DNA of 64,000 nucleotides from the NCBI RefSeq assembly GCF_003610995.1, contig NZ_CP032543.1, positions 5,394,001 to 5,458,000 of the forward strand. The letters are read 5' to 3'. This stretch comes from Streptomyces griseus subsp. griseus. GTDB taxonomy: Bacteria > Actinomycetota > Actinomycetes > Streptomycetales > Streptomycetaceae. Positions 1 to 64,000 of this stretch are shown in pieces; the stretch's first letter is position 1; every line of letters starts with the position of its first letter. The position numbers were made by a program, and so were the translations under genes. The notes under the pieces were generated by a model. That model ran no database searches, had not been told where the DNA came from, and saw nothing but the letters and a program-made list of their open reading frames with translations.

Positions 1-1301
1 CGAACTACGACTACTGGTTCAACTGGAAGGGCACGTACCAGTCCAGCGCGGTCTCCTACTACTGGCAGACCATCATGGGCGGGTTCGCGAAGAACGAGGA
101 CGCCGAGACGCCCAAGGCGAACTACAAGTCCTGCACCGCCAAGGACGAGAACACGGCCGTCATCGAGGTGAACGAGCCCTCGGCGAACCTGCCGGGCGGA
201 TTCTCCCTCCAGGCGCTCGCGATCCACTCGCCGAAGGCGCTCAAGGAGTACGCGAAGCAGAACGCGACCGCCAAGGGTGACGCGATCACGTACCCCAAGT
301 ACAGCCAGGAGGCCGGCACGGTCGCCGGCACCGGCCCGTACAAGATCGTGAAGTGGAACAAGGGGAACAAGGAAGTCTCCCTGGAGCGCTTCGACGACTA
401 CTGGGGCGACAAGGCCAAGGTGAAGAACCTGGTCTTCCGCACCATCTCCACCGAGGAGACCCGCCGCCAGGCGCTCCAGGCGGGTGACATCGACGGCTAC
501 GACCTGGTCGCCCCCGCCGATGTGACGACGCTGGAGAAGCAGGGCTTCGAGGTCCCGACCCGTGACGTCTTCAACATCTTCTACGTCGGTATGAGCCAGT
601 CGGCCAACCCGGCGCTGAAGAAGCCCGAGGTCCGTCAGGCGATCACGCACGCCATCGACCGCGAGAACCTGGTCAACACCCAGCTGCCCGAGGGCGGCAA
701 GGCCGCGACCCAGTTCATGCCCGACACGGTCGCCGGCTTCTCGGACAAGGTGAAGACGTACCCGTTCGATACCGCCAAGGCGAAGGACCTTCTCAAGCAG
801 GCCGGCGAGGAGAAGCTCTCCATCGACTTCTGCTACCCGACCGAGGTCACCCGCCCGTACATGCCTGCCCCGCAGGACATGTTCGAGCTGATGAAGGCCG
901 ACCTGGAGAAGGCCGGCATCACGGTCAAGCCGAAGGCCATGAAGTGGGCCCCGGACTACCTGGACGCCACCGAGGCCGGCTCCTGCGCCCTGCACCTGCT
1001 GGGCTGGACCGGTGACTTCAACGACGGCTACAACTTCATCGGCACCTGGTTCTCCGGCCCCGACAAGCAGTGGGGCTTCAAGGACAAGAAGGTCTTCGAC
1101 GCCGTGAACGCGGCCTCCAAGGTCACCGACCCGGCCGCCCGCGTCGAGGCGTACAAGAAGGCCAACGAGGCGATCATGGAGTACGTCCCGGGCGTGCCGA
1201 TCTCGTCCTCGCCCCCGGCGATCGCGTTCGCCAAGAACGTCAACCCGCCGAAGGTCTCCCCGCTGACGCAGGAGAACTTCGCCGAGGTCTCCTTCAAGTA
1301 A
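1..1301 (+). CDS. ABC transporter substrate-binding protein, family 5 (5' end outside window)
   Basis: This is the C-terminal ~433 residues of an extracellular solute-binding protein of the family 5 (DppA/OppA) type. The open frame runs in from the left edge (first full codon at base 3), so the signal peptide and the true start are missing. Visible family features are the GTGPYKI segment (near base 330), the FDDYWG motif (near 390) and the conserved QALQAGDIDGYD region (near 470). It binds oligopeptides or oligosaccharides outside the cell and delivers them to the permeases encoded just downstream. The stop TAA ends at 1301 and is followed at once by a perfect hairpin. Family assignment is firm; the substrate cannot be told. 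A second family-5 binding protein starts at the other end of the window. Confidence 0.93.
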   Translation, partial: NYDYWFNWKGTYQSSAVSYYWQTIMGGFAKNEDAETPKANYKSCTAKDENTAVIEVNEPSANLPGGFSLQALAIHSPKALKEYAKQNATAKGDAITYPKYSQEAGTVAGTGPYKIVKWNKGNKEVSLERFDDYWGDKAKVKNLVFRTISTEETRRQALQAGDIDGYDLVAPADVTTLEKQGFEVPTRDVFNIFYVGMSQSANPALKKPEVRQAITHAIDRENLVNTQLPEGGKAATQFMPDTVAGFSDKVKTYPFDTAKAKDLLKQAGEEKLSIDFCYPTEVTRPYMPAPQDMFELMKADLEKAGITVKPKAMKWAPDYLDATEAGSCALHLLGWTGDFNDGYNFIGTWFSGPDKQWGFKDKKVFDAVNAASKVTDPAARVEAYKKANEAIMEYVPGVPISSSPPAIAFAKNVNPPKVSPLTQENFAEVSFK

Positions 1302-1311
1302 TCGCACACCA

Positions 1312-1356
1312 GCGGGTCCGCCCGGCCACAGCAACCAGGTGGCCGGGCGGACCCGC
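1312..1356 (+). terminator. Perfect hairpin between binding-protein and permease genes
   Basis: Two 18-base arms (1312-1329 and 1339-1356) are exact reverse complements around a 9-base loop. There is no T-run. It sits 11 bases after the binding-protein stop and ends 31 bases before the permease start. Such structures commonly stop part of the transcription or protect the upstream message from 3' decay, which would make the binding protein more abundant than the membrane parts. The structure is seen; the role is inferred. Confidence 0.8.
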
Positions 1357-1386
1357 ATCGACGCACGTGAGAAAGGGGCATGCGGG

Positions 1387-2391
1387 GTGCTGCGACTCGT
1401 CGTCAGAAGACTTCTCCAGCTCATTCCCACCCTGCTCGGCCTGTCGGTCCTGCTGTTCCTCTGGCTGAACCGACTGCCCGGCGGACCCGCCTCAGCGATC
1501 CTGGGCGAGCGGGCCACCGAAGCCGAAGTGGCGAGGATCAACCGCGCACTCGGGCTCGACGAGCCGGTGCACGTCCAGTACTGGCGCTTCCTGAAGCGCA
1601 TCTTCGAGCTCGATCTCGGAACCTCCACCCAGACCGGGCAGCCGGTGTGGGACGAATTCGCCCTGCGCTTCCCGGCCACCGTGGAGCTCAGCGTCGCCGC
1701 CATCCTGATCGCCGTGGTCGTGGGCATCCCGATGGGCTACCTCGCGGCCAAGCACCGCGGCGGCTGGCTGGACGTCGCCTCCGTCTCCGGATCGCTGCTC
1801 GGCATCTGCATCCCGGTCTTCTTCCTGGCCATGCTGTTGCGCGGGATCTTCTCCGTGCAGCTGGGCTGGTTCCCGAGCCAGGGCAGGCTCACCACCGGGC
1901 TCAACGCCACCGACATCACCGGATTCTCGGTCCTGGACGGGTTGTTGACCGGTGAGCTCGACGCGAGCTGGGACGCGATCATGCACCTGATCCTGCCCGC
2001 CGTCGCGCTGGCCTCGATCCCGCTCGCCGTCATCGTCCGGATGACCCGCGCCAGCGTCCTGGAGGTGCTCGGCGAGGACTACATCCGTACCGCCGAGTCC
2101 AAGGGGCTGGACAAGCGCGTCGTCCGCGGCCGCCATGTGCTGCGCAACGCGCTGCTGCCGGTGATCACCGCGGTCGGCCTGCTGACCGGCAGCCTGCTCT
2201 CCGGTGCGGTGCTCACCGAGTCCGTCTTCGACTTCGGCGGCATCGGCTCGTTCATCCGCACCGCGATCGACGGCCGCGACTACCCGGTCCTCGTCGGGTT
2301 CATTCTCTTCATCGCGATGGTGTACGTGCTCATCAACCTCCTGGTCGACCTCGCGTACAGCATCATCGACCCGAGAGTGCGGGTGCACTGA
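1387..2391 (+). CDS. ABC transporter permease, DppB/OppB type
   Basis: A 334-residue inner membrane permease of the peptide/nickel (DppB) family. It starts with an N-terminal helix (LQLIPTLLGLSVLLFLW), then has a long loop with the family pattern R-x-LGLD, and a binding-protein-dependent transport domain with the EAA loop near DYIRTAESKGLDKRVV (about residues 235-250), which contacts the ATPases. I chose GTG at 1387 because GAAAGGGG (1371-1378) is correctly spaced before it; an ATG at 1339 lies inside the hairpin arm and would add 16 unlikely residues. The gene is the first of four closely packed genes that together form the import channel. Confidence 0.92.
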   Translation: MLRLVVRRLLQLIPTLLGLSVLLFLWLNRLPGGPASAILGERATEAEVARINRALGLDEPVHVQYWRFLKRIFELDLGTSTQTGQPVWDEFALRFPATVELSVAAILIAVVVGIPMGYLAAKHRGGWLDVASVSGSLLGICIPVFFLAMLLRGIFSVQLGWFPSQGRLTTGLNATDITGFSVLDGLLTGELDASWDAIMHLILPAVALASIPLAVIVRMTRASVLEVLGEDYIRTAESKGLDKRVVRGRHVLRNALLPVITAVGLLTGSLLSGAVLTESVFDFGGIGSFIRTAIDGRDYPVLVGFILFIAMVYVLINLLVDLAYSIIDPRVRVH

Positions 2392-2392
2392 C

Positions 2393-3355
2393 GTGACGAT
2401 CATGACCAACAAGGCAGACAAGATCGACCGTCTCGCCGAACTGACCCAGAGCTCCGAGTCCGTCGCGGGCACCAGCCTGTGGCGCGAGGCGTTCCGGCGG
2501 ATGCGCTCCAGCAAGATGGCGATCATCGGAGCGGCGATCATCGCCGCGTTCATCCTCGTCGCCATCGTCGGCCCGATGCTCGCGCCGCACGGCCCCACCG
2601 CGCAGAACTGGCGCAGCGAGGTCTTCCCCAACCAGGGCAAGTTCGTCGGCATGCGCGGCGAGAACTGGTTCGGCCTGGACCACCTGGGCCGCGACATGTT
2701 CTCCCGCTGGCTCGTCGGGGCCCGGCAGACCCTCCTGGTCGGTGTGGTCTCCATGCTCATCGGCCTGATCATCGGGGCCGCGGTCGGCATCCTCTCCGGC
2801 GCCGCCGCCACCCTCGGCGGGAAGATCGGGCAGCGCATCGACACCGTGGTCATGCGGTTCACCGACATCATGCTGTCGCTGCCGTCCCTGCTGCTGGCGG
2901 TCTCCATCGCCGCGGTGCTCGGACAGTCGCTGACCACCGTGATGATCGCCGTCGGTGTCGTCCAGATCCCTATCTTCGCCCGTCTGCTGCGGGGGTCGAT
3001 GCTGGTCCAGGGCGGCGCGGACTACGTGCTCGCCGCGAAGGCGGTCGGCATCCGGCGCAAGCGGATCGTGCTGACCCAGATCCTGCCGAACTCGCTGAGC
3101 CCGGTGATCGTCCAGGCGACGCTGAGCCTCGCCACCGCGATCATCGAGGCGGCGGCCCTGTCCTACCTGGGGCTCGGCAACCCCGACCCGGCCGTTCCCG
3201 AGTGGGGCGTGATGCTCTCGCAGGCACAGCGCTTCTTCGACAACGAGCCGATGATGGCCGCCTATCCGGCCATCGGGATCATCATCACGGCGCTCGGCTT
3301 CACCCTGCTCGGCGAGTCCATGCGTGAAGCCCTCGACCCGAAGCTGCGAGGCTGA
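2393..3355 (+). CDS. ABC transporter permease, DppC/OppC type
   Basis: A 320-residue second permease of the same importer. It has the DppC pattern: a cytoplasmic N-terminus, a first helix (MAIIGAAIIAAFILVAIVGPML), the extracellular GLDHLGRD motif typical of this subfamily, then five helices with the EAA loop at DYVLAAKAVGIRRKRIV. It follows the first permease after one base. The start is either GTG 2393 (chosen) or ATG 2402; neither has a strong ribosome binding site, and coupling to the upstream stop is likely. It forms a heterodimeric channel with the preceding product. Confidence 0.92.
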   Translation: MTIMTNKADKIDRLAELTQSSESVAGTSLWREAFRRMRSSKMAIIGAAIIAAFILVAIVGPMLAPHGPTAQNWRSEVFPNQGKFVGMRGENWFGLDHLGRDMFSRWLVGARQTLLVGVVSMLIGLIIGAAVGILSGAAATLGGKIGQRIDTVVMRFTDIMLSLPSLLLAVSIAAVLGQSLTTVMIAVGVVQIPIFARLLRGSMLVQGGADYVLAAKAVGIRRKRIVLTQILPNSLSPVIVQATLSLATAIIEAAALSYLGLGNPDPAVPEWGVMLSQAQRFFDNEPMMAAYPAIGIIITALGFTLLGESMREALDPKLRG

Positions 3356-3361
3356 AGTCCT

Positions 3362-4354
3362 ATGCCACTGCTCTCAGTTGAAGAACTCAGCGTCACCTTC
3401 ACCGCGCGCGGCCGCAAGGACGCCACGGCCGTGGACGGCGTCTCCTTCGACGTCGACCAGGGCCAGGTCGTCGGCCTGGTGGGCGAGTCGGGGTGCGGCA
3501 AGTCCGTCACCTCGCTCGCCCTGATGGGGCTGCTGCCCCGCAAGGGCGTACGGATCGGCGGACGGGCCGAGTTCGACGGCCAGAACCTGCTGGGCATCAG
3601 CGAGCGCAAGCTCCGCGACATGCGCGGCAGCCAACTGGCGATGATCTTCCAGGACCCGCTCTCCTCGCTGAACCCGGTCGTCCCCATCGGCATCCAGGTC
3701 ACCGAGATCCTCCAGCGCCACCGGGGCCTCAAGGGCGAGAAGGCCCGCAAGGAAGCGGCGTCGCTCCTGGACCGGGTCGGCATCCCGGACCCGGACCGGC
3801 GGCTCAAGGAGTACCCGCACCAGCTCTCCGGCGGTATGCGCCAGCGTGCGCTGATCGCCATGGCGGTGGCCTGCGCGCCCCGCCTGCTGATCGCCGACGA
3901 GCCGACCACGGCGCTGGACGTCACCATCCAGGCACAGATCCTGGAGCTGCTCAAGGAGCTGGTCGACCAGGAGGGCACCGCCCTGCTGATGATCACCCAC
4001 GACCTCGGTGTGGTGGCCGGCCTCTGCGACGAGGTCAACGTCCTCTACGCCGGCCGGGCGGTGGAATCGGCGGGCCGCCGCGAGCTGTTCGCCCACCCCA
4101 CCCACCCGTACGCGCACGGGCTGCTCGGCTCCATCCCGCGCCTGGACGCCCCGCGCGGCGAGCCGCTCAACCCGATCCGCGGCTCCATCAACGACAAGAT
4201 CGCCTGGGCCGACGGCTGCGCCTTCGCACCCCGCTGCGACCACTACACGATGGAGTGCCTCACCGGCACCCCCGAACTGACCGAACCACGCGCCGCCGGA
4301 CACCAGGTGCGCTGCGTCAACCCGGTCCTGCCCAAGGCGGAGGTCCCGGCATGA
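3362..4354 (+). CDS. ABC transporter ATP-binding protein, DppD/OppD type
   Basis: A 330-residue ATPase. Walker A is GESGCGKS (residues 41-48), the ABC signature is LSGGMRQ (155-161), Walker B ends at Glu180 (LLIADE), and the H-loop is in MITHDLGV. The C-terminal ~80 residues form the oligopeptide/dipeptide transporter extension with clustered cysteines (CAFAPRCDHYTMEC) that in relatives bind an iron-sulfur cluster. It starts 6 bases after the permease and overlaps the next gene by 4 bases (ATGA), a sign of translational coupling. It pairs with the next gene as a heterodimer that powers import. Confidence 0.94.
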   Translation: MPLLSVEELSVTFTARGRKDATAVDGVSFDVDQGQVVGLVGESGCGKSVTSLALMGLLPRKGVRIGGRAEFDGQNLLGISERKLRDMRGSQLAMIFQDPLSSLNPVVPIGIQVTEILQRHRGLKGEKARKEAASLLDRVGIPDPDRRLKEYPHQLSGGMRQRALIAMAVACAPRLLIADEPTTALDVTIQAQILELLKELVDQEGTALLMITHDLGVVAGLCDEVNVLYAGRAVESAGRRELFAHPTHPYAHGLLGSIPRLDAPRGEPLNPIRGSINDKIAWADGCAFAPRCDHYTMECLTGTPELTEPRAAGHQVRCVNPVLPKAEVPA

Positions 4355-5511
4355 GCCTGCTCGAACTGGACGGCGTCAAAGTCCACTTCCCGGTCAAGAA
4401 GGGCCTCTTCTTCGACCGTACGGTGGGCCATGTCTACGCCGTCGACGGCGTCTCGCTCAGCGTGGAGGCAGGCCAGACGTACGGCCTGGTCGGCGAGTCG
4501 GGCTGCGGCAAGACGACGCTCGGCCGCGCGGTCCTGCGGCTGAACGACATCACCGACGGGGCGGTCGTCTTCGACGGCACCGACCTGGCCCAGCTGCCCT
4601 CGGAGGAGATGCGGACCTTCCGCCGCCGTCTCCAGATGGTCTTCCAGGACCCGCTGGGCAGCCTCAACCCCCGGCAGAACATCGAGTCGATCCTCGCCGA
4701 GGGCATGGGCGCCCACAACATCGGCAAGGACCAGGCCGAGCGCCGGGAGAAGATCAAGGAGATCCTCGCCAAGGTCGGCCTGCCGGCCAACGCGATGTCC
4801 CGCTACCCCCACGAGTTCTCCGGCGGCCAGCGCCAGCGCATCGGCATCGCCCGCGCGCTGGTCCTGGAGCCGGACGTGATCATCTGCGACGAGCCGGTCT
4901 CCGCGCTGGACGTCTCGGTCCAGGCACAGGTCATCAACCTGCTGGAGGAGCTCCAGGAGTCCCTCGGCCTGACCTACCTGGTCATCGCCCACGACCTCGC
5001 GGTCGTCCGGCACATCTCGGACGTCATCGGGGTGATGTATCTGGGCGGCCTGGTCGAGGAGGCGCCGAGCGACGCGCTGTACGCGGGGCCCCGGCACCCG
5101 TACACCAAGGCGCTGATGTCGGCCGTCCCGGTGCCGGACCCCGAGGTCGAGGACCGCCGCGAGCGCATCCTGCTCCACGGCGACCTGCCCTCCCCGGCCA
5201 ACCCGCCGGCCGGCTGCCGCTTCCACACCCGCTGCCCCTGGGTGCAGGAGACCAAGTGCGCCACCGAGCGCCCGCCGCTGCTGGACACCGGCGACGGGCA
5301 CAAGGTGGCCTGCCACTTCACGGCCGAGATCGAGGCCGGGACGGTGAAGCAGACCCTGGCGACGGGGATCGAGGCGGTGGTCGCCACCGAGACGGTCGCG
5401 GCCGAGGCGGTGGAGGTCTCGGAGGGGGATGCGCCGGAGGGGCCCACGAAGGTGCCCGGCCAGGCCGACGCACCCGTCGCCGTGCCCGCGAAGGACGGAG
5501 CCGCCGAGTAG
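4351..5511 (+). CDS. ABC transporter ATP-binding protein, DppF/OppF type
   Basis: A 386-residue partner ATPase. Walker A is GESGCGKT (48-55), the signature FSGGQRQ (156-162), and Walker B CDEP (179-182). The oligopeptide C-terminal domain has the Cys pattern CRFHTRCPWVQETKC. The start ATG at 4351 overlaps the upstream stop as ATGA. The last ~60 residues are an Ala/Glu/Val-rich low-complexity tail that goes beyond the usual family length (~330) and is probably disordered. It is the last gene of the operon; an unrelated gene begins 18 bases later. Confidence 0.94.
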   Translation: MSLLELDGVKVHFPVKKGLFFDRTVGHVYAVDGVSLSVEAGQTYGLVGESGCGKTTLGRAVLRLNDITDGAVVFDGTDLAQLPSEEMRTFRRRLQMVFQDPLGSLNPRQNIESILAEGMGAHNIGKDQAERREKIKEILAKVGLPANAMSRYPHEFSGGQRQRIGIARALVLEPDVIICDEPVSALDVSVQAQVINLLEELQESLGLTYLVIAHDLAVVRHISDVIGVMYLGGLVEEAPSDALYAGPRHPYTKALMSAVPVPDPEVEDRRERILLHGDLPSPANPPAGCRFHTRCPWVQETKCATERPPLLDTGDGHKVACHFTAEIEAGTVKQTLATGIEAVVATETVAAEAVEVSEGDAPEGPTKVPGQADAPVAVPAKDGAAE

Positions 5512-5529
5512 GACCGGCACAATTGCCCG

Positions 5530-6189
5530 GTGCTCACCGAACTGTTCACGCCCTCCGTCCAGCACGCACTCGACCTCGTCGGGATCTTCGTCTTCGCGAT
5601 CTCGGGTGCCCTGCTCGCCGTACGCAAGAACTTCGATGTCTTCGGCATCGCGGTCCTCGCCGAGGTGACAGCGCTGGGCGGAGGGCTGTTCCGTGACGTG
5701 ATGATCGGCGCGATCCCGCCCGCCGCCTTCACCGACCTCGGCTACTTCACCACCCCGCTCTTCGCCGCCGTACTGGTCTTCTTCCTCCATCCGCACGTGG
5801 AGCGCATCCAGGTCGGCGTCAACGTCTTCGACGCGGCGGGGCTCGGTCTGTTCTGCGTGACGGGCACGGTGAAGGCGTACGAGTACGGCCTCGGGCTCAC
5901 GGCCTCCGCGGCGCTCGGGCTGGCCACCGCGGTCGGCGGCGGTGTGCTGCGGGACGTGCTGGCCAACGAGGTGCCCTCGCTGCTGCGCTGGGACCGCGAC
6001 CTGTACGCGGTGCCCGCGATCGTCGGCGCGACCATGGTCGTCCTGTGCATCCGCTTCGACACCCTCAACGCCTTCACCAGCGGGATGGCGGTCATCGCCG
6101 CGTTCACCCTGCGGCTGCTGGCGCTCCGCTTCCACTGGCGGGCGCCGCGCGCGTACAACCGTTCATCGGCGCGGGCGGAGGAGGCCTAG
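5530..6189 (+). CDS. TRIC-type cation channel family membrane protein (UPF0126)
   Basis: A 219-residue membrane protein with seven predicted helices and the duplicated UPF0126/YicG pattern: LDLVGIFVFAISGALLAVRK...ALGGGLFRD in the first half and AAGLGLFCVTGTVKAYEYG...AVGGGVLRDVLANEVPSLL in the second. The two glycine-rich GGG-x-x-RD loops are the family hallmark and line the pore in prokaryotic TRIC channels, which conduct monovalent cations. The start is GTG at 5530. There is no clear ribosome binding site, but CACAAT lies 6 bases before the start, so a leaderless message is possible. The ion and physiological role are not known from sequence. Confidence 0.85.
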   Translation: MLTELFTPSVQHALDLVGIFVFAISGALLAVRKNFDVFGIAVLAEVTALGGGLFRDVMIGAIPPAAFTDLGYFTTPLFAAVLVFFLHPHVERIQVGVNVFDAAGLGLFCVTGTVKAYEYGLGLTASAALGLATAVGGGVLRDVLANEVPSLLRWDRDLYAVPAIVGATMVVLCIRFDTLNAFTSGMAVIAAFTLRLLALRFHWRAPRAYNRSSARAEEA

Positions 6190-6222
6190 ACCGTCTCGCG
6201 GTGTGATCGACGCCCCGAAAAG

Positions 6223-6253
6223 TTACCGCTCAGTAATGCGGTCCATGTACCGT
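6223..6253 (+). promoter_or_regulatory. Leaderless promoter and possible operator of the thioesterase gene
   Basis: TACCGT (6248-6253) fits the actinobacterial -10 pattern TANNNT and ends 7 bases before ATG 6261. Just upstream is an inverted repeat TTAC-N6-GTAA (6223-6236). The sequence CAGTAA recurs in front of the TetR gene (7837-7842), so that regulator may bind here. The -10 and repeats are seen; binding is inferred. Confidence 0.45.
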
Positions 6254-6260
6254 GCATGCC

Positions 6261-7133
6261 ATGGCACAGGCAGCGACTGAGGCGGCGGCGCAGACCGTCC
6301 GCGCAACCATCGGCGACAGCGAGTTCGACCGCGACACCGCGGTCACCCCGCGCGAGGAAGGCGTCTACGACGCCGAGCTCTCCGCGGGCTGGACCATCAT
6401 CCACGCCGTCAACGGCGGCTACCTGCTGGCCCTCCTCGGCCGCGCGCTGGGCGACGCCCTGCCGCACTCCGACCCGTTCTCGGTCTCCGCGCACTACCTC
6501 ACCGCCTCCGTCCCCGGTCCCGCGGTGATCCGGACCCAGACCGTCCGCGCAGGCCGCACCCTCTCCACCGGCCAGGCCTCCCTCTTCCAGTACGCCGAGG
6601 ACGGCAGCGAGATCGAGCGCATCCGGGTCCTCGCCACCTACGGCGACCTGGACGCCCTGCCCGACGACGTACGCACCACCGCCCGGCCGCCCGCCATGCC
6701 CGGCCGTGAGCACTGCCTCGGCCCGAGCGACGGCGCGCCCAGGATCCCCGGCAGCTCCGCCATCACCGACCGCCTCGACATCAAGCTGGACCCCGCGACC
6801 GTCGGCTGGGCCGTCGGTGCCCCGTCCGGCAAGGGCGAGATGCGCGGCTGGTTCGGCCTCGCGGACGGCCGCGACCCCGACGCGCTCTCCCTGCTGCTCA
6901 CCGTGGACGCCCTGCCGCCGACCTCGTTCGAGCTGGGTCTCACCGGCTGGACGCCCACCGTGGAGCTCACCACCCACATCCGCTGCCGCCCCGCGCCGGG
7001 CCCGCTGCGCGTCTCGATCACCACCCGCAACCTCGCGGGCGGCTTCCTGGAGGAGGACGCCGAGGTCTGGGACAGCGCCGACCGCCTCGTCGCCCAGTCC
7101 CGCCAGCTGGCGAAGGCCCCGCGCGCCGAGTAG
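6261..7133 (+). CDS. Acyl-CoA thioesterase-like protein (double hotdog)
   Basis: A 290-residue protein resembling the thioesterase-like superfamily (TesB-type double hotdog). The first half has the typical segment GWTIIHAVNGGYLLALLGRAL followed by FSVSAHYLT; the second half repeats the fold (GWFGLADGRDPDALSLLLTVDALPP, then TTHIRCRP). Such enzymes hydrolyse acyl-CoA esters; the acyl substrate is unknown. ATG 6261 is preferred over an in-frame GTG at 6252 because the latter would overlap the -10 box TACCGT. It is followed by a convergent TetR gene that may regulate it. Confidence 0.75.
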   Translation: MAQAATEAAAQTVRATIGDSEFDRDTAVTPREEGVYDAELSAGWTIIHAVNGGYLLALLGRALGDALPHSDPFSVSAHYLTASVPGPAVIRTQTVRAGRTLSTGQASLFQYAEDGSEIERIRVLATYGDLDALPDDVRTTARPPAMPGREHCLGPSDGAPRIPGSSAITDRLDIKLDPATVGWAVGAPSGKGEMRGWFGLADGRDPDALSLLLTVDALPPTSFELGLTGWTPTVELTTHIRCRPAPGPLRVSITTRNLAGGFLEEDAEVWDSADRLVAQSRQLAKAPRAE

Positions 7134-7164
7134 CGCGCACGCCGTCTCCCGCGCCCGCCCGGGC

Positions 7165-7830
7165 TCAGTCCCGGGCGGGCGCCCCGTGGGGCTCCCTGCC
7201 CCGGGCGGGCGCCTCGTCCAGCCAGTGGGCGCGGCCGACGGAGACCAGCCGCAGCCGCCGCCGGGCCTGCCGGACCACCGCCCGCTCGTTCTCCGGGCCC
7301 GCGTCCAGCAGCGCCGAGGCGGTCATCACCATGTGGTCCACGTAGAACCCGCCCAGCATCAGCAGGTCCTCCTCGCTCCATCCGGCCGACCCCGGCTCCT
7401 GGCCGAGCGCGTACGCCACCTCCTCCGCGAACCGGGACAGCTGCGCCGCGATGGCCTCGCGCACCGCGCCCACCCCGCCGTGCTGCTCCCGGGCGATGAA
7501 CCGGAAGTGGGCGGGCTGCGCGCCGACGTGCCGCGCTATCACCTCCACGCTGCGGTCCACCCGCTCCTCGCTGTCGCCCGTCTCCGTGAGCACCGCGGCG
7601 ATCAGCCCGTGCAGGCTGCCCAGCGTCTCCTCCACCAGGGCCACCCCGAGCGCGGCGGTGTCCTCGAAGTGCCGGTAGAAGGCGGTGGGGGTGACCCCGA
7701 CGGCCCGGGTCACCTCACGCAGCCCCAGGCTGCTCAGGCTCTGGTGCTCCAGCAGCAGGAGCGCGGCGTCCAGCAGGGCCTGGCGGGTCTTCAGCTTCTG
7801 GGTCTGGCGGACTCCGACGGTGTGACTCAT
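7165..7830 (-). CDS. TetR family transcriptional regulator
   Basis: A 221-residue repressor. The N-terminal DNA-binding domain runs from about residue 12 to 60 (TRQALLDAALLLLEHQSLSSL, then the helix-turn-helix LREVTRAVGVTPTAFYRHFED). The C-terminal half is a ligand domain with no recognisable ligand signature. The start at 7830 is 7 bases after a -10-like TTTACT, so the message may be leaderless. The gene is convergent with the thioesterase and divergent from the small membrane gene at 7953. Candidate operator sequences lie at 7839-7854 and near the thioesterase promoter, suggesting control of lipid or acyl-CoA functions, an inference from context only. Confidence 0.88.
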   Translation of the reverse strand: MSHTVGVRQTQKLKTRQALLDAALLLLEHQSLSSLGLREVTRAVGVTPTAFYRHFEDTAALGVALVEETLGSLHGLIAAVLTETGDSEERVDRSVEVIARHVGAQPAHFRFIAREQHGGVGAVREAIAAQLSRFAEEVAYALGQEPGSAGWSEEDLLMLGGFYVDHMVMTASALLDAGPENERAVVRQARRRLRLVSVGRAHWLDEAPARGREPHGAPARD

Positions 7831-7838
7831 GCCATTCA

Positions 7839-7854
7839 GTAAACAACCGTTCTC
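7839..7854 (-). promoter_or_regulatory. Candidate autoregulatory operator of the TetR gene
   Basis: GTAAAC (7839-7844), four bases, then GTTCTC (7849-7854) is an imperfect inverted repeat (4 of 6 pairs match). It overlaps the -10-like TTTACT on the minus strand and lies 9 bases before the regulator start, a usual place for a TetR repressor to block its own promoter. Confidence 0.35.
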
Positions 7855-7952
7855 CGAGTCAAGGAAGGGGCCGGGGGTTTAGGCTGGCAAGTCAGTGAAC
7901 ACTCGTACTCTGAACGGCTTTCGTCCTTGTCGTCGCACAGAGAGGTTCCGCC

Positions 7953-8108
7953 GTGCTCGTCCTCGTCGCCGCACTGCTGCTGCTGGGAATCGCCCTCGGG
8001 GCGGTCGCCCAGCTCCCGCTCCCGGTCTCCCTCGCCGCCGCGACCGTGATCGGCTGCTGGCTGCTGGTCTTCGCCGCACGTGAGCGCCGCGCGCGCCGCA
8101 CCCGCTGA
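7953..8108 (+). CDS. Small two-helix membrane protein
   Basis: A 51-residue protein read from GTG 7953 to TGA 8106-8108. AGAGAGG (about 7940-7946) is well placed as a ribosome binding site. It has two hydrophobic stretches (LVLVAALLLLGIALGAVAQ and LAAATVIGCWLLVFAA) joined by a short Pro-rich turn, and an Arg-rich tail (RERRARRTR) that would stay in the cytoplasm by the positive-inside rule. It is divergent from the TetR gene and 72 bases before another small membrane protein gene. Function unknown. Confidence 0.65.
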   Translation: MLVLVAALLLLGIALGAVAQLPLPVSLAAATVIGCWLLVFAARERRARRTR

Positions 8109-8180
8109 CCCGCACCCACCCCTCCACCCCCGCACCCGCCGAGCCTGCCGCACCCGGACCGATCCGAAGGAGCTCGCACC

Positions 8181-8555
8181 ATGACCCTCACCCTCATCGA
8201 CCGAACCCGCCGTACGGACGACGCCACCGACCGGGGCGTGGCCCCCGAGGCGGCCCCTGAGCCGGCCACTGGGCCGGCCACCGCCCAGGCTCCCGGAGCG
8301 GCTCCCCGCCGGGCCGCCGGCCGGGAGGCGGACGGCCTCGCCGTCGCCTCCTTCGTCCTCGGCCTCGTCGGCCTGCTGGCGTTCAACCTGCTCCTCGGCC
8401 CCACCGCGATCGTGATGGCGCTGCTCTCCCTGGCCCGCCGTACCCGCCGCCCCGGCCGCGCCTGCCTCGGCCTCGCACTCGGTATCGCCGACCTCGTCGT
8501 GCTGGCGGTCCTGGTCACCGTCAACGGCACGGTCGCCTGGAACTTCGGCGTCTGA
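8181..8555 (+). CDS. DUF4190-like small membrane protein
   Basis: A 124-residue protein with a disordered Ala/Pro-rich N-terminus (~55 residues) and two helices: LAVASFVLGLVGLLAFNLLL and ACLGLALGIADLVVLAVLVT. The pattern D-G-LAVASFVLGL followed by a small loop and a second Gly-rich helix is typical of DUF4190-type proteins, common in Streptomyces and of unknown function. AAGGAGC (8167-8173) supports ATG 8181. Confidence 0.7.
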   Translation: MTLTLIDRTRRTDDATDRGVAPEAAPEPATGPATAQAPGAAPRRAAGREADGLAVASFVLGLVGLLAFNLLLGPTAIVMALLSLARRTRRPGRACLGLALGIADLVVLAVLVTVNGTVAWNFGV

Positions 8556-8680
8556 CACGGGCGCCTCCGAGCCGCTCACCCCGTTCCGGATCGGGCTCCG
8601 GGCGGGTCCGCGCACGCCCGCGCGGACGTGCGCGGCCACCGCACCGTGACGCGCCCGCCATGCGCCCCGCCCCGGCCTCG

Positions 8681-8686
8681 TAGAAT
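8681..8686 (+). promoter_or_regulatory. -10 box of the cysteine desulfurase gene
   Basis: TAGAAT ends 10 bases before ATG 8697 and there is no ribosome binding site, so the message is probably leaderless or nearly so. No convincing -35 was seen. Confidence 0.5.
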
Positions 8687-8696
8687 CGGCCCCACC

Positions 8697-9866
8697 ATGG
8701 CCTACCTCGACCACGCCGCGACCACGCCGATGCTTCCCGAAGCGATCGAGGCGATGACCGCCCAGCTCTCCGTCACCGGCAACGCGTCCTCCCTGCACGC
8801 GGCCGGGCGCAGGGCCCGCCGCACCGTCGAGGAGTCCAGAGAAACCCTCGCCGACGCCCTCGGCGCCCGCCCCAGCGAGGTGGTGTTCACCTCCGGTGGC
8901 ACGGAGGCCGACAACCTCGCCGTCAAGGGCCTCTACTGGTCCCGCCGCGACGCCGACCCCCGCCGCACCCGCGTTCTCACCGGCCCCGTGGAACACCACG
9001 CCGTCCTGGACGCCGTCGACTGGCTCGCCGAGCACGAGGGCGCGACCGTCGACCACCTCCCGGTTGACCGCTACGGCCGGGTCCACCCCGAGGACCTTCG
9101 CGAGGCGATCCTCCGCAACCCCGACGATGTCGCGATGATCACCGTGATGTGGGCCAACAACGAGATCGGCACGATCATGCCGGTACGGGAACTGGCTTCG
9201 TCCGCCGCCGAGTTCGGGATCCCGATGCACGCCGACGCGGTGCAGGCCTTCGGTCAGCTGGAGGTCGGCTTCGCCGACTCCGGGCTGGCCGCGATGACGG
9301 TCAGCGGCCACAAGATCGGCGGCCCGTTCGGCATCGGCGCGCTGCTGCTGGGCCGCGACCACACCCCCGTACCCGTGCTGCACGGCGGCGGCCAGGAGCG
9401 GCACGTGCGCTCCGGCACCCTGGACGTGCCCGCCGTCGCCTCCTTCGCGGTCGCGGGACGGCTGGCCGCCGAGCGGCGCGAGCACTTCGCCCGGCGCGTC
9501 GGCGGGCTGCGCGACGACCTCGTCGCCGCCGTACGCCACGCCGTCCCGGACGCCGTCCTCGGCGGCGACCCGGACCCGGCCGGACGGCTCCCGGCCAACG
9601 CCCACTTCAGCTTCCCCGGCTGCGAGGGCGACTCCCTCCTCCTCCTGCTGGACGCCCAGGGCATCGAGTGCTCCACCGGCTCCGCCTGCACCGCCGGGAT
9701 CGCCCAGCCCAGCCACGTACTCCTGGCCACCGGCACCGATCCGGACCTGGCCCGGGGCACGCTGCGCTTCTCGCTCGGCCACACCTCCACCGAGGACGAC
9801 GTGAAGGCGCTGGCCCAGGCGATCGGCCCGGCGGTGGAGCGGGCACGGACGGCCGGGCTGAGCTGA
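8697..9866 (+). CDS. Cysteine desulfurase (IscS/NifS family)
   Basis: A 389-residue PLP enzyme of aminotransferase class V that removes sulfur from cysteine as a persulfide. It opens with YLDHAATTP, contains the PLP-lysine motif [14 protein letters not shown], an [13 protein letters not shown] segment, and the mobile-loop active-site cysteine in [13 protein letters not shown]. The gene lies just before mnmA (separated by an opposite-strand amidase), and the likely job is to supply sulfur for tRNA 2-thiouridine and perhaps Fe-S clusters. An in-frame start at 8628 exists, but ATG 8697 matches the family N-terminus and the -10 box. Confidence 0.93.
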
Positions 9867-9873
9867 GGGCCGG

Positions 9874-10614
9874 CTACTCCGCCTTCGCCGGCACGGAGGC
9901 GGAGGGCGTGGGCGGTGCCGTCGCCGCCCGCCGTACCAGCTTCAGATAGCGGTCCCAGTCCCAGTGCGGCCCCGGGTCGGTGTGGTCGGTGCCGGGCACC
10001 TCCACATGCCCGATGATGTGCTCCCGGTCGATGGGTATGTCGTACCGCCCGCAGATCGACGCCGTGAGCCGCGCCGACGACTCGTACATCGCTCGGGTGA
10101 GGTCCTTGGGCCGGTCCACGAACCCCTCGTGCTCGATGCCGACGGCGCGTTCGTTGTACGAGCGGTTGCCCGCCTGGTACGCCACGTCCAGCTCGCGGAT
10201 CATCTGCACCACCCGCCCGTCCTGGCCCACGATGTAGTGCGTCGCGGCCCGGTGGGCGGGATCCTGGAAGACCCGTACCGCGCTGTCGAAGCTGCCCTGG
10301 GTGACATGGATGATCACGCGGTCGATCCGGAAGTCGTCCGGGCGGTCCGCCCGCCGCCAGTTCGCCTCGGAGGCCGCGACCCAGGTGGCGGCCGCGTAGT
10401 CCAGCTCACCGGCCTTGCGGGGCTTCTCCACGCCGGGCACCCGCCACCACGCCCGCCGCACCTCGTCGCGCGCGAGCACGGCGGCGGTGCCGGCCGCCAC
10501 CACCGCACCACCGCCGACCAGCAGCGCACGCCGGCTGACGCCGCCCGTGGCCTGCTTCCGCGACGACCCGCCCGAGGGCTTCTTCGACGCCCGGGTACTC
10601 CCGTTGTTCCCCAT
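9874..10614 (-). CDS. N-acetylmuramoyl-L-alanine amidase, Tat-exported
   Basis: A 246-residue peptidoglycan hydrolase. The N-terminus has a twin-arginine-type signal (SRRALLVGGGAVVAAGTAAVLA, residues 27-48). The amidase_2 domain follows: VIIHVTQGS with the first zinc His, THYIVGQDG, the NERAVGIEHEG segment, and IIGHVEVPGTDHTDPGPHW with the remaining zinc ligands. It cuts the bond between MurNAc and L-Ala of the stem peptide outside the membrane. The gene is convergent with the cysteine desulfurase (7 bases apart) and divergent from mnmA. Confidence 0.9.
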   Translation of the reverse strand: MGNNGSTRASKKPSGGSSRKQATGGVSRRALLVGGGAVVAAGTAAVLARDEVRRAWWRVPGVEKPRKAGELDYAAATWVAASEANWRRADRPDDFRIDRVIIHVTQGSFDSAVRVFQDPAHRAATHYIVGQDGRVVQMIRELDVAYQAGNRSYNERAVGIEHEGFVDRPKDLTRAMYESSARLTASICGRYDIPIDREHIIGHVEVPGTDHTDPGPHWDWDRYLKLVRRAATAPPTPSASVPAKAE

Positions 10615-10675
10615 GTGACCGTCAACGCATATCCGCGAGCGTTCGGTTCCCGGCGACCCGTACCCTGGAGGGGCT

Positions 10676-11809
10676 ATGACTCAGACCTCCCAGCCCCCCC
10701 TGCGTGTCCTCGCCGCGATGTCGGGCGGCGTGGACTCCGCCGTCGCCGCGGCCCGTGCCGCCGAGGCGGGCCACGACGTGACCGGTGTCCACCTCGCCCT
10801 GTCCGCCAACCCCCAGTCCTTCCGGACCGGGGCGCGCGGCTGCTGCACCATCGAGGACTCCCGGGATGCCCGCCGCGCGGCCGACGTCATCGGTATCCCG
10901 TTCTACGTCTGGGACCTCGCGGAACGTTTCCGCGAGGACGTCGTGGACGACTTCGTCGCGGAGTACGAGGCCGGGCGCACGCCCAACCCCTGCCTGCGCT
11001 GCAACGAGAAGATCAAGTTCGCCGCGCTGCTGGACAAGGCACTCGCCCTCGGCTTCGACGCCGTCTGCACCGGCCACTACGCCACGGTGGTGCTCGCCGA
11101 GGACGGCAGCCGCGAGCTGCACCGCGCCTCCGACATGGCCAAGGACCAGAGCTATGTGCTCGGCGTCCTGGACGAGAAGCAGCTCGCCCACGCCATGTTC
11201 CCGCTCGGCGACACCCTCACCACGAAGGACGAGATCCGCGCCGAGGCCGAGCGCCGGGGCCTGGCCGTCGCCAAGAAGCCCGACAGCCACGACATCTGCT
11301 TCATCGCCGACGGCGACACCCAGGGCTTCCTGGCGAACCGGCTCGGTGGCCCGGCCGAGGGCGACATCCTCGACGAGTCCGGTACGAAGCTGGGCACCCA
11401 CGACGGCGCGTTCGGCTTCACCATCGGCCAGCGCAAAGGCCTGAAGATCGGCCACCCCGCCCCCGACGGCAAGCCGCGCTACGTGCTGGACATCTCCCCG
11501 GTGAACAACACGGTCACCGTCGGCCCGGTCGAGGCCCTCGACGTCACGTCCCTGACCGCGATCAAGCCCCGCTGGTGCGGAACGCCCCCGTCCGGCCCGG
11601 GGACGTACACCGCGCAGCTCCGCGCCCACGGCGGCGAGACCGAGGTGACGGCCGAGCTGGTGGACGGCGAGCTGAACGTCACCTTCACCGAGCCGGTCCG
11701 GGGCGTGGCCCCCGGCCAGGCGGTCGTCCTGTACGACGGCACACGCGTGGTCGGCTCGGCCACCATCGCGACGACGGTGCGGCGCGAGCGGGTCACCTCG
11801 GGGGCCTGA
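10676..11809 (+). CDS. mnmA: tRNA-specific 2-thiouridylase MnmA
   Basis: A 377-residue enzyme that thiolates U34 of tRNA for Glu, Gln and Lys. The PP-loop SGGVDS is at residues 16-21. The nucleophile Cys109 sits in LRCNEKIKF, and the persulfide-accepting Cys208 in DSHDICFI. The C-terminal part has [20 protein letters not shown], typical of the tRNA-binding region. GGAGGGG precedes ATG 10676. It probably works with the cysteine desulfurase encoded at 8697. Length and all key residues are normal. Confidence 0.95.
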
Positions 11810-11818
11810 CGCCCCGGC

Positions 11819-12619
11819 TCACGACGCCTGGCGTACGTACGCGTCCCGGGCGAAGAAGTCCGCCAGCACCGGGGCCAGCACCTGGGGCGCCACCTCGCGC
11901 ATCTGGCCCGTCAGCGTGCGGTGCCGGGCACGCGGCAGGGCCTCGGCGAGGGTCCGGGTGGACGCCCGGGCCCGGGCCGAGCTGAAGCCGCCGCAGACCA
12001 CCAGCGTGCGGGCGGTAACGGCGGCGAACCGCTCCGCCGGGACCGCCCCGTCGCCCAGCACCGCGTCGTCGTACACCAGGGTGTGCGCCAGTGCCTCCAG
12101 GCCCGGCCACAGGGGCGCGCGCCGCATCCGGGCCACGGTCGCCGGGTCGACGCCCGTCGCCGTGAGGAACAGCTCCACCGCCCCGGCCCGGTCCCCGGCC
12201 GCCAGCAGCCGGTGCAGCCGCTCCGTGCAGCGGGCCTTGAAGCGGAGGCCGGAGGCGCCGGGGGTGTAGGGCGGTTCGTAGACGGCGAGCAGCTCGACGG
12301 GGAGCCCGGCGGCGGCCGCCTCCAGGGCCAGCGCCCCGCCGGAGGACATCCCGAAGACCGAGGCGCCGGGTCCCACCGCCCGTACGACAGCGCTCAGGTC
12401 CTCGATCTCCCGGCGCACCTCACCGCCCCCGGCGTCCCCGCTGGCGCCGCGCCCCCGGCGGTCGTAGGTGACCACGGTGAAGCGCGGCGCCAGCAGGGCG
12501 GCCAGGGGCGCGTCGGTCGCCGCGGTGCCCAGTGCCCCGCCGACGAGCACCAGCGGTGGCCCCTCACCCCGGCGGCGGCAGGCGATCGGCGTGGAGTCCG
12601 CGGAGAGAATCCTGTCCAT
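11819..12619 (-). CDS. Alpha/beta hydrolase
   Basis: A 266-residue alpha/beta hydrolase. It has the oxyanion region LVLVGGALGT, the turn YDRRGRGASGD, and the nucleophile elbow GMSSG (Ser near residue 96). The acid and His are less sure; the C-terminal HRTLTGQMREVAP is the likely His region. Substrate unknown. The gene is convergent with mnmA (9 bases between stops) and lies head to tail with the DUF427 gene, also on the minus strand. Confidence 0.85.
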   Translation of the reverse strand: MDRILSADSTPIACRRRGEGPPLVLVGGALGTAATDAPLAALLAPRFTVVTYDRRGRGASGDAGGGEVRREIEDLSAVVRAVGPGASVFGMSSGGALALEAAAAGLPVELLAVYEPPYTPGASGLRFKARCTERLHRLLAAGDRAGAVELFLTATGVDPATVARMRRAPLWPGLEALAHTLVYDDAVLGDGAVPAERFAAVTARTLVVCGGFSSARARASTRTLAEALPRARHRTLTGQMREVAPQVLAPVLADFFARDAYVRQAS

Positions 12620-12664
12620 GGGAGGGGAGACCGGGGCAGCTCCGAGAACTCATCGCTCCGGCGG

Positions 12665-12681
12665 AAAAAAACCTCGCGAGG
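12665..12681 (-). terminator. Possible terminator after the DUF427 gene
   Basis: Read on the minus strand, the palindrome CCTCGCGAGG (12672-12681) is followed by seven T (12671-12665), 14 bases after the DUF427 stop. The stem is very tight, so this is tentative. Confidence 0.4.
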
Positions 12682-12694
12682 AGCGGGCCGCCGG

Positions 12695-13030
12695 TCAGTC
12701 GGCCACCGGCTCCGTCTCGTAGAAGCAGAAGTGGTCCTGGATCGCGGCGACTTCGGGCTTCGGCTCCGGGTAGGCCCAGACGAGGTCGGCGGCGCCGGGC
12801 AGCGACCAGTAGGAGGCGTCCCCCTTGAACGGGCAGTGGGTGGTGGTGTCCGACGGGGTGAGCAGCTCGGTGCGCACGTCCTCCGGCGGCAGGTAGTAGC
12901 GGTCCGGACAGCCCGTCTCGCGCAGGATGAGGGGGCGGCGGCTCTCGGCCAGCACCTGGCCCTCGTGCACCGCCCTGACGTGCACGGTGCCCGGCTCGAC
13001 GGTGATGTGGTGTCCTCGGGTGGAAGTCAT
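12695..13030 (-). CDS. DUF427 domain-containing protein
   Basis: A 111-residue protein with the compact all-beta DUF427 pattern: GTVHVRAVHEGQVLAES, RYYLPPEDV, the THCPFKGDASYWSL motif, and a C-terminal VAWYPEPK-like stretch (LVWAYPEPKPE). The function of this family is not established. I start it at 13030 because AAAGAGG is just upstream; earlier in-frame starts would add residues that do not fit the family. It is divergent from the LOG-family gene at 13167. Confidence 0.85.
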   Translation of the reverse strand: MTSTRGHHITVEPGTVHVRAVHEGQVLAESRRPLILRETGCPDRYYLPPEDVRTELLTPSDTTTHCPFKGDASYWSLPGAADLVWAYPEPKPEVAAIQDHFCFYETEPVAD

Positions 13031-13154
13031 GCCTCTTTCAGCGGCGTACGGGGCGGGAATCTTCCCCACCCGCCGGACCGTGACCGGAACGGGGGACTGT
13101 TCGACTCCCACCGGGGGTGTCCGAGCCCCATGGGGGAGTGTCCGAGCCGGGTCG

Positions 13155-13160
13155 TACGGT
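13155..13160 (+). promoter_or_regulatory. -10 box of the LOG-family gene
   Basis: TACGGT ends 6 bases before ATG 13167, with no ribosome binding site between: the leaderless pattern. Confidence 0.4.
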
Positions 13161-13166
13161 GGCTCC

Positions 13167-13706
13167 ATGAACATCTGCGTCTTCCTCTCCGCCGCCGACC
13201 TCGACGACCGCTACACCGTGCCCGCCCGCGAATTCGCCGAGCTGCTCGGCCGAGGCGGGCACACCCTGGTCTGGGGCGGGTCGGACAGGGGGCTGATGAA
13301 GGTCGTCGCGGACGGGGTGCAGGCGGCGGGCGGCCGGCTGGTCGGGGTCTCGGTGGAGTTCCTGGCCGCGAGTGCCCGGACGAACGCGGACGAGATGGTG
13401 ATCGCCCGCGACCTCGCCGAGCGCAAGGCCCTCCTGCTGGAGAAGTCGGACGCGATCGTGATCATGGTGGGCGGGACCGGGACGCTGGATGAGGCCACCG
13501 AGATCCTGGAGCTGAAGAAGCACGGCAGGCACACCAAGCCGGTCGTCCTGCTCAACACGGCGGGCTTCTACGACGGGCTGCGCGAGCAGTTCCAGCGGAT
13601 GGAGGACGAGGGGTTCCTCCCGCTGCCCCTGACCGAGCTGGTCTTCTTCGCCGAGGACGGCGTGGGCGCGCTGGCATATCTGGAGGAGTCCGCCGGTCTC
13701 CAGTAG
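13167..13706 (+). CDS. LOG family / TIGR00730 Rossmann-fold protein
   Basis: A 179-residue protein of the lysine decarboxylase-like LOG family, whose members release cytokinin-type bases from nucleoside 5'-monophosphates. Family features include GHTLVWGGSDRGLMKVVADGV (usually GG-x-x-GLMG) and the region IIMVGGTGTLDEATE. The family active-site motif is PGG-x-GT-x-x-E; here the first Pro is Val and the rest is kept (Gly, Gly, Gly, Thr and the Glu). Activity may be preserved or altered. ATG 13167 fits the family start. Confidence 0.8.
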   Translation: MNICVFLSAADLDDRYTVPAREFAELLGRGGHTLVWGGSDRGLMKVVADGVQAAGGRLVGVSVEFLAASARTNADEMVIARDLAERKALLLEKSDAIVIMVGGTGTLDEATEILELKKHGRHTKPVVLLNTAGFYDGLREQFQRMEDEGFLPLPLTELVFFAEDGVGALAYLEESAGLQ

Positions 13707-13717
13707 GGGGCCGGATC

Positions 13718-13723
13718 TAGGAT
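13718..13723 (+). promoter_or_regulatory. -10 box of the SDR gene
   Basis: TAGGAT ends 6 bases before ATG 13730 with no ribosome binding site; this supports a leaderless transcript. Confidence 0.5.
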
Positions 13724-13729
13724 CGCCCC

Positions 13730-14419
13730 ATGCCTACCCACCTCATCACCGGCGCCGGCTCCGGCATCGGGGCCGCTGTCGCCCGCCGCCTCCTGGAGCG
13801 CGGCGACGACCTCGTGCTGCTCGCCCGTGACGCCGGCCGTGCCAAGGAGTTCGCCGACCGCTACCCGGGCGCGCGGACCCTCGTCGGCGACCTCTCCAAC
13901 CCCGACCGGCTCTCGTGGGCGTTCGGGCAGCAGACCGTGCCCGAGCGGATCGACACGCTGCTCCACGTCGCGGGCGTCGTCGAACTCGGCACGGTCGGCG
14001 AACTCACCCCCAAGGCCTGGCACTTCCAGCTCAACGCCAACCTCATCGCCCCCGCCGAGATCACCCGCCTCCTCATCCCGCAGCTCCGCGCCGCCCAGGG
14101 CCACGTCCTCTTCGTGAACTCCGGCGCCGGGCTCGCCGCCCACGCCGGGTGGAGCGCGTACGCCGCGAGCAAGCACGGCCTCAAGGCGCTCGCCGACTCG
14201 CTGCGCCACGAGGAGCACGGCAACGGGGTGCGGGTCACCAGCGTCTACCCCGGGCGCACCGCCAGCCCCATGCAGGCCAAGGTGCACCAGCAGGAGGGCA
14301 AGGAGTACGAAGCGGAGCGCTGGATCGACCCCGAGTCGGTGGCCACCACGATCCTGATGGCGATCGACCTGCCGCGCGACGCCGAGGTGAACGACCTCAC
14401 CGTGCGCCCGGGCCGCTGA
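13730..14419 (+). CDS. Short-chain dehydrogenase/reductase (SDR)
   Basis: A 229-residue classical SDR. The cofactor motif TGAGSGIG is at residues 7-14; the structural Asn-Ala-Gly equivalent is HVAGVVELG; the catalytic Ser is in FVNSGAG and Tyr/Lys in YAASKHG. The C-terminus has VTSVYPGRTASPM, close to the YPG-x-T pattern. It is likely an NAD(P)H-dependent oxidoreductase of unknown substrate. The end of the gene is duplicated in tandem just downstream. Confidence 0.9.
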   Translation: MPTHLITGAGSGIGAAVARRLLERGDDLVLLARDAGRAKEFADRYPGARTLVGDLSNPDRLSWAFGQQTVPERIDTLLHVAGVVELGTVGELTPKAWHFQLNANLIAPAEITRLLIPQLRAAQGHVLFVNSGAGLAAHAGWSAYAASKHGLKALADSLRHEEHGNGVRVTSVYPGRTASPMQAKVHQQEGKEYEAERWIDPESVATTILMAIDLPRDAEVNDLTVRPGR

Positions 14420-14518
14420 CGCACACCCCCCTCCCGGGCTGAAGCTCACCGTGCGCCCGGGCCGCTGACGCACACCCCCTCCCGGGCTGAAGCTCACCGT
14501 GCGCCCGGGGCGCTGAAG
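14396..14518. repeat. Tandem repeat (about 2.5 x 48-49 bp) across the SDR stop codon
   Basis: Copy 1 (14396-14444, 49 bases), copy 2 (14445-14492, 48 bases, one fewer C) and a partial copy 3 (14493-14518) are nearly identical. Copy 1 includes the last codons and stop of the SDR gene, so its final codons and TGA recur after the real end. It looks like local slippage or duplication. No function is evident, though each unit could form a short hairpin. Confidence 0.85.
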
Positions 14519-14549
14519 CCCGGTCGCGTGGGTGCCCCACCCGGGACCG

Positions 14550-14555
14550 TAGGCT
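14550..14555 (+). promoter_or_regulatory. -10 box of the methionine-synthase-like gene
   Basis: TAGGCT ends 6 bases before GTG 14562 with no ribosome binding site; leaderless pattern. Confidence 0.5.
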
Positions 14556-14561
14556 TCCGGG

Positions 14562-17863
<3,302 letters not shown>

Positions 17864-18277
17864 GCCGCCCGTCCCGTTCCGCAGGCCGCGCCGCATGCGG
17901 CTCACGGATCGGACGGACACCACCCGCGCCCCGCGCGCCACACCCGGACACCCCGTGTTCGCCTGATCGAGACGACTTCGATACGCGGCCCCGGCGTGGC
18001 GCGCCCCCGGTGGGGAAGAAAGGGGACAGAGGGGCGAAGAAGGGTCGGCCGGACCCCGAACGGCCCACCGGCATCACCCGTTCGGCGCATAGCAGATGGT
18101 GACGGGCCGTCGGTTCGCCTTCGGCAAGAGCTGTAGAGCGCTGCCCCTGGAAGCTCTTCGCGGCCTACTGTTGAGGGGTAGCGCCTGCCGTGCACCGGCC
18201 GCCCGTCCGGGGCCGTGCGAGCAAGGGAGCGGGGGCCACCGAGGGACTTCGGCACCGCCGGCTGTGAGAGGGACGGA
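17864..18277. other. Intergenic region before the GGDEF-EAL gene
   Basis: This 414-base stretch has no supportable gene. It contains a 12-base perfect palindrome GCCGCATGCGGC (17890-17901), an inverted repeat AAGAGCT (18126-18132) / AGCTCTT (18152-18158), and a -10-like TACTGT (18166-18171). A transcript from the latter would have a leader of about 100 bases. The region is somewhat less GC-biased than the flanking genes. Confidence 0.5.
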
Positions 18278-20428
18278 ATGAAACCGACCGAGAGCGCCGC
18301 CCCGGTGTCGCGGCTGCAAGGTTTCGTCGGCCTCACCTCCCCCGTGGGCGCCGCCGTCATAGCGATCGCGGCGTTACTGCTGGCGGCGGGCTTCTACCGG
18401 ACGGTCCAGGACGGCCAGGCCCTCTTCCCGGACGGTGCCGTGGGCTGGTCGCTCGCCGTGCTCACCGGGATCATCGTCGGCCACCTGGTCGCGCTCGGCC
18501 GCGACCGCTGGTGGGGCGGCACCGGCTCCGGGGCCGCCCTGACCCTCGCCGTGCTGCTGCTCTACGGCTGGCTGCCCGCCGGACTGGTCAGCCTGGTCGT
18601 CGTGGTGCTCGTCGGGAGCGCTCGCAGACACCGCTGGTGGCAGGGGCTCCTGCACGGCGCGGTGGACATCCTCGGCATCGCGGCGGCGGCGCTCGTGCTG
18701 GCCGCGTTCGGTGTGGTCCCGACCGTGGAGCGGCCCTGGCTGCCCCTCGACTGGTCCATCGCCGCCGTACCGGAACTGCTCCTGACGGCGTCCACGTACC
18801 TCCTCGTCACCCGGGTCCTCCTGTGGTACGCGGGGGCCCCGCAGAACGGCGGGCTGCCGACCATCGCCCGCACCGCCCTGCTGCGTCAGGGACTCGTCGC
18901 CGTCGCCCTGCTCGGCCTCGCCCCGCTGATCTGCGTCGTCGCGATGTCCATGCCCGTCGTGCTGCCGCTCTTCGCGGTCCCGCTGATCGCCCTGGACTCC
19001 ACGCTCTGGATCGCCCGCGCCCGCGCCGAGGAGCAGCTGCGGGACCCGCTGACCGGGCTGCCCAACCGCCAGTGGCTGCTGGAGCGGACCTGGTCGGCGC
19101 TGGAGGACGCCGAGAGCGTGGGCACCAGGTCGGGCCTCGTCCTGATCGACCTGGACCGCTTCCGCGCCGTCAACGACACCCTCGGCCACCTCGCCGGGGA
19201 CCGGCTGCTCCTCCAGATAGCGGAACGCCTGCGCCTGGCCCTGCCGCCCGGCGCGGAGGCGGCCCGGCTCGGCGGCGACGAGTTCGCCGTACTGCTGCCG
19301 CAGGCCGACTCGACCACCAGCGCCCAACGGGTCGCCCGCCACCTGGTCGCCGAGCTCTCCTCGCCCCTCGACCTGGACGGTCTGGTCCTCGTGCTGGAGG
19401 CCAGCGCCGGGGTCGCCGTCTACCCGGACCACGCGCTGGACGCCGAAGGGCTGCTGCGCCGCGCGGACGTCGCGATGTACCAGGCCAAGCGCGACCGTAC
19501 GGGCGTGGAGGTCTACGAGTCGAAGCGGGACAGCAACACCCCCGACCGGCTCGGGCTGCTGGGCGATCTGCGCCGGGCGCTGGACGCGGGCGACGTCGAG
19601 TTGCACTACCAGCCCAAGGTCCGCTTCGACGGGCAGGTCGCCGGTCTGGAGGCGCTGGTGCGCTGGGTGCACCCGGAGCGGGGGAGGGTCCCTCCGGACG
19701 AGTTCATCGCCATCGCGGAGTCCTCGGGGCTGATGCCGCACCTCACGGAGTACGTCCTGGAGACGGCGCTCGCGCAGGTCGCCCGGTGGCGGGCGCAGGG
19801 CCTGTTCGTGCCGGTCGCGGTCAACGTCTCGCCGCGCGATGTGCACACCCCCGGCTTCGCGGGCGGGGTCGCCGCCCGGCTCGCCCGGCACGGCGTCCCG
19901 GCCGCGGCGCTCCAGCTGGAGATCACCGAGCACGTCCTGCTGGAGGACCCGCAGCGGGCCGCCGACACCCTGGCCGGGCTGACCGCGCACGGCGTGAAGA
20001 TGTCCCTGGACGACTTCGGTACGGGGTACTCCTCCCTCGTACATCTGCGCAGGCTGCCGGTGAGCGAGCTGAAGATCGACCGCTCCTTCGTGGCCCGGCT
20101 CGCCGTCGACCACGAGGACGCGGAGATCGTCCGCTGCACGATCGACCTGGCCCACTCGCTGGGTCTCGTGGTCGTCGCCGAGGGGGTCGAGGACGACGAG
20201 ACCTGGGAGCGGCTGCGCGATCTGCGGTGCGACGCGGTGCAGGGCTGGCTGGTGGCGGCCGCGATGCCGCCCCAGGAGACGACGGCCTGGCTCCGGGCGC
20301 GTGGCGAGCACGGCTGGCGCCGCCCCGCCGAGCTGGCGGCCCAGGCGGCCGCGGCGGCGAACGGCAAGTCGGACGCCGAGCAGCGCCAGCCCCAGGGGCG
20401 TACGGTCTCGGGCCCGGCGACGGCCTGA
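18278..20428 (+). CDS. rmdB: Membrane GGDEF-EAL c-di-GMP protein (RmdB-like)
   Basis: A 716-residue protein with about eight N-terminal membrane helices (residues ~25-245), a GGDEF domain (intact GGDEF at 332-336, DLDRF at 291-295) and an EAL domain (EAL at 458-460). The EAL catalytic residues look complete: Asn516, Glu549, Asp578-Asp579 in LDDFGTGYSS, Lys599, and Glu635 in AEGVED. It should therefore break down c-di-GMP, and may also make or sense it through GGDEF. Position next to ligA and upstream of gatC matches S. coelicolor RmdB, a phosphodiesterase that affects development. Codon 33 is TTA (18374-18376), so translation may need the bldA tRNA. GAGAGGGAC precedes ATG 18278. Confidence 0.85.
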   Translation: MKPTESAAPVSRLQGFVGLTSPVGAAVIAIAALLLAAGFYRTVQDGQALFPDGAVGWSLAVLTGIIVGHLVALGRDRWWGGTGSGAALTLAVLLLYGWLPAGLVSLVVVVLVGSARRHRWWQGLLHGAVDILGIAAAALVLAAFGVVPTVERPWLPLDWSIAAVPELLLTASTYLLVTRVLLWYAGAPQNGGLPTIARTALLRQGLVAVALLGLAPLICVVAMSMPVVLPLFAVPLIALDSTLWIARARAEEQLRDPLTGLPNRQWLLERTWSALEDAESVGTRSGLVLIDLDRFRAVNDTLGHLAGDRLLLQIAERLRLALPPGAEAARLGGDEFAVLLPQADSTTSAQRVARHLVAELSSPLDLDGLVLVLEASAGVAVYPDHALDAEGLLRRADVAMYQAKRDRTGVEVYESKRDSNTPDRLGLLGDLRRALDAGDVELHYQPKVRFDGQVAGLEALVRWVHPERGRVPPDEFIAIAESSGLMPHLTEYVLETALAQVARWRAQGLFVPVAVNVSPRDVHTPGFAGGVAARLARHGVPAAALQLEITEHVLLEDPQRAADTLAGLTAHGVKMSLDDFGTGYSSLVHLRRLPVSELKIDRSFVARLAVDHEDAEIVRCTIDLAHSLGLVVVAEGVEDDETWERLRDLRCDAVQGWLVAAAMPPQETTAWLRARGEHGWRRPAELAAQAAAAANGKSDAEQRQPQGRTVSGPATA

Positions 20429-20491
20429 GCCACCCGCGTACCCCCGCCCCGCGTCCCCGGGCCCGTACCGAAACCGTCCGAAAGGGGTGGG

Positions 20492-20522
20492 CCGGTCGGG
20501 GTGGGGTACCCGCCCCGACCGG
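20492..20522 (+). terminator. Terminator hairpin after the GGDEF-EAL gene
   Basis: Two 14-base arms (20492-20505 and 20509-20522) pair with one G-U wobble around a 3-base loop. There is no T-run. It lies 63 bases after the stop. Confidence 0.7.
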
Positions 20523-20528
20523 ACCCCA

Positions 20529-20534
20529 TAGGAT
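20529..20534 (+). promoter_or_regulatory. Candidate -10 box of the gatCAB operon
   Basis: TAGGAT lies just after the terminator hairpin. If used, transcription begins near 20541, right at the base of the leader structure, giving a leader of about 206 bases before gatC. Confidence 0.4.
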
Positions 20535-20542
20535 TGGGGGCC

Positions 20543-20703
20543 GGTGGCACATTTCCACCTGCCGTCCGACGCCTGGCACGCACGCTCGCCGCGTTGCCGA
20601 AACGCCCACGTGGCTCCGCCACGAGGGCGCTCCGGCGCCTTGCGATCGCACGCACCAGACGCCGCGCGGCCCGTCCTCCGGACGGACGGTGGAAATGGCC
20701 ACC
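20543..20703 (+). ncRNA. Structured leader of gatC (long-range inverted repeat)
   Basis: Bases 20543-20568 and 20679-20703 are reverse complements over 23 pairs (6, then a one-base bulge, 10, a 2-base mismatch, then 7). About 110 bases lie between, with further short stems such as CGTGG/CCACG (around CTCCG) and a near-complementary pair CGCCTGG/CCAGACG. The element ends 43 bases before the gatC start. It could be a cis-acting RNA in the gatCAB leader or, less likely, the terminal repeats of a small non-coding element (no target-site duplication is seen). No known RNA family is recognised. Confidence 0.5.
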
Positions 20704-20746
20704 GACCCCCAGCCAAAACCACACACCAACCCCTGAGGATCGCTGC

Positions 20747-21043
20747 ATGCCTGGCATCACGCGCGAGGAGGTCGCCCACCTCGCCCGGCTGGCGCGTCTG
20801 GAGCTGAAGGGCGAAGAGCTCGACCACTTCGCCGGTCAACTCGACGACATCATCGGCGCGGTCGCCCGCGTCTCCGAGGTCGCCGACCAAGACGTACCGC
20901 CGACCTCCCACCCGCTGCCGCTGACCAACGTCATGCGCGCGGACGAGGTCCGTCCGTCGCTCACCCCCGCGCAGGCGCTCTCCGGCGCCCCGGCCCAGGA
21001 GCAGCAGCGTTTCAAGGTGCCGCAGATCCTGGGGGAGGACTAA
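20747..21043 (+). CDS. gatC: Asp/Glu-tRNA(Asn/Gln) amidotransferase subunit GatC
   Basis: A 98-residue subunit that ties GatA to GatB. It has the family start [17 protein letters not shown] and the conserved middle [12 protein letters not shown], ending with [11 protein letters not shown] 20747 has GAGGA upstream. It is the first gene of gatC-gatA-(small gene)-gatB; the next gene begins 5 bases after its stop. The complex converts Glu-tRNA(Gln) and Asp-tRNA(Asn) to the amidated forms. Confidence 0.95.
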
Positions 21044-21048
21044 CCGCC

Positions 21049-22551
21049 ATGACGGACATCAGCACCATCATCAAGCTCACCGCGGCCGAGATCGCCGCGA
21101 AGATCGCCTCCGGCGAGCTCACGGCCGTCGAGGTCACCGAGGCCCACCTGGCCCGGATCGACGCCGTCGACGAGAAGGTCCACGCCTTCCTGCACATCGA
21201 CCGCGAGGGCGCGCTCGCCCAGGCCCGTGCCGTGGACGCCAAGCGCGAGGCGGGCGAGAAGCTCGGCCCGCTGGCCGGCGTCCCGCTCGCGCTGAAGGAC
21301 ATCTTCACCACCAAGGACATGCCGACCACCGTCGGTTCCAAGATCCTTGAGGGCTGGGTCCCGCCGTACGACGCCACGCTCACGCAGAGGCTGCGCGCCG
21401 CCGACGTCGTCATCCTCGGCAAGACCAACATGGACGAGTTCGCCATGGGGTCCTCCACCGAGAACAGCGCCTACGGCCCCACCGGCAACCCGTGGGACCT
21501 CACCCGCATCCCCGGCGGCTCCGGCGGCGGCTCCTCCGCCGCCCTCGCCTCCTACGAGGCCCCGCTCGCCATCGGCACGGACACCGGCGGCTCCATCCGC
21601 CAGCCCGCGGCCGTCACCGGCACGGTCGGCGTCAAGCCCACCTACGGCGGTGTCTCCCGCTACGGCATGGTCGCCTTCTCGTCCTCCCTCGACCAGGGCG
21701 GGCCCTGCGCCCGTACGGTCCTGGACGCGGCGCTGCTCCACGAGGCGATCGCCGGGCACGACCCGCTGGACTCGACCTCCATCGACGCCCCGGTCCCGCC
21801 GGTCGTCGAGGCCGCCCGCAACGGCTCCGTCCAGGGCATGCGCGTCGGCGTCGTCAAGCAGTTCCGCGGCGAGGGCTACCAGGCGGGCGTCCTCCAGCGC
21901 TTCGACGAGTCGGTCGGCCTGCTGAAGTCGCTCGGCGCGGACATCGTCGAGTTGGACTGCCCGTCCTTCGACCTGGCGCTCTCCGCGTACTACCTGATCG
22001 CGCCCTCCGAGTGCTCCTCGAACCTCGCCCGCTTCGACGCCATGCGCTACGGCCTGCGGGTCGGCGACGACGGCACGAAGTCGGCCGAGGAGGTCACCGC
22101 CCTCACCCGCGAGGCCGGCTTCGGCGACGAGGTCAAGCGCCGCATCATCCTGGGGACGTACGCGCTCAGCTCCGGCTACTACGACGCGTACTACGGCTCG
22201 GCCCAGAAGGTCCGCACCCTCATCACCCAGGACTTCGAGAAGGCCTTCGAGCAGGTCGACGTGATCGTCTCCCCGACGACCCCGACCACGGCCTTCCCGA
22301 TCGGAGAGCGCGCCGACGACCCGATGGCGATGTACCTCGCGGACCTGTGCACCATTCCCACCAACCTGGCAGGCAACTCGGCCATGTCGCTCCCCTGCGG
22401 CCTGGCGCCGGAGGACGGGCTGCCGGTCGGACTGCAGATCATCGCCCCCGCCATGAAGGACGACCGGCTCTACAAGGTCGGAGCGGCCGTAGAGGCCGCC
22501 TTCGTGGAAAAGTGGGGGCACCCGCTGCTTGAGGAGGCTCCGTCGCTGTGA
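21049..22551 (+). CDS. gatA: Asp/Glu-tRNA(Asn/Gln) amidotransferase subunit GatA
   Basis: A 500-residue amidase-signature enzyme that frees ammonia from glutamine for the GatB reaction. The triad lysine is in VPLALKDIF, the Gly/Ser-rich signature is [12 protein letters not shown], and the catalytic Ser lies in [11 protein letters not shown]. The length is normal. The stop overlaps the start of the next small gene (GTGA). Confidence 0.97.
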
Positions 22552-22790
22552 GTGCCATGGCAAAGAAGGCCAGTAACTTCAAGAAGTCCAAGACCGGGCT
22601 GTACGTCTCGCTCGGCAGTACCGCGTTCGGCGCGATCAGCATCGCCAAGCAGGCGAAGCTCGCCCGCCAGGACAACGACGTGCTGCGCCTCATCGACGCG
22701 GCGGTCTCCGCGGCCGCCATCGTCACCGGACTCGCGATCCTCTATCGCGAACTGAAGCGTCTCGGCGACGACGACGTCCTGCTGGGCTGA
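22548..22790 (+). CDS. Small conserved protein inside the gat operon
   Basis: An 80-residue basic protein translated from GTG 22548, which overlaps the gatA stop; GAGGAGG (22531-22537) supports this start over ATG 22557. It has a Lys-rich N-terminus ([14 protein letters not shown]), one weak hydrophobic stretch ([16 protein letters not shown]), and one clear helix ([22 protein letters not shown]). The same slot between gatA and gatB is, to my knowledge, occupied by a small hypothetical gene in other Streptomyces. No function is known; tight coupling suggests a role near GatCAB or the membrane. Confidence 0.75.
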
Positions 22791-22806
22791 GAGGGAAAGT
22801 TTCACC

Positions 22807-24315
22807 GTGACTGTCACCGACCTGGTGTCGTACGAGGACGCGCTCGCGTCCTACGACCCCGTCATGGGCCTCGAAGTCCATGTCGAACTCGGCACCAAGA
22901 CCAAGATGTTCTGCGGCTGCTCCACGGAGCTGAAGCAGGACGCCAACTCCCAGACCTGCCCGGTCTGTCTCGGACTGCCCGGCGCGCTGCCGGTCGTCAA
23001 CGAGATCGGCGTGGAGTCGGCCATCAAGATCGGCCTCGCGCTCAACTGCGAGATCGCCGAGTGGTGCCGCTTCGCCCGGAAGAACTACTTCTATCCGGAC
23101 ATGCCGAAGAACTTCCAGACCTCCCAGTACGACGAGCCGATCGCCTTCGACGGCTATCTGGACGTCCAGCTGGAGGACGGCGAGATCTTCCGGGTGCAGA
23201 TCGAACGCGCCCACATGGAGGAGGACACCGGCAAGTCGACGCATGTCGGCGGTGCCACGGGCCGTATCCACGGCGCGTCCCACTCGCTGCTGGACTACAA
23301 CCGGGCCGGTATCCCGCTCATCGAGATCGTCACCAAGCCGATCGAGGGCGCGGGCGCCCGCGCCCCCGAGGTCGCCAAGGCGTACGTCGCCGAGCTCCGC
23401 GAGCTGATCAAGGCCCTCGGCGTCTCCGAGGCGCGCATGGAGATGGGCCAGATGCGCTGCGACGTCAACCTGTCGCTGCGCCCCAACGGCACCGAGACGT
23501 TCGGTACGCGCTCCGAGACGAAGAACGTGAACTCGCTGCGTTCCGTCGAGAGGGCCGCGCGCTTCGAGATCCAGCGGCACGCCGCCGTGCTCTCCTCGGG
23601 CGGCACGATCGTGCAGGAGACCCGGCACTTCCACGAGGAGGACGGCTCCACCACGGCCGGCCGCATCAAGGACAACGCCGAGGACTACCGCTACTTCCCC
23701 GAGCCGGACCTGGTGCCCGTGGCACCCGCCCGCGACTGGGTCGAGGAGCTCCGCAAGGGCCTCCCCGAGCTGCCCCGGCTGAGGCGCGCCCGGCTCAAGG
23801 AGGAGTGGGGGGTCAACGAGCACGACATGCAGTCCATCCTCAACGCGGGCGCGGTCGAGCTGATCGTCGCCACGATCGAGGCGGGCGCTCCGGCGGACCA
23901 GGCCCGCAAGTGGTGGATGGGCGAGCTGGCCCGCAACGCCAACGAGACCGGCCGCGGTCTGGACGAGCTGCCGATCACCCCGGCGCAGGTCGCCCGGGTG
24001 GCCGCGCTCGTCGCGGCGGGCGACCTCAACGACAAGCTGGCCCGCCAGGTCATCGAGGGCGTCCTCGCGGGCGAGGGCGACCCGGACGCGGTCGTCGAGA
24101 AGCGCGGCCTGAAGGTCGTCTCGGACGAGGGCGCGCTCTCCACGGCCGTGGACGAGGCCATCGCGGGCAACGCGGCCATCGCGGACAAGATCCGTGGTGG
24201 CAAGGTCGCGGCGGCCGGCGCGCTCGTCGGCGCGGTCATGAAGGCCACCCGGGGCCAGGCGGACGCTGCGCGCGTGCGCGAGCTGATCCTTCAGAAGCTG
24301 GGAGGCGAGGGCTGA
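22807..24315 (+). CDS. gatB: Asp/Glu-tRNA(Asn/Gln) amidotransferase subunit GatB
   Basis: A 502-residue kinase-like subunit that phosphorylates and amidates the misacylated tRNA. It has the family start [21 protein letters not shown] with zinc-binding cysteines (CGC and CPVC), the [19 protein letters not shown] motif, and [15 protein letters not shown]. The C-terminal YqeY-like tail domain that grips tRNA is complete. GTG 22807 follows the small gene by 16 bases. Confidence 0.97.
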
Positions 24316-24332
24316 CGCCCTGACCGTCCCCG

Positions 24333-24384
24333 AAGGGGCGGTGCACCCGTACGTACTCACCTACGCGCGGGCGCACCGCCCCTT
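24333..24384 (+). terminator. Terminator of the gat operon
   Basis: Arms 24333-24349 and 24368-24384 (17 bases each, one mismatch) flank an 18-base loop. The 5' arm begins AAGGGGCGGTGC. It lies 17 bases after the gatB stop. Confidence 0.75.
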
Positions 24385-24415
24385 CATCCGTGAATCCTCG
24401 CCCTGAGAGACCGCC

Positions 24416-25675
24416 CTGAACACCGTCACCGCCGAGCTCGTCTCCTTCGCCCTCCTCCTGGGCGTCCTCGCCTTCGCCGTGCTGCGCCCCCGGGGCCTGC
24501 CGGAGGCGACCGCGGCCGTGCCCGCCGCCGTCCTGGTGGTGGCGCTCGGCGCGGTGTCCTGGCCCGAGGCCCGGGAACAGGTCGGCGAGCTGCTCCCCGT
24601 CGTCGGGTTCCTCGCCGCGATCCTCGTGCTGGCCCAGCTCTGCGCGGACGAGGGGCTGTTCCGGGCTGCCGGGGATCTGGTGGCGCGCGCCTGCCGGGGG
24701 CAGACCCGGCCGCTGCTCGGCGGGGTCTTCGTCGTCGCCTCGCTCATCACCGCCGTCCTCAGCCTGGACGCCACCGTGGTCCTGCTCACCCCGGTCGTCC
24801 TCGCCACCGCCGCCCGGGTCGGTGCGCGGCCGCGCCCGTACGTCTACGCCTGCGCGCACCTCGCCAACTCCGCCTCGCTCCTGCTCCCCGTCTCCAACCT
24901 CACCAACCTCCTGGCGTTCACCGCGAGCGGTCTCTCCTTCACCCGGTTCGCCGCGCTGATGGCGCTGCCGTGGCTCGCCGCGATCGCCGTGGAGTACGCG
25001 GTGTTCCGCCGCGCGTTCAAGGCCGACCTGGCCGCCGGGGCGCACGCGCCGGATCCCGACGCCGAGCGCACCCCGGTGCCCGTCTTCACGCTCGTCGTGC
25101 TGGCGCTGACGCTGGCCGGGTTCGTCGTCACCTCGTTCGCCGGGTTCGAGCCGCTGTGGGCGGCGCTCGCGGGAGCGGCCGTGCTCGCCGTACGGGCCCT
25201 CCTCAAGCGGGAGACCACGCCCGTCGGGCTCGTCCGCTCGGCCAACCCGCTGTTCTGCCTCTTCGTCCTCGCGCTGGGCGTCGTCGTCAAGGCGGTCGTC
25301 GACAACGGCCTCGGCGACGGGATCGCCGCCCTCCTGCCCGAGGGCGACACGCTTCCCGCCCTGCTCGGCGTGGCCGTGGTCGCGGCGCTGCTGGCCAACC
25401 TGATCAACAACCTGCCCGCGATCCTGGCCCTGCTCCCGATCGTCGCGTCGGCCGGCCCCGGACTGCTGCTCGCCGCCCTGATCGGTGTGAACATCGGCCC
25501 CAACCTCACGTACGTCGGTTCCCTCGCCACCCTCCTCTGGCGTCGCATCCTGCACGCCCACGGCGACGCCCCGGAGCTCGGCCACTTCACCCGGCTGGGA
25601 CTGGCGACCGTACCGGTGACGCTGCTCGCCTCGACCCTCGCGCTCTGGGGGTCGCTGCACCTCATCGGGGTGTAG
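24416..25675 (+). CDS. SLC13/ArsB-type membrane transporter
   Basis: A membrane protein with about eleven helices. The RPRGLPEA segment after helix 1, LDATVVLLTPVVLA, and the duplicated NLTNLLAF and NNLPAILALLP motifs are typical of the SLC13/ArsB anion permease superfamily. Possible substrates are arsenite or dicarboxylates; there is no arsR or arsC nearby. The start is unusual. The first ATG/GTG in frame (24479) would cut helix 1 in half, and a stop lies at 24404-24406. Between them the only start-like codon that keeps helix 1 (AELVSFALLLGVLAFAVL) is CTG 24416, giving 419 residues. Confidence 0.75.
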   Translation: MNTVTAELVSFALLLGVLAFAVLRPRGLPEATAAVPAAVLVVALGAVSWPEAREQVGELLPVVGFLAAILVLAQLCADEGLFRAAGDLVARACRGQTRPLLGGVFVVASLITAVLSLDATVVLLTPVVLATAARVGARPRPYVYACAHLANSASLLLPVSNLTNLLAFTASGLSFTRFAALMALPWLAAIAVEYAVFRRAFKADLAAGAHAPDPDAERTPVPVFTLVVLALTLAGFVVTSFAGFEPLWAALAGAAVLAVRALLKRETTPVGLVRSANPLFCLFVLALGVVVKAVVDNGLGDGIAALLPEGDTLPALLGVAVVAALLANLINNLPAILALLPIVASAGPGLLLAALIGVNIGPNLTYVGSLATLLWRRILHAHGDAPELGHFTRLGLATVPVTLLASTLALWGSLHLIGV

Positions 25676-25728
25676 GCGACCACCCGGAAAGCCGGTTGGA
25701 CTTCTCGTACGGCCTCTTGGACGTTCAC

Positions 25729-25777
25729 CACCGGGCCGTACGCAGTCCTTCCCGCCGCCACCTGACCTGACTAGCTT
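25729..25777 (+). promoter_or_regulatory. Possible phospholipase promoter with a PHO-box-like half site
   Basis: GTTCACC (25729-25735) matches the 7-base core of the Streptomyces PhoP direct-repeat unit, but a convincing second unit 11 bases away is not seen. TAGCTT (about 25772-25777) is a candidate -10 box. Phosphate control of a phospholipase C would make sense but remains unproven. Confidence 0.25.
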
Positions 25778-25810
25778 CCCGGCTGTAACCATCGAATACG
25801 GGAGGCTCTT

Positions 25811-27922
25811 TTGACCACGGACATGTCACGGCGGCGGCTCTTCGCCCTCGGCGGGGGCGCGCTCGGCGCCGCTGCGGCCGGATCGTTCCTGCCGCCGTCG
25901 CTCCAGGCAGCCATCGCCGCGCAGCCCGCCCACGCGGGGTCCGGGGGCGGAGGGCTCGGAGCCATCAAGCACGTGGTGATCCTCATGCAGGAGAACCGCT
26001 CCTTCGACCACTACTTCGGCTCCCTGCGCGGCGTACGCGGCTTCGGCGACCGCAACGCCATCGACCTGCCCACCGGCGGGACCGTCTTCGAGCAGCCCGG
26101 CCCCTCCGGCACCACCGTGCTGCCGTTCCCCGTGCGCGGCGCGGCCGAGGAGCAGAAGAAGGACCTCCAGTACATCGGCGCCCTCGACCACTCCTGGAAC
26201 GGCGGCGCCAAGGCCTGGGGCGGCGGCTGGATGAACGGCTGGATCAGCGCCAAGACCGCCGCGACGATGGCGTACTACGACCGCCGTGACATCCCGCTCC
26301 ACTACGAGCTGGCCGACACCTTCACCGTCTGCGACGCCTACCACTCCTCCATCCACACCTCCACCAGCCCCAACCGCAACCACCTGTGGAGCGGCAGGAC
26401 CGGCTTCGAGCCGAACGGGAAGCGGGCCGTCGGCAACGACGCGTACAGCGAGGGCAGCCACCCCGGCTACGACTGGTCCACCTACGCCGAGCGGCTGGAG
26501 AAGGCGGGCCGCAGCTGGCGGACGTACACGGAGTGGGAGAACTTCACCGACAACCAGATCGAGTTCTACGCCACCTTCAAGGCCATCGCCCGCAAGGCGT
26601 TGGCCAGGACCGGCGGCCCCACGTACATGGAAGCCTTCTACGCCAAGGTCCGCGGCGCCTCCGAGGCCGAGCGCACCCGGCTCCTCGGGCTGCTGGAGGA
26701 AGGCGTCGCGACCCTCACGAAGCAGGAGCGGAGCCTCTTCGAGCGTGGGCTGCGCCGGGTCCCGACGGGGACGCTGGCCGACGAGTTCGCCAAGGACGTG
26801 GCGGCCGGGACACTGCCGGAGGTCTCCTACCTGGTGCCCTCGGCGATCGACTCCGAGCACCCGAGCGTCTCCTCGCCGGTGCACAGCGCCACCATCGTCT
26901 ACAAGATCCTCGACGCGCTCGGCAAGCATCCGGACGTCTGGCGCCACACCGCCGTACTGATCAACTACGACGAGAACGACGGCTTCTTCGACCACGTCCC
27001 GCCGCCCGTCGCACCCCCCGAGGTGACCGGCGAGCAGTGGGAGGGCCGCCCGACCGGCCTCGGCATCCGGGTGCCGCTGCTCGTCGTCTCGCCGTGGACC
27101 GTCGGCGGGTACGTCTGCTCCGAGGTCTTCGACCACACCTCCGTCATCCGCTTCCTGGAGCGGTGGACCGGCGTGAAGGAGCCCAACATCAGCGACTGGC
27201 GGCGCCGCGTCACCGGCGACCTCACCTCCGCCTTCGACTTCACCCGGGCCCGCAGGCAGCCCGCCGTCCAGGTGCCCGGGGCGATCCCGCCGCTCACCGG
27301 CCGCTGGCAGCCGAGGCCCCCTTCGGTCCAGCACCTCCCCGAGCAGGAGCCCGGCGCACGCCCGGCACGCCCGCTCCCGTACCAGCCGGACGCCCAGGTC
27401 AGGCGGGCAGCCGGTGGCGCGCTGCGGGTGGAGCTGGCGAACAGCGGCCGGTCCTCGGCGCACTTCACGCTCTATCCGTACGCCGGTGAGTTCGCGGCTC
27501 CGCAACACCAGGACGTACGCGGTTCGGGGCACTGGACCGTGCCGCCGGCGGGGGAGACGTACCGCTTCACGGTCACCGGGCCGAACGGCTTCCGGCGCGA
27601 GTTCGCCGGGCCGGCCCGGGGCGGTGCCGAGGTCGCCACCCGGATCGACACCCGCGACCGCGATCTCCACCTCACCCTGCGCAACACCGGCCGCCGCCCG
27701 CTGACCTTCCTGGTCCGGCCGCTCGGCTACGTCGACGAGGACGACCTGCGGGACTGGACCCGCCGCGTCACGGTCAAGCCGGGCCGCAGCCGTACGGTCG
27801 TGCACTCGGCGGCGGACGCCCACGGCTGGTACGACCTCGCCGTCACGGCGGAGGGGGAGGACGGCTTCCGGCGGCGGCTCATGGGGCACATCGAGAACGG
27901 CCGGGCGAGCGTCTCCGGCTGA
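25811..27922 (+). CDS. Phosphocholine-specific phospholipase C, Tat-exported
   Basis: A 703-residue secreted phosphoesterase. The Tat signal is SRRRLFALGGGALGAAAAG (residues 6-24), with likely cleavage after AQPAHA. The catalytic domain has QENRSFDHYFG (residues ~60-70), the substrate-site segment TSTSPNRNHLWSG, and YDENDGFFDHV. Two C-terminal DUF756-type repeats follow (about 535-610 and 625-700). This matches the phosphocholine-specific phospholipase C family, which releases phosphocholine from membrane lipids and can feed phosphate starvation. TTG 25811 has GGGAGG 6 bases upstream; ATG 25823 is an alternative. Confidence 0.93.
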   Translation: MTTDMSRRRLFALGGGALGAAAAGSFLPPSLQAAIAAQPAHAGSGGGGLGAIKHVVILMQENRSFDHYFGSLRGVRGFGDRNAIDLPTGGTVFEQPGPSGTTVLPFPVRGAAEEQKKDLQYIGALDHSWNGGAKAWGGGWMNGWISAKTAATMAYYDRRDIPLHYELADTFTVCDAYHSSIHTSTSPNRNHLWSGRTGFEPNGKRAVGNDAYSEGSHPGYDWSTYAERLEKAGRSWRTYTEWENFTDNQIEFYATFKAIARKALARTGGPTYMEAFYAKVRGASEAERTRLLGLLEEGVATLTKQERSLFERGLRRVPTGTLADEFAKDVAAGTLPEVSYLVPSAIDSEHPSVSSPVHSATIVYKILDALGKHPDVWRHTAVLINYDENDGFFDHVPPPVAPPEVTGEQWEGRPTGLGIRVPLLVVSPWTVGGYVCSEVFDHTSVIRFLERWTGVKEPNISDWRRRVTGDLTSAFDFTRARRQPAVQVPGAIPPLTGRWQPRPPSVQHLPEQEPGARPARPLPYQPDAQVRRAAGGALRVELANSGRSSAHFTLYPYAGEFAAPQHQDVRGSGHWTVPPAGETYRFTVTGPNGFRREFAGPARGGAEVATRIDTRDRDLHLTLRNTGRRPLTFLVRPLGYVDEDDLRDWTRRVTVKPGRSRTVVHSAADAHGWYDLAVTAEGEDGFRRRLMGHIENGRASVSG

Positions 27923-28058
27923 GGCGTTCACGGCAGGTCACCGGGGTGGTCCGTCCTGTGCAGGGAGGAGATCAACCCCTGTGACCATGGCCACGAAACG
28001 GGCAAAGGATCAGTTTCTGCTGAGAGAGTGGCGGTCTCAGGTCATGTGACGTTTACGG

Positions 28059-28076
28059 GCAGATCCATCCATCTGC
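28059..28076. promoter_or_regulatory. Inverted repeat upstream of the MMPL transporter
   Basis: GCAGAT-N6-ATCTGC is a perfect 6-base inverted repeat 36 bases before the transporter start. It is a candidate operator; no dedicated regulator lies next to it. Confidence 0.35.
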
Positions 28077-28112
28077 TGGTAAAGGTCCACGAACCCGCAG
28101 GGAGCCCGTCCG

Positions 28113-30353
28113 TTGGCCGCCATCGCCCGCTGGTGCATCAAGCACCGTCTGCTCGCCGTCCTCATCTGGCTCGCCGCCCTCGGCGGCACGGCCGCCGCGG
28201 CGGGGTTCGCGGGTTCCGCGTACTCCAACGACTACGAGGTGCCCGGTACGGAGTCCGGCCGGGCCACCGAGCTGCTCTCGCGCGGCTTCACCGACCTCGG
28301 CGGCGACACCGACACCGTGGTCTGGCACACCACCGGCTCCACGGTCCGGGACGCCGACGTCGAACAGGCGGTGACCCGCACCCTCCACGCCATCGACGCC
28401 CTGCCCGGCGTCGGCGCGGTCACCGGCCCGTACGGCGCCGAGGGCACCGGCCGGATCAGCGAGGACGGCCGCACCGCCTACGCCACGGTCACCTTCGACC
28501 GCCCCGCCGACGAGATCCCCGTCTCCCAGGCCCAAGCCCTCGTGGACACCGCGAAGGGCGCCGAGGGGGACGGGCTCCAGGTCGAACTGGGCGGCACCGC
28601 CGTCGCCCTCACCGAGGCGCCCTCCGTCCATGTCGCCGAGGCGATCGGTGTGGTCGTCGCGGCCGTGGTCCTCTTCCTCGCCTTCGGCTCGCTCGCCGCC
28701 AGCCTGCTGCCCATCGCCACCGCCCTGGTCTCCGTGGGCACCGCCTACGCGGGCATCGTGCTGCTCGGCCATGTGATGACCGTGGCGGACTTCGCCCCGA
28801 TGCTCGGCATGCTCATCGGGCTCGGCGTCGGCATCGACTACGCCCTCTTCATCGTCACCCGGCACCGCCGAGGGCTCCGGCGCGGGATGTCCGTCGACGA
28901 AGCCGCCCAGAACGCCGTCACCACCACCGGACGCGCGGTGGTCTTCGCCGGGGCCACCGTCTGCATCGCGCTGCTCGGCATGCTGATCCTGCGGCTCAGC
29001 TTCCTCAACGGCGTCGCCATCGCCGCCTCGCTCACCGTCGTCCTCACCGTGGCCGCCTCCGTCACCCTGCTGCCCGCCCTGCTCTCCCGGATAGGGATGC
29101 GGGCCCTCAGCCGCCGCGAACGCCGCCGGCTCGCCGAACACGGGCCGCGCCCCGAGCTGCCCACCGGCTTCGCCGCCCGCTGGTCCGCCTTCGTGGAGCG
29201 CCACCCCAAGCTGCTCGGCGGGATCGCGGCCGTCGTCATGACCGTCCTCGCCCTGCCCGCCCTCGGTCTCCACCTCGGCACCTCCGACCAGGGCAACAAC
29301 CCGGCCACCGCGACCACCCGGCAGGCCTACGACCTGCTCTCCGACGGCTTCGGCCCCGGCGTCAACGGCCCCCTCACCATCGCCGCCCAGCTGGACGGCG
29401 CCGACGACCGGCTCGCACTGGACTCACTGCCCGAGAAGCTCCGTACCACCGAAGGCGTCGCCTCGGTCAGCCCGCTCACGTACAACAGCGGCGGCGACAC
29501 CGCCTTCCTCACCGTCGTCCCCGACTCCTCGCCCCAGTCGCGGCAGACCAGCGAGCTGGTCGACCGCATCCGGCAGGACGTGCTCCCGCCGGTGAAGGAC
29601 ACCAGCTCGCTGGAGACGTACGTCGGCGGGGTGACGGCGAGCTACGACGACTTCGCCGAGATCATCGTCGGCAAGCTGCCCCTCTTCGTCGGGGTCGTCA
29701 TCGGCCTCGGCTGCCTGCTCCTCCTGCTGGCCTTCCGCTCCATCGGCATCCCGGTCAAGGCCGCCGTGATGAACGTGGCCGCCGTCGCCTCCTCCTTCGG
29801 CGTCGTCGTCGCCGTCTTCCAGTGGGGCTGGGGGAGCGAGCTGCTCGGGCTCGGCAGCGCCGGGCCCATCGAACCCTTCCTCCCCGTGATCATGGTCTCG
29901 GTCCTCTTCGGCCTCTCCATGGACTACCAGGTCTTCCTGGTCGGCCGGATGTACGAGGAGTGGCTGGAGACCGGCGACAACCGGCGCTCGGTCCGGGTCG
30001 GCCTCGCCGAGACCAGCCGGGTGATCAACTCCGCCGCCGTGATCATGATCTCCGTCTTCCTCGCCTTCGTGCTCAGCGGCGACCGGGTGATCGCCATGTT
30101 CGGCATCGCGCTCGCCACCGCCGTCGCCCTGGACGCCTTCGTCCTGCGCACCCTGCTGGTCCCCGCCCTGATGCACATGCTCGGCGGCGCCAACTGGTGG
30201 CTGCCGGGCTGGCTGGAGCGCCGGCTGCCCCGGATCAGCATCGAGCCGCCCGACTGCGCGGTGGACCGTGCGAAGATCCCGGGTGCGCGCGTCACGGAGG
30301 AGGACGCCGCGGCGGCAGAGGAGGAGCACGATGTTCGCCCTATCCCTGGGTGA
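28113..30353 (+). CDS. MMPL family RND transporter
   Basis: A 746-residue transporter with two copies of the RND unit. Each has a leading helix, a large external domain (residues ~40-175 and ~385-505) and five further helices. The key pattern GLGVGIDYALFIVTRHR in the first half and GLSMDYQVFLVGRMYEEW in the second carries the membrane Asp-Tyr pairs that bind protons in MMPL/MmpL3. The family exports lipids or hydrophobic compounds. TTG 28113 has AGGGAGC upstream. The last 23 bases overlap the next gene, so both are probably co-transcribed. Confidence 0.9.
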   Translation: MAAIARWCIKHRLLAVLIWLAALGGTAAAAGFAGSAYSNDYEVPGTESGRATELLSRGFTDLGGDTDTVVWHTTGSTVRDADVEQAVTRTLHAIDALPGVGAVTGPYGAEGTGRISEDGRTAYATVTFDRPADEIPVSQAQALVDTAKGAEGDGLQVELGGTAVALTEAPSVHVAEAIGVVVAAVVLFLAFGSLAASLLPIATALVSVGTAYAGIVLLGHVMTVADFAPMLGMLIGLGVGIDYALFIVTRHRRGLRRGMSVDEAAQNAVTTTGRAVVFAGATVCIALLGMLILRLSFLNGVAIAASLTVVLTVAASVTLLPALLSRIGMRALSRRERRRLAEHGPRPELPTGFAARWSAFVERHPKLLGGIAAVVMTVLALPALGLHLGTSDQGNNPATATTRQAYDLLSDGFGPGVNGPLTIAAQLDGADDRLALDSLPEKLRTTEGVASVSPLTYNSGGDTAFLTVVPDSSPQSRQTSELVDRIRQDVLPPVKDTSSLETYVGGVTASYDDFAEIIVGKLPLFVGVVIGLGCLLLLLAFRSIGIPVKAAVMNVAAVASSFGVVVAVFQWGWGSELLGLGSAGPIEPFLPVIMVSVLFGLSMDYQVFLVGRMYEEWLETGDNRRSVRVGLAETSRVINSAAVIMISVFLAFVLSGDRVIAMFGIALATAVALDAFVLRTLLVPALMHMLGGANWWLPGWLERRLPRISIEPPDCAVDRAKIPGARVTEEDAAAAEEEHDVRPIPG

Positions 30354-30900
30354 CGACCTGGGCGGTGGCCGGGCGGAGCTGCGCCCGCTGGAGGTCTGGC
30401 GGGCCGAGGAGTTCCTCGCCCATATGGACCGGGCCCGGGAGCTGGTCGACCCGTGGATCCCGTTCGCCTCCGCCGCCACCGACCTGGACTCGGCGCGCGC
30501 CCTGCTCCAGCGGTACGCGGACAAGCAGGCGGCGGACACCGGACGGCTCTTCGGCATCTGGCTGGAGGGCACGCTCGTCGGCGGGGTCCTGTTCCGGATC
30601 TTCGACGCGGCCCAGGGCAACTGCGAGATCGGCGTCTGGCTGGAGCCCGCGGCCCAGGGCCGGGGCCTGATCACCCGTGCCGCCGAGCACCTGATCGACT
30701 GGGCGGTGTACGAGCGCGGCATGCACCGCGTCGAGTGGGACGCCTCCGCCGCCAACACCCGCTCCATCGCGGTGGCCAAGCGGCTCGGCATGACCCGCGA
30801 CGGGGTGCTGCGGCAGAACTACCTCTACCGGGGCGTACGCCACGACTCGGAGATCTGGTCCGTGCTGGCCCCGGAATGGCGGGCCCGCACGGGACGCTGA
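30331..30900 (+). CDS. GNAT N-acetyltransferase, RimJ/RimL type
   Basis: A 189-residue acetyltransferase. It has the RimL pattern LRPLEVWRAEEFLAHM, GVLFRIFDAAQGNCEIGVWLEP, the acetyl-CoA loop QGRGLITRAAE, and HRVEWDASAANTRSIAVAKRLGM with a C-terminal ...YRGVRHDSEIWSVL. It could acetylate ribosomal protein N-termini or a small amine. GAGGAG lies just before ATG 30331, inside the end of the MMPL gene. Confidence 0.88.
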   Translation: MFALSLGDDLGGGRAELRPLEVWRAEEFLAHMDRARELVDPWIPFASAATDLDSARALLQRYADKQAADTGRLFGIWLEGTLVGGVLFRIFDAAQGNCEIGVWLEPAAQGRGLITRAAEHLIDWAVYERGMHRVEWDASAANTRSIAVAKRLGMTRDGVLRQNYLYRGVRHDSEIWSVLAPEWRARTGR

Positions 30901-30935
30901 GCCGCCGCGTTAAGGGGGTTCTCATCCGGGACCCC

Positions 30936-30941
30936 TAGCGT
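30936..30941 (+). promoter_or_regulatory. -10 box before the 30949 membrane protein gene
   Basis: TAGCGT ends 7 bases before ATG 30949 with no ribosome binding site: leaderless pattern. Confidence 0.4.
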
Positions 30942-30948
30942 GCGGCAC

Positions 30949-31599
30949 ATGAACACCACCCCCTCCAGGACGACCGACATCACGAAGACGGCCACGACGG
31001 CCGACGACCCCGGGACGGACACCGACGCCGCCGCCGTCACGGAGGAGACCACCGCTGCCGCCGTGCCGCCGGAGGCCACCGCCGACACCGCGATCACGCA
31101 GGACGCGGCCGTGGGCGGTGTGCCGGGCGCCGAAGCCGTCGACGAGGACGAGGACGACGACCTGGAGCCCGACGCCTTCACCGAGGCCCGTCACGGCGTC
31201 GGCGCGGGCGCCACGGCCGTCGTCTCCGCCGCCCTCGGCATCGTCGCCCTGACCGGCGCCTGGTCCGGCCGGGTCGCCGCCGAGCGCGAGACCCTGATGG
31301 GCCAGATCCAGACCGCCGGCGGCTCCAGCGCGGCCCAGCAGATCTCCGCGATCTACGGGGACGCCTGGCACACCACCGCCCTGGTCAACGGCCTCTTCGC
31401 GGTGCTGGCCCTGCTCGTCGGCGTCTTCGTCCTGGTCCGCCCCGCCTTCGGCACCCCCGCCACCCGGCCGCAGCCCGCCTGGATCCGGGCGGTCGCGCTG
31501 GCCGGGGTCGCCCTCGGCACCCTCGGCGTACTGATCTCCGTGGGCATGTACTTCGACCTGTTCCTCTCCCTGCCGGTCGCGGGCACACCGGCGGGCTGA
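30949..31599 (+). CDS. Hypothetical three-helix membrane protein
   Basis: A 216-residue protein with a long Thr/Ala-rich, Asp/Glu-rich disordered N-terminus (about 80 residues, ending DEDEDDDLEPDAF), then three helices (VGAGATAVVSAALGIVALTG, TALVNGLFAVLALLVGVFVL, AVALAGVALGTLGVLISVG). It is not a family I recognise. It is probably transcribed on its own from the leaderless -10 box upstream. Confidence 0.65.
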   Translation: MNTTPSRTTDITKTATTADDPGTDTDAAAVTEETTAAAVPPEATADTAITQDAAVGGVPGAEAVDEDEDDDLEPDAFTEARHGVGAGATAVVSAALGIVALTGAWSGRVAAERETLMGQIQTAGGSSAAQQISAIYGDAWHTTALVNGLFAVLALLVGVFVLVRPAFGTPATRPQPAWIRAVALAGVALGTLGVLISVGMYFDLFLSLPVAGTPAG

Positions 31600-31778
31600 G
31601 CCCCGGCTACGCGGCGCCAAGGCATCCGGCCCGCGCGTCCAAGGCCCCGCCCGGGCAAGATGCGGCACTCGCCCGATGCGGCCGCAGCCCCGGGCCGAAC
31701 TCGGCGTCTCCAGGCGGGGCGAGGCGGTGTCCCTCGCCCACCGGCTCCGCCTCTACCCGACGACGTAACCCCTGCTCA

Positions 31779-32102
31779 TCAGCGCCCGGGCGGCCCGTCG
31801 CGACCGTCGTCCCCGTCGCCCCGGGCCTCCCGGCCGCCCACCGGCTCCGTGACGAGACGGGTGCGCGGGGCGAGCACGGCGTCCTGCTCCAAGGGTGCCT
31901 CCCGCATGTGGCGCTCGCGGTCCCCGCCGGCGGCCGGCTCCCCCTCCGGGGCGCGGACGGTCACCTTGCCGGAGGTGAGGTCTATCGGGCCACGGCCCGG
32001 ATCGCCGGCGGCGACATCCACCCGGCTCAGCTCCAGCCGCTTCTGCTCGTCGGCGCCGTGCTTGCGCCCCGGGGCGAAGAGCTCCTCGAAGAAATTGAAC
32101 AC
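31779..32102 (-). CDS. DUF6191-like small protein
   Basis: A 107-residue protein beginning MFNFFEELFAPGRKHGADEQ and continuing KRLELSRVDVAAGDPGRGPI. This start is a conserved pattern in Streptomyces (DUF6191-type). The rest is charged and disordered, ending in an Arg/Gly/Asp-rich tail. Function unknown. It sits 46 bases after the sugar dehydrogenase gene on the same strand and could be co-transcribed with it. Confidence 0.7.
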   Translation of the reverse strand: MFNFFEELFAPGRKHGADEQKRLELSRVDVAAGDPGRGPIDLTSGKVTVRAPEGEPAAGGDRERHMREAPLEQDAVLAPRTRLVTEPVGGREARGDGDDGRDGPPGR

Positions 32103-32148
32103 GGTCGTGCTCCCTCCGGCATGGTGCGCGGGTGGTGCGACTGGGCGT

Positions 32149-33447
32149 CTACTCCACTTCGACCAGCAGGATCCGGTCGTCCCCGGGCTTCGGCCCGCCC
32201 CGGCCGTCCGTGTTGCTGGTGACCAGCCAGAGCCGGTCGCCGCCCGCGCTCACCACGGTGCGCAGCCGGCCGTGCTTCTCATCCAGGAACGACTGGGGGT
32301 CGGCCAATGGTTCCTTCCCCGAGTCGCCGGAGAGCGGGATGCGCCAGAGCCGCTCACCGCGCAACCCGGCCATCCAGACGGAGCCCGCGGCGTACGCGAT
32401 ACCGCTCGGCGAGGCCTCGGAGGTCTTCCACTGGGCCACCGGGTCGATGAACCCGTCCTTGCCCTCCTCGCCCTCCGCCTCGGGCCACCCGTAGTTGCCG
32501 CCGGGCTCGATCAGGTTGAGCTCGTCCCAGGTGTTCTGGCCGAACTCGGCCGCCCAGAGCCGCTTCCGCGCGTCCCAGGCGAGCCCCTGCACATTGCGGT
32601 GCCCGTACGAATACACCACCGAGTCCGCCTCCGGGTTGCCGTGGACCGGCTCCCCGTCGGGGGTCATCCGAAGGATCTTGCCCGCCAACGACTCCTTGTC
32701 CTGGGCGAGCCCGGTGTCCCCGGTCTCGCCGGTGCCCGCGTACAGCATCTTGTCCGGGCCGAACGCGATCCGGCCGCCGTTGTGGATGTTGCCCTTGGGG
32801 ATGCCGCGCAGGATGGTGTCCGGGGCGCCGAGCTGCTGTCCGGCCGGGCGCTTCTCGTCGTAGCTCATGCGGACGATCCGGTTGTCCGACGTGGTGGTGA
32901 GGTAGGCGTACACCCAGCCGTCCGCCGCGAACGTCGAGGGGACCGCGAGCCCCAGCAGACCGCCCTCGCCCGCCGGGGAGACCCCGGGCACCGAGCCGAG
33001 CAGGGTCTGCTTCCCGCTCTCGCCGTCGATGCGGTGGACCGTCCCCTCGTCACGCGAGGCGACCAGCAGGTCACCGCCCGGCAGGGCGGTCAGCCCCCAC
33101 GGTGACTTCAGCCCCTCGGTCAGCGTCGAGACGACCTTCGCCGAGCCCTTGGCGGGCGGCAGGTCGGCCGACGCGCCCGGTGACGGGGTGCCGGAGCTCT
33201 GCGAGGCGGTCGGCGAGGCGGCGCCCGTACCGGACGCACCCTCCTCCCCGCCCGTGGAGCACGCGGCGGAGAGGACCAGCGAGGCCGTCGCCAGCGCGGC
33301 CACCACCCCCTGCGCACCGCGGGGGACTGAACTGATCCGAACACAGCACCGCGCACTGGACCGATCCTTTCGACGGCTGCCCGACTGGCTCTTCGCCCTA
33401 CCTGTTCCTACCTCGTGGACCCGCTCAAAGTTCCCGGTGCGGCCCAT
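32149..33447 (-). CDS. PQQ-dependent sugar dehydrogenase-like lipoprotein
   Basis: A secreted beta-propeller of the glucose/sorbosone dehydrogenase family: LKSPWGLTALPGGDLLVASRDEGTVHRI, NIHNGGRIAFGPDKMLYAGTG, YSYGHRNVQGLAWD, and the EFGQNTWDELNLI segment. A lipoprotein signal (VVAALATASLVLSAACS, with Cys as the lipid site) shows it is anchored outside the membrane. The start is uncertain: ATG 33447 is the last ATG in frame but leaves about 60 residues before the lipid Cys, which is long. No closer ATG, GTG or TTG gives a charged N-region. Substrate unknown. Confidence 0.82.
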   Translation of the reverse strand: MGRTGNFERVHEVGTGRAKSQSGSRRKDRSSARCCVRISSVPRGAQGVVAALATASLVLSAACSTGGEEGASGTGAASPTASQSSGTPSPGASADLPPAKGSAKVVSTLTEGLKSPWGLTALPGGDLLVASRDEGTVHRIDGESGKQTLLGSVPGVSPAGEGGLLGLAVPSTFAADGWVYAYLTTTSDNRIVRMSYDEKRPAGQQLGAPDTILRGIPKGNIHNGGRIAFGPDKMLYAGTGETGDTGLAQDKESLAGKILRMTPDGEPVHGNPEADSVVYSYGHRNVQGLAWDARKRLWAAEFGQNTWDELNLIEPGGNYGWPEAEGEEGKDGFIDPVAQWKTSEASPSGIAYAAGSVWMAGLRGERLWRIPLSGDSGKEPLADPQSFLDEKHGRLRTVVSAGGDRLWLVTSNTDGRGGPKPGDDRILLVEVE

Positions 33448-33478
33448 TCTCCCGCCACCTCGCGCCGGGCGCGCGGCC

Positions 33479-34470
33479 TCAGTCCCAGGACCCGCGCGCC
33501 CCGGGCAGCGCGGCGATCTCCGCCAGATCCGCCGCGTCCAGCTCCACCTCCGCCGCCCGCGCGTTCTCCACCGCCCACTTCTCACGCTTCGTCCCCGGCA
33601 CCGCCACCACATGCGGCCCCTGCCGCAGCACCCACGCCAGCGCCACCTGGGCCACGCTCGCGCCGCGCCGCTCCGCGATCCGCCGCAGCCCGGCCACCAC
33701 CGGCTGGTTCGCGGCCATCATCTCGGCCGTGAACCGGGGGTGCCGGGCCCGCAGGTCCTCGGGCTCGAACCCCTGCCCCGGCTTCAGCGTCCCGGTCAGA
33801 TAGCCGCTGCCCAGCGGCATCGCGGCGAGTACCCCGACCCCGCGCGCCGCACACCAGGGCAGCAGCTCCGCCAGCGCCTCCGGCGACCACACCGACAGCT
33901 CCGCCTCGACCGCGCTGACCGGGAAGACCTGCTGGATCCGCTCCAGCTGCCGGATCGTTCCCGCATGCGTCCCGGCGCCCGACCGGCGCGGAGCGCGCGC
34001 TCCCACCGCGCACAGCCCCAGCGACCGCACCTTGCCCGCCGTCACCAGCTCCGCCATCGCCCCCAGGTCTCCTCCACCGGCACCTCGGGGTCGGCCCGGT
34101 GCAGCTGGTAGAGGTCGATCACCTCGGTCTGGAGGCGCCGCAGCGAGGCGTCGCAGGCCCGGCGTACGTAACCGGGGCGCCCGTTGGCCACGATGTGCTG
34201 ATCACCCACCAGGAGCCCGCACTTGGTGGAGAGGAACGCCTCGGAGCGGCGCCCCTTCAGCGCCCGGCCCACCAGGAGCTCATTGGTGAACGGCCCGTAC
34301 ATGTCGGCGGTGTCGAGCAGCCGGACACCGGCGTCGAGTGCCGCGTGCACGGTGCGCACCGACCGGTCACCGCGCTGCTGCGACGCGCTGTATCCCCAGC
34401 TCATCGGCATACAGCCCAGACCGACCGCGCCCACGGCGAGCCCCGACGCCCCGATAGTCCTGCGCTCCAA
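33479..34470 (-). pseudogene. Aldo/keto reductase, split by a frameshift
   Basis: The first part (34470 to about 34060) has the AKR start TIGASGLAVGAVGLGCMPMSWGY, the catalytic Asp and Tyr in LLDTADMYG, Lys in STKCG and His in YQLHRADP. It then runs into a wrong frame and stops. The second part (34057-33479, 192 residues) picks up the correct sequence (AELVTAGKVRSLGL) to the end. One base is missing in a run of five C (34060-34064; G on the coding strand). With six the frame is restored, giving about 330 residues. A further insertion of roughly 10 residues lies by a 14-base palindrome at 33990-34003. Either a real null allele or a sequencing error. Confidence 0.85.
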
Positions 34471-34586
34471 CTCCCCTGGCCTTTCTTCGTTCCCGCGGTC
34501 ACGGGGCCGTACCGCACCCCCAAACTAACCTCTGGCCCGGCCGCCACTTCGATCAGCCGTGCTGGAGCGCTCGCACACCCGTCGCA

Positions 34587-34592
34587 TAGCCT
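34587..34592 (+). promoter_or_regulatory. -10 box of the 2-hydroxyacid dehydrogenase gene
   Basis: TAGCCT ends 7 bases before ATG 34600 with no ribosome binding site; leaderless pattern. Confidence 0.5.
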
Positions 34593-34599
34593 CCAGACC

Positions 34600-35562
34600 A
34601 TGACTGCGACGACTGCCGGCGCGACGCGTGCCGATGTATGGCTGCCTTTTCCGGCCGAGGAGATCGAGGGGCTCCCCGAAGGCCTCGACTACCTCTTCTG
34701 GGACGGGGGTGAGGAGTATCCCGGGGACCCCGCGCACTGTGTGTACTACGTCGTCCCCTATATGAAGGGTTCCGAGATCGCCGTCCGGCCGATGGGCGCC
34801 ATGAGCGCCGTCCAGGTCGTACAGACACTCTCGGCGGGCATCGACCATGTGGAGCCCGGACTAGGCCTGTTGCACGCCGGCGTACGCCTCTGCAACGCCA
34901 AGGGGGTCCACGAGGCGTCCACGGCGGAGCTGACGCTCGCCCTGATCCTGGCCTCCCTGCGCGACATCCCCGGCTTCGTCCACGGTCAGGACAACGAGGA
35001 GTGGCGGTCCGGGTTCTACCCGGCGCTCGCCGACAAGTCCGTTCTCATCGTGGGGTACGGCTCCATCGGCGCGGCCATCGAGGACCGGCTCGCGCCCTTC
35101 GAGTGCGCGCGGGTCGCACGCGTCGCGCGCTCCGCCCGGACCACCGAGCGCGGCCCCGTACACACACTCGACGACCTCCCGGCCCTGCTGCCCGCCGCCG
35201 ACGTCGTCGTCCTCTCCACCCCGCTGAACCCCTCCACGCAAGGGCTGGTGGACGCCGACTTCCTCGCGGCGATGCCGGACGGGGCGCTCCTCGTCAACGT
35301 CGCCCGGGGCGGAGTCGTGGACACCGAGGCCCTGTTGGCCGAACTGGGATCCGGACGGCTGCGGGCCGCACTCGACGTGACCGACCCGGAACCGCTGCCG
35401 TCCGGCCATCCTCTCTGGCATGCTCCGAATGTCTTGATCACGCCTCATGTGGGCGGCAGCACCTCGGCGTTCGAACCGCGCGCCAAGCGGCTGCTGGCCG
35501 CACAGCTCACCCGGTTCGCCGCCGGGGAGCCGCTCGTGAACGTCGTCAGCACCACCGGCTGA
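34600..35562 (+). CDS. D-isomer-specific 2-hydroxyacid dehydrogenase
   Basis: A 320-residue NAD(P)-dependent dehydrogenase. It has the family landmarks QTLSAGIDHVEPG, the Rossmann motif VGYGSIG, VNVARGGVVDTEALL with the catalytic Arg, DVTDPEPLPSGHPLW with the Glu, and ITPHVGG with the catalytic His. The substrate could be glyoxylate, hydroxypyruvate or a similar 2-ketoacid. It stands alone, divergent from the broken reductase, and lacks the regulatory domains of SerA, whose gene lies 7 kb away. Confidence 0.92.
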   Translation: MTATTAGATRADVWLPFPAEEIEGLPEGLDYLFWDGGEEYPGDPAHCVYYVVPYMKGSEIAVRPMGAMSAVQVVQTLSAGIDHVEPGLGLLHAGVRLCNAKGVHEASTAELTLALILASLRDIPGFVHGQDNEEWRSGFYPALADKSVLIVGYGSIGAAIEDRLAPFECARVARVARSARTTERGPVHTLDDLPALLPAADVVVLSTPLNPSTQGLVDADFLAAMPDGALLVNVARGGVVDTEALLAELGSGRLRAALDVTDPEPLPSGHPLWHAPNVLITPHVGGSTSAFEPRAKRLLAAQLTRFAAGEPLVNVVSTTG

Positions 35563-35752
35563 GGGGCTCCGAGCGGTCACGCCGAGGCGTGATCCGCATG
35601 CGCACAGTGCCGCCCACCTCGCGTTTCGTCACGGAGCGTAGAGAAGCTATGGCCCTGAGTGACGAACCTGGTGTATCGTCCGCACCGGAGGGCTGCGCCG
35701 TGGCAGGGGCGGCGCGGGGGGAGCATCGGAACGCGAGGGGGCGACGGGCGAT

Positions 35753-38707
35753 GTGCTGGCCATGGAGAGACGATCCGAGGCCGCGGAGCGGAGCGCGGCT
35801 GCCATCGGCGCCGCCCGCGAGCGGCGGTCGCGGGTGGCCGGAATTCCCCCCGGGGCGGCGGCCGGGACCGGGCAGGGGAGCCCTCCGGTGAGCGCCCTGG
35901 GGGCCTGGCTCTCGCCGCACTCCGCCACGGGCTTCTCGGGGCTGCGGGCCCGGATCCTGCTCGGCACCGTCTGCGCCGGATACGGCATCGGGGCGGCCGT
36001 CGGCTGGGGCTCACCGCAACTGGCCCGCGTCATGGGTGACTTCGGCCTCGCCGCGGCGGCGCTGGTCGCCGCAGTCTCCTGCTTCCTCTACGCCCGGGTG
36101 AGCGCCGGGCGGCTGCGGCCCGCCTGGCTGCTGTTCTCGGTCTCCTCGCTGATGGCCGCCTGCGGCAACGCCGTCTGGGGGTGGTACGAGGTGGTGCTCG
36201 GCGTCCCCGTGCCCACCCCGTCGGCGGCCGACGCCTTCTTCCTCTGCTTCGCGCCGCCCGCCATCGTCGGGCTCCTCGTGCTCGCCAAGCGCCCGGTCAC
36301 CCGGGCCGGCTGGGTCTGCCTGGCCCTGGACGCCTGGCTGATCGGCGGCTCCCTGCTGACCCTCGCCTGGAGCCTCGCCCTGGCCCACGCCGCGCACATG
36401 GCGGGCGTCCAGGACGCCAGCGTCGGCCCGGCGGCACTCTCGCTGGCCTACCCGCTGCTGGACATCGTGCTCGTCTCCATGGTGCTCGCGCTGCACTTCC
36501 GCCGCTCCGGGGCCAACCGCTCCGCGGTCAACACCGCGATCGCCGCCCTGGCGCTGACCGTCCTGTGCGACGCGGTCTTCACCTCACCGCTGCTGCGCTC
36601 CACCTACCACTCGGGCCAGTTGCTGGACGCCGGCTGGTTCGCCGGCTCGCTGCTCCTCGCCTACGCCCCCTGGGGGGTGCGGAGCCGGACGGCCGGCACC
36701 GACCGCCCGGGCCCGCCGCGCACCATGAGCCGCCCGATCGCCGGATCGCTGGCCGCGCTCACCCCGTATCTCGCCGCCGCCGTCTGCACGCTCGGCATCC
36801 TGTACAACGTGGTCGAGGGCCGCCGGGTGGACCGGGTGGTCATCTTCACCGGCTGCACGGTCGTCCTCGCGCTGGTCGTCCGGCAGGGGATCATGCTGCT
36901 GGACAACATCGCCCTCACCCAGGAGCTGGCCCAGAAGGAGAACCACTTCCGCTCCCTGGTGCAGGGCTCCAGCGACGTCATCATGATCGCCGCCCCCAGC
37001 GGCACCCTGCGCTACGTCAGCCCCGCCGCCGCCGGGGTCTACGGGCGCGACGCGGAGGACCTCGTCGGCGCCGAGCTCTCCTCGATCATCCACCCCGACG
37101 ACCTCGGCCGGGTCGTCCACGAGGTGCGGCGCTTCCTCGCCGCCCCGCCCCACGAGGAGCCCACCACCCGCATCGAGTGCCGCTTCCGCTCCGGCACCGG
37201 CGACTGGCTGCACGCCGAGTCCACCGTCAACCGGCACCAGGGCGGGCTCCTCCTCAACAGCCGGGACGTCACCGAACGCGTCAGGCTCCAGGCCCAGTTG
37301 CAGCACAACGCCGAGCACGACCCGCTCACCGACCTGCCCAACCGGGCCCTGTTCACCTCCCGGGTCCGCCAGGCGCTCACCGGCCGCCGCGCCGGCGACT
37401 CCGGCACCGCCGTGCTCTTCATCGACCTCGACGGCTTCAAGGCGGTCAACGACACCATCGGCCACCAGGCGGGCGACGAACTGCTCATCCAGGCCGCCCG
37501 CCGCCTCCAGGAGTCCGTCCGGGCCGGGGACACCGCCGCCCGCCTCGGCGGCGACGAGTTCGCCGCGCTCATCATGGGCGACGGCACCCGCGACCAGGGC
37601 GCCCGGGAGTACCAGGTCCACGAGATCGCCGACCGGCTCCGCCTCACCCTCTCCCAGCCCTACCGGATCGGCCCCAGCGAGGTCCGGGTGGCCGCCTCCA
37701 TCGGCGTCGCCTTCGCCGAGCCCGGGATCACCCCCACCGACCTCATGCGCAACGCGGACCTCGCGATGTACCGCGCCAAGGCCGGCGGCAAGGACCGGGT
37801 CGAGTTGTACGCCCCCCAGATGCAGGCCGATGTCGTACGCCGCTCCGAGCTTGCCACCCGGCTGCGCACCGCCCTGCGCGAGGGCGAGTTCGCGCTGCTG
37901 CACCAGCCGGTCGTGCACCTCGCCAGCGGCTCCGTCGCCGCCGTCGCCGCCCAGGCCCGCTGGCGCTCCGCCCAGGGCATCCTCTTCACCCCCGCCGAGT
38001 TCCTCCGGGTCACCGGTGACGACGACCGCACCGCCGAGCTGGGCCGCTGGCTCCTGGAGGAGGCCGTGAAGCAGGCCGCCGACCGGGCCAGGGCCGGACA
38101 CCCCGTCGCCGTCTCCGTACGCCTGTCCGCCACCCGGCTGATGGACAAGGCCCTGCCCTTCGGCTCCATCGAGGCGCTGCTGACCCGTCACGGGCTGCCC
38201 TCGGGGGCCCTGATGATCGAGGTGGCCGACAGCGACCCCCGGATCTCCTTCGACGATCTGGAGCAGCGCCTCGTGGCCCTGCGCCGCCTCGGCGTCCGGA
38301 TCGCCCTCGACGGCTTCGGCAGCGGTTTCGCCGCGATCAACGCGCTGCGCCGCCTCCCCATCGACGTACTGAAACTCGACCGGAACCTGGTCGAGGGGGT
38401 GGTGGAATCGGCCAGGCTGCACAAGATCACCAGCGGGCTGCTCCGGATCGCCTGTGACCTCGGCCTCCAGTCCGTCGCCGACGGGGTCGACGTCCCCGAG
38501 CAGGTCCTCGCGCTCCGCGCCATGGGCTGCACCCACGGCCAGGGGATGGCCTTCTCCGGCCCGCTGGACGAGTACCGGCTGCGACGCGCCCTGGTGCGCG
38601 GCCAGTTCCCCGTGCCCGGCGTCCCCGGCCCCCGCACGGTGATGGCGGGAGGCGCGATCCCGCTGCTCACCGGATCACATGCTGAGACGCCCGTCCCACC
38701 CACTTGA
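35753..38707 (+). CDS. cdgF: Membrane PAS-GGDEF-EAL protein with degraded EAL (CdgF-like)
   Basis: A 984-residue protein with about nine membrane helices (residues ~65-380), a PAS domain (~395-515), a GGDEF domain with intact GGDEF (599-603) and DLDGF (558-562), and an EAL-fold domain (~695-945). The EAL motif is replaced by Ala-Ala-Gln (732-734), the metal Asn by Ser788, the second Asp of the DD pair by Gly854, and the Glu of AEGVE by Asp910; Glu823 and Lys874 remain. It likely makes c-di-GMP and uses the EAL domain as a sensor or scaffold. Position before ilvB matches the S. coelicolor gene I recall as CdgF. The start (GTG 35753, ATG 35762 or GTG 35888) is uncertain. Confidence 0.82.
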   Translation: MLAMERRSEAAERSAAAIGAARERRSRVAGIPPGAAAGTGQGSPPVSALGAWLSPHSATGFSGLRARILLGTVCAGYGIGAAVGWGSPQLARVMGDFGLAAAALVAAVSCFLYARVSAGRLRPAWLLFSVSSLMAACGNAVWGWYEVVLGVPVPTPSAADAFFLCFAPPAIVGLLVLAKRPVTRAGWVCLALDAWLIGGSLLTLAWSLALAHAAHMAGVQDASVGPAALSLAYPLLDIVLVSMVLALHFRRSGANRSAVNTAIAALALTVLCDAVFTSPLLRSTYHSGQLLDAGWFAGSLLLAYAPWGVRSRTAGTDRPGPPRTMSRPIAGSLAALTPYLAAAVCTLGILYNVVEGRRVDRVVIFTGCTVVLALVVRQGIMLLDNIALTQELAQKENHFRSLVQGSSDVIMIAAPSGTLRYVSPAAAGVYGRDAEDLVGAELSSIIHPDDLGRVVHEVRRFLAAPPHEEPTTRIECRFRSGTGDWLHAESTVNRHQGGLLLNSRDVTERVRLQAQLQHNAEHDPLTDLPNRALFTSRVRQALTGRRAGDSGTAVLFIDLDGFKAVNDTIGHQAGDELLIQAARRLQESVRAGDTAARLGGDEFAALIMGDGTRDQGAREYQVHEIADRLRLTLSQPYRIGPSEVRVAASIGVAFAEPGITPTDLMRNADLAMYRAKAGGKDRVELYAPQMQADVVRRSELATRLRTALREGEFALLHQPVVHLASGSVAAVAAQARWRSAQGILFTPAEFLRVTGDDDRTAELGRWLLEEAVKQAADRARAGHPVAVSVRLSATRLMDKALPFGSIEALLTRHGLPSGALMIEVADSDPRISFDDLEQRLVALRRLGVRIALDGFGSGFAAINALRRLPIDVLKLDRNLVEGVVESARLHKITSGLLRIACDLGLQSVADGVDVPEQVLALRAMGCTHGQGMAFSGPLDEYRLRRALVRGQFPVPGVPGPRTVMAGGAIPLLTGSHAETPVPPT

Positions 38708-38709
38708 CA
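38704..38709 (+). promoter_or_regulatory. TTGACA element before the ilvB leader
   Basis: A perfect -35 consensus TTGACA lies 31 bases before the leader peptide start. No good -10 box is seen at 16-19 bases spacing, so the exact promoter of ilvBNC is open. Confidence 0.3.
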
Positions 38710-38740
38710 CGTCATGCGTGCCGGAGAGAGGGTCAATGCC

Positions 38741-38782
38741 ATGCGCACCCGAATTCTCGTACTTGGAAAGCGCGTCGGCTGA
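38741..38782 (+). CDS. ilvB leader peptide (attenuator)
   Basis: ATG 38741 to TGA 38780-38782 encodes MRTRILVLGKRVG, 13 residues with Ile-Leu-Val-Leu in a row and another Val near the end. GGAGAGAGGG lies upstream. Codons for exactly the three branched-chain amino acids in a tiny frame before a hairpin and terminator are the signature of ribosome-mediated attenuation of ilvB operons: a stalled ribosome at low amino acid supply lets transcription continue. Confidence 0.85.
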   Translation: MRTRILVLGKRVG

Positions 38783-38783
38783 A

Positions 38784-38808
38784 GCAGAGTCACTCCACGA
38801 CACTCTGC
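38784..38808 (+). promoter_or_regulatory. Pause or antiterminator stem of the ilvB attenuator
   Basis: GCAGAGT (38784-38790) pairs perfectly with ACTCTGC (38802-38808). It begins two bases after the leader stop and could act as the pause hairpin or exchange partners with the terminator stem. Confidence 0.55.
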
Positions 38809-38827
38809 GGACCGCACCCGGCGCGCT

Positions 38828-38861
38828 CCCCTCGCTTGCCTCACGGCACGAGGGGTTTTTT
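38828..38861 (+). terminator. Intrinsic terminator of the ilvB attenuator
   Basis: CCCCTCG (38828-38834) pairs with CGAGGGG (38849-38855), extended by TGCC/GGCA around a TCAC loop with a 2-base bulge, followed by six T (38856-38861). A true U-tract terminator is uncommon in this GC-rich sequence and stands 65 bases before ilvB. Confidence 0.9.
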
Positions 38862-38925
38862 GTTGCACTGACGCCTCTCAAAACGCTGCAAAACACCCGC
38901 GAAAACCCTCAGCTTCGAGAAGAGA

Positions 38926-42495
<3,570 letters not shown>

Positions 42496-42762
42496 GCATA
42501 CCCGCCTCGCACCCCCGTGTCACTGCGGAAACCGGGTGCGAGCCGGTCGCGGAAGCGGTGGCTCCGTACGGGTGTACACCACGTCCACCCTCGTGCGGGT
42601 GATCCTTCCACCAGGGCGCAGTGCAGCGCCCTCCGCACCACTACACTTCTCAACACATACACGCGTCAGGGCCCACAGTGTCGTGCGTCTACCACGCGGC
42701 TAGCCCCTCCACCGCCTGCGGCCGTCGGGACGGCCGTCCGCACTGGACTTGTGAGGACTCAC
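42496..42762. other. serA upstream region
   Basis: No other full gene is supportable. Seen here: a 9-base inverted repeat CTCGCACCC (42506-42514) / GGGTGCGAG (42534-42542); a GGGCGC/GCGCCC hairpin (42614-42631); and a -10-like TACACT (42642-42647) that would give serA a leader of about 110 bases. A short frame from GTG 42678 (MSCVYHAASPSTACG...) overlaps the serA start and might be a leader peptide. Confidence 0.45.
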
Positions 42763-44355
42763 GTGAGCTCGAAACCTGTCGTACTCATCGCTGAAGAGCT
42801 GTCGCCCGCCACGGTCGACGCTCTGGGTCCGGATTTCGAGATCCGGCACTGCAACGGCGCGGACCGCGCCGAACTCCTCCCCGCGATCGCCGACGTCGAC
42901 GCCATCCTGGTGCGTTCCGCCACGAAGGTCGACGCCGAGGCCATCGCCGCCGCGAAGAAGCTCCGCGTGGTGGCCCGCGCGGGCGTCGGTCTGGACAACG
43001 TCGACGTCTCCTCGGCCACCAAGGCCGGTGTGATGGTCGTCAACGCCCCGACCTCCAACATCGTCACCGCCGCCGAGCTGGCCTGCGGTCTGCTGGTCGC
43101 CACGGCGCGCAACATCCCGCAGGCCAACACCGCCCTGAAGAACGGCGAGTGGAAGCGCTCCAAGTACACCGGGGTCGAGCTCAGCGAGAAGGTCCTCGGC
43201 GTCGTCGGCCTCGGCCGCATCGGTGTCCTGGTCGCCCAGCGCATGTCGGCCTTCGGCATGAAGATCGTCGCCTACGACCCCTACGTCCAGCCGGCCCGCG
43301 CCGCGCAGATGGGCGTCAAGCTCCTCAGCCTGGACGAGCTCCTGGAGGTCGCCGACTTCATCACCGTGCACCTGCCCAAGACCCCCGAGACCCTCGGTCT
43401 CATCGGGGACGAGGCGCTGCACAAGGTGAAGCCCTCCGTCCGCATCGTCAACGCCGCGCGCGGCGGCATCGTCGACGAGGAGGCGCTGTACTCCGCACTC
43501 AAGGAGGGCCGCGTCGCCGGCGCCGGCCTGGATGTGTACGCGAAGGAGCCCTGCACGGACTCCCCGCTCTTCCAGTTCGACCAGGTCGTCTGCACCCCGC
43601 ACCTCGGCGCCTCCACCGACGAGGCCCAGGAGAAGGCGGGCATCGCCGTCGCCAAGTCGGTGCGCCTCGCGCTCGCCGGTGAGCTGGTCCCGGACGCGGT
43701 CAACGTCCAGGGCGGCGTCATCGCCGAGGACGTACGCCCCGGCCTGCCGCTCGCCGAGAAGCTCGGCCGGATCTTCACCGCGCTCGCGGGCGAGGTCGCG
43801 GCCCGCCTCGACGTCGAGGTGTACGGCGAGATCACCCAGCACGACGTCAAGGTGCTGGAGCTCTCGGCGCTCAAGGGCGTCTTCGAGGACGTCGTCGACG
43901 AGACCGTCTCCTACGTCAACGCCCCCCTCTTCGCCCAGGAGCGCGGGGTCGAGGTCCGCCTCACCACCAGCTCCGAGTCGCCGGACCACCGCAACGTGGT
44001 CACCGTGCGCGGCACCCTCGCCAGCGGGGAAGAGGTCGCGGTCTCCGGCACGCTGGCGGGCCCGAAGCACCTCCAGAAGATCGTGGCCATCGGCGAGCAC
44101 GACGTGGACCTGGCGCTCGCCGACCACATGGTCGTCCTGCGCTACCAGGACCGTCCCGGTGTGGTCGGCGCGGTCGGCAAGATCCTCGGCGAGGCCGGGC
44201 TGAACATCGCGGGCATGCAGGTCTCCCGGGCGGCGGAGGGCGGCGAGGCCCTGGTCGTCCTCACCGTCGACGAGACCGTCCCGCAGCCGGTGCTGACCGA
44301 GATCGGCGACGAGATCGGCGCCTCCTCGGCCCGCTCGGTCAACCTCACCGACTGA
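42763..44355 (+). CDS. serA: D-3-phosphoglycerate dehydrogenase SerA
   Basis: A 530-residue enzyme for the first step of serine synthesis. It has RSATKVDAEAI, the Rossmann motif GLGRIG, NAARGGIVDEEAL (Arg), DVYAKEP (Glu) and TPHLGAS (His). After residue ~315 come the allosteric substrate-binding domain and a C-terminal ACT domain (VLRYQDRPGVVGAVGKILGEAGLNI, written here as VLRYQDRPGVVGAVGKI and onwards) for serine feedback, as in the mycobacterial long form. GTG 42763 has GAGGA just upstream. The start inside CTCACGTGAG is the best fit to the family. Confidence 0.95.
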   Translation: MSSKPVVLIAEELSPATVDALGPDFEIRHCNGADRAELLPAIADVDAILVRSATKVDAEAIAAAKKLRVVARAGVGLDNVDVSSATKAGVMVVNAPTSNIVTAAELACGLLVATARNIPQANTALKNGEWKRSKYTGVELSEKVLGVVGLGRIGVLVAQRMSAFGMKIVAYDPYVQPARAAQMGVKLLSLDELLEVADFITVHLPKTPETLGLIGDEALHKVKPSVRIVNAARGGIVDEEALYSALKEGRVAGAGLDVYAKEPCTDSPLFQFDQVVCTPHLGASTDEAQEKAGIAVAKSVRLALAGELVPDAVNVQGGVIAEDVRPGLPLAEKLGRIFTALAGEVAARLDVEVYGEITQHDVKVLELSALKGVFEDVVDETVSYVNAPLFAQERGVEVRLTTSSESPDHRNVVTVRGTLASGEEVAVSGTLAGPKHLQKIVAIGEHDVDLALADHMVVLRYQDRPGVVGAVGKILGEAGLNIAGMQVSRAAEGGEALVVLTVDETVPQPVLTEIGDEIGASSARSVNLTD

Positions 44356-44380
44356 CGCACCCAGCACCCCGCACGACCCC

Positions 44381-44419
44381 GGCTGCCGGGCGCCCCTTCA
44401 CCGGGGGCGCCCGGTAGCC
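44381..44419 (+). terminator. Terminator after serA
   Basis: Arms 44381-44396 and 44404-44419 (16 bases, one G-U pair) flank a 7-base loop and are followed by a T-containing stretch (GTCTGTTT). It begins 25 bases after the stop. Confidence 0.8.
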
Positions 44420-44500
44420 GTCTGTTTCGGGGGGGCTGACCCACCGCTATGGGCCCCGGGTTGGGTCCTGGGGCCCACGACGGGTGAGGCGCCCCGACCC

Positions 44501-44506
44501 TAGGGT
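44501..44506 (+). promoter_or_regulatory. -10 box of the toxin gene
   Basis: TAGGGT lies 45 bases before ATG 44552. It also ends 6 bases before an in-frame TTG (44513), so either a short leader or a leaderless TTG start is possible. Confidence 0.45.
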
Positions 44507-44551
44507 GACCGGTTGTCATGTCACTCATGGGCACCGGGGGTCGGATCGCGT

Positions 44552-47078
44552 ATGTCTGCTGTCGGTGGCATACCCGTAGCGGGAGGCCCGGCTCCGGCCG
44601 CCGCCCCCCGGCGTGACCTCCCGGGCCCGCTCGCCACGGTGCGGGTGCTGCTCCTCGTCCTGGTCGGCGCGACGGCCCTCGGCGCCGTCGGCCTCTCCGG
44701 CTCCGCGATCGCCGCCGACGCCATGGGCGCGCAGGTGCTCGGCATCCTGCTGTACGCCTCCGCCCCTGGAGTGCTCTGCGCCCTGCTGGCCTGGCATCTG
44801 CGGACGGGCGGCAAGCTCGTCCGGTGGGGGATCGTCGCCGCTCAGGTCTGGCTGATCGTCGGGGGCCTCGGCAACCTGGCGGACGGTTCACCGGACGGGC
44901 TCACGCAACTGGTGCTTCCCGTCCTGATCCTGGTGCTGCTGAGCCGGGCGCAGAGCCGGGCGTGGTTCCTGCTGCCGCCCCGGGAGCGCGGGGAGCCGCC
45001 GAAGTTCTCACTCCCGTACCTGATCACCTGGCGCCGGGACCGGGGCCAGTCCGCGCTGGAGTACCTGGGCCTGGTCCTGATCGTCGTCGCGCTGATCGCG
45101 GCGCTGACGGTGGGGGGCCTCGGCGGCCGGATCACGGAGGGGCTCCAGTCGGCGATCTGCTCCCTGACGGGCAGCTCGTGCCCGGTCTCGGGCGGCAGCG
45201 GCTCGGTGGAGGCGGGGGACACGTCGGGCGGGACGGGGGCGGACGGGGGTTCCTCCCAGGGCGCCGACAGGGGGCGGACGGCGGTGCGTCGGGTGATGCC
45301 TCCGGTGGTACGGACGCGGGTTCCACGGTCACGGGCGGTACGGGTGCCACCGGCGGCGACGCGACGGGAGGTTCGGGCTCCTCCGGCGGCGACGCGGCAG
45401 GCGGCACCGGCGCCACCGGCGGGGAAACGACCGGCGGCGAGGCCTCCGGCTCCACGGGATCATCAGGCTCCTCCGGCACCGAAGGCTCCTCCGGCTCCAC
45501 GGGATCATCCGGCACCACCTCATCCGGCGGCACCGGTGGCCCCGACGACGACGGACGCCCCGGTACCGGCGTGGACACCTTCCCCGAGGACTACGAGGAG
45601 CCCGAGGCCGCCTACGACATCCCCGCCGCGGCCGAAGGGGACGGCGAGAGCGGCGGCGAGAAGGCCGACGAGCAGGAGGACTGCAGCGGCTGGGGCTTCT
45701 TCGGCTGCGCCTGGGACCGTACGACGCAGGTCTTCAAGGGCCTGGTGGTGGACGGCATCTGGGGCGACATCTCCGGGATCATCGACCTGTTCAAGCCCGA
45801 GACCTGGGCCGGTCTCGCGGAGTACGGACGGCAGCTCGGCGACCAGTGGACGAAGGACTCCCAGGGCGCCGGCGACAAGTGGAGCGACGGCGACTACCTG
45901 GGCGCCCTCTGGGACTGGGGCAAGGCCTCCGTCAACACCGTGGTCACGGTCGGGGACGACGTCTTCGTGGGCGACGAGGTCCGCGAGCGCTGGAACAACG
46001 GGGAGAAGACCCGGGCCGTCACCGATGTGATCTGGAACGTCGGTTCGCTCTTCATCCCCGGCTACAACGTGGCCAAGGTGGTCGGCAAGGCCGGGAAGCT
46101 CGGCAAGGTCGGCAAGGTGGCCTCCGAGCTCGCGGACGTGGCGGGCGACGCGGGCGCGGCCGCCCGGCGGGCCCGCAAGGCGGCGGAGGCGGGCGACCTC
46201 GACGGCGTACGCAGAGCGGCGAAGGAAGCGGACGAGGCGGCCGACAGCGCCGAGGACGCGGCGCGCCGGACCGGTTGCGTCATCGCCTCCGGGCCACCGC
46301 CCCTGGTGCGGTACGGGGGCGGGGCGACCGGTGGAGTCCCCGGCTCCGGTACGGGGGTGCTGGCGGGCGGCTCGCCGGGCCGGGTGGTCCTGGCCGACGG
46401 CGGCTGCGACGAGGCGGCCAAGAAGGCGGCGGCACAGGCGCGGGCGGCGGAGCGGGCCGCGCACCTGGAGCAGAAGCGCCTCGAGGAGCCGGAGCGGGCG
46501 CGGAAGGCGGAGCTGGAGAAGAAGCAGCACCCCGAGCCCAGCGCAACGACACCTCCGACCCGCGCAACTACAACCCGCCGTCCTGGGCGGACGACCTCAA
46601 GAGCCGCACGCTCGGGGACGCGGACGCGGGCGACGGCTACTGGGCGAGCCGGGACCGCAACCCCGCGCCCAACTGGAAGAACGAGTCCTGGCTGCGCTAC
46701 CAGGAGCAGATCACGGGGACGAACCGGGGCCAGGAGTACGTCGTACCGCACCCCCGTGAGGGCAGGCCGGCCGTGGAGTACGACGGCTGGGACTCCTCCC
46801 GGCAGACGTATCTGGAGGCCAAGAACGGTTACGGCAGCTACCTCTCCCAGTCCGCCCCAGGCACGCTCACCCCGTCCGGCAAGGCCAAGTTCGTGGCGGA
46901 GGCCCGCGCCCAGGTGGAGGCGGCCGGCGGCAAGCCCGTGGAGTGGCACTTCTCGGACCCGGAGGTCGCCAAGGCGGCGCGCAGGGCGTTCCGGGACGAG
47001 AGGCTGCCGATCAAGGTGGTGTCGACGCCGGTGAAGGCGGGTGACAGTACGAGGAAGCCCGGGGCCTTCGACGAGTAG
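44552..47078 (+). pseudogene. Polymorphic toxin: 4 TM - Flp-pilin-like signal - linker - Tox-REase-5, with two frameshifts
   Basis: Read through two single-base frameshifts this encodes about 840 residues. The first part has four helices (44600-44950), then RDRGQSALEYLGLVLIVV with Gly165 followed by Glu at +5 and a hydrophobic run, the pattern of class III (Flp) prepilins. A Gly/Ser/Thr linker follows (45180-45550), then a pre-toxin region, and a C-terminal domain with RYQEQITG (46695), EYDGWD (46776) and LEAKNGYG (46812), the Asp and Glu-x-Lys of a Tox-REase-5 nuclease. One base is missing at the G-run 45270-45274 and one at a C-run near 46530-46539. The -10 box, start choice and two downstream genes fit a toxin-immunity cassette. 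Confidence 0.85.
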
Positions 47079-47084
47079 CCGCGT

Positions 47085-47090
47085 TAGCCT
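47085..47090 (+). promoter_or_regulatory. -10 box of the immunity gene
   Basis: TAGCCT lies 7 bases after the toxin stop and would start transcription near 47097, giving the immunity gene its own promoter and a leader of about 40 bases. Confidence 0.45.
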
Positions 47091-47137
47091 GCACGCGTGG
47101 GCGGTCCGGTCCGGCGACGGAGGAGAGAGAGATCAGC

Positions 47138-47836
47138 ATGCGACGTGTGGTGCGGGGCTTCTGGGGCCCGAGGCCGGAGTCGGCCGAGGCGCTGGCCGAT
47201 CGGTGGCTGCGGACCCTGGAAGGGCTCACCGGGCTCGTCCCGGAGGCGGCGGACGCCTGGAGCCAGGTCCATGCCGACGGACCCGCGACCGCCATCACGG
47301 CCGACGGGGACGCCCTGCTCGGCGCGGTGCGGGCCGCCCGGAGCGCGGCCGACTGGTCGGACCTGACGGGCACCGGGCTGCGGCTGGTCGGCACGGGCAC
47401 ACCCGGCTGGGAGGCAGAGATCAGCGGAGTGGCGGGCGGCGAACCGGAGTTCCTGCTCCAGTCGATCGCGGTGGTGCTGCACGCACCGGACGACGCCTCC
47501 GTCCCCGAGGAGGACCTCCTCGCGCTCCTCGCCCGGGTGTGGGAGCCGGACTTCGGCGATGTGAGCGACGACGACGTGCTGGACGCGCTGGAGGACGAGG
47601 CCGGGTTCTCGGTCGAGGACCCGGCGGTGGGCCGGGCCGGCTATCTCTCCCCGGCCCGCGCCGCCCTCGTACCGGAAGGACTGGACGCGGTCCGCCGTCA
47701 ACTCCCGGGCGGCGGAGAGCTGTTGGGCATCGCGGCCCCCGGCGACACCGCGGCGGTGGTGCGCGCGTGCGAGCGCCTGCGCGAGGCGGGGGCCCTGGCG
47801 CCGCTGCCCCGTCCGATGGACCGGGCGGTGCTGTGA
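47138..47836 (+). CDS. Imm52-like immunity protein
   Basis: A 232-residue acidic cytoplasmic protein. Its start VVRGFWGPRPESAEALADRWLRTLEGL resembles immunity protein 52 (split here: FWGPRPESAEALADRWL), which I recall as usually encoded next to Tox-REase-5 toxins. It should bind and block the nuclease of the preceding gene. GGAGAGAGAG precedes ATG 47138. It has its own promoter, useful for keeping protection even if the toxin is silent. The gene is intact although the toxin is broken. The family match is from memory and should be verified. Confidence 0.7.
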   Translation: MRRVVRGFWGPRPESAEALADRWLRTLEGLTGLVPEAADAWSQVHADGPATAITADGDALLGAVRAARSAADWSDLTGTGLRLVGTGTPGWEAEISGVAGGEPEFLLQSIAVVLHAPDDASVPEEDLLALLARVWEPDFGDVSDDDVLDALEDEAGFSVEDPAVGRAGYLSPARAALVPEGLDAVRRQLPGGGELLGIAAPGDTAAVVRACERLREAGALAPLPRPMDRAVL

Positions 47837-47861
47837 GCCGCGCGACCGCGCGGGCGGCGCG

Positions 47862-48401
47862 GTGACCTCCCGGGCGGGGGAGCCCTTCGCGCTGCCCCGG
47901 GCGGTGGCCGAGGCCGGGCAGCTCCTCGCCGCCCCCGTACCGGCCACCGGCCCCACCGCCGGCCAGGGTGACCCGGTGACGGGCGAGTGGAGCGCGACCG
48001 AGGGTGCGGGCTTCCGCGTCGTGCCGCTCTGGGAGGGTGACCCGCTGACCGGCGTGTACGCCCCCGAGTGGAACGACGCCGAAGAGGCCGCCGACGCGTA
48101 TCTGGCCGCCCTTACGCGGGAGTTGGACCACCGCTGGGGCCCGCACACCAAGGTCCGCCTGCACGGGCCGTTGCGCGCATGGCAGGCGGGTGCCCCCGTG
48201 GAGCCCCTGTTCCAGGCGCTGTTCGCCGTGGACCTGTACGGGGACCTGACCGTCTGGGGGCCGGTCGGTGCGGCGGGACCGGGCGGTTCCGGTGACCGAT
48301 GGTTCGGCGTGACCGTCGGCCAGAGCGACGGTGACGCGCCGCTCGTGCTGGCCGCCCTGGTCAGCGGGGAACCGGTCACGGAGCCGGACGAGGTGGGGTG
48401 A
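47862..48401 (+). CDS. Hypothetical protein, second candidate immunity gene
   Basis: A 179-residue acidic protein that I do not recognise. It has no signal or membrane helix. Seen: VVPLWEGDPLTGVYAPEWND, DAYLAALTRELDHRWGPHTKVRL, a beta-rich end (DLYGDLTVWGPVG, RWFGVTVGQSD). It begins 25 bases after the Imm52-like gene on the same strand, so it is probably co-transcribed. That place suggests a second immunity protein or a leftover from another toxin, but nothing in the sequence proves this. The GTG start at 47862 has a weak ribosome binding site. Confidence 0.6.
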   Translation: MTSRAGEPFALPRAVAEAGQLLAAPVPATGPTAGQGDPVTGEWSATEGAGFRVVPLWEGDPLTGVYAPEWNDAEEAADAYLAALTRELDHRWGPHTKVRLHGPLRAWQAGAPVEPLFQALFAVDLYGDLTVWGPVGAAGPGGSGDRWFGVTVGQSDGDAPLVLAALVSGEPVTEPDEVG

Positions 48402-48478
48402 ACCCCCATCCCGCCGGGCGCTGTCGGGCCCGCTGATAAGGTCCTGCGACATCAGCTGTTCCGTGCTGGAGAGGGTCC

Positions 48479-49261
48479 ATGAAGCTGCTCCCCCTGTTCC
48501 TCCGGCGGCCCATCGAAGCGGTGTACGAGCGCCGGCTGGCCACCACTCTGGTCGGGCTGCCGCGCCCCCAGCACGTCGGGATCATGGTCGACGGCAACCG
48601 GCGCTGGGCCCGCAAGGCCGGGCACACGGACGTCCGCGAGGGCTACCGGGCGGGCGGCGCCAAGGTGACCACGTTCCTCGGCTGGTGCACCGCCGCCGGG
48701 ATCGAACACGTCACGCTCTTCATGCTCTCCGACGACAACCTGGGCCGCCCGGCCGAGGAGCTGGGCCCGCTGATCGAGGTCATCGAGGAGACCGTCCGGG
48801 ACATCACCGCCGAGGGCCGTGACTGGGAGGTCCAGGTGATCGGCTCCCTCGACATGCTGCCCGGCACCAGCGCCCAGGTGCTCAAGGAGGCCACCGCCGC
48901 GACGACCGGGCGCGGCGGCCTCAAGGTGGATGTGGCCGTCGGCTACGGCGGGCGGCGCGAGATCGTCGACGCCGTGAAGCGGGCCTTCGAGGAGCACATG
49001 GCGGCCGGCGGCGACCCGGCCGAGCTGGTCGCCCGGTTCGGCATCGAGGACATCTCCCGCCACCTCTACTCACCGATCGCCGACCACACCGACTTCATCA
49101 TCCGCACCTCCGGCGAGCAGCGGCTGTCCGGCTTTCTGCTCTGGCAGTCCGCCTATGCCGAGATGCACTGGGTGGACTGTTACTGGCCGGCCTTCCGCCA
49201 CGTGGACTTCTTGCGCGCCCTGCGCTCGTACGCGAACCGGGAACGCCGCTTCGGCAAGTGA
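48479..49261 (+). CDS. Isoprenyl transferase (Z-prenyl diphosphate synthase, UppS family)
   Basis: A 260-residue cis-prenyl transferase. It has the start motif GIMVDGNRRWARKAGH (Asp and Asn-Arg-Arg), the second region VTLFMLSDDNLGRP, and the C-terminal DFIIRTSGEQRLSGFLLWQSAYAEMHW. It makes Z-polyprenyl diphosphates for cell wall carriers. Streptomyces usually has more than one such enzyme; the DDN (rather than SSENW) segment hints at a chain length different from the main UppS, which is an inference. ATG 48479 has GGAGAGGG nearby upstream. Confidence 0.92.
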   Translation: MKLLPLFLRRPIEAVYERRLATTLVGLPRPQHVGIMVDGNRRWARKAGHTDVREGYRAGGAKVTTFLGWCTAAGIEHVTLFMLSDDNLGRPAEELGPLIEVIEETVRDITAEGRDWEVQVIGSLDMLPGTSAQVLKEATAATTGRGGLKVDVAVGYGGRREIVDAVKRAFEEHMAAGGDPAELVARFGIEDISRHLYSPIADHTDFIIRTSGEQRLSGFLLWQSAYAEMHWVDCYWPAFRHVDFLRALRSYANRERRFGK

Positions 49262-49276
49262 CGGCCGCGCGGAGCC

Positions 49277-50428
49277 TCACAGCCGCGCCCGTTTCACCGC
49301 CATGTGCAGCAGCAGCCGGTCCTCGCCGTCGGCCAGGTCGAGGCCGGTGATCTGTTCGATGCGGGAGAGGCGGTAGTAGAGCGTCTGGCGGTGGATGCCC
49401 AGCTCGGCCGCCGTCCGGCTCGCCTGGCCCGCGCAGTCCAGGAACGCCTCCGCCGTGTGCGCCAGCTCCTTGTGCAGCGGGGTCAGCAGCGAGGCGACCG
49501 CCGGGTCGGCGGGGTCGGTGCCGGTGCCGGGGAGGGCGGTGAGCAGGCGGTACGGGCCGATCGCCGACCAGCGGGCGACCGGGCCGAACCGGGTCTCGGC
49601 CCGGGCCGCGCGGGCCGACGCCACCGCCTCGCGCCAGGAGGCCGGCAGCGCGTCCAGGCCCCGCCGGGGCGCCGCGATCCCCCCGGTGGCTCCCGGGCCC
49701 GCCCCCGTACGCAGGCGTTCGGCGGCGCTCACCGCCGGGTCCAGGCGGTCCGGCGAGCGCAGCCGGATGAGCGCGGCCAGTGACACGGACCCGGCGCCCC
49801 CGGGCGGGGAGACCGCCGCCAGGGCGGAGGCCGAGGCCACGCCTCGTACCGACGGGGTGTCGTCGGCGCCCCACGGCGTCACGCACACCACCGTGTGCAG
49901 CCCCTCCGCGTCCTGCCCCAGCGCCTCCCGCAGCGCCGCCACCGCCGTGTCGTGCTGCCGCCCGGGCCCGGCCGTGAGGACCGCGCCGAACTCCCGGGAG
50001 AGGTCCGCGCCCGCCCGGGCCTCGTCGAAGAGCAGCGCCCCGATCCGGGCGGCGACCTCCATCGCGGCGGCCAGCTGATCGTCGGTCGGCCCGGGGTCGG
50101 TGTCGAGGAGCCAGACGTAACCGAGGACGACACCCCGGTGGCGTACCGGAAGACAGACGCGGTCCCGGAAGACCCCGGCCTCCGGGGCGGCGGGGATGCG
50201 GACCGGGCCGGTCGCCCGGGTGATGCCGAACCCCTCGAACCAGGCGCGGACGGCGGGGGTGGAGCGGCGGGTCAGGATCGAGCGGGTGCGGACCGGGTCC
50301 ATCGTGGTGTCGTCGTCGCTGTCGTGGGCCCCGAAGGCGACCAGGCCGAAATCGCGGTTCTCCAGAGTGGCGGGGGCGCCGAGAAGGGCGGAGATCTCGT
50401 CGACCAGTTCCTGGTAATCGCCTGTCAC
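49277..50428 (-). CDS. PucR family transcriptional regulator, likely controls proline catabolism
   Basis: A 383-residue regulator. The N-terminal part (residues ~1-130) looks like a GAF-type sensor ([34 protein letters not shown]). The C-terminal PucR helix-turn-helix is [27 protein letters not shown] (shown in parts: [19 protein letters not shown]). It is divergent from proline dehydrogenase, and its homologues next to this gene pair are thought to activate proline use. GTG 50428 is chosen to fit the family; ATG 50464 and ATG 50488 are in frame upstream. Confidence 0.88.
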
Positions 50429-50538
50429 ACCGCCATTCTCGCACCCCTCCCCGTCTTCCTTCATACAGATGTCTGAGATGGCGGCCACGGATGCGTGACA
50501 GGTGTCGATGGCACAGGATCGGCGGGGTACCTAGATTT

Positions 50539-50555
50539 CACGGTGGTTATCCGTG
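50539..50555. promoter_or_regulatory. Candidate operator between pucR and proline dehydrogenase
   Basis: CACGG-N7-CCGTG is a perfect 5-base inverted repeat in the 212-base divergent region, next to a -10-like CTAGAT (50530-50535). A further CCACGG half site lies near 50486. It is a candidate PucR site. Confidence 0.35.
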
Positions 50556-50640
50556 CCGTACCGGTCTGTTCATGCCCGTTCGCATACGTTCATGTATCCG
50601 CCGTCACGGCCCCTCGTCCGTACATTCGTGGAGGTGCCCC

Positions 50641-51567
50641 GTGCTGGGTCCCGTGATTCTCGCCGCGTCCCGCAGCGACAAGATGCGCCGGTTCATCTCG
50701 GCCGCGCCCGGCACCAAGCAGGTCGTCGACCGCTTCATCGCCGGGGAGAGCGTCGACCAGGTCGTGCCGATCGTCGAGGACGCAGCGGACAAGGGGCTGG
50801 AGGTCACCCTCGACGTCGTGGGCGAGGACATCACCACCCCGGCGCAGGCCGAGGCCGCCCGTGACGCCTACCTGGAGCTCGTGGAGCGCCTGAAGGTCCT
50901 GGACCTCGGCCCGCGCGCCGAGATGTCCGTCAAGCTGTCGATGTTCGGCCAAGCGCTGGAGGGCGGCCACGAGCTGGCCCTCGCCAATGTGCGCCCCGTC
51001 GTCGAGGCGGCGGCCGCCATCGGCACCACGGTCACCCTGGACGCCGAGGACCACACCACCCTCGACTCGATGTTCGCGATCCACGAGGAGCTGCGGAAGG
51101 ACTTCCCGCAGACCGGCTGTGTCATCCAGTCCTACCTCTTCCGCACCGAGGACGACGCCCGCCGCCTGGCCGCCGCCGGCAGCCGCGTCCGCATCGTGAA
51201 GGGCGCCTACAAGGAGCCCGCCTCCGTCGCTCACCAGGACAAGGCCGAGATCGACAAGGCGTACGTCCGCATCATCCGCATCCTGATGGAGGGCGAGGGC
51301 TACCCGATGATCGGGTCCCACGACCCCCGTCTCATCGCCATCGCCCAGGAGCTGGGCCGCCAGGCCGGGCGCAAACTGGATGAGTACGAGTTCCAGATGC
51401 TGTACGGCATCCGCAGCGACGAGCACGTCCGGCTCGCGGACGAGGGCCACCGGATGCGCGTCTACACGGCGTACGGCACCGACTGGTACGGATACTTCAT
51501 GCGCCGCCTCGCGGAGAAGCCGGCCAACCTGCTGTTCTTCGGCCGCTCGATCCTCACCAAGGGCTGA
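50641..51567 (+). CDS. Proline dehydrogenase
   Basis: A 308-residue FAD enzyme that oxidises proline to pyrroline-5-carboxylate. It has the PRODH pattern: VTLDVVGEDITTPAQA, EMSVKLSMFG, TVTLDAEDHTT, RVRIVKGAYKEP, GSHDPRL, and the C-terminal EFQMLYGIR followed by YTAYGTDWYGYFMRRLAE. It is the short monofunctional form. GTG 50641 has GGAGG 7 bases upstream. The next enzyme of the pathway is encoded 53 bases later, and the divergent PucR gene is the likely regulator. Confidence 0.95.
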   Translation: MLGPVILAASRSDKMRRFISAAPGTKQVVDRFIAGESVDQVVPIVEDAADKGLEVTLDVVGEDITTPAQAEAARDAYLELVERLKVLDLGPRAEMSVKLSMFGQALEGGHELALANVRPVVEAAAAIGTTVTLDAEDHTTLDSMFAIHEELRKDFPQTGCVIQSYLFRTEDDARRLAAAGSRVRIVKGAYKEPASVAHQDKAEIDKAYVRIIRILMEGEGYPMIGSHDPRLIAIAQELGRQAGRKLDEYEFQMLYGIRSDEHVRLADEGHRMRVYTAYGTDWYGYFMRRLAEKPANLLFFGRSILTKG

Positions 51568-51620
51568 GCGGCCTCCGGGCTGACCCACACCCCCGCCGAC
51601 ACCAAGGAGACAAGGCACTC

Positions 51621-53252
51621 ATGGACGCCGTCACCCAGGTCCCCGCGCCGGTCAACGAGCCGGTCCACTCCTACGCCCCGGGCTCCCCGGAGCGCGCCCG
51701 TCTGGAGGTGAAGCTCAAGGAGCTCGCCGACAACCCGATCGACCTGCCGATGACCATCGGCGGCGAGAAGCGGATGGGCGGCGGCGAGCGGGTGAACGTC
51801 GTACAGCCGCACAACCACCAGGCCGTCATCGGCACCTTCGCCGGGGCCACCGAGCAGGACGCCCAGGACGCCATCGACGCGGCCCTCGCCGCCGCCCCGG
51901 CCTGGCGCGCCCTGTCCTTCGACGACCGCGCCGCGATCATCCTGCGCGCCGCCGAGCTGCTGTCGGGCCCCTGGCGCGAGACGCTGGCCGCCTCCACCAT
52001 GCTCGGCCAGTCCAAGACCGCCCAGCAGGCCGAGATCGACACCCCCTGCGAGCTCATCGACTTCTGGCGCTTCAACGTGCACTACGCGCGCCAGATCCTC
52101 GCCGAGCAGCCCCCGGCCAACTCCCCGGGCGTGTGGAACCGCATGGACCACCGCCCGCTGGAGGGCTTCGTCTACGCGATCACGCCGTTCAACTTCACGG
52201 CCATCGCGGGCAACCTCCCCACCGCCCCCGCCCTCATGGGCAACGTCGTGGTGTGGAAGCCGTCCCCGACCCAGACCCACGCCGCCGTGCTGCTGATGCG
52301 GCTCCTGGAGGAGGCCGGGCTGCCCAAGGGCGTCATCAACCTGGTCACCGGCGACGGCAAGGCCGTCTCCGAGGTGGCGCTGAACCACCGCGACCTGGCC
52401 GGCATCCACTTCACCGGCTCCACCCCCACCTTCCAGCACCTGTGGAAGACGGTCGGCAACAACATCGCCAACTACCGCACCTACCCGCGGCTCGTCGGCG
52501 AGACCGGCGGCAAGGACTTCGTCGTCGCGCACCCCAGCGCCGACCGCGCCGTGCTGAGGACCGCGCTGACCCGCGGCTCCTTCGAGTACCAGGGCCAGAA
52601 GTGCTCGGCGTCCTCGCGTGCGTACGTCCCCGCCTCCATCTGGAACTCCGGCTTCAAGGAGGAGTTCGCCGCCGAGGTCGACTCCATCACGATGGGTGAC
52701 GTCACCGACCTGACGAACTTCATCGGGGCCGTCATCGACGAGCGCTCGTTCGCCAAGAACAAGGCCGCGATCGACCGCGCGAAGTCCGACCCGGCGTGCG
52801 AGATCGTCGCGGGCGGGACGTACGACGACTCGGTGGGCTACTTCGTCCGTCCGACCGTCATCGTCTGCTCGGACCCCGAGAACGAGGTCTTCACGACCGA
52901 GTACTTCGGCCCGATCCTCGCGATCCACGTCTACGAGGACGCGCACTACGACGCCATGCTGGAGCAGATGGAGTCGGTCTCCGACTACGCGCTGACCGGC
53001 TCGGTCATCGCGGGTGACCGCGCCGCCGCCGCGTACACGATGGACAAGCTCCGCTACGCCGCGGGCAACTTCTACATCAACGACAAGTCGACCGGCGCCG
53101 TCGTCGGCCAGCAGCCCTTCGGCGGCGGCCGCGCCTCCGGCACCAACGACAAGGCGGGCGCCCCGCAGAACCTCCAGCGCTGGACCCTCACCCGGGCCAT
53201 CAAGGAGACCCTGGTCGCGCCGACCGAGTACACCTACCCCCACCAGGGCTGA
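51621..53252 (+). CDS. pruA: L-glutamate gamma-semialdehyde (P5C) dehydrogenase
   Basis: A 543-residue aldehyde dehydrogenase that oxidises glutamate semialdehyde to glutamate with NAD. Landmarks are AITPFNFTAIAGNLP with the catalytic Asn, the NAD loop FTGSTPTF, the Glu in VGETGGKDF, and the catalytic Cys in YQGQKCSASSRAYV. The C-terminal QPFGGGRASGTNDKAG is typical of the PruA type. AAGGAGACA precedes ATG 51621. It completes proline degradation with the upstream gene. Confidence 0.96.
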   Translation: MDAVTQVPAPVNEPVHSYAPGSPERARLEVKLKELADNPIDLPMTIGGEKRMGGGERVNVVQPHNHQAVIGTFAGATEQDAQDAIDAALAAAPAWRALSFDDRAAIILRAAELLSGPWRETLAASTMLGQSKTAQQAEIDTPCELIDFWRFNVHYARQILAEQPPANSPGVWNRMDHRPLEGFVYAITPFNFTAIAGNLPTAPALMGNVVVWKPSPTQTHAAVLLMRLLEEAGLPKGVINLVTGDGKAVSEVALNHRDLAGIHFTGSTPTFQHLWKTVGNNIANYRTYPRLVGETGGKDFVVAHPSADRAVLRTALTRGSFEYQGQKCSASSRAYVPASIWNSGFKEEFAAEVDSITMGDVTDLTNFIGAVIDERSFAKNKAAIDRAKSDPACEIVAGGTYDDSVGYFVRPTVIVCSDPENEVFTTEYFGPILAIHVYEDAHYDAMLEQMESVSDYALTGSVIAGDRAAAAYTMDKLRYAAGNFYINDKSTGAVVGQQPFGGGRASGTNDKAGAPQNLQRWTLTRAIKETLVAPTEYTYPHQG

Positions 53253-53318
53253 CCCCCTCCCCGGGACGCCGCAGCACGACGCCCCGGGCTCCAGGGCCTC
53301 CGCGGAGGTCCCCCGAGC

Positions 53319-53358
53319 ACCGCCCCCCGACCGGTCCCCCAACCGGCCGGGGGGCGGT
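53319..53358 (+). terminator. Terminator of the proline operon
   Basis: Arms 53319-53335 and 53342-53358 (ACCGCCCCCCG continuing to CCGGT, with one internal mismatch) flank a 6-base loop and end in TTT. It lies 66 bases after the pruA stop. Confidence 0.85.
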
Positions 53359-53400
53359 TTCCATGCCGGGGGTCCCGCACGCTCCCGGGGCCACGCGGTC

Positions 53401-53429
53401 TTGTGGTGAAGGTAATGAACATGTCAAAT
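53401..53429 (+). promoter_or_regulatory. Candidate protease promoter
   Basis: TTGTGG (53401-53406) and TCAAAT (53424-53429) are spaced 17 bases and lie in an unusually AT-rich stretch 47 bases before the protease start. Confidence 0.35.
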
Positions 53430-53475
53430 TTCTTCTCGGTACGTCCCCACACGTCACCCGAGAAGGAGTTCCCCC

Positions 53476-54546
53476 ATGAGACGCGACTCCCGCGCGCCCC
53501 TGAGCCTTTCCCTGCTGCTCCTCGTCGGCGCCCTCGGCCTCGGCGCGACCCCCGCCACCGCCGCCGAGGTCCACTCCGCCGCCGCCCCCTCGGCGACCCC
53601 CTCCGCGTCCGCGTACGCACTCGACGCCACCGTCGAACGCACGCTCGGCGGCGACACCGCCGGAACCTACCTGGACCGCAAGACCGGAGACCTGGTCGTC
53701 ACCGTCACCACCGACCGGGCCGAGGAGCAGGCCCGCGCCACCGGGGCCACCGTGCGCCGGGTGGCCCGCAGCGCCGCCCAGCTCGACGCCGCCATGGAGA
53801 CCCTGGAGGCCGAGGCGAAGATCACCGGCACCTCCTGGGGCGTCGACCCGCGCACCAACCAGGTCGCCGTCGAGGCCGACTCCTCCGTCTCGGCCCGGGA
53901 CATGGCCCGCCTCGAAGCCGTCGCGAAGCGGCTCGGCGGAGCGGTGAGCATCAACCGCGTACCCGGCGTCTTCCACCGCGAGGTGCTGGGCGGCGGAGCC
54001 ATCTACGGCGGCGGCAGCCGCTGCTCGGCCGCCTTCAACGTCACCAAGGGCGGGGCCCGTTACTTCGTCACCGCCGGACACTGCACCAACATCTCCGCCA
54101 ACTGGTCGGCCGGCTCGGGTGGTCCGGTCATCGGCGTCCGCGAGGGCACCAGCTTCCCGACCAACGACTACGGCATCGTCCGCTACACCGACGGCTCCTC
54201 GCCCGCCGGTGCCGTCGACCTCTACAACGGGTCCACCCAGGACATCGCCTCCGCCGCCAACGCCGTCGTCGGCCAGGCGATCCGCAAGAGCGGCTCCACC
54301 ACCAAGGTGACCTCCGGCACGGTCACCGCCGTCAACGTCACCGTCAACTACGGCGACGGGCCCGTCTACGGCATGGTCCGCACCACCGCCTGCTCCGCCG
54401 GAGGCGACAGCGGCGGCGCCCACTTCGCCGGCACGGTCGCCCTCGGCATCCACTCCGGCAGCTCCGGCTGCTCCGGCACGAGCGGCTCGGCCATCCACCA
54501 GCCGGTGCTGGAGGCGCTCCAGGCGTACGGCGTCTCGGTGTACTGA
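53476..54546 (+). CDS. Secreted S1 family serine protease (streptogrisin-like)
   Basis: A 356-residue pre-pro-protease. A Sec signal (MRRDSRAPLSLSLLLLVGAL, cleavage near ATPATA-A) is followed by a ~145-residue pro-region of the alpha-lytic protease type and the mature enzyme from about AIYGGGSRC. The triad is His in VTAGHC, Asp in TNDYGIV and Ser in GGDSGGAHF; two disulfide pairs are visible. The pro-region acts as a folding helper and is cut off. GAGAAGGAG precedes ATG 53476. Secreted proteases of this kind are usually made during development or nutrient limitation. Confidence 0.95.
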   Translation: MRRDSRAPLSLSLLLLVGALGLGATPATAAEVHSAAAPSATPSASAYALDATVERTLGGDTAGTYLDRKTGDLVVTVTTDRAEEQARATGATVRRVARSAAQLDAAMETLEAEAKITGTSWGVDPRTNQVAVEADSSVSARDMARLEAVAKRLGGAVSINRVPGVFHREVLGGGAIYGGGSRCSAAFNVTKGGARYFVTAGHCTNISANWSAGSGGPVIGVREGTSFPTNDYGIVRYTDGSSPAGAVDLYNGSTQDIASAANAVVGQAIRKSGSTTKVTSGTVTAVNVTVNYGDGPVYGMVRTTACSAGGDSGGAHFAGTVALGIHSGSSGCSGTSGSAIHQPVLEALQAYGVSVY

Positions 54547-54683
54547 GCCGCAGCCACCGTCGTACCGCGTACGGCCCCCACGCCCGCCCGGACCACCGTG
54601 CACCCCGGTCCGGGCGGGCTTCGGAGGCACCCCGCATCGCCCCTGCGTGCCTGGTCGGAGCGGGTGCCTGGGAAGCTGGGACC

Positions 54684-55235
54684 ATGACCGAGCTCCCCGC
54701 GGTGCGCGCCGCCCACACCTTCGAGCTGACCGCGGCCGTACGGGACGAGATCCGCACCCTGCTGGACTCCGCCTTCGAGGGCGACTTCGGCGACGACGAC
54801 TGGGAGCACTCCCTCGGTGGCGTCCACGCCCTGGTGCGCGACACCGGCGGACTCCTCGTCGCCCACGGCTCCATCGTCCAGCGCCGGGTGCTCCACGACG
54901 GCCGCTCGCTGCGCGTGGGGTACGTCGAGGCCGTCGCCGTCCGCCCCGGCCGCCGCCGCCAGGGGCTCGGCCACCGGGTGATGGGCGCGCTGGAGCGGGT
55001 CGTCGACGGGGCCTACGAGTTCGGCGCGCTCTCCGCCTCCGACGTGGGCGCGGCGCTCTACGCGGCGCGCGGCTGGCAGGTGTGGCCGGGCGGCCTCGCC
55101 GCCCTCGGCCCGCACGGGGCCGTGGCGCTGCCGGACGAGGAAGGCTCCACCTACGTCCGCCCGGCCGCCGGTCATGCGCTGTCCCCGGCCACGCACCGCC
55201 TCGTCTTCGACTGGCGCGACGGCGACCTGCTCTGA
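54684..55235 (+). CDS. AAC(2')-I-like aminoglycoside N-acetyltransferase homologue
   Basis: A 183-residue GNAT protein that lines up along its length with aminoglycoside 2'-N-acetyltransferases of mycobacteria: FEGDFGDDDWEHSLGGVHAL, GSIVQRRVLHDGRSLRVGYVEAV, VRPGRRRQGLGHRVM (acetyl-CoA loop), YEFGALSASDVGAALYAARGW, and a C-terminal DWRDGDLL. In that family the same blocks build the drug pocket. It may acetylate aminoglycosides or a natural substrate. It stands alone between the protease and leuB; no resistance or biosynthesis cluster is nearby. Confidence 0.8.
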   Translation: MTELPAVRAAHTFELTAAVRDEIRTLLDSAFEGDFGDDDWEHSLGGVHALVRDTGGLLVAHGSIVQRRVLHDGRSLRVGYVEAVAVRPGRRRQGLGHRVMGALERVVDGAYEFGALSASDVGAALYAARGWQVWPGGLAALGPHGAVALPDEEGSTYVRPAAGHALSPATHRLVFDWRDGDLL

Positions 55236-55276
55236 GGGGCTGAGCGGACCGGGTGCGGGGGAGCGGCCGTCTCAGA

Positions 55277-55294
55277 TAGTAGGAAGTCCGACTA
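55277..55294. promoter_or_regulatory. Near-perfect palindrome, orphan operator
   Basis: TAGTAGGA-AG-TCCGACTA is an 8+2+8 inverted repeat with 7 of 8 pairs matching. It resembles sites bound by GntR/FCD-type regulators, but no such gene is in the window. It lies 233 bases before the 42-residue gene. Confidence 0.5.
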
Positions 55295-55346
55295 ACTGTA
55301 GAGACAGAGCGGCCGGACTGTCCTAGCTTTGTAGAAGCCGAACGAA

Positions 55347-55362
55347 TCGCTCGACCGAGCGA
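55347..55362. repeat. Tight inverted repeat in the leader of the 55527 gene
   Basis: TCGCTCG-AC-CGAGCGA is a perfect 7-base inverted repeat with a 2-base centre, 165 bases before the small gene. It may be an operator half pair or part of RNA structure. Confidence 0.45.
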
Positions 55363-55526
55363 CTGTGGCGGTTGCGGGCGCGCGCCCCGAAGCAGGTCAC
55401 CCCCTGCGGCGTACGCTCCCCGCTCCTTCCGGCACCTCGAAATCCGATCCCGGCCCGGCCTCGGCGCCGCACCACGCTGTGCGGCCTGCCCCCGGCATCC
55501 ATGCGATCTCAAGGAGTCGATCCACC

Positions 55527-55655
55527 ATGGCCAACACCACCACCCGCCGCGTCCGCCACACCTCCCGTCAGGCCGAGGCCGAGCGCAAGAACGCCGCCGC
55601 CGCCCTCCAGCGCGCCCTCGACCGCCGGGACAACGGCGGCGCGACCGGCCACTGA
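55527..55655 (+). CDS. Small basic protein (42 residues)
   Basis: ATG 55527 to TGA 55653-55655 encodes MANTTTRRVRHTSRQAEAER followed by a helix-prone Ala/Arg stretch and DRRDNGGATGH. AAGGAG (55511-55516) is well placed. It is strongly basic and soluble, with no recognised family. The clear ribosome binding site and codon bias support a real gene. It has a long upstream region with palindromes and may be regulated. Confidence 0.65.
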   Translation: MANTTTRRVRHTSRQAEAERKNAAAALQRALDRRDNGGATGH

Positions 55656-55789
55656 GCCGCCGCGAAGGCCGCCGGTCCGCCCGCGCACCCCTCGCCGCTC
55701 GCCCCCACCCCGTACACCCCACGCGTCCCGGACACGCTTGCGCTCGTCCGCATGGTGGACGTCGGATGTCATGGGGTGGGACGCACCGT

Positions 55790-55795
55790 TAGGCT
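55790..55795 (+). promoter_or_regulatory. -10 box of leuB
   Basis: TAGGCT ends 6 bases before ATG 55802 with no ribosome binding site, indicating a leaderless leuB message. Confidence 0.55.
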
Positions 55796-55801
55796 TCCCG
55801 C

Positions 55802-56845
55802 ATGTCTCGCAGCATCGATCTCGCAGTGATCCCCGGTGACGGAATCGGCCAGGAAGTCGTGGCCCAGGGCCTCAAGGTCCTCAACGCTGTCCTCCCGCAG
55901 GATGTGAAGCTGGAGACCAAGGAGTACGACCTTGGCGCCCAGCGCTGGCACCGCACCGGCGACACCCTCCCGGACGCGGAGCTGGAGGCGCTCAAGAACC
56001 ATGACGCCATCCTCCTCGGCGCGATCGGCGACCCGTCCGTGCCGTCCGGCGTCCTGGAGCGCGGGCTGCTGCTGAAGCTGCGTTTCGCCTTCGACCACTT
56101 CATCAACCTGCGCCCGTCCAAGCTCTTCCCGAACACCGCGACCCCGCTCGCCGGCCGCCCCGACATCGACTTCGTCGTGGTCCGCGAGGGCACCGAGGGC
56201 CCCTACACGGGCAACGGCGGATCGCTGCGCACCGGCACGCCCGCCGAGGTCGCCACCGAGGTCAGCGTCAACACGGCGTACGGCGTGGAGCGTGTGGTCC
56301 GGGACGCCTTCGAGCGGGCGGCCGCGCGGCCGCGCAAGAAGCTGACGCTGGTCCACAAGAACAACGTCCTCGTCTACGCCGGCCACCTGTGGAAGAACAC
56401 CTTCGACAAGGTCGCCGCCGAGTATCCTCAGGTCTCCACCGACTATCTGCACGTCGACGCCGCGACGATCTTCTTCGTCACCCAGCCGGAGCGCTTCGAC
56501 GTCATCGTCACCGACAACCTGTTCGGCGACATCCTCACCGACCTCGCCGCCGCCGTCACCGGCGGAATCGGCCTGGCCGCCTCCGGCAACATCAACCCGA
56601 CGGGCGCGTTCCCGTCGATGTTCGAGCCGGTCCACGGCTCCGCCCCCGACATCGCCGGGCAGGGCAAGGCCGACCCGACCGCCACGGTCCTCTCCGTCGC
56701 CCTCCTGCTGCGCCACCTCGGTTACGAGGCCGAGGCCGCGCGCATCGAGGACGCCGTCTCCGCCGACCTGGCGGAGCGCGACGGGGCCACCACGCGTACG
56801 ACCGACGAGATCGGCGACGCGCTCGCGGTACGCGTAGCGAGCTGA
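55802..56845 (+). CDS. leuB: 3-isopropylmalate dehydrogenase LeuB
   Basis: A 347-residue enzyme of leucine synthesis that oxidises and decarboxylates 3-isopropylmalate. It has [27 protein letters not shown], the Lys/Tyr region of the active site ([12 protein letters not shown]), [16 protein letters not shown], and the C-terminal [20 protein letters not shown]. It is transcribed alone from a leaderless promoter and ends at a strong terminator, so it is not part of an ilv or leu operon here. Confidence 0.96.
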
Positions 56846-56862
56846 CCCGACGACTCCACTTC

Positions 56863-56897
56863 GAAGCCGCCGGGTCGCATCAGCGCCCGGCGGCTTC
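56863..56897 (+). terminator. Terminator after leuB
   Basis: GAAGCCGCCGGG (56863-56874) pairs perfectly with CCCGGCGGCTTC (56886-56897) around an 11-base loop, 18 bases after the stop. Confidence 0.85.
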
Positions 56898-56950
56898 TCC
56901 TGTGCGGCCCCCGGGTGCCACCATCGACCCCTGGACCGCAAACCCACCAT

Positions 56951-56987
56951 TTCGTGCCTGGCCCCCCGCAAGGGATAATCGAACGCG
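56951..56987 (+). promoter_or_regulatory. Candidate ilvE promoter with -10 inside an inverted repeat
   Basis: GATAAT (56974-56979) matches the -10 consensus at five of six bases. TTCGTG (56951-56956) is a weak -35 at 17 bases. The -10 is flanked by GGCCCC...GC and GCGGGGCC, which could form an operator or hairpin. The ilvE leader would be about 118 bases. Confidence 0.45.
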
Positions 56988-57103
56988 GGGCCGTGGCTCG
57001 TGGTGAAGCTCGGACGTCCTAGGACCTGGCCGGAAAGTGCCGGGAGGAGGACGGGCGTGGGCGGCGGTCCATCACACACAAGACCGGTGAAGGACACGCA
57101 CTC

Positions 57104-58207
57104 ATGACGACGCCCACGATCGAGCTCAAGCCCTCCTCGAACCCGCTGTCCGACGCGGAGCGCGAGGCGATCCTGGCCAGCCCCGGATTCGGCCGGCACT
57201 TCACCGACCACATGGTGACGATCCGCTGGACCGAGGGCCGCGGCTGGCACGACGCCGAGCTGGTCCCCTACGGCCCCCTGTCGCTGGACCCGGCCAACAT
57301 GACCCTGCACTACGCGCAGGAGATCTTCGAGGGGCTGAAGGCCTACCGCCAGCCCGACGGCTCGGTCGCCTCGTTCCGCCCCGACGCCAACGCCCGCCGC
57401 TTCCAGCGCTCGGCCGCGCGCCTGGCCATGCCGGAGCTGCCGGTCGAGACGTTCATCGCGGCCTGCGACGCGCTGGTGCAGCAGGACAAGGCATGGGTCC
57501 CGGCGCACGGTGGCGAGGAGTCGCTGTACCTGCGCCCGTTCATGATCGCCACCGAGGTCGGCCTCGGCGTGAAGCCGGCCAACGAGTACCTCTTCCTGGT
57601 CATCGCCTCGCCCGCCGGCGCCTACTTCCCCGGCGGTGTGCAGCCCGTCTCCATCTGGCTCTCCGAGAACCGCGTCCGCGCCGTCCCCGGCGGAGTCGGC
57701 GACGCCAAGACCGGCGGCAACTACGCGGCCTCCCTGCTCGCCCAGGCCGAGGCGGCCGAGCACGGCTGCGCCCAGGTCGCCTACCTCGACGCGGTCGAGC
57801 ACAAGTGGGTCGAGGAGCTCGGCGGGATGAACCTCTACTTCGTGTACGAGCAGGAGGACGGCTCCAAGAAGATCATCACGCCCTCCCTCACCGGCTCCCT
57901 CCTCGCCGGCGTCACCCGCGACTCCCTCCTCAAGGTCGCCCGCGACCTCGGTCACGGCTCCGAGGAGGGCCGCGTCTCCATCGACCAGTGGCGCGACGAC
58001 ACCGCGAAGGGCACCCTCACGGAGGTCTTCGCCTGCGGCACCGCCGCGGTCATCACCCCCGTCGGCACGGTGAAGACCGCGAACGGCGAGTGGACCCAGG
58101 GCGACGGCACCCCCGGCGAGGTCACCATGAAGCTGCGTGACCGCCTGCTGGACATCCAGCGCGGCATCGCCGAGGACACCCACGGCTGGATGCACCCGCT
58201 CGGCTAG
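57104..58207 (+). CDS. ilvE: Branched-chain amino acid aminotransferase IlvE
   Basis: A 367-residue class IV PLP aminotransferase, the last step of Val, Leu and Ile synthesis. It has [32 protein letters not shown], the PLP lysine in [13 protein letters not shown], and [13 protein letters not shown] near the end. The length fits the long (type II) form. It has its own promoter region and terminator. Confidence 0.96.
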
Positions 58208-58226
58208 GGCATCCCCTCCGGGACCA

Positions 58227-58260
58227 GGCCGCACCAGGCTTCCGGCCGGTGCGGCCTTTT
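58227..58260 (+). terminator. Terminator after ilvE
   Basis: GGCCGCACC (58227-58235) pairs with GGTGCGGCC (58248-58256) around a 12-base loop, then TTTT (58257-58260). Confidence 0.88.
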
Positions 58261-58328
58261 CCGTGCCGGTGAATAGAGCGCCACTCCAAGAGAGGTCCAA
58301 AGACCTTCCATACGGCCTTGTCGCACAA

Positions 58329-58345
58329 TTAGAGTGGAACTCTAA
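58329..58345. promoter_or_regulatory. TetR operator upstream of agmatine deiminase
   Basis: TTAGAGT-GGA-ACTCTAA is a perfect 7-base inverted repeat with a 3-base centre, 22 bases before the start of agmatine deiminase. The TetR gene just downstream in the same transcript is the natural candidate to bind it, giving negative feedback. Confidence 0.7.
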
Positions 58346-58367
58346 AACCGCCAGCCCAGGAGCCCCC

Positions 58368-59399
58368 ATGTCCGCCACACCCGCCCCCTTCCGCATGCCC
58401 CCCGAGTGGGCCCCGCACGAGCGCACCTGGATGGCCTGGCCCGGGCCCAACCCCACCTTCGCCTCCGACGCCGAGCTGGACGAGGCCCGCCGCGCCTGGG
58501 CCGCCGTCGCCCGGGCCGTACGCCGCTTCGAGCCGGTCACGATGGTCGTCGGGCCCGGGCAGGAGGAGGGGGCCGCCGCCCTGCTCGGCCCCGGTGTGGA
58601 GCTGGTCGTCCGGCCGCTGGACGACGCCTGGATGCGGGACATCGGCCCCACCTTCGTCACCGACGGCCGCACCCTCGCCGCCGTCGACTGGACGTTCAAC
58701 GGCTGGGGCGCCCAGGGCTGGGCCCGCTGGGAGAGCGACCAGCACATCGCCCGGGCCGTCGCCGAGCTGACCGGCACCCCCGTCCACAGCTCCCCGCTCG
58801 TCAACGAGGGCGGCGCGATCCACGTCGACGGCGAGGGGACCGTCCTGCTCACCGAGACCGTCCAGCTCGGCAAGGAGCGCAACCCCGGCTGGAGCAAGGA
58901 GCGGGTCGAGGCGGAGATCCACGCGCGCCTGGGCACCGAGAAGGCCATCTGGCTCCCGCGCGGGCTGACCGGCGACTACGGGACGTACGGCACGCTCGGC
59001 CATGTCGACATCGTCGCCGCCTTCGTCCGTCCGGGCACCGTCGTCGCCCATGTCCAGCCGGACCCGGCCCACCCCGACCACGAGGTCTCCCGGGAACTGC
59101 TGGCCGTGCTGCGGGCTGCCACGGATGCCAGGGGACGCCCGCTGGAGGTCATCGAGGTGCCCGCGCCCACCGCCCTGCGCGACGAGGACGGCGAGTGGGT
59201 CGACCACTCCTACATCAACCACTACCTCTGCAACGGCGGCGTGGTCCTCTGCGCCTTCGACGACCCGCGGGACGAGGAGGCCGCCGCGATCTTCCGGGGC
59301 CTGTTCCCGGACCGTACGGTGACCCTCGTCGATGCCCGTACGATCTTTGCCGGCGGTGGAGGCATCCACTGCATCACCCAGCAGCAGCCGCAGATCTGA
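58368..59399 (+). CDS. aguA: Agmatine deiminase
   Basis: A 343-residue enzyme of the guanidino-modifying superfamily. It opens with FRMPPEWAPHERTWMAWPG, has DDAWMRDIGPTFV, a His-Asp/Glu active site region (TYGTLGHVDIVAAFV), and the catalytic Cys in GGGGIHCITQQ near the C-terminus. It converts agmatine to N-carbamoylputrescine. AGGAG precedes ATG 58368. The downstream TetR gene is 76 bases away on the same strand, and a perfect palindrome lies in the promoter. There is no N-carbamoylputrescine amidase gene next to it. Confidence 0.93.
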   Translation: MSATPAPFRMPPEWAPHERTWMAWPGPNPTFASDAELDEARRAWAAVARAVRRFEPVTMVVGPGQEEGAAALLGPGVELVVRPLDDAWMRDIGPTFVTDGRTLAAVDWTFNGWGAQGWARWESDQHIARAVAELTGTPVHSSPLVNEGGAIHVDGEGTVLLTETVQLGKERNPGWSKERVEAEIHARLGTEKAIWLPRGLTGDYGTYGTLGHVDIVAAFVRPGTVVAHVQPDPAHPDHEVSRELLAVLRAATDARGRPLEVIEVPAPTALRDEDGEWVDHSYINHYLCNGGVVLCAFDDPRDEEAAAIFRGLFPDRTVTLVDARTIFAGGGGIHCITQQQPQI

Positions 59400-59458
59400 G
59401 CCCGGTCGGCAGCCGCAGACCTGGACCCGGCCGGCAGCCGAAGGTCCGACTCGCCCCG
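59384..59458. repeat. 25-bp tandem repeat across the agmatine deiminase stop
   Basis: Copies at 59384-59408, 59409-59433 and a diverged third (59434-59458) start with GCAGCCG. Copy 1 contains the last codons and stop of the gene. As with the SDR gene, the gene end has been duplicated. Confidence 0.7.
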
Positions 59459-59475
59459 GAGGTTCGAGCCAGCCC

Positions 59476-60123
59476 ATGACCCCCGCCCCCCGCCGCACCC
59501 ACCACGCCGCCCCGCCCCGCGAGGACGTCCTGGCCGCCGCCATGGCCACCATCGCCGCACGCGGTCTGGACGGGCTGACCATGGCGGGGCTCGGGCGCGA
59601 GGTGGGGATGAGCAGTGGGCACCTGCTCTACTACTTCCGCACCAAGGACGAGCTGCTGCTCCGGACCCTGGAGTGGAGCGAGAACCGCCTCGGGGCCGAG
59701 CGGCGCGCCCTCCTCGCCGAACCGTGCACCGCCCGCGAGCGGCTGGACGCGTACATCGGCCTCTACCTCCCGGCCGGCCACCGCGACCCGCACTGGACGC
59801 TCTGGCTGGAGGTCTGGGGCCGCTCGCAGAACGCGGACGACGAGGCCAGGGCCCGGCAGGCGGCCATCGAGGGCGCCTGGCACCGGGACCTGGTGGCACT
59901 GCTCGCCGAGGGGGTCTCGCGGGGGGAGTTCCGGGCGGTGGACGCGGACCGGTTCGCGACCCGGCTGCGGGCGCTGCTGGACGGGTTCAGCGTGCATGTG
60001 ACGGTGGGGATCCCGGGGACGGGCCGGGAACAGGTGCTGGCCCAGGCGGCGGAGTTCCTGGACGAGACGCTGACGCCGGGCTCCCGGAAGAGCGATGCGA
60101 CCAGCGTCACGACCGCATCCTGA
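59476..60123 (+). CDS. TetR family regulator (BetI-like), likely represses agmatine deiminase
   Basis: A 215-residue repressor. The DNA-binding domain is DVLAAAMATIAARGLDGLTMAGLG followed by REVGMSSGHLLYYFRTKDELLL (cut here into MSSGHLLYYFRTKDELLL). The C-terminal part has WLEVWGRSQNADDEAR and looks like the BetI/TetR_C_6 ligand domain. Being in the same transcript as agmatine deiminase and behind a palindrome, it probably senses agmatine or a polyamine, an inference from context. ATG 59476 has GGAGG about 14 bases upstream. Confidence 0.88.
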   Translation: MTPAPRRTHHAAPPREDVLAAAMATIAARGLDGLTMAGLGREVGMSSGHLLYYFRTKDELLLRTLEWSENRLGAERRALLAEPCTARERLDAYIGLYLPAGHRDPHWTLWLEVWGRSQNADDEARARQAAIEGAWHRDLVALLAEGVSRGEFRAVDADRFATRLRALLDGFSVHVTVGIPGTGREQVLAQAAEFLDETLTPGSRKSDATSVTTAS

Positions 60124-60148
60124 GACACCGGCGTCACGGACGCGTCAC
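60104..60148 (+). repeat. Three GCGTCAC repeats before the cimA leader
   Basis: GCGTCAC occurs at 60104-60110, 60131-60137 and 60142-60148. The last two are 11 bases apart, about one helix turn, and cover the -35 region of the cimA leader. They could be sites for a regulator; no candidate is identified. Confidence 0.4.
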
Positions 60149-60165
60149 TGTGCGAGACTTCTGCC

Positions 60166-60216
60166 GTGTCCTCGTCCGTCATGATTATTGGCAGCAGGCG
60201 CGCCGGTCCGCAGTGA
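60166..60216 (+). CDS. cimA leader peptide (attenuator)
   Basis: GTG 60166 to TGA 60214-60216 encodes MSSSVMIIGSRRAGPQ; an inner ATG at 60181 would give MIIGSRRAGPQ. Both carry two adjacent Ile codons (ATT ATT), apt for a gene that makes isoleucine precursors. GAGACT ends 6 bases before the GTG, so translation may be leaderless. A U-tract terminator follows 55 bases after the stop, and cimA begins after it. The arrangement parallels the ilvB attenuator. Confidence 0.7.
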   Translation: MSSSVMIIGSRRAGPQ

Positions 60217-60271
60217 CCGTCCCGTACCACCATGTGCGGCACGGCCACCGTGCCCCAGACCCGCGCGCAGA

Positions 60272-60297
60272 CCTCTCGCACCCGCGAGGGGTTTTTT
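60272..60297 (+). terminator. Intrinsic terminator of the cimA attenuator
   Basis: CCTCTCGC (60272-60279) pairs with GCGAGGGG (60284-60291) with one G-U pair, loop ACCC, then six T (60292-60297). It is 134 bases before cimA and not needed by any upstream gene other than the leader. Confidence 0.85.
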
Positions 60298-60430
60298 CGT
60301 TTTCCGGCCCGCACCCGGGCCGGGCGGAGCGCGCGGGATGATGGGGGCAAGTGGAGCTGGGGGTTGTTCCGGATTCCCCGGGCAGCCCCGGACCGTCCGG
60401 ATCCACTCATCCGACAGGAGTCAGATCAGC

Positions 60431-62038
60431 ATGACCACCAAGGGCAACGCCACCGACGACGGTTTCCATGTCTTCGACACCACACTGCGCGACGGTGCTC
60501 AGCGTGAGGGCATCAACCTGACGGTCGCCGACAAGCTGACCATCGCCCGGCACCTGGACACCTTCGGCGTCGGGTACATCGAGGGCGGCTGGCCGGGTGC
60601 CAATCCGCGCGACACGGAGTTCTTCGCCCGGGCCCAGCAGGAGATCGCATTCGAGAACGCCCAGCTGGTGGCGTTCGGCGCGACCCGGCGGGCCGGTGGC
60701 AGCGCGTCGACGGACCCCCAGGTGCAGGCGCTCCTGAACTCCGGCGCCCCGGTGATCACGCTGGTCGCCAAGTCCCACGACCGCCATGTGGAGCTGGCCC
60801 TGCGCACCACCCTGGACGAGAACCTGGAGATGGTCCGCGACACCGTCTCCCACCTGCGCGAACAGGGCCGCCGCGTCTTCGTGGACTGCGAGCACTTCTT
60901 CGACGGCTACCGCGCCAACGCCGCGTACGCCAAGTCCGTGGTCCGTACCGCGTACGAGGCGGGCGCGGAGGTCGTCATCCTCTGCGACACCAACGGCGGC
61001 ATGCTCCCCGCCCAGGTCCAGGCGGTCGTCTCCACCGTCATCGCCGACACCGGCGCCCGGCTCGGCATCCACGCCCAGGACGACACGGGCTGTGCGGTCG
61101 CCAACACCCTGGCCGCCGTGGACGCCGGCGCCACCCACGTCCAGTGCACGGCCAACGGATACGGCGAGCGGGTCGGCAACGCCAACCTCTTCCCGGTCGT
61201 CGCGGCCCTGGAGCTGAAGTACGGCATGAAGGTGCTGCCCGAGGGCGCGCTCGCCGAGATGACCCGGATCTCGCACGCGATCGCGGAGGTCGTCAACCTC
61301 ACCCCTTCCACCCACCAGCCCTACGTCGGTGTCTCGGCCTTCGCCCACAAGGCCGGGCTGCACGCCTCCGCGATCAAGGTCGACCCCGATCTGTACCAGC
61401 ACATCGACCCGGAGCTGGTCGGCAACACCATGCGGATGCTGGTCTCCGACATGGCGGGCCGCGCCTCCATCGAGCTGAAGGGCAAGGAGCTGGGCGTCGA
61501 CCTCGGCGACGACCGAGCCCTGGTCGGCCGGGTCGTGGAGCGGGTCAAGGAGCGCGAACTCCAGGGCTACACCTACGAGGCCGCCGACGCCTCCTTCGAA
61601 CTCCTGCTGCGCGGCGAGGTGGAGGGCCGGGCCCGCCGCTACTTCCGTACGGAGTCCTGGCGGGCGATCGTCGAGGACCGCCCCGACGGCACCCACGCCA
61701 ACGAGGCCACCGTGAAGCTCTGGGCCAAGGGCGAGCGCATCGTCGCCACCGCCGAGGGCAACGGCCCGGTCAACGCCCTGGACCGGGCCCTGCGCGTGGC
61801 CCTGGAGCGGATCTACCCCCAGCTGGCCAAGTTGGAGCTGGTCGACTACAAGGTCCGTATCCTGGAAGGGCGTACGGGCACCGAGTCCACCACCCGGGTC
61901 CTGATCACCACGGGCGACGGCGACGCCGACTGGGCCACCGTGGGGGTCGCCGAGAACGTCATCGCCGCGTCCTGGCAGGCGCTGGAGGACGCGTACACCT
62001 ACGGCCTGCTGCGCGCGGGCGTGGAGCCCACCGAGTAG
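60431..62038 (+). CDS. cimA: Citramalate synthase CimA
   Basis: A 535-residue enzyme of the isopropylmalate synthase family that joins pyruvate and acetyl-CoA to citramalate, a threonine-independent route to isoleucine. It has [20 protein letters not shown], the [14 protein letters not shown] segment that sets citramalate synthase (TIGR00977) apart from Leu[21 protein letters not shown], and a C-terminal LeuA-type regulatory domain. The usual metal motif His-x-His-Asn-Asp reads HAQDD here, an oddity. AGGAG precedes ATG 60431. It is controlled by the attenuator upstream and ends at a perfect terminator. Confidence 0.92.
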
Positions 62039-62055
62039 CGCGACCCGTTCCACCC

Positions 62056-62096
62056 GTGAGAGCCGCCGCCCCGACCCCCGGGACGGCGGCTCTCAC
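62056..62096 (+). terminator. Terminator after cimA
   Basis: GTGAGAGCCGCCG (62056-62068) pairs perfectly with 62084-62096 around a 15-base loop, 18 bases after the stop. Confidence 0.85.
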
Positions 62097-62170
62097 GCGT
62101 TCAAGAGGTGAACGTACAACGCGCCCTGCCTGGTCAGCAGATGGGTCCGGACCAATCTCGGTGTGAAGTA

Positions 62171-62199
62171 TTGACGGCCCTGTGTCGGCGGGGTTAACT
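62171..62199 (+). promoter_or_regulatory. Consensus-type promoter of the lacI-family gene
   Basis: TTGACG (62171-62176), a 17-base spacer and TTAACT (62194-62199) make the best sigma-70/HrdB-like promoter in the window. Transcription should start near 62206, just before the palindrome at 62212. Confidence 0.75.
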
Positions 62200-62211
62200 C
62201 CTGCCGCAACG

Positions 62212-62239
62212 CCGGTACCGGTTCCGGAACCGGTACCGG
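62212..62239. promoter_or_regulatory. 28-base perfect palindrome, probable LacI-type operator
   Basis: The arm CCGGTACCGGTTCC (62212-62225) is followed directly by its exact reverse complement (62226-62239). It begins about 13 bases after the -10 box, over the transcription start, and 92 bases before the regulator gene. A central CCGG inside a long even palindrome is consistent with LacI-family sites. Autorepression is inferred. Confidence 0.75.
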
Positions 62240-62330
62240 ACGCCTCTCCCGGTATGTGCTCCGCAGCCCTGCCCCTGCCCTGCTCAGCCCTGTTCCAGCC
62301 TGCCCCTTGCCTGGTCCAACGGAGGCCCAG

Positions 62331-63305
62331 ATGCGTGTCACCATCGCCGATGTCGCCCGTGAGGCCGGCGTCAGCAAGACGACCGTGTCGCGGGTCATCA
62401 ACACCAAGGGCGAGGTGGACGGGGCGACCGCCGCCCGTGTTCGTGAAGTGATCGCACACCTCGGCTATGTGCCCAGCTCCGGAGCCGTGGGCCTGGCCCG
62501 CGGCTCCAGCCGTACCGTCGGCATGCTGGTCCCCTCGCTGACCTGGCCGTGGATGGGCGAACTGCTCCAGGGGGTCGTCGACACCGTCGAGGCCGCCGAC
62601 TACGGGCTGCTGCTCTTCACCTGCAACCGGGGCGCCGAGTCCGTCCAGCGCTTCACCACCCAGGTGACCGCGCGCGCCTTCGACGGGCTCGTCGTCGTGG
62701 AGCCGGAGAACACCCTCGGCCACCTCACCGAACTGCACCGCGACGGCCTGCCGATCGTGCTCATCGACGACCGCGGCCACCACCCCGAATTCCCCTCCGT
62801 CGTGACCACCAACCACGAGGGAGGAGCGTCGGCGGCCCGCCACCTGCTCGCCGCCGGACGCTCCAGGCCCGTCGTCCTCACCGGACCCCAGCACTTCGGC
62901 TGCGTACGGGACCGGCTCGGCGGATTCCGCTCGGTCCTGCCCGAAGCCCGCGTCGTCGAGGGGGACTTCACCGAACTCGGCGGCCGCCTCGCCATGGAGG
63001 AACTCCTCGCCCGGGGCGTCGCGTTCGACTCCGTCTTCGCGCACAACGACATCAGCGCGGCCGGCGTGCTGCGGGCCCTGCGGGTCGCCGGACGCCGGAT
63101 CCCGGACGATGTCGCGGTCGTCGGCTTCGACGACATCGCGATGGCCGAACACACCGAACCGCCCCTCACCACCGTGCGCCAGCCCACCCGCCGCATGGGT
63201 GAGGCGGCGGCCCGGATGCTGCTCTCCCACCTCGGCGGCACGTCCGTACCGGACGGCCCGGCCGTGCTGCCCACCGAACTGGTCGTGCGCCACTCGGCGC
63301 CGTGA
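62331..63305 (+). CDS. LacI family transcriptional regulator
   Basis: A 324-residue regulator. The N-terminal DNA-binding domain is RVTIADVAREAGVSKTTVSRV (first 20: VTIADVAREAGVSKTTVSRV), followed by a hinge helix region (VGLARGSSRTVG), then a periplasmic-binding-like sensor domain with VFAHNDISAAGVLRALR and DVAVVGFDDIAMAEHTEPPLTTV. It should bind a sugar or oligosaccharide. GGAGG is 5 bases upstream of ATG 62331. It directly precedes the family-5 binding protein gene (89 bases), suggesting that the transporter imports a carbohydrate and is under its control. Confidence 0.92.
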   Translation: MRVTIADVAREAGVSKTTVSRVINTKGEVDGATAARVREVIAHLGYVPSSGAVGLARGSSRTVGMLVPSLTWPWMGELLQGVVDTVEAADYGLLLFTCNRGAESVQRFTTQVTARAFDGLVVVEPENTLGHLTELHRDGLPIVLIDDRGHHPEFPSVVTTNHEGGASAARHLLAAGRSRPVVLTGPQHFGCVRDRLGGFRSVLPEARVVEGDFTELGGRLAMEELLARGVAFDSVFAHNDISAAGVLRALRVAGRRIPDDVAVVGFDDIAMAEHTEPPLTTVRQPTRRMGEAAARMLLSHLGGTSVPDGPAVLPTELVVRHSAP

Positions 63306-63394
63306 CGGACCCGGCCGCCCCGGCCGCGCCCCGCCCCACCCCTTCCACCCTCCGCCGGATCGCCCCGACCCGGCAGCCCTTCCCTGGAGTCGCC

Positions 63395-64000
63395 ATGTCG
63401 TCACGCCGTCGCACCACGCTCAGAGCGGTCGCCGCAGCCACCGTCGTGATCGCCCTCGCCGCCGGATGCTCGAACGCCAACTCCGGTGCCAACAAAGGCG
63501 GCGGGGCCTCCGCCACCGGCGTACTGACCCTCGGCAAGCCGGACGGGCCGCAGACCAACAACAGCAACCCCTTCCTCAGCACCTCGGCGGGCGCCACTCT
63601 CGGCTACCGGTTCATGATCTACGAGCCGCTGGCCATGACGAACATGATCAAGCCCGCAGACAAGGCGGACCCGTGGCTGGCCACCGACTGGGACTGGCAG
63701 GACAACTTCACCAAGGTCACCTTCACGCTGGACGAGCGGGCGAAGTGGGCCGACGGCAAGGACCTCACGGCCGCCGACGTGGAGTACACGTTCAACCTCT
63801 TGAAGAAGCACCCGGCGCTCAACGGCAACGGGATCCCCTTCGACGGGATCGCGGTCGAGGACGGGAAGGTCGTCCTGACCTTCAAGGAGTCCCAGTTCGT
63901 CAACCAGAACAAGATCATCCAGACGTTCATCGTGCCCAAGCACATCTGGGAGAAGGTCGACAACCCGGAGACCTGGCCCAACCGGACGCCCGTCGGCTCC
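63395..64000 (+). CDS. ABC transporter substrate-binding lipoprotein, family 5 (3' end outside window)
   Basis: The first 202 residues, in frame to the edge of the window. It starts with a lipoprotein signal (MSSRRRTTLRAVAAATVVIA, lipobox LAAGC) and a Gly/Ser/Ala linker, then the family-5 pattern: TLGKPDGPQTNNSNPFLST, FMIYEPLAM, WLATDWDWQ, VTFTLDERAKWADGKDLTAADVEYTFNLL (cut here as AKWADGKDLTAADVEYTF). Its place after a LacI gene points to an oligosaccharide ligand, as for some cello- or xylo-oligosaccharide binding proteins of this family. It is related to the binding protein at the start of the window but in a different locus. Confidence 0.9.
   Translation, partial: MSSRRRTTLRAVAAATVVIALAAGCSNANSGANKGGGASATGVLTLGKPDGPQTNNSNPFLSTSAGATLGYRFMIYEPLAMTNMIKPADKADPWLATDWDWQDNFTKVTFTLDERAKWADGKDLTAADVEYTFNLLKKHPALNGNGIPFDGIAVEDGKVVLTFKESQFVNQNKIIQTFIVPKHIWEKVDNPETWPNRTPVGS

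What the first reader, a model, noticed from the sequence alone, without database searches (positions are those of the whole stretch)
44552..48401. Pilin-linked polymorphic toxin locus (4 TM, Flp-like signal, Tox-REase-5) with its own immunity genes
The polypeptide joins four membrane helices to a segment RDRGQSALEYLGLVLIVV in which Gly is followed by Glu at +5 and a hydrophobic run, the class III prepilin cleavage pattern. Then come a Gly/Ser/Thr linker and a nuclease-like domain with Asp and Glu-x-Lys. This suggests that a TadV-type prepilin peptidase could release the linker and toxin from the membrane module, a delivery route unlike type VI, type VII or CDI systems. The domain names rest on established families (Tox-REase-5, Flp pilins); the release model is inference.
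Basis: partly seen in the sequence, partly recalled or inferred. Interest (0 to 1): 0.8.

Follow-up and report, generated by a model that had tools for sequence, protein, structure and literature searches.

The report
Pilin-headed polymorphic toxin with immunity gene
A Streptomyces gene for a probable bacterial-warfare toxin carries the front end of a pilus subunit and belongs to a family of such pilin-headed toxins, some of them encoded beside pilus genes, which hints that a pilus machine may export them.

Summary
Confirmed. The gene at 44552-47078 encodes four membrane helices, a class III (Flp) prepilin segment, a Gly/Ser/Thr linker and a Tox-REase-5 nuclease domain; in this assembly it is broken into three frames, while 34 of 38 related loci have it intact. 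The next gene is an Imm52 immunity gene, found in 48 of 48 fetched loci with this nuclease. The segment is homologous to pilins: a profile of 18 short Flp pilins finds it at E=1e-15. Relatives keep the segment but exchange the toxin domain (deaminases, Colicin D, EndoU, RNases, Ntox21/24/28, ADP-ribosyltransferase), often behind HINT. In Nocardiopsidaceae-like genomes the four-helix part is a separate gene and the toxin starts as an ordinary prepilin with a 10-residue leader. In 13 of 24 Streptomyces genomes with a full module, one lies within 25 kb of the Flp pilin gene; the window's own lies 563 kb away. Processing and export by the Tad machinery is the best explanation, but inferred. One correction: cleavage would be cytosolic, before the pilin helix, giving a pilin-like subunit, not free toxin. 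In the library searched I found one clause in print on toxin domains with Flp pilins.

The parts
44552..45268 (+). Toxin gene, piece A: four-helix membrane module plus Flp-like prepilin segment and start of linker
   Evidence: Open frame; hydropathy peaks at residues 30-48, 62-80, 89-107, 112-130, 172-190; 38 related loci; AlphaFold helices 25-54, 60-82, 88-110, 115-130, 166-187, mean pLDDT 73
45035..45073 (+). Class III prepilin motif R-D-R-G|Q-S-A-L-E-Y-L-G-L; predicted cleavage after the Gly codon at 45044-45046, Glu(+5) at 45059-45061
   Evidence: Seven residues invariant in 21 of 21; pilin profile E=1.4e-15
45271..46530 (+). Toxin gene, piece B (another frame): Gly/Ser/Thr linker and conserved pre-toxin region
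   Evidence: Open frame; no Pfam or NCBIfam match at E up to 1; aligns to intact relatives
46533..47078 (+). Toxin gene, piece C (third frame): Tox-REase-5 domain, best match about 46689-46958, with the DG, EAK, Y, Q and W residues
   Evidence: PF15648 E=4.3e-20; the residues are invariant in 27 aligned domains and agree with the signature listed in PMC3482391 (passages read)
47138..47836 (+). Imm1: Imm52-family immunity gene, open frame
47862..48401 (+). Imm2: accessory or second immunity gene, no known family
   Evidence: Found in 40 of the 48 loci with the nuclease domain and in none of the other 37 fetched loci; no Pfam family above cut-off and no NCBIfam match

Best explanation
This is one member of a polymorphic-toxin family whose constant head is a type IVc (Flp) pilin N-terminus. 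Shown by sequence: a four-helix module, a prepilin segment, a linker, exchangeable C-terminal toxin domains and a matching immunity gene. Inferred: the protein inserts with its N-terminus inside and the toxin outside; the genome's one Peptidase_A24 prepilin peptidase (in the Tad cluster) cuts after Gly165, separating the four-helix leader from a pilin-like toxin; the Tad motor and platform (TadA/B/C) load or push this subunit outwards as they would a pilin or pseudopilin; at the surface or in contact with a rival the nuclease domain reaches its target, while Imm52 protects sister cells. In many relatives a HINT domain would cut the toxin loose. In the window's own assembly the toxin gene is broken, so this copy probably gives immunity only, unless the breaks are sequencing errors.
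For: Homology to pilins: the profile of 18 short pilins hits 107 proteins of 400 aa or more among 1174, all 107 with G-x4-E; of these 64 carry the four-helix module, 17 are Tad-cluster-type proteins with a constant C-terminus that may not be toxins, and 26 are neither. Polymorphism: for the HINT type, one N-terminal cluster of 119 proteins against 24 C-terminal clusters; C-terminal families found on pilin-headed proteins are Tox-REase-5, Abhydrolase_8, XOO_2897-deam, ADPrib_exo_Tox, Peptidase_C2 (no PT-HINT match) and Ntox21, EndoU, Toxin-deaminase, Colicin_D, RNAse_A_bac, Ntox24, Ntox28, Ribonuclease (behind PT-HINT). Split genes in a second family: a four-helix protein beside a toxin that begins like MLRRIHDPERG|AxxxEY. 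Tad link: full module within 25 kb of the flp gene in 13 of 24 genomes with a module; a toxin-type fusion between the OmpA and Peptidase_A24 genes in 10 of 16 loci that show both (my reading); in G427 a Tad cluster is followed by pilin-headed Ntox28 and Ntox21 genes, about 10 and 13 kb from the pilin gene. The window's genome has a Tad cluster and one A24 peptidase. Immunity pairing 48 of 48.
Against: The window's locus lies 563 kb from its genome's flp gene, and 24 of 37 modules are not seen within 25 kb of one (10 of them on contigs without a listed pilin). Peptidase_A24 is near-universal (28 of 29 other genomes with modules, 20 of 20 without a match to the module), so co-occurrence proves nothing. 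The Tad-linked loci may be one inherited arrangement. No processing, export or killing data exist here. Pfam Flp_Fap did not match the window's segment, nor the genome's own pilin. The model of piece A (mean pLDDT 73) has no PDB fold match below E=0.4, pilins included. In Myxococcus the Tad-like Kil system kills without its own prepilin peptidase gene (PMC8460266, passages read).
Confidence: 0.7

Rival explanations
1. The pilin-like helix is now only a signal anchor. The toxin is displayed on the membrane or freed by other proteases or HINT, and reaches rivals without the Tad machinery.
For: Topology puts the toxin outside without any cleavage; many modules, the window's included, lie far from Tad genes; 24 of 37 pilin-headed proteins scanned carry PT-HINT, though none of the five four-helix ones scanned.
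Against: The Gly and Glu+5 stay fixed while much of the helix varies; a mere anchor needs neither. Stand-alone relatives start like short-leader prepilins. Placement beside the A24 gene in many loci.
Confidence: 0.18
2. The four-helix module is itself a peptidase or export conduit, as in the PrsW-type polymorphic toxins of Zhang et al. 2012, and the pilin likeness is incidental.
For: Tox-REase-5 is reported with PrsW (PMC3482391, passages read); the module has several helices and is a conserved partner.
Against: No PrsW match at E up to 1 (only Yip1 at 0.083); four helices, where PMC3482391 gives eight for most PrsW members; the invariant residues of the module include one Asp and no Glu or His; no PDB fold match below E=0.4. 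In split loci the module is a separate small protein.
Confidence: 0.07
3. These proteins are pilus decorations or surface enzymes, not weapons.
For: Some pilin-headed proteins carry hydrolase-like or protease-like ends (L045 Abhydrolase_8; L094 Peptidase_C2), and 17 of 107 long ones have a constant C-terminus.
Against: Many C-terminal domains are classical toxin families, and a cognate Imm52 gene follows the nuclease in 48 of 48 loci.
Confidence: 0.05

Closest known systems
Polymorphic toxin systems (Zhang et al. 2012, PMC3482391)
   Same: Constant N-terminal trafficking part, linker or HINT, variable C-terminal toxin domain, matching immunity gene; Tox-REase-5 with Imm52 is listed there (passages read)
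   Different: The trafficking modes in the passages read (types II, V, VI, VII, PVC, PrsW, MuF, TcdB/TcaC) include no pilin head; 'pilin', 'prepilin', 'TadE' and 'Flp' have no occurrence in the held text, the first 300,000 of 357,715 characters
ADP-ribosyl cyclase (ARC) toxins joined to 'Flp pilins' (PMC12605009)
   Same: One clause names Flp pilins among extracellular elements joined to ARC toxin domains (passages read)
   Different: No family, Tad link, prepilin processing or delivery is discussed in the passages seen
Kil, a Tad-like killing apparatus of Myxococcus xanthus (PMC8460266)
   Same: A Tad-like machine needed for contact killing
   Different: Its toxin is unknown, and no pilin-headed toxins appear in the passages read
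Flp (type IVc/IVb) pilins and Tad pili
   Same: Prepilin motif and helix; Tad genes nearby in many genomes
   Different: A protein of about 440-1070 residues with toxin domains instead of a short mature pilin; a four-helix leader in many Streptomyces members
PrsW-dependent polymorphic toxins
   Same: Membrane module in front of Tox-REase domains in Gram-positive bacteria
   Different: No PrsW domain found; the motif is a prepilin peptidase site

Membership tests
Polymorphic toxin | Constant N-terminal region with exchangeable C-terminal toxin domains | tested here: met
Polymorphic toxin | Cognate immunity gene directly downstream | tested here: met
   48 of 48 loci on the same strand and downstream, 45 of 48 within 300 bases; none in 16 module loci without the domain, of which four (L002, L010, L054, L078) are cut before the gene ends
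Polymorphic toxin | Toxic to bacteria, neutralised by its immunity protein | not testable with these tools
   needs an experiment
Tox-REase-5 (PF15648) | Profile match over cut-off and signature residues (FDG, EAK, Y, Q, W) | tested here: met
   E=4.3e-20, 72.5 bits against cut-off 25; D, G, EAK, Y, Q, W invariant in 27 domains, with YDG for FDG in the window; signature
Imm52 (PF15579), gene 47138-47836 | Profile match or Imm52 fold | tested here: met
   25 of 28 family members match at E up to 1, best 1.5e-10; Foldseek to Imm52 protein 9owg, E=1.7e-6, TM 0.66; the window copy alone is below cut-off
Class III (Flp-type) prepilin | Basic leader, Gly, Glu at +5, aromatic at +6, hydrophobic helix | tested here: met
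   one aligned relative (L043) has His at +6
Class III (Flp-type) prepilin | Pfam Flp_Fap (PF04964) match over cut-off | tested here: not met
   no match for piece A; the genome's own Flp pilin also fails; L066 reaches E=0.007, below cut-off
Class III (Flp-type) prepilin | Cleaved by prepilin peptidase and assembled | not testable with these tools
   needs an experiment
Tad-delivered effector | Encoded with the Tad machinery | tested here: inconclusive
   13 of 24 genomes yes; the window's own locus no (563 kb away)
PrsW-type toxin | PrsW peptidase domain | tested here: not met
   no Pfam match at E up to 1; no Glu or His among the invariant residues of the module

The most novel reading that the evidence does not exclude
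Actinomycete Tad machines are a dedicated toxin-export route: toxins are built as outsize pilins, activated by the prepilin peptidase and loaded as (pseudo)pilus subunits, a further trafficking mode for polymorphic toxins and a possible model for Tad-like killing in predatory bacteria.
Probability: 0.5. Interest if true: 0.9.

Novelty: new variant of a known kind. Interest (0 to 1): 0.77.

Why it matters
Polymorphic toxins are sorted by how they leave the cell. A family headed by a pilin N-terminus, exchanging well-known toxin domains and in many genomes encoded beside Tad genes, points to a route that the 2012 catalogue, as held, does not name, and gives Tad clusters in Streptomyces a testable job. 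It also bears on an open question: a Tad-like system kills prey in Myxococcus, but the toxin is unknown (PMC8460266, PMC10433427, passages read).

Tried and rejected
PrsW or other peptidase in the four-helix part: no Pfam match. PDB sequence searches with the module, nuclease and Imm1 profiles: no match at E up to 1. PDB fold search with the module: nothing below E=0.4. Co-occurrence of Peptidase_A24 as a test: not discriminating. Class-wide search with the HINT-type alignment A4 failed twice, so how far that type reaches is unknown; a search of one family with A7 was run instead (10 of 41 genomes). NCBIfam gave nothing for the five window pieces and genes. Ten paper searches gave one clause on toxin domains with Flp pilins; preprints and most subscription papers are not in that library.

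Rows and limits: some loci are one place fetched twice (for example L002/L045, L032/L047), so the 48 and 85 are not all independent. L010 ends at a contig end; L036 and L043 are broken copies with an immunity gene present. One search listed only part of its matches; the count rests on the listed rows that span nearly the whole module (fragments in G025, G067 and G075 were left out) plus pilin genes read. Searches listed 120 of 177 and 120 of 183 hits; the 120 appear to include the window's own shortened protein (P0018). Loci for searches were picked because they hold the segment, so those are not unbiased rates. Gene calls in scripts are my own simple GC3 method. Labels recalled and taken from no call: the class III cleavage rule, TadV/FppA as the Flp peptidase, the WXG/ESX look of L045:4169-6004, the lipoprotein look of its neighbours, and the ATPase/TPR look of the L007/L014/L022 genes.
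Full report
What is there. At 44552-47078 (+) lies a gene of about 2.5 kb that reads in three frames (pieces 44552-45268, 45271-46530, 46533-47078). Against four relatives this gene needs three frames, while the neighbouring genes align in one, except for the first 77 residues of one gene as called in L009 and L013. Of 38 related loci in named records, 34 have one open frame that reaches the same C-terminal domain (Pfam was run on three of them, L009, L031 and L041). L010 stops at a contig end, L033 has another C-terminus, and L036 and L043 stop early although nuclease sequence is still found. I cannot tell a pseudogene from sequencing errors, and I kept the pieces apart.

The N-terminal head. 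Piece A has four helices and a fifth that starts with the prepilin motif. Mean loop charges over 21 sequences follow the positive-inside rule (+1.7, -1.3, +2.5, -0.6, +3.1, then -1.7 behind helix five; single sequences vary, for example -1 to +7 in the loop before helix five). So the Gly165 site should face the cytosol and the linker and nuclease the outside, as in a real prepilin. Seven residues of the motif are invariant in 21 of 21; Tyr at +6 is His in L043. A profile from 18 short pilin genes finds piece A at E=1.4e-15, or 4.9e-16 without the genome's own pilin, and none of the 57 other proteins called in the window. Across 1174 proteins of the fetched loci it finds 107 of 400 residues or more, all with G-x4-E: 64 with the four-helix module, 17 with a constant C-terminus, 26 with neither. 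Pfam's Flp_Fap model misses both this segment and the genome's own pilin. The AlphaFold model of piece A is of middling confidence (mean pLDDT 73) and has no PDB match below E=0.4.

The tail. Piece C is Tox-REase-5 (E=4.3e-20). The nuclease signature residues D, G, EAK, Y, Q and W are invariant in 27 aligned domains. Gene 47138-47836 is Imm52: 25 of 28 members match the family at E up to 1, the best at 1.5e-10; the model (mean pLDDT 93.9) matches the solved Imm52 protein 9owg and, as top hit, the hypothetical protein 4rho. Imm52 is the partner of Tox-REase-5 named in PMC3482391 (passages read). Among 85 fetched loci, 48 have the nuclease and the same 48 have Imm1, always on the same strand and downstream; 40 of the 48 also have Imm2; none of the 16 module loci without the nuclease has Imm1, four of these being cut before the gene ends. 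In three loci the immunity gene lies 1.5-3.7 kb downstream, behind other sequence.

It is a family with swapped toxins. In the window's own genome a second full module carries an alpha/beta hydrolase end (L045). Other pilin-headed proteins end in Ntox21, EndoU and XOO_2897 deaminase, ADP-ribosyltransferase, BURPS668_1122 deaminase, Colicin D, RNase A, Ntox24 or calpain, and Ntox28, Ntox21, Colicin D or ribonuclease. Of 37 pilin-headed proteins scanned have PT-HINT; none of the five four-helix ones does. For the HINT type, 119 proteins form one cluster by their first 250 residues but 24 clusters by their last 80. All 120 listed relatives of the four-helix type and 6 of 6 of the short-leader type keep G-x4-E-Y; 111 of 120 of the HINT type do, and the other nine are annotated from a start inside the segment.

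Split genes. In a class-wide scan 31 of 296 genomes matched, 21 of them of the window's own genus. In one other family (f17) some matches run across stop codons because the module is two genes: a small four-helix protein and, beside it, a toxin beginning like MLRRIHDPERG|AxxxEY. Four pairs are clear there (L092, L093, L098, L099), two more in L106 and L107, one in L091 with an uncertain start, and probably one in L102, where the toxin match follows the four-helix gene. Database relatives of such a toxin name Marinactinospora, Spinactinospora, Nocardiopsis and Allonocardiopsis (six hits); Spinactinospora is in Nocardiopsidaceae, so f17 is probably that group or includes it. NCBI names one of the six 'Flp pilus assembly pilin Flp' (P0123). 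In that family 10 of 41 genomes have such proteins, one with 22 matches. This is the best evidence that the fifth helix is a true prepilin start and the four-helix part a partner.

Link to Tad. The window's genome has RcpC, a TadZ-like ATPase, TadE, TadA, TadB, TadC, a Flp-like pilin, OmpA and Peptidase_A24 in one stretch, and no second A24 match. In the genus sample 37 full modules lie in 24 of 121 genomes; 13 modules, in 13 genomes, lie within 25 kb of the pilin gene. A rough expectation for random placement is below one (50 kb in about 8 Mb, times 37), but shared descent is not removed. A fourteenth case, G105, shows in L074. In 10 of 16 loci that show both OmpA and A24 a toxin-type fusion lies between them; in five more only a constant-C-terminus protein does, and in L052 neither (my reading). 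In the second family, G427 has a Tad cluster followed by pilin-headed genes with Ntox28 and Ntox21 ends. Against this, the window's locus sits between serA and uppS, 563 kb from its pilin gene, and A24 peptidases occur in nearly all genomes, with or without modules.

Mechanism. Anatomy, homology, polymorphism and immunity pairing are shown. Cleavage at Gly165, loading by Tad, delivery and killing are inferred. HINT in many relatives would provide the actual release; none was detected in this member or in three intact relatives.

Novelty. Polymorphic toxins and their domains are known, and databases already call single members 'Tox-REase-5 domain-containing' or 'polymorphic toxin-type HINT domain-containing'. 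A pilin head on a toxin is mentioned in one clause of PMC12605009 (passages read) and not in the 2012 catalogue as held. I therefore rate it a new variant of a known kind, with a testable claim of a new export route.

Noticed in passing
L044:12969-15275 (-) and 16 further loci: A protein of 518-816 residues with its own pilin-like segment (such as GATATEYLG) and a constant C-terminus such as FLGAPxGDxRxYLPYSYCAN, mostly in Tad-cluster stretches; no Pfam match for the L044 copy. It may be a structural or tip pilin.
   Followed up: partly
L045:4169-6004 and L045:6764-9079 (own genome): Two neighbouring proteins share the same alpha/beta hydrolase end but have different heads (one pilin-like, one resembling ESX/WXG proteins); each is followed by a small lipoprotein-like gene.
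   Followed up: partly
L046:5000-6610 (-) (own genome): A third pilin-headed protein of 536 residues with an unassigned C-terminus, about 94 kb from the contig start.
   Followed up: no
window 44552-47078, L036, L043: Toxin gene broken while the Imm52 gene is still found downstream, a pattern expected when immunity outlives the toxin.
   Followed up: partly
L007, L014, L022 downstream of the toxin: A large minus-strand ATPase/TPR-like gene lies between the toxin and its immunity gene.
   Followed up: no
A1 residues C203 and C210 of piece A: Two invariant cysteines directly behind the pilin helix, on the predicted outer face; a similar pair occurs in the HINT type.
   Followed up: no
L089: Three four-helix-like genes close together, one fused to a pilin-like segment.
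   Followed up: no
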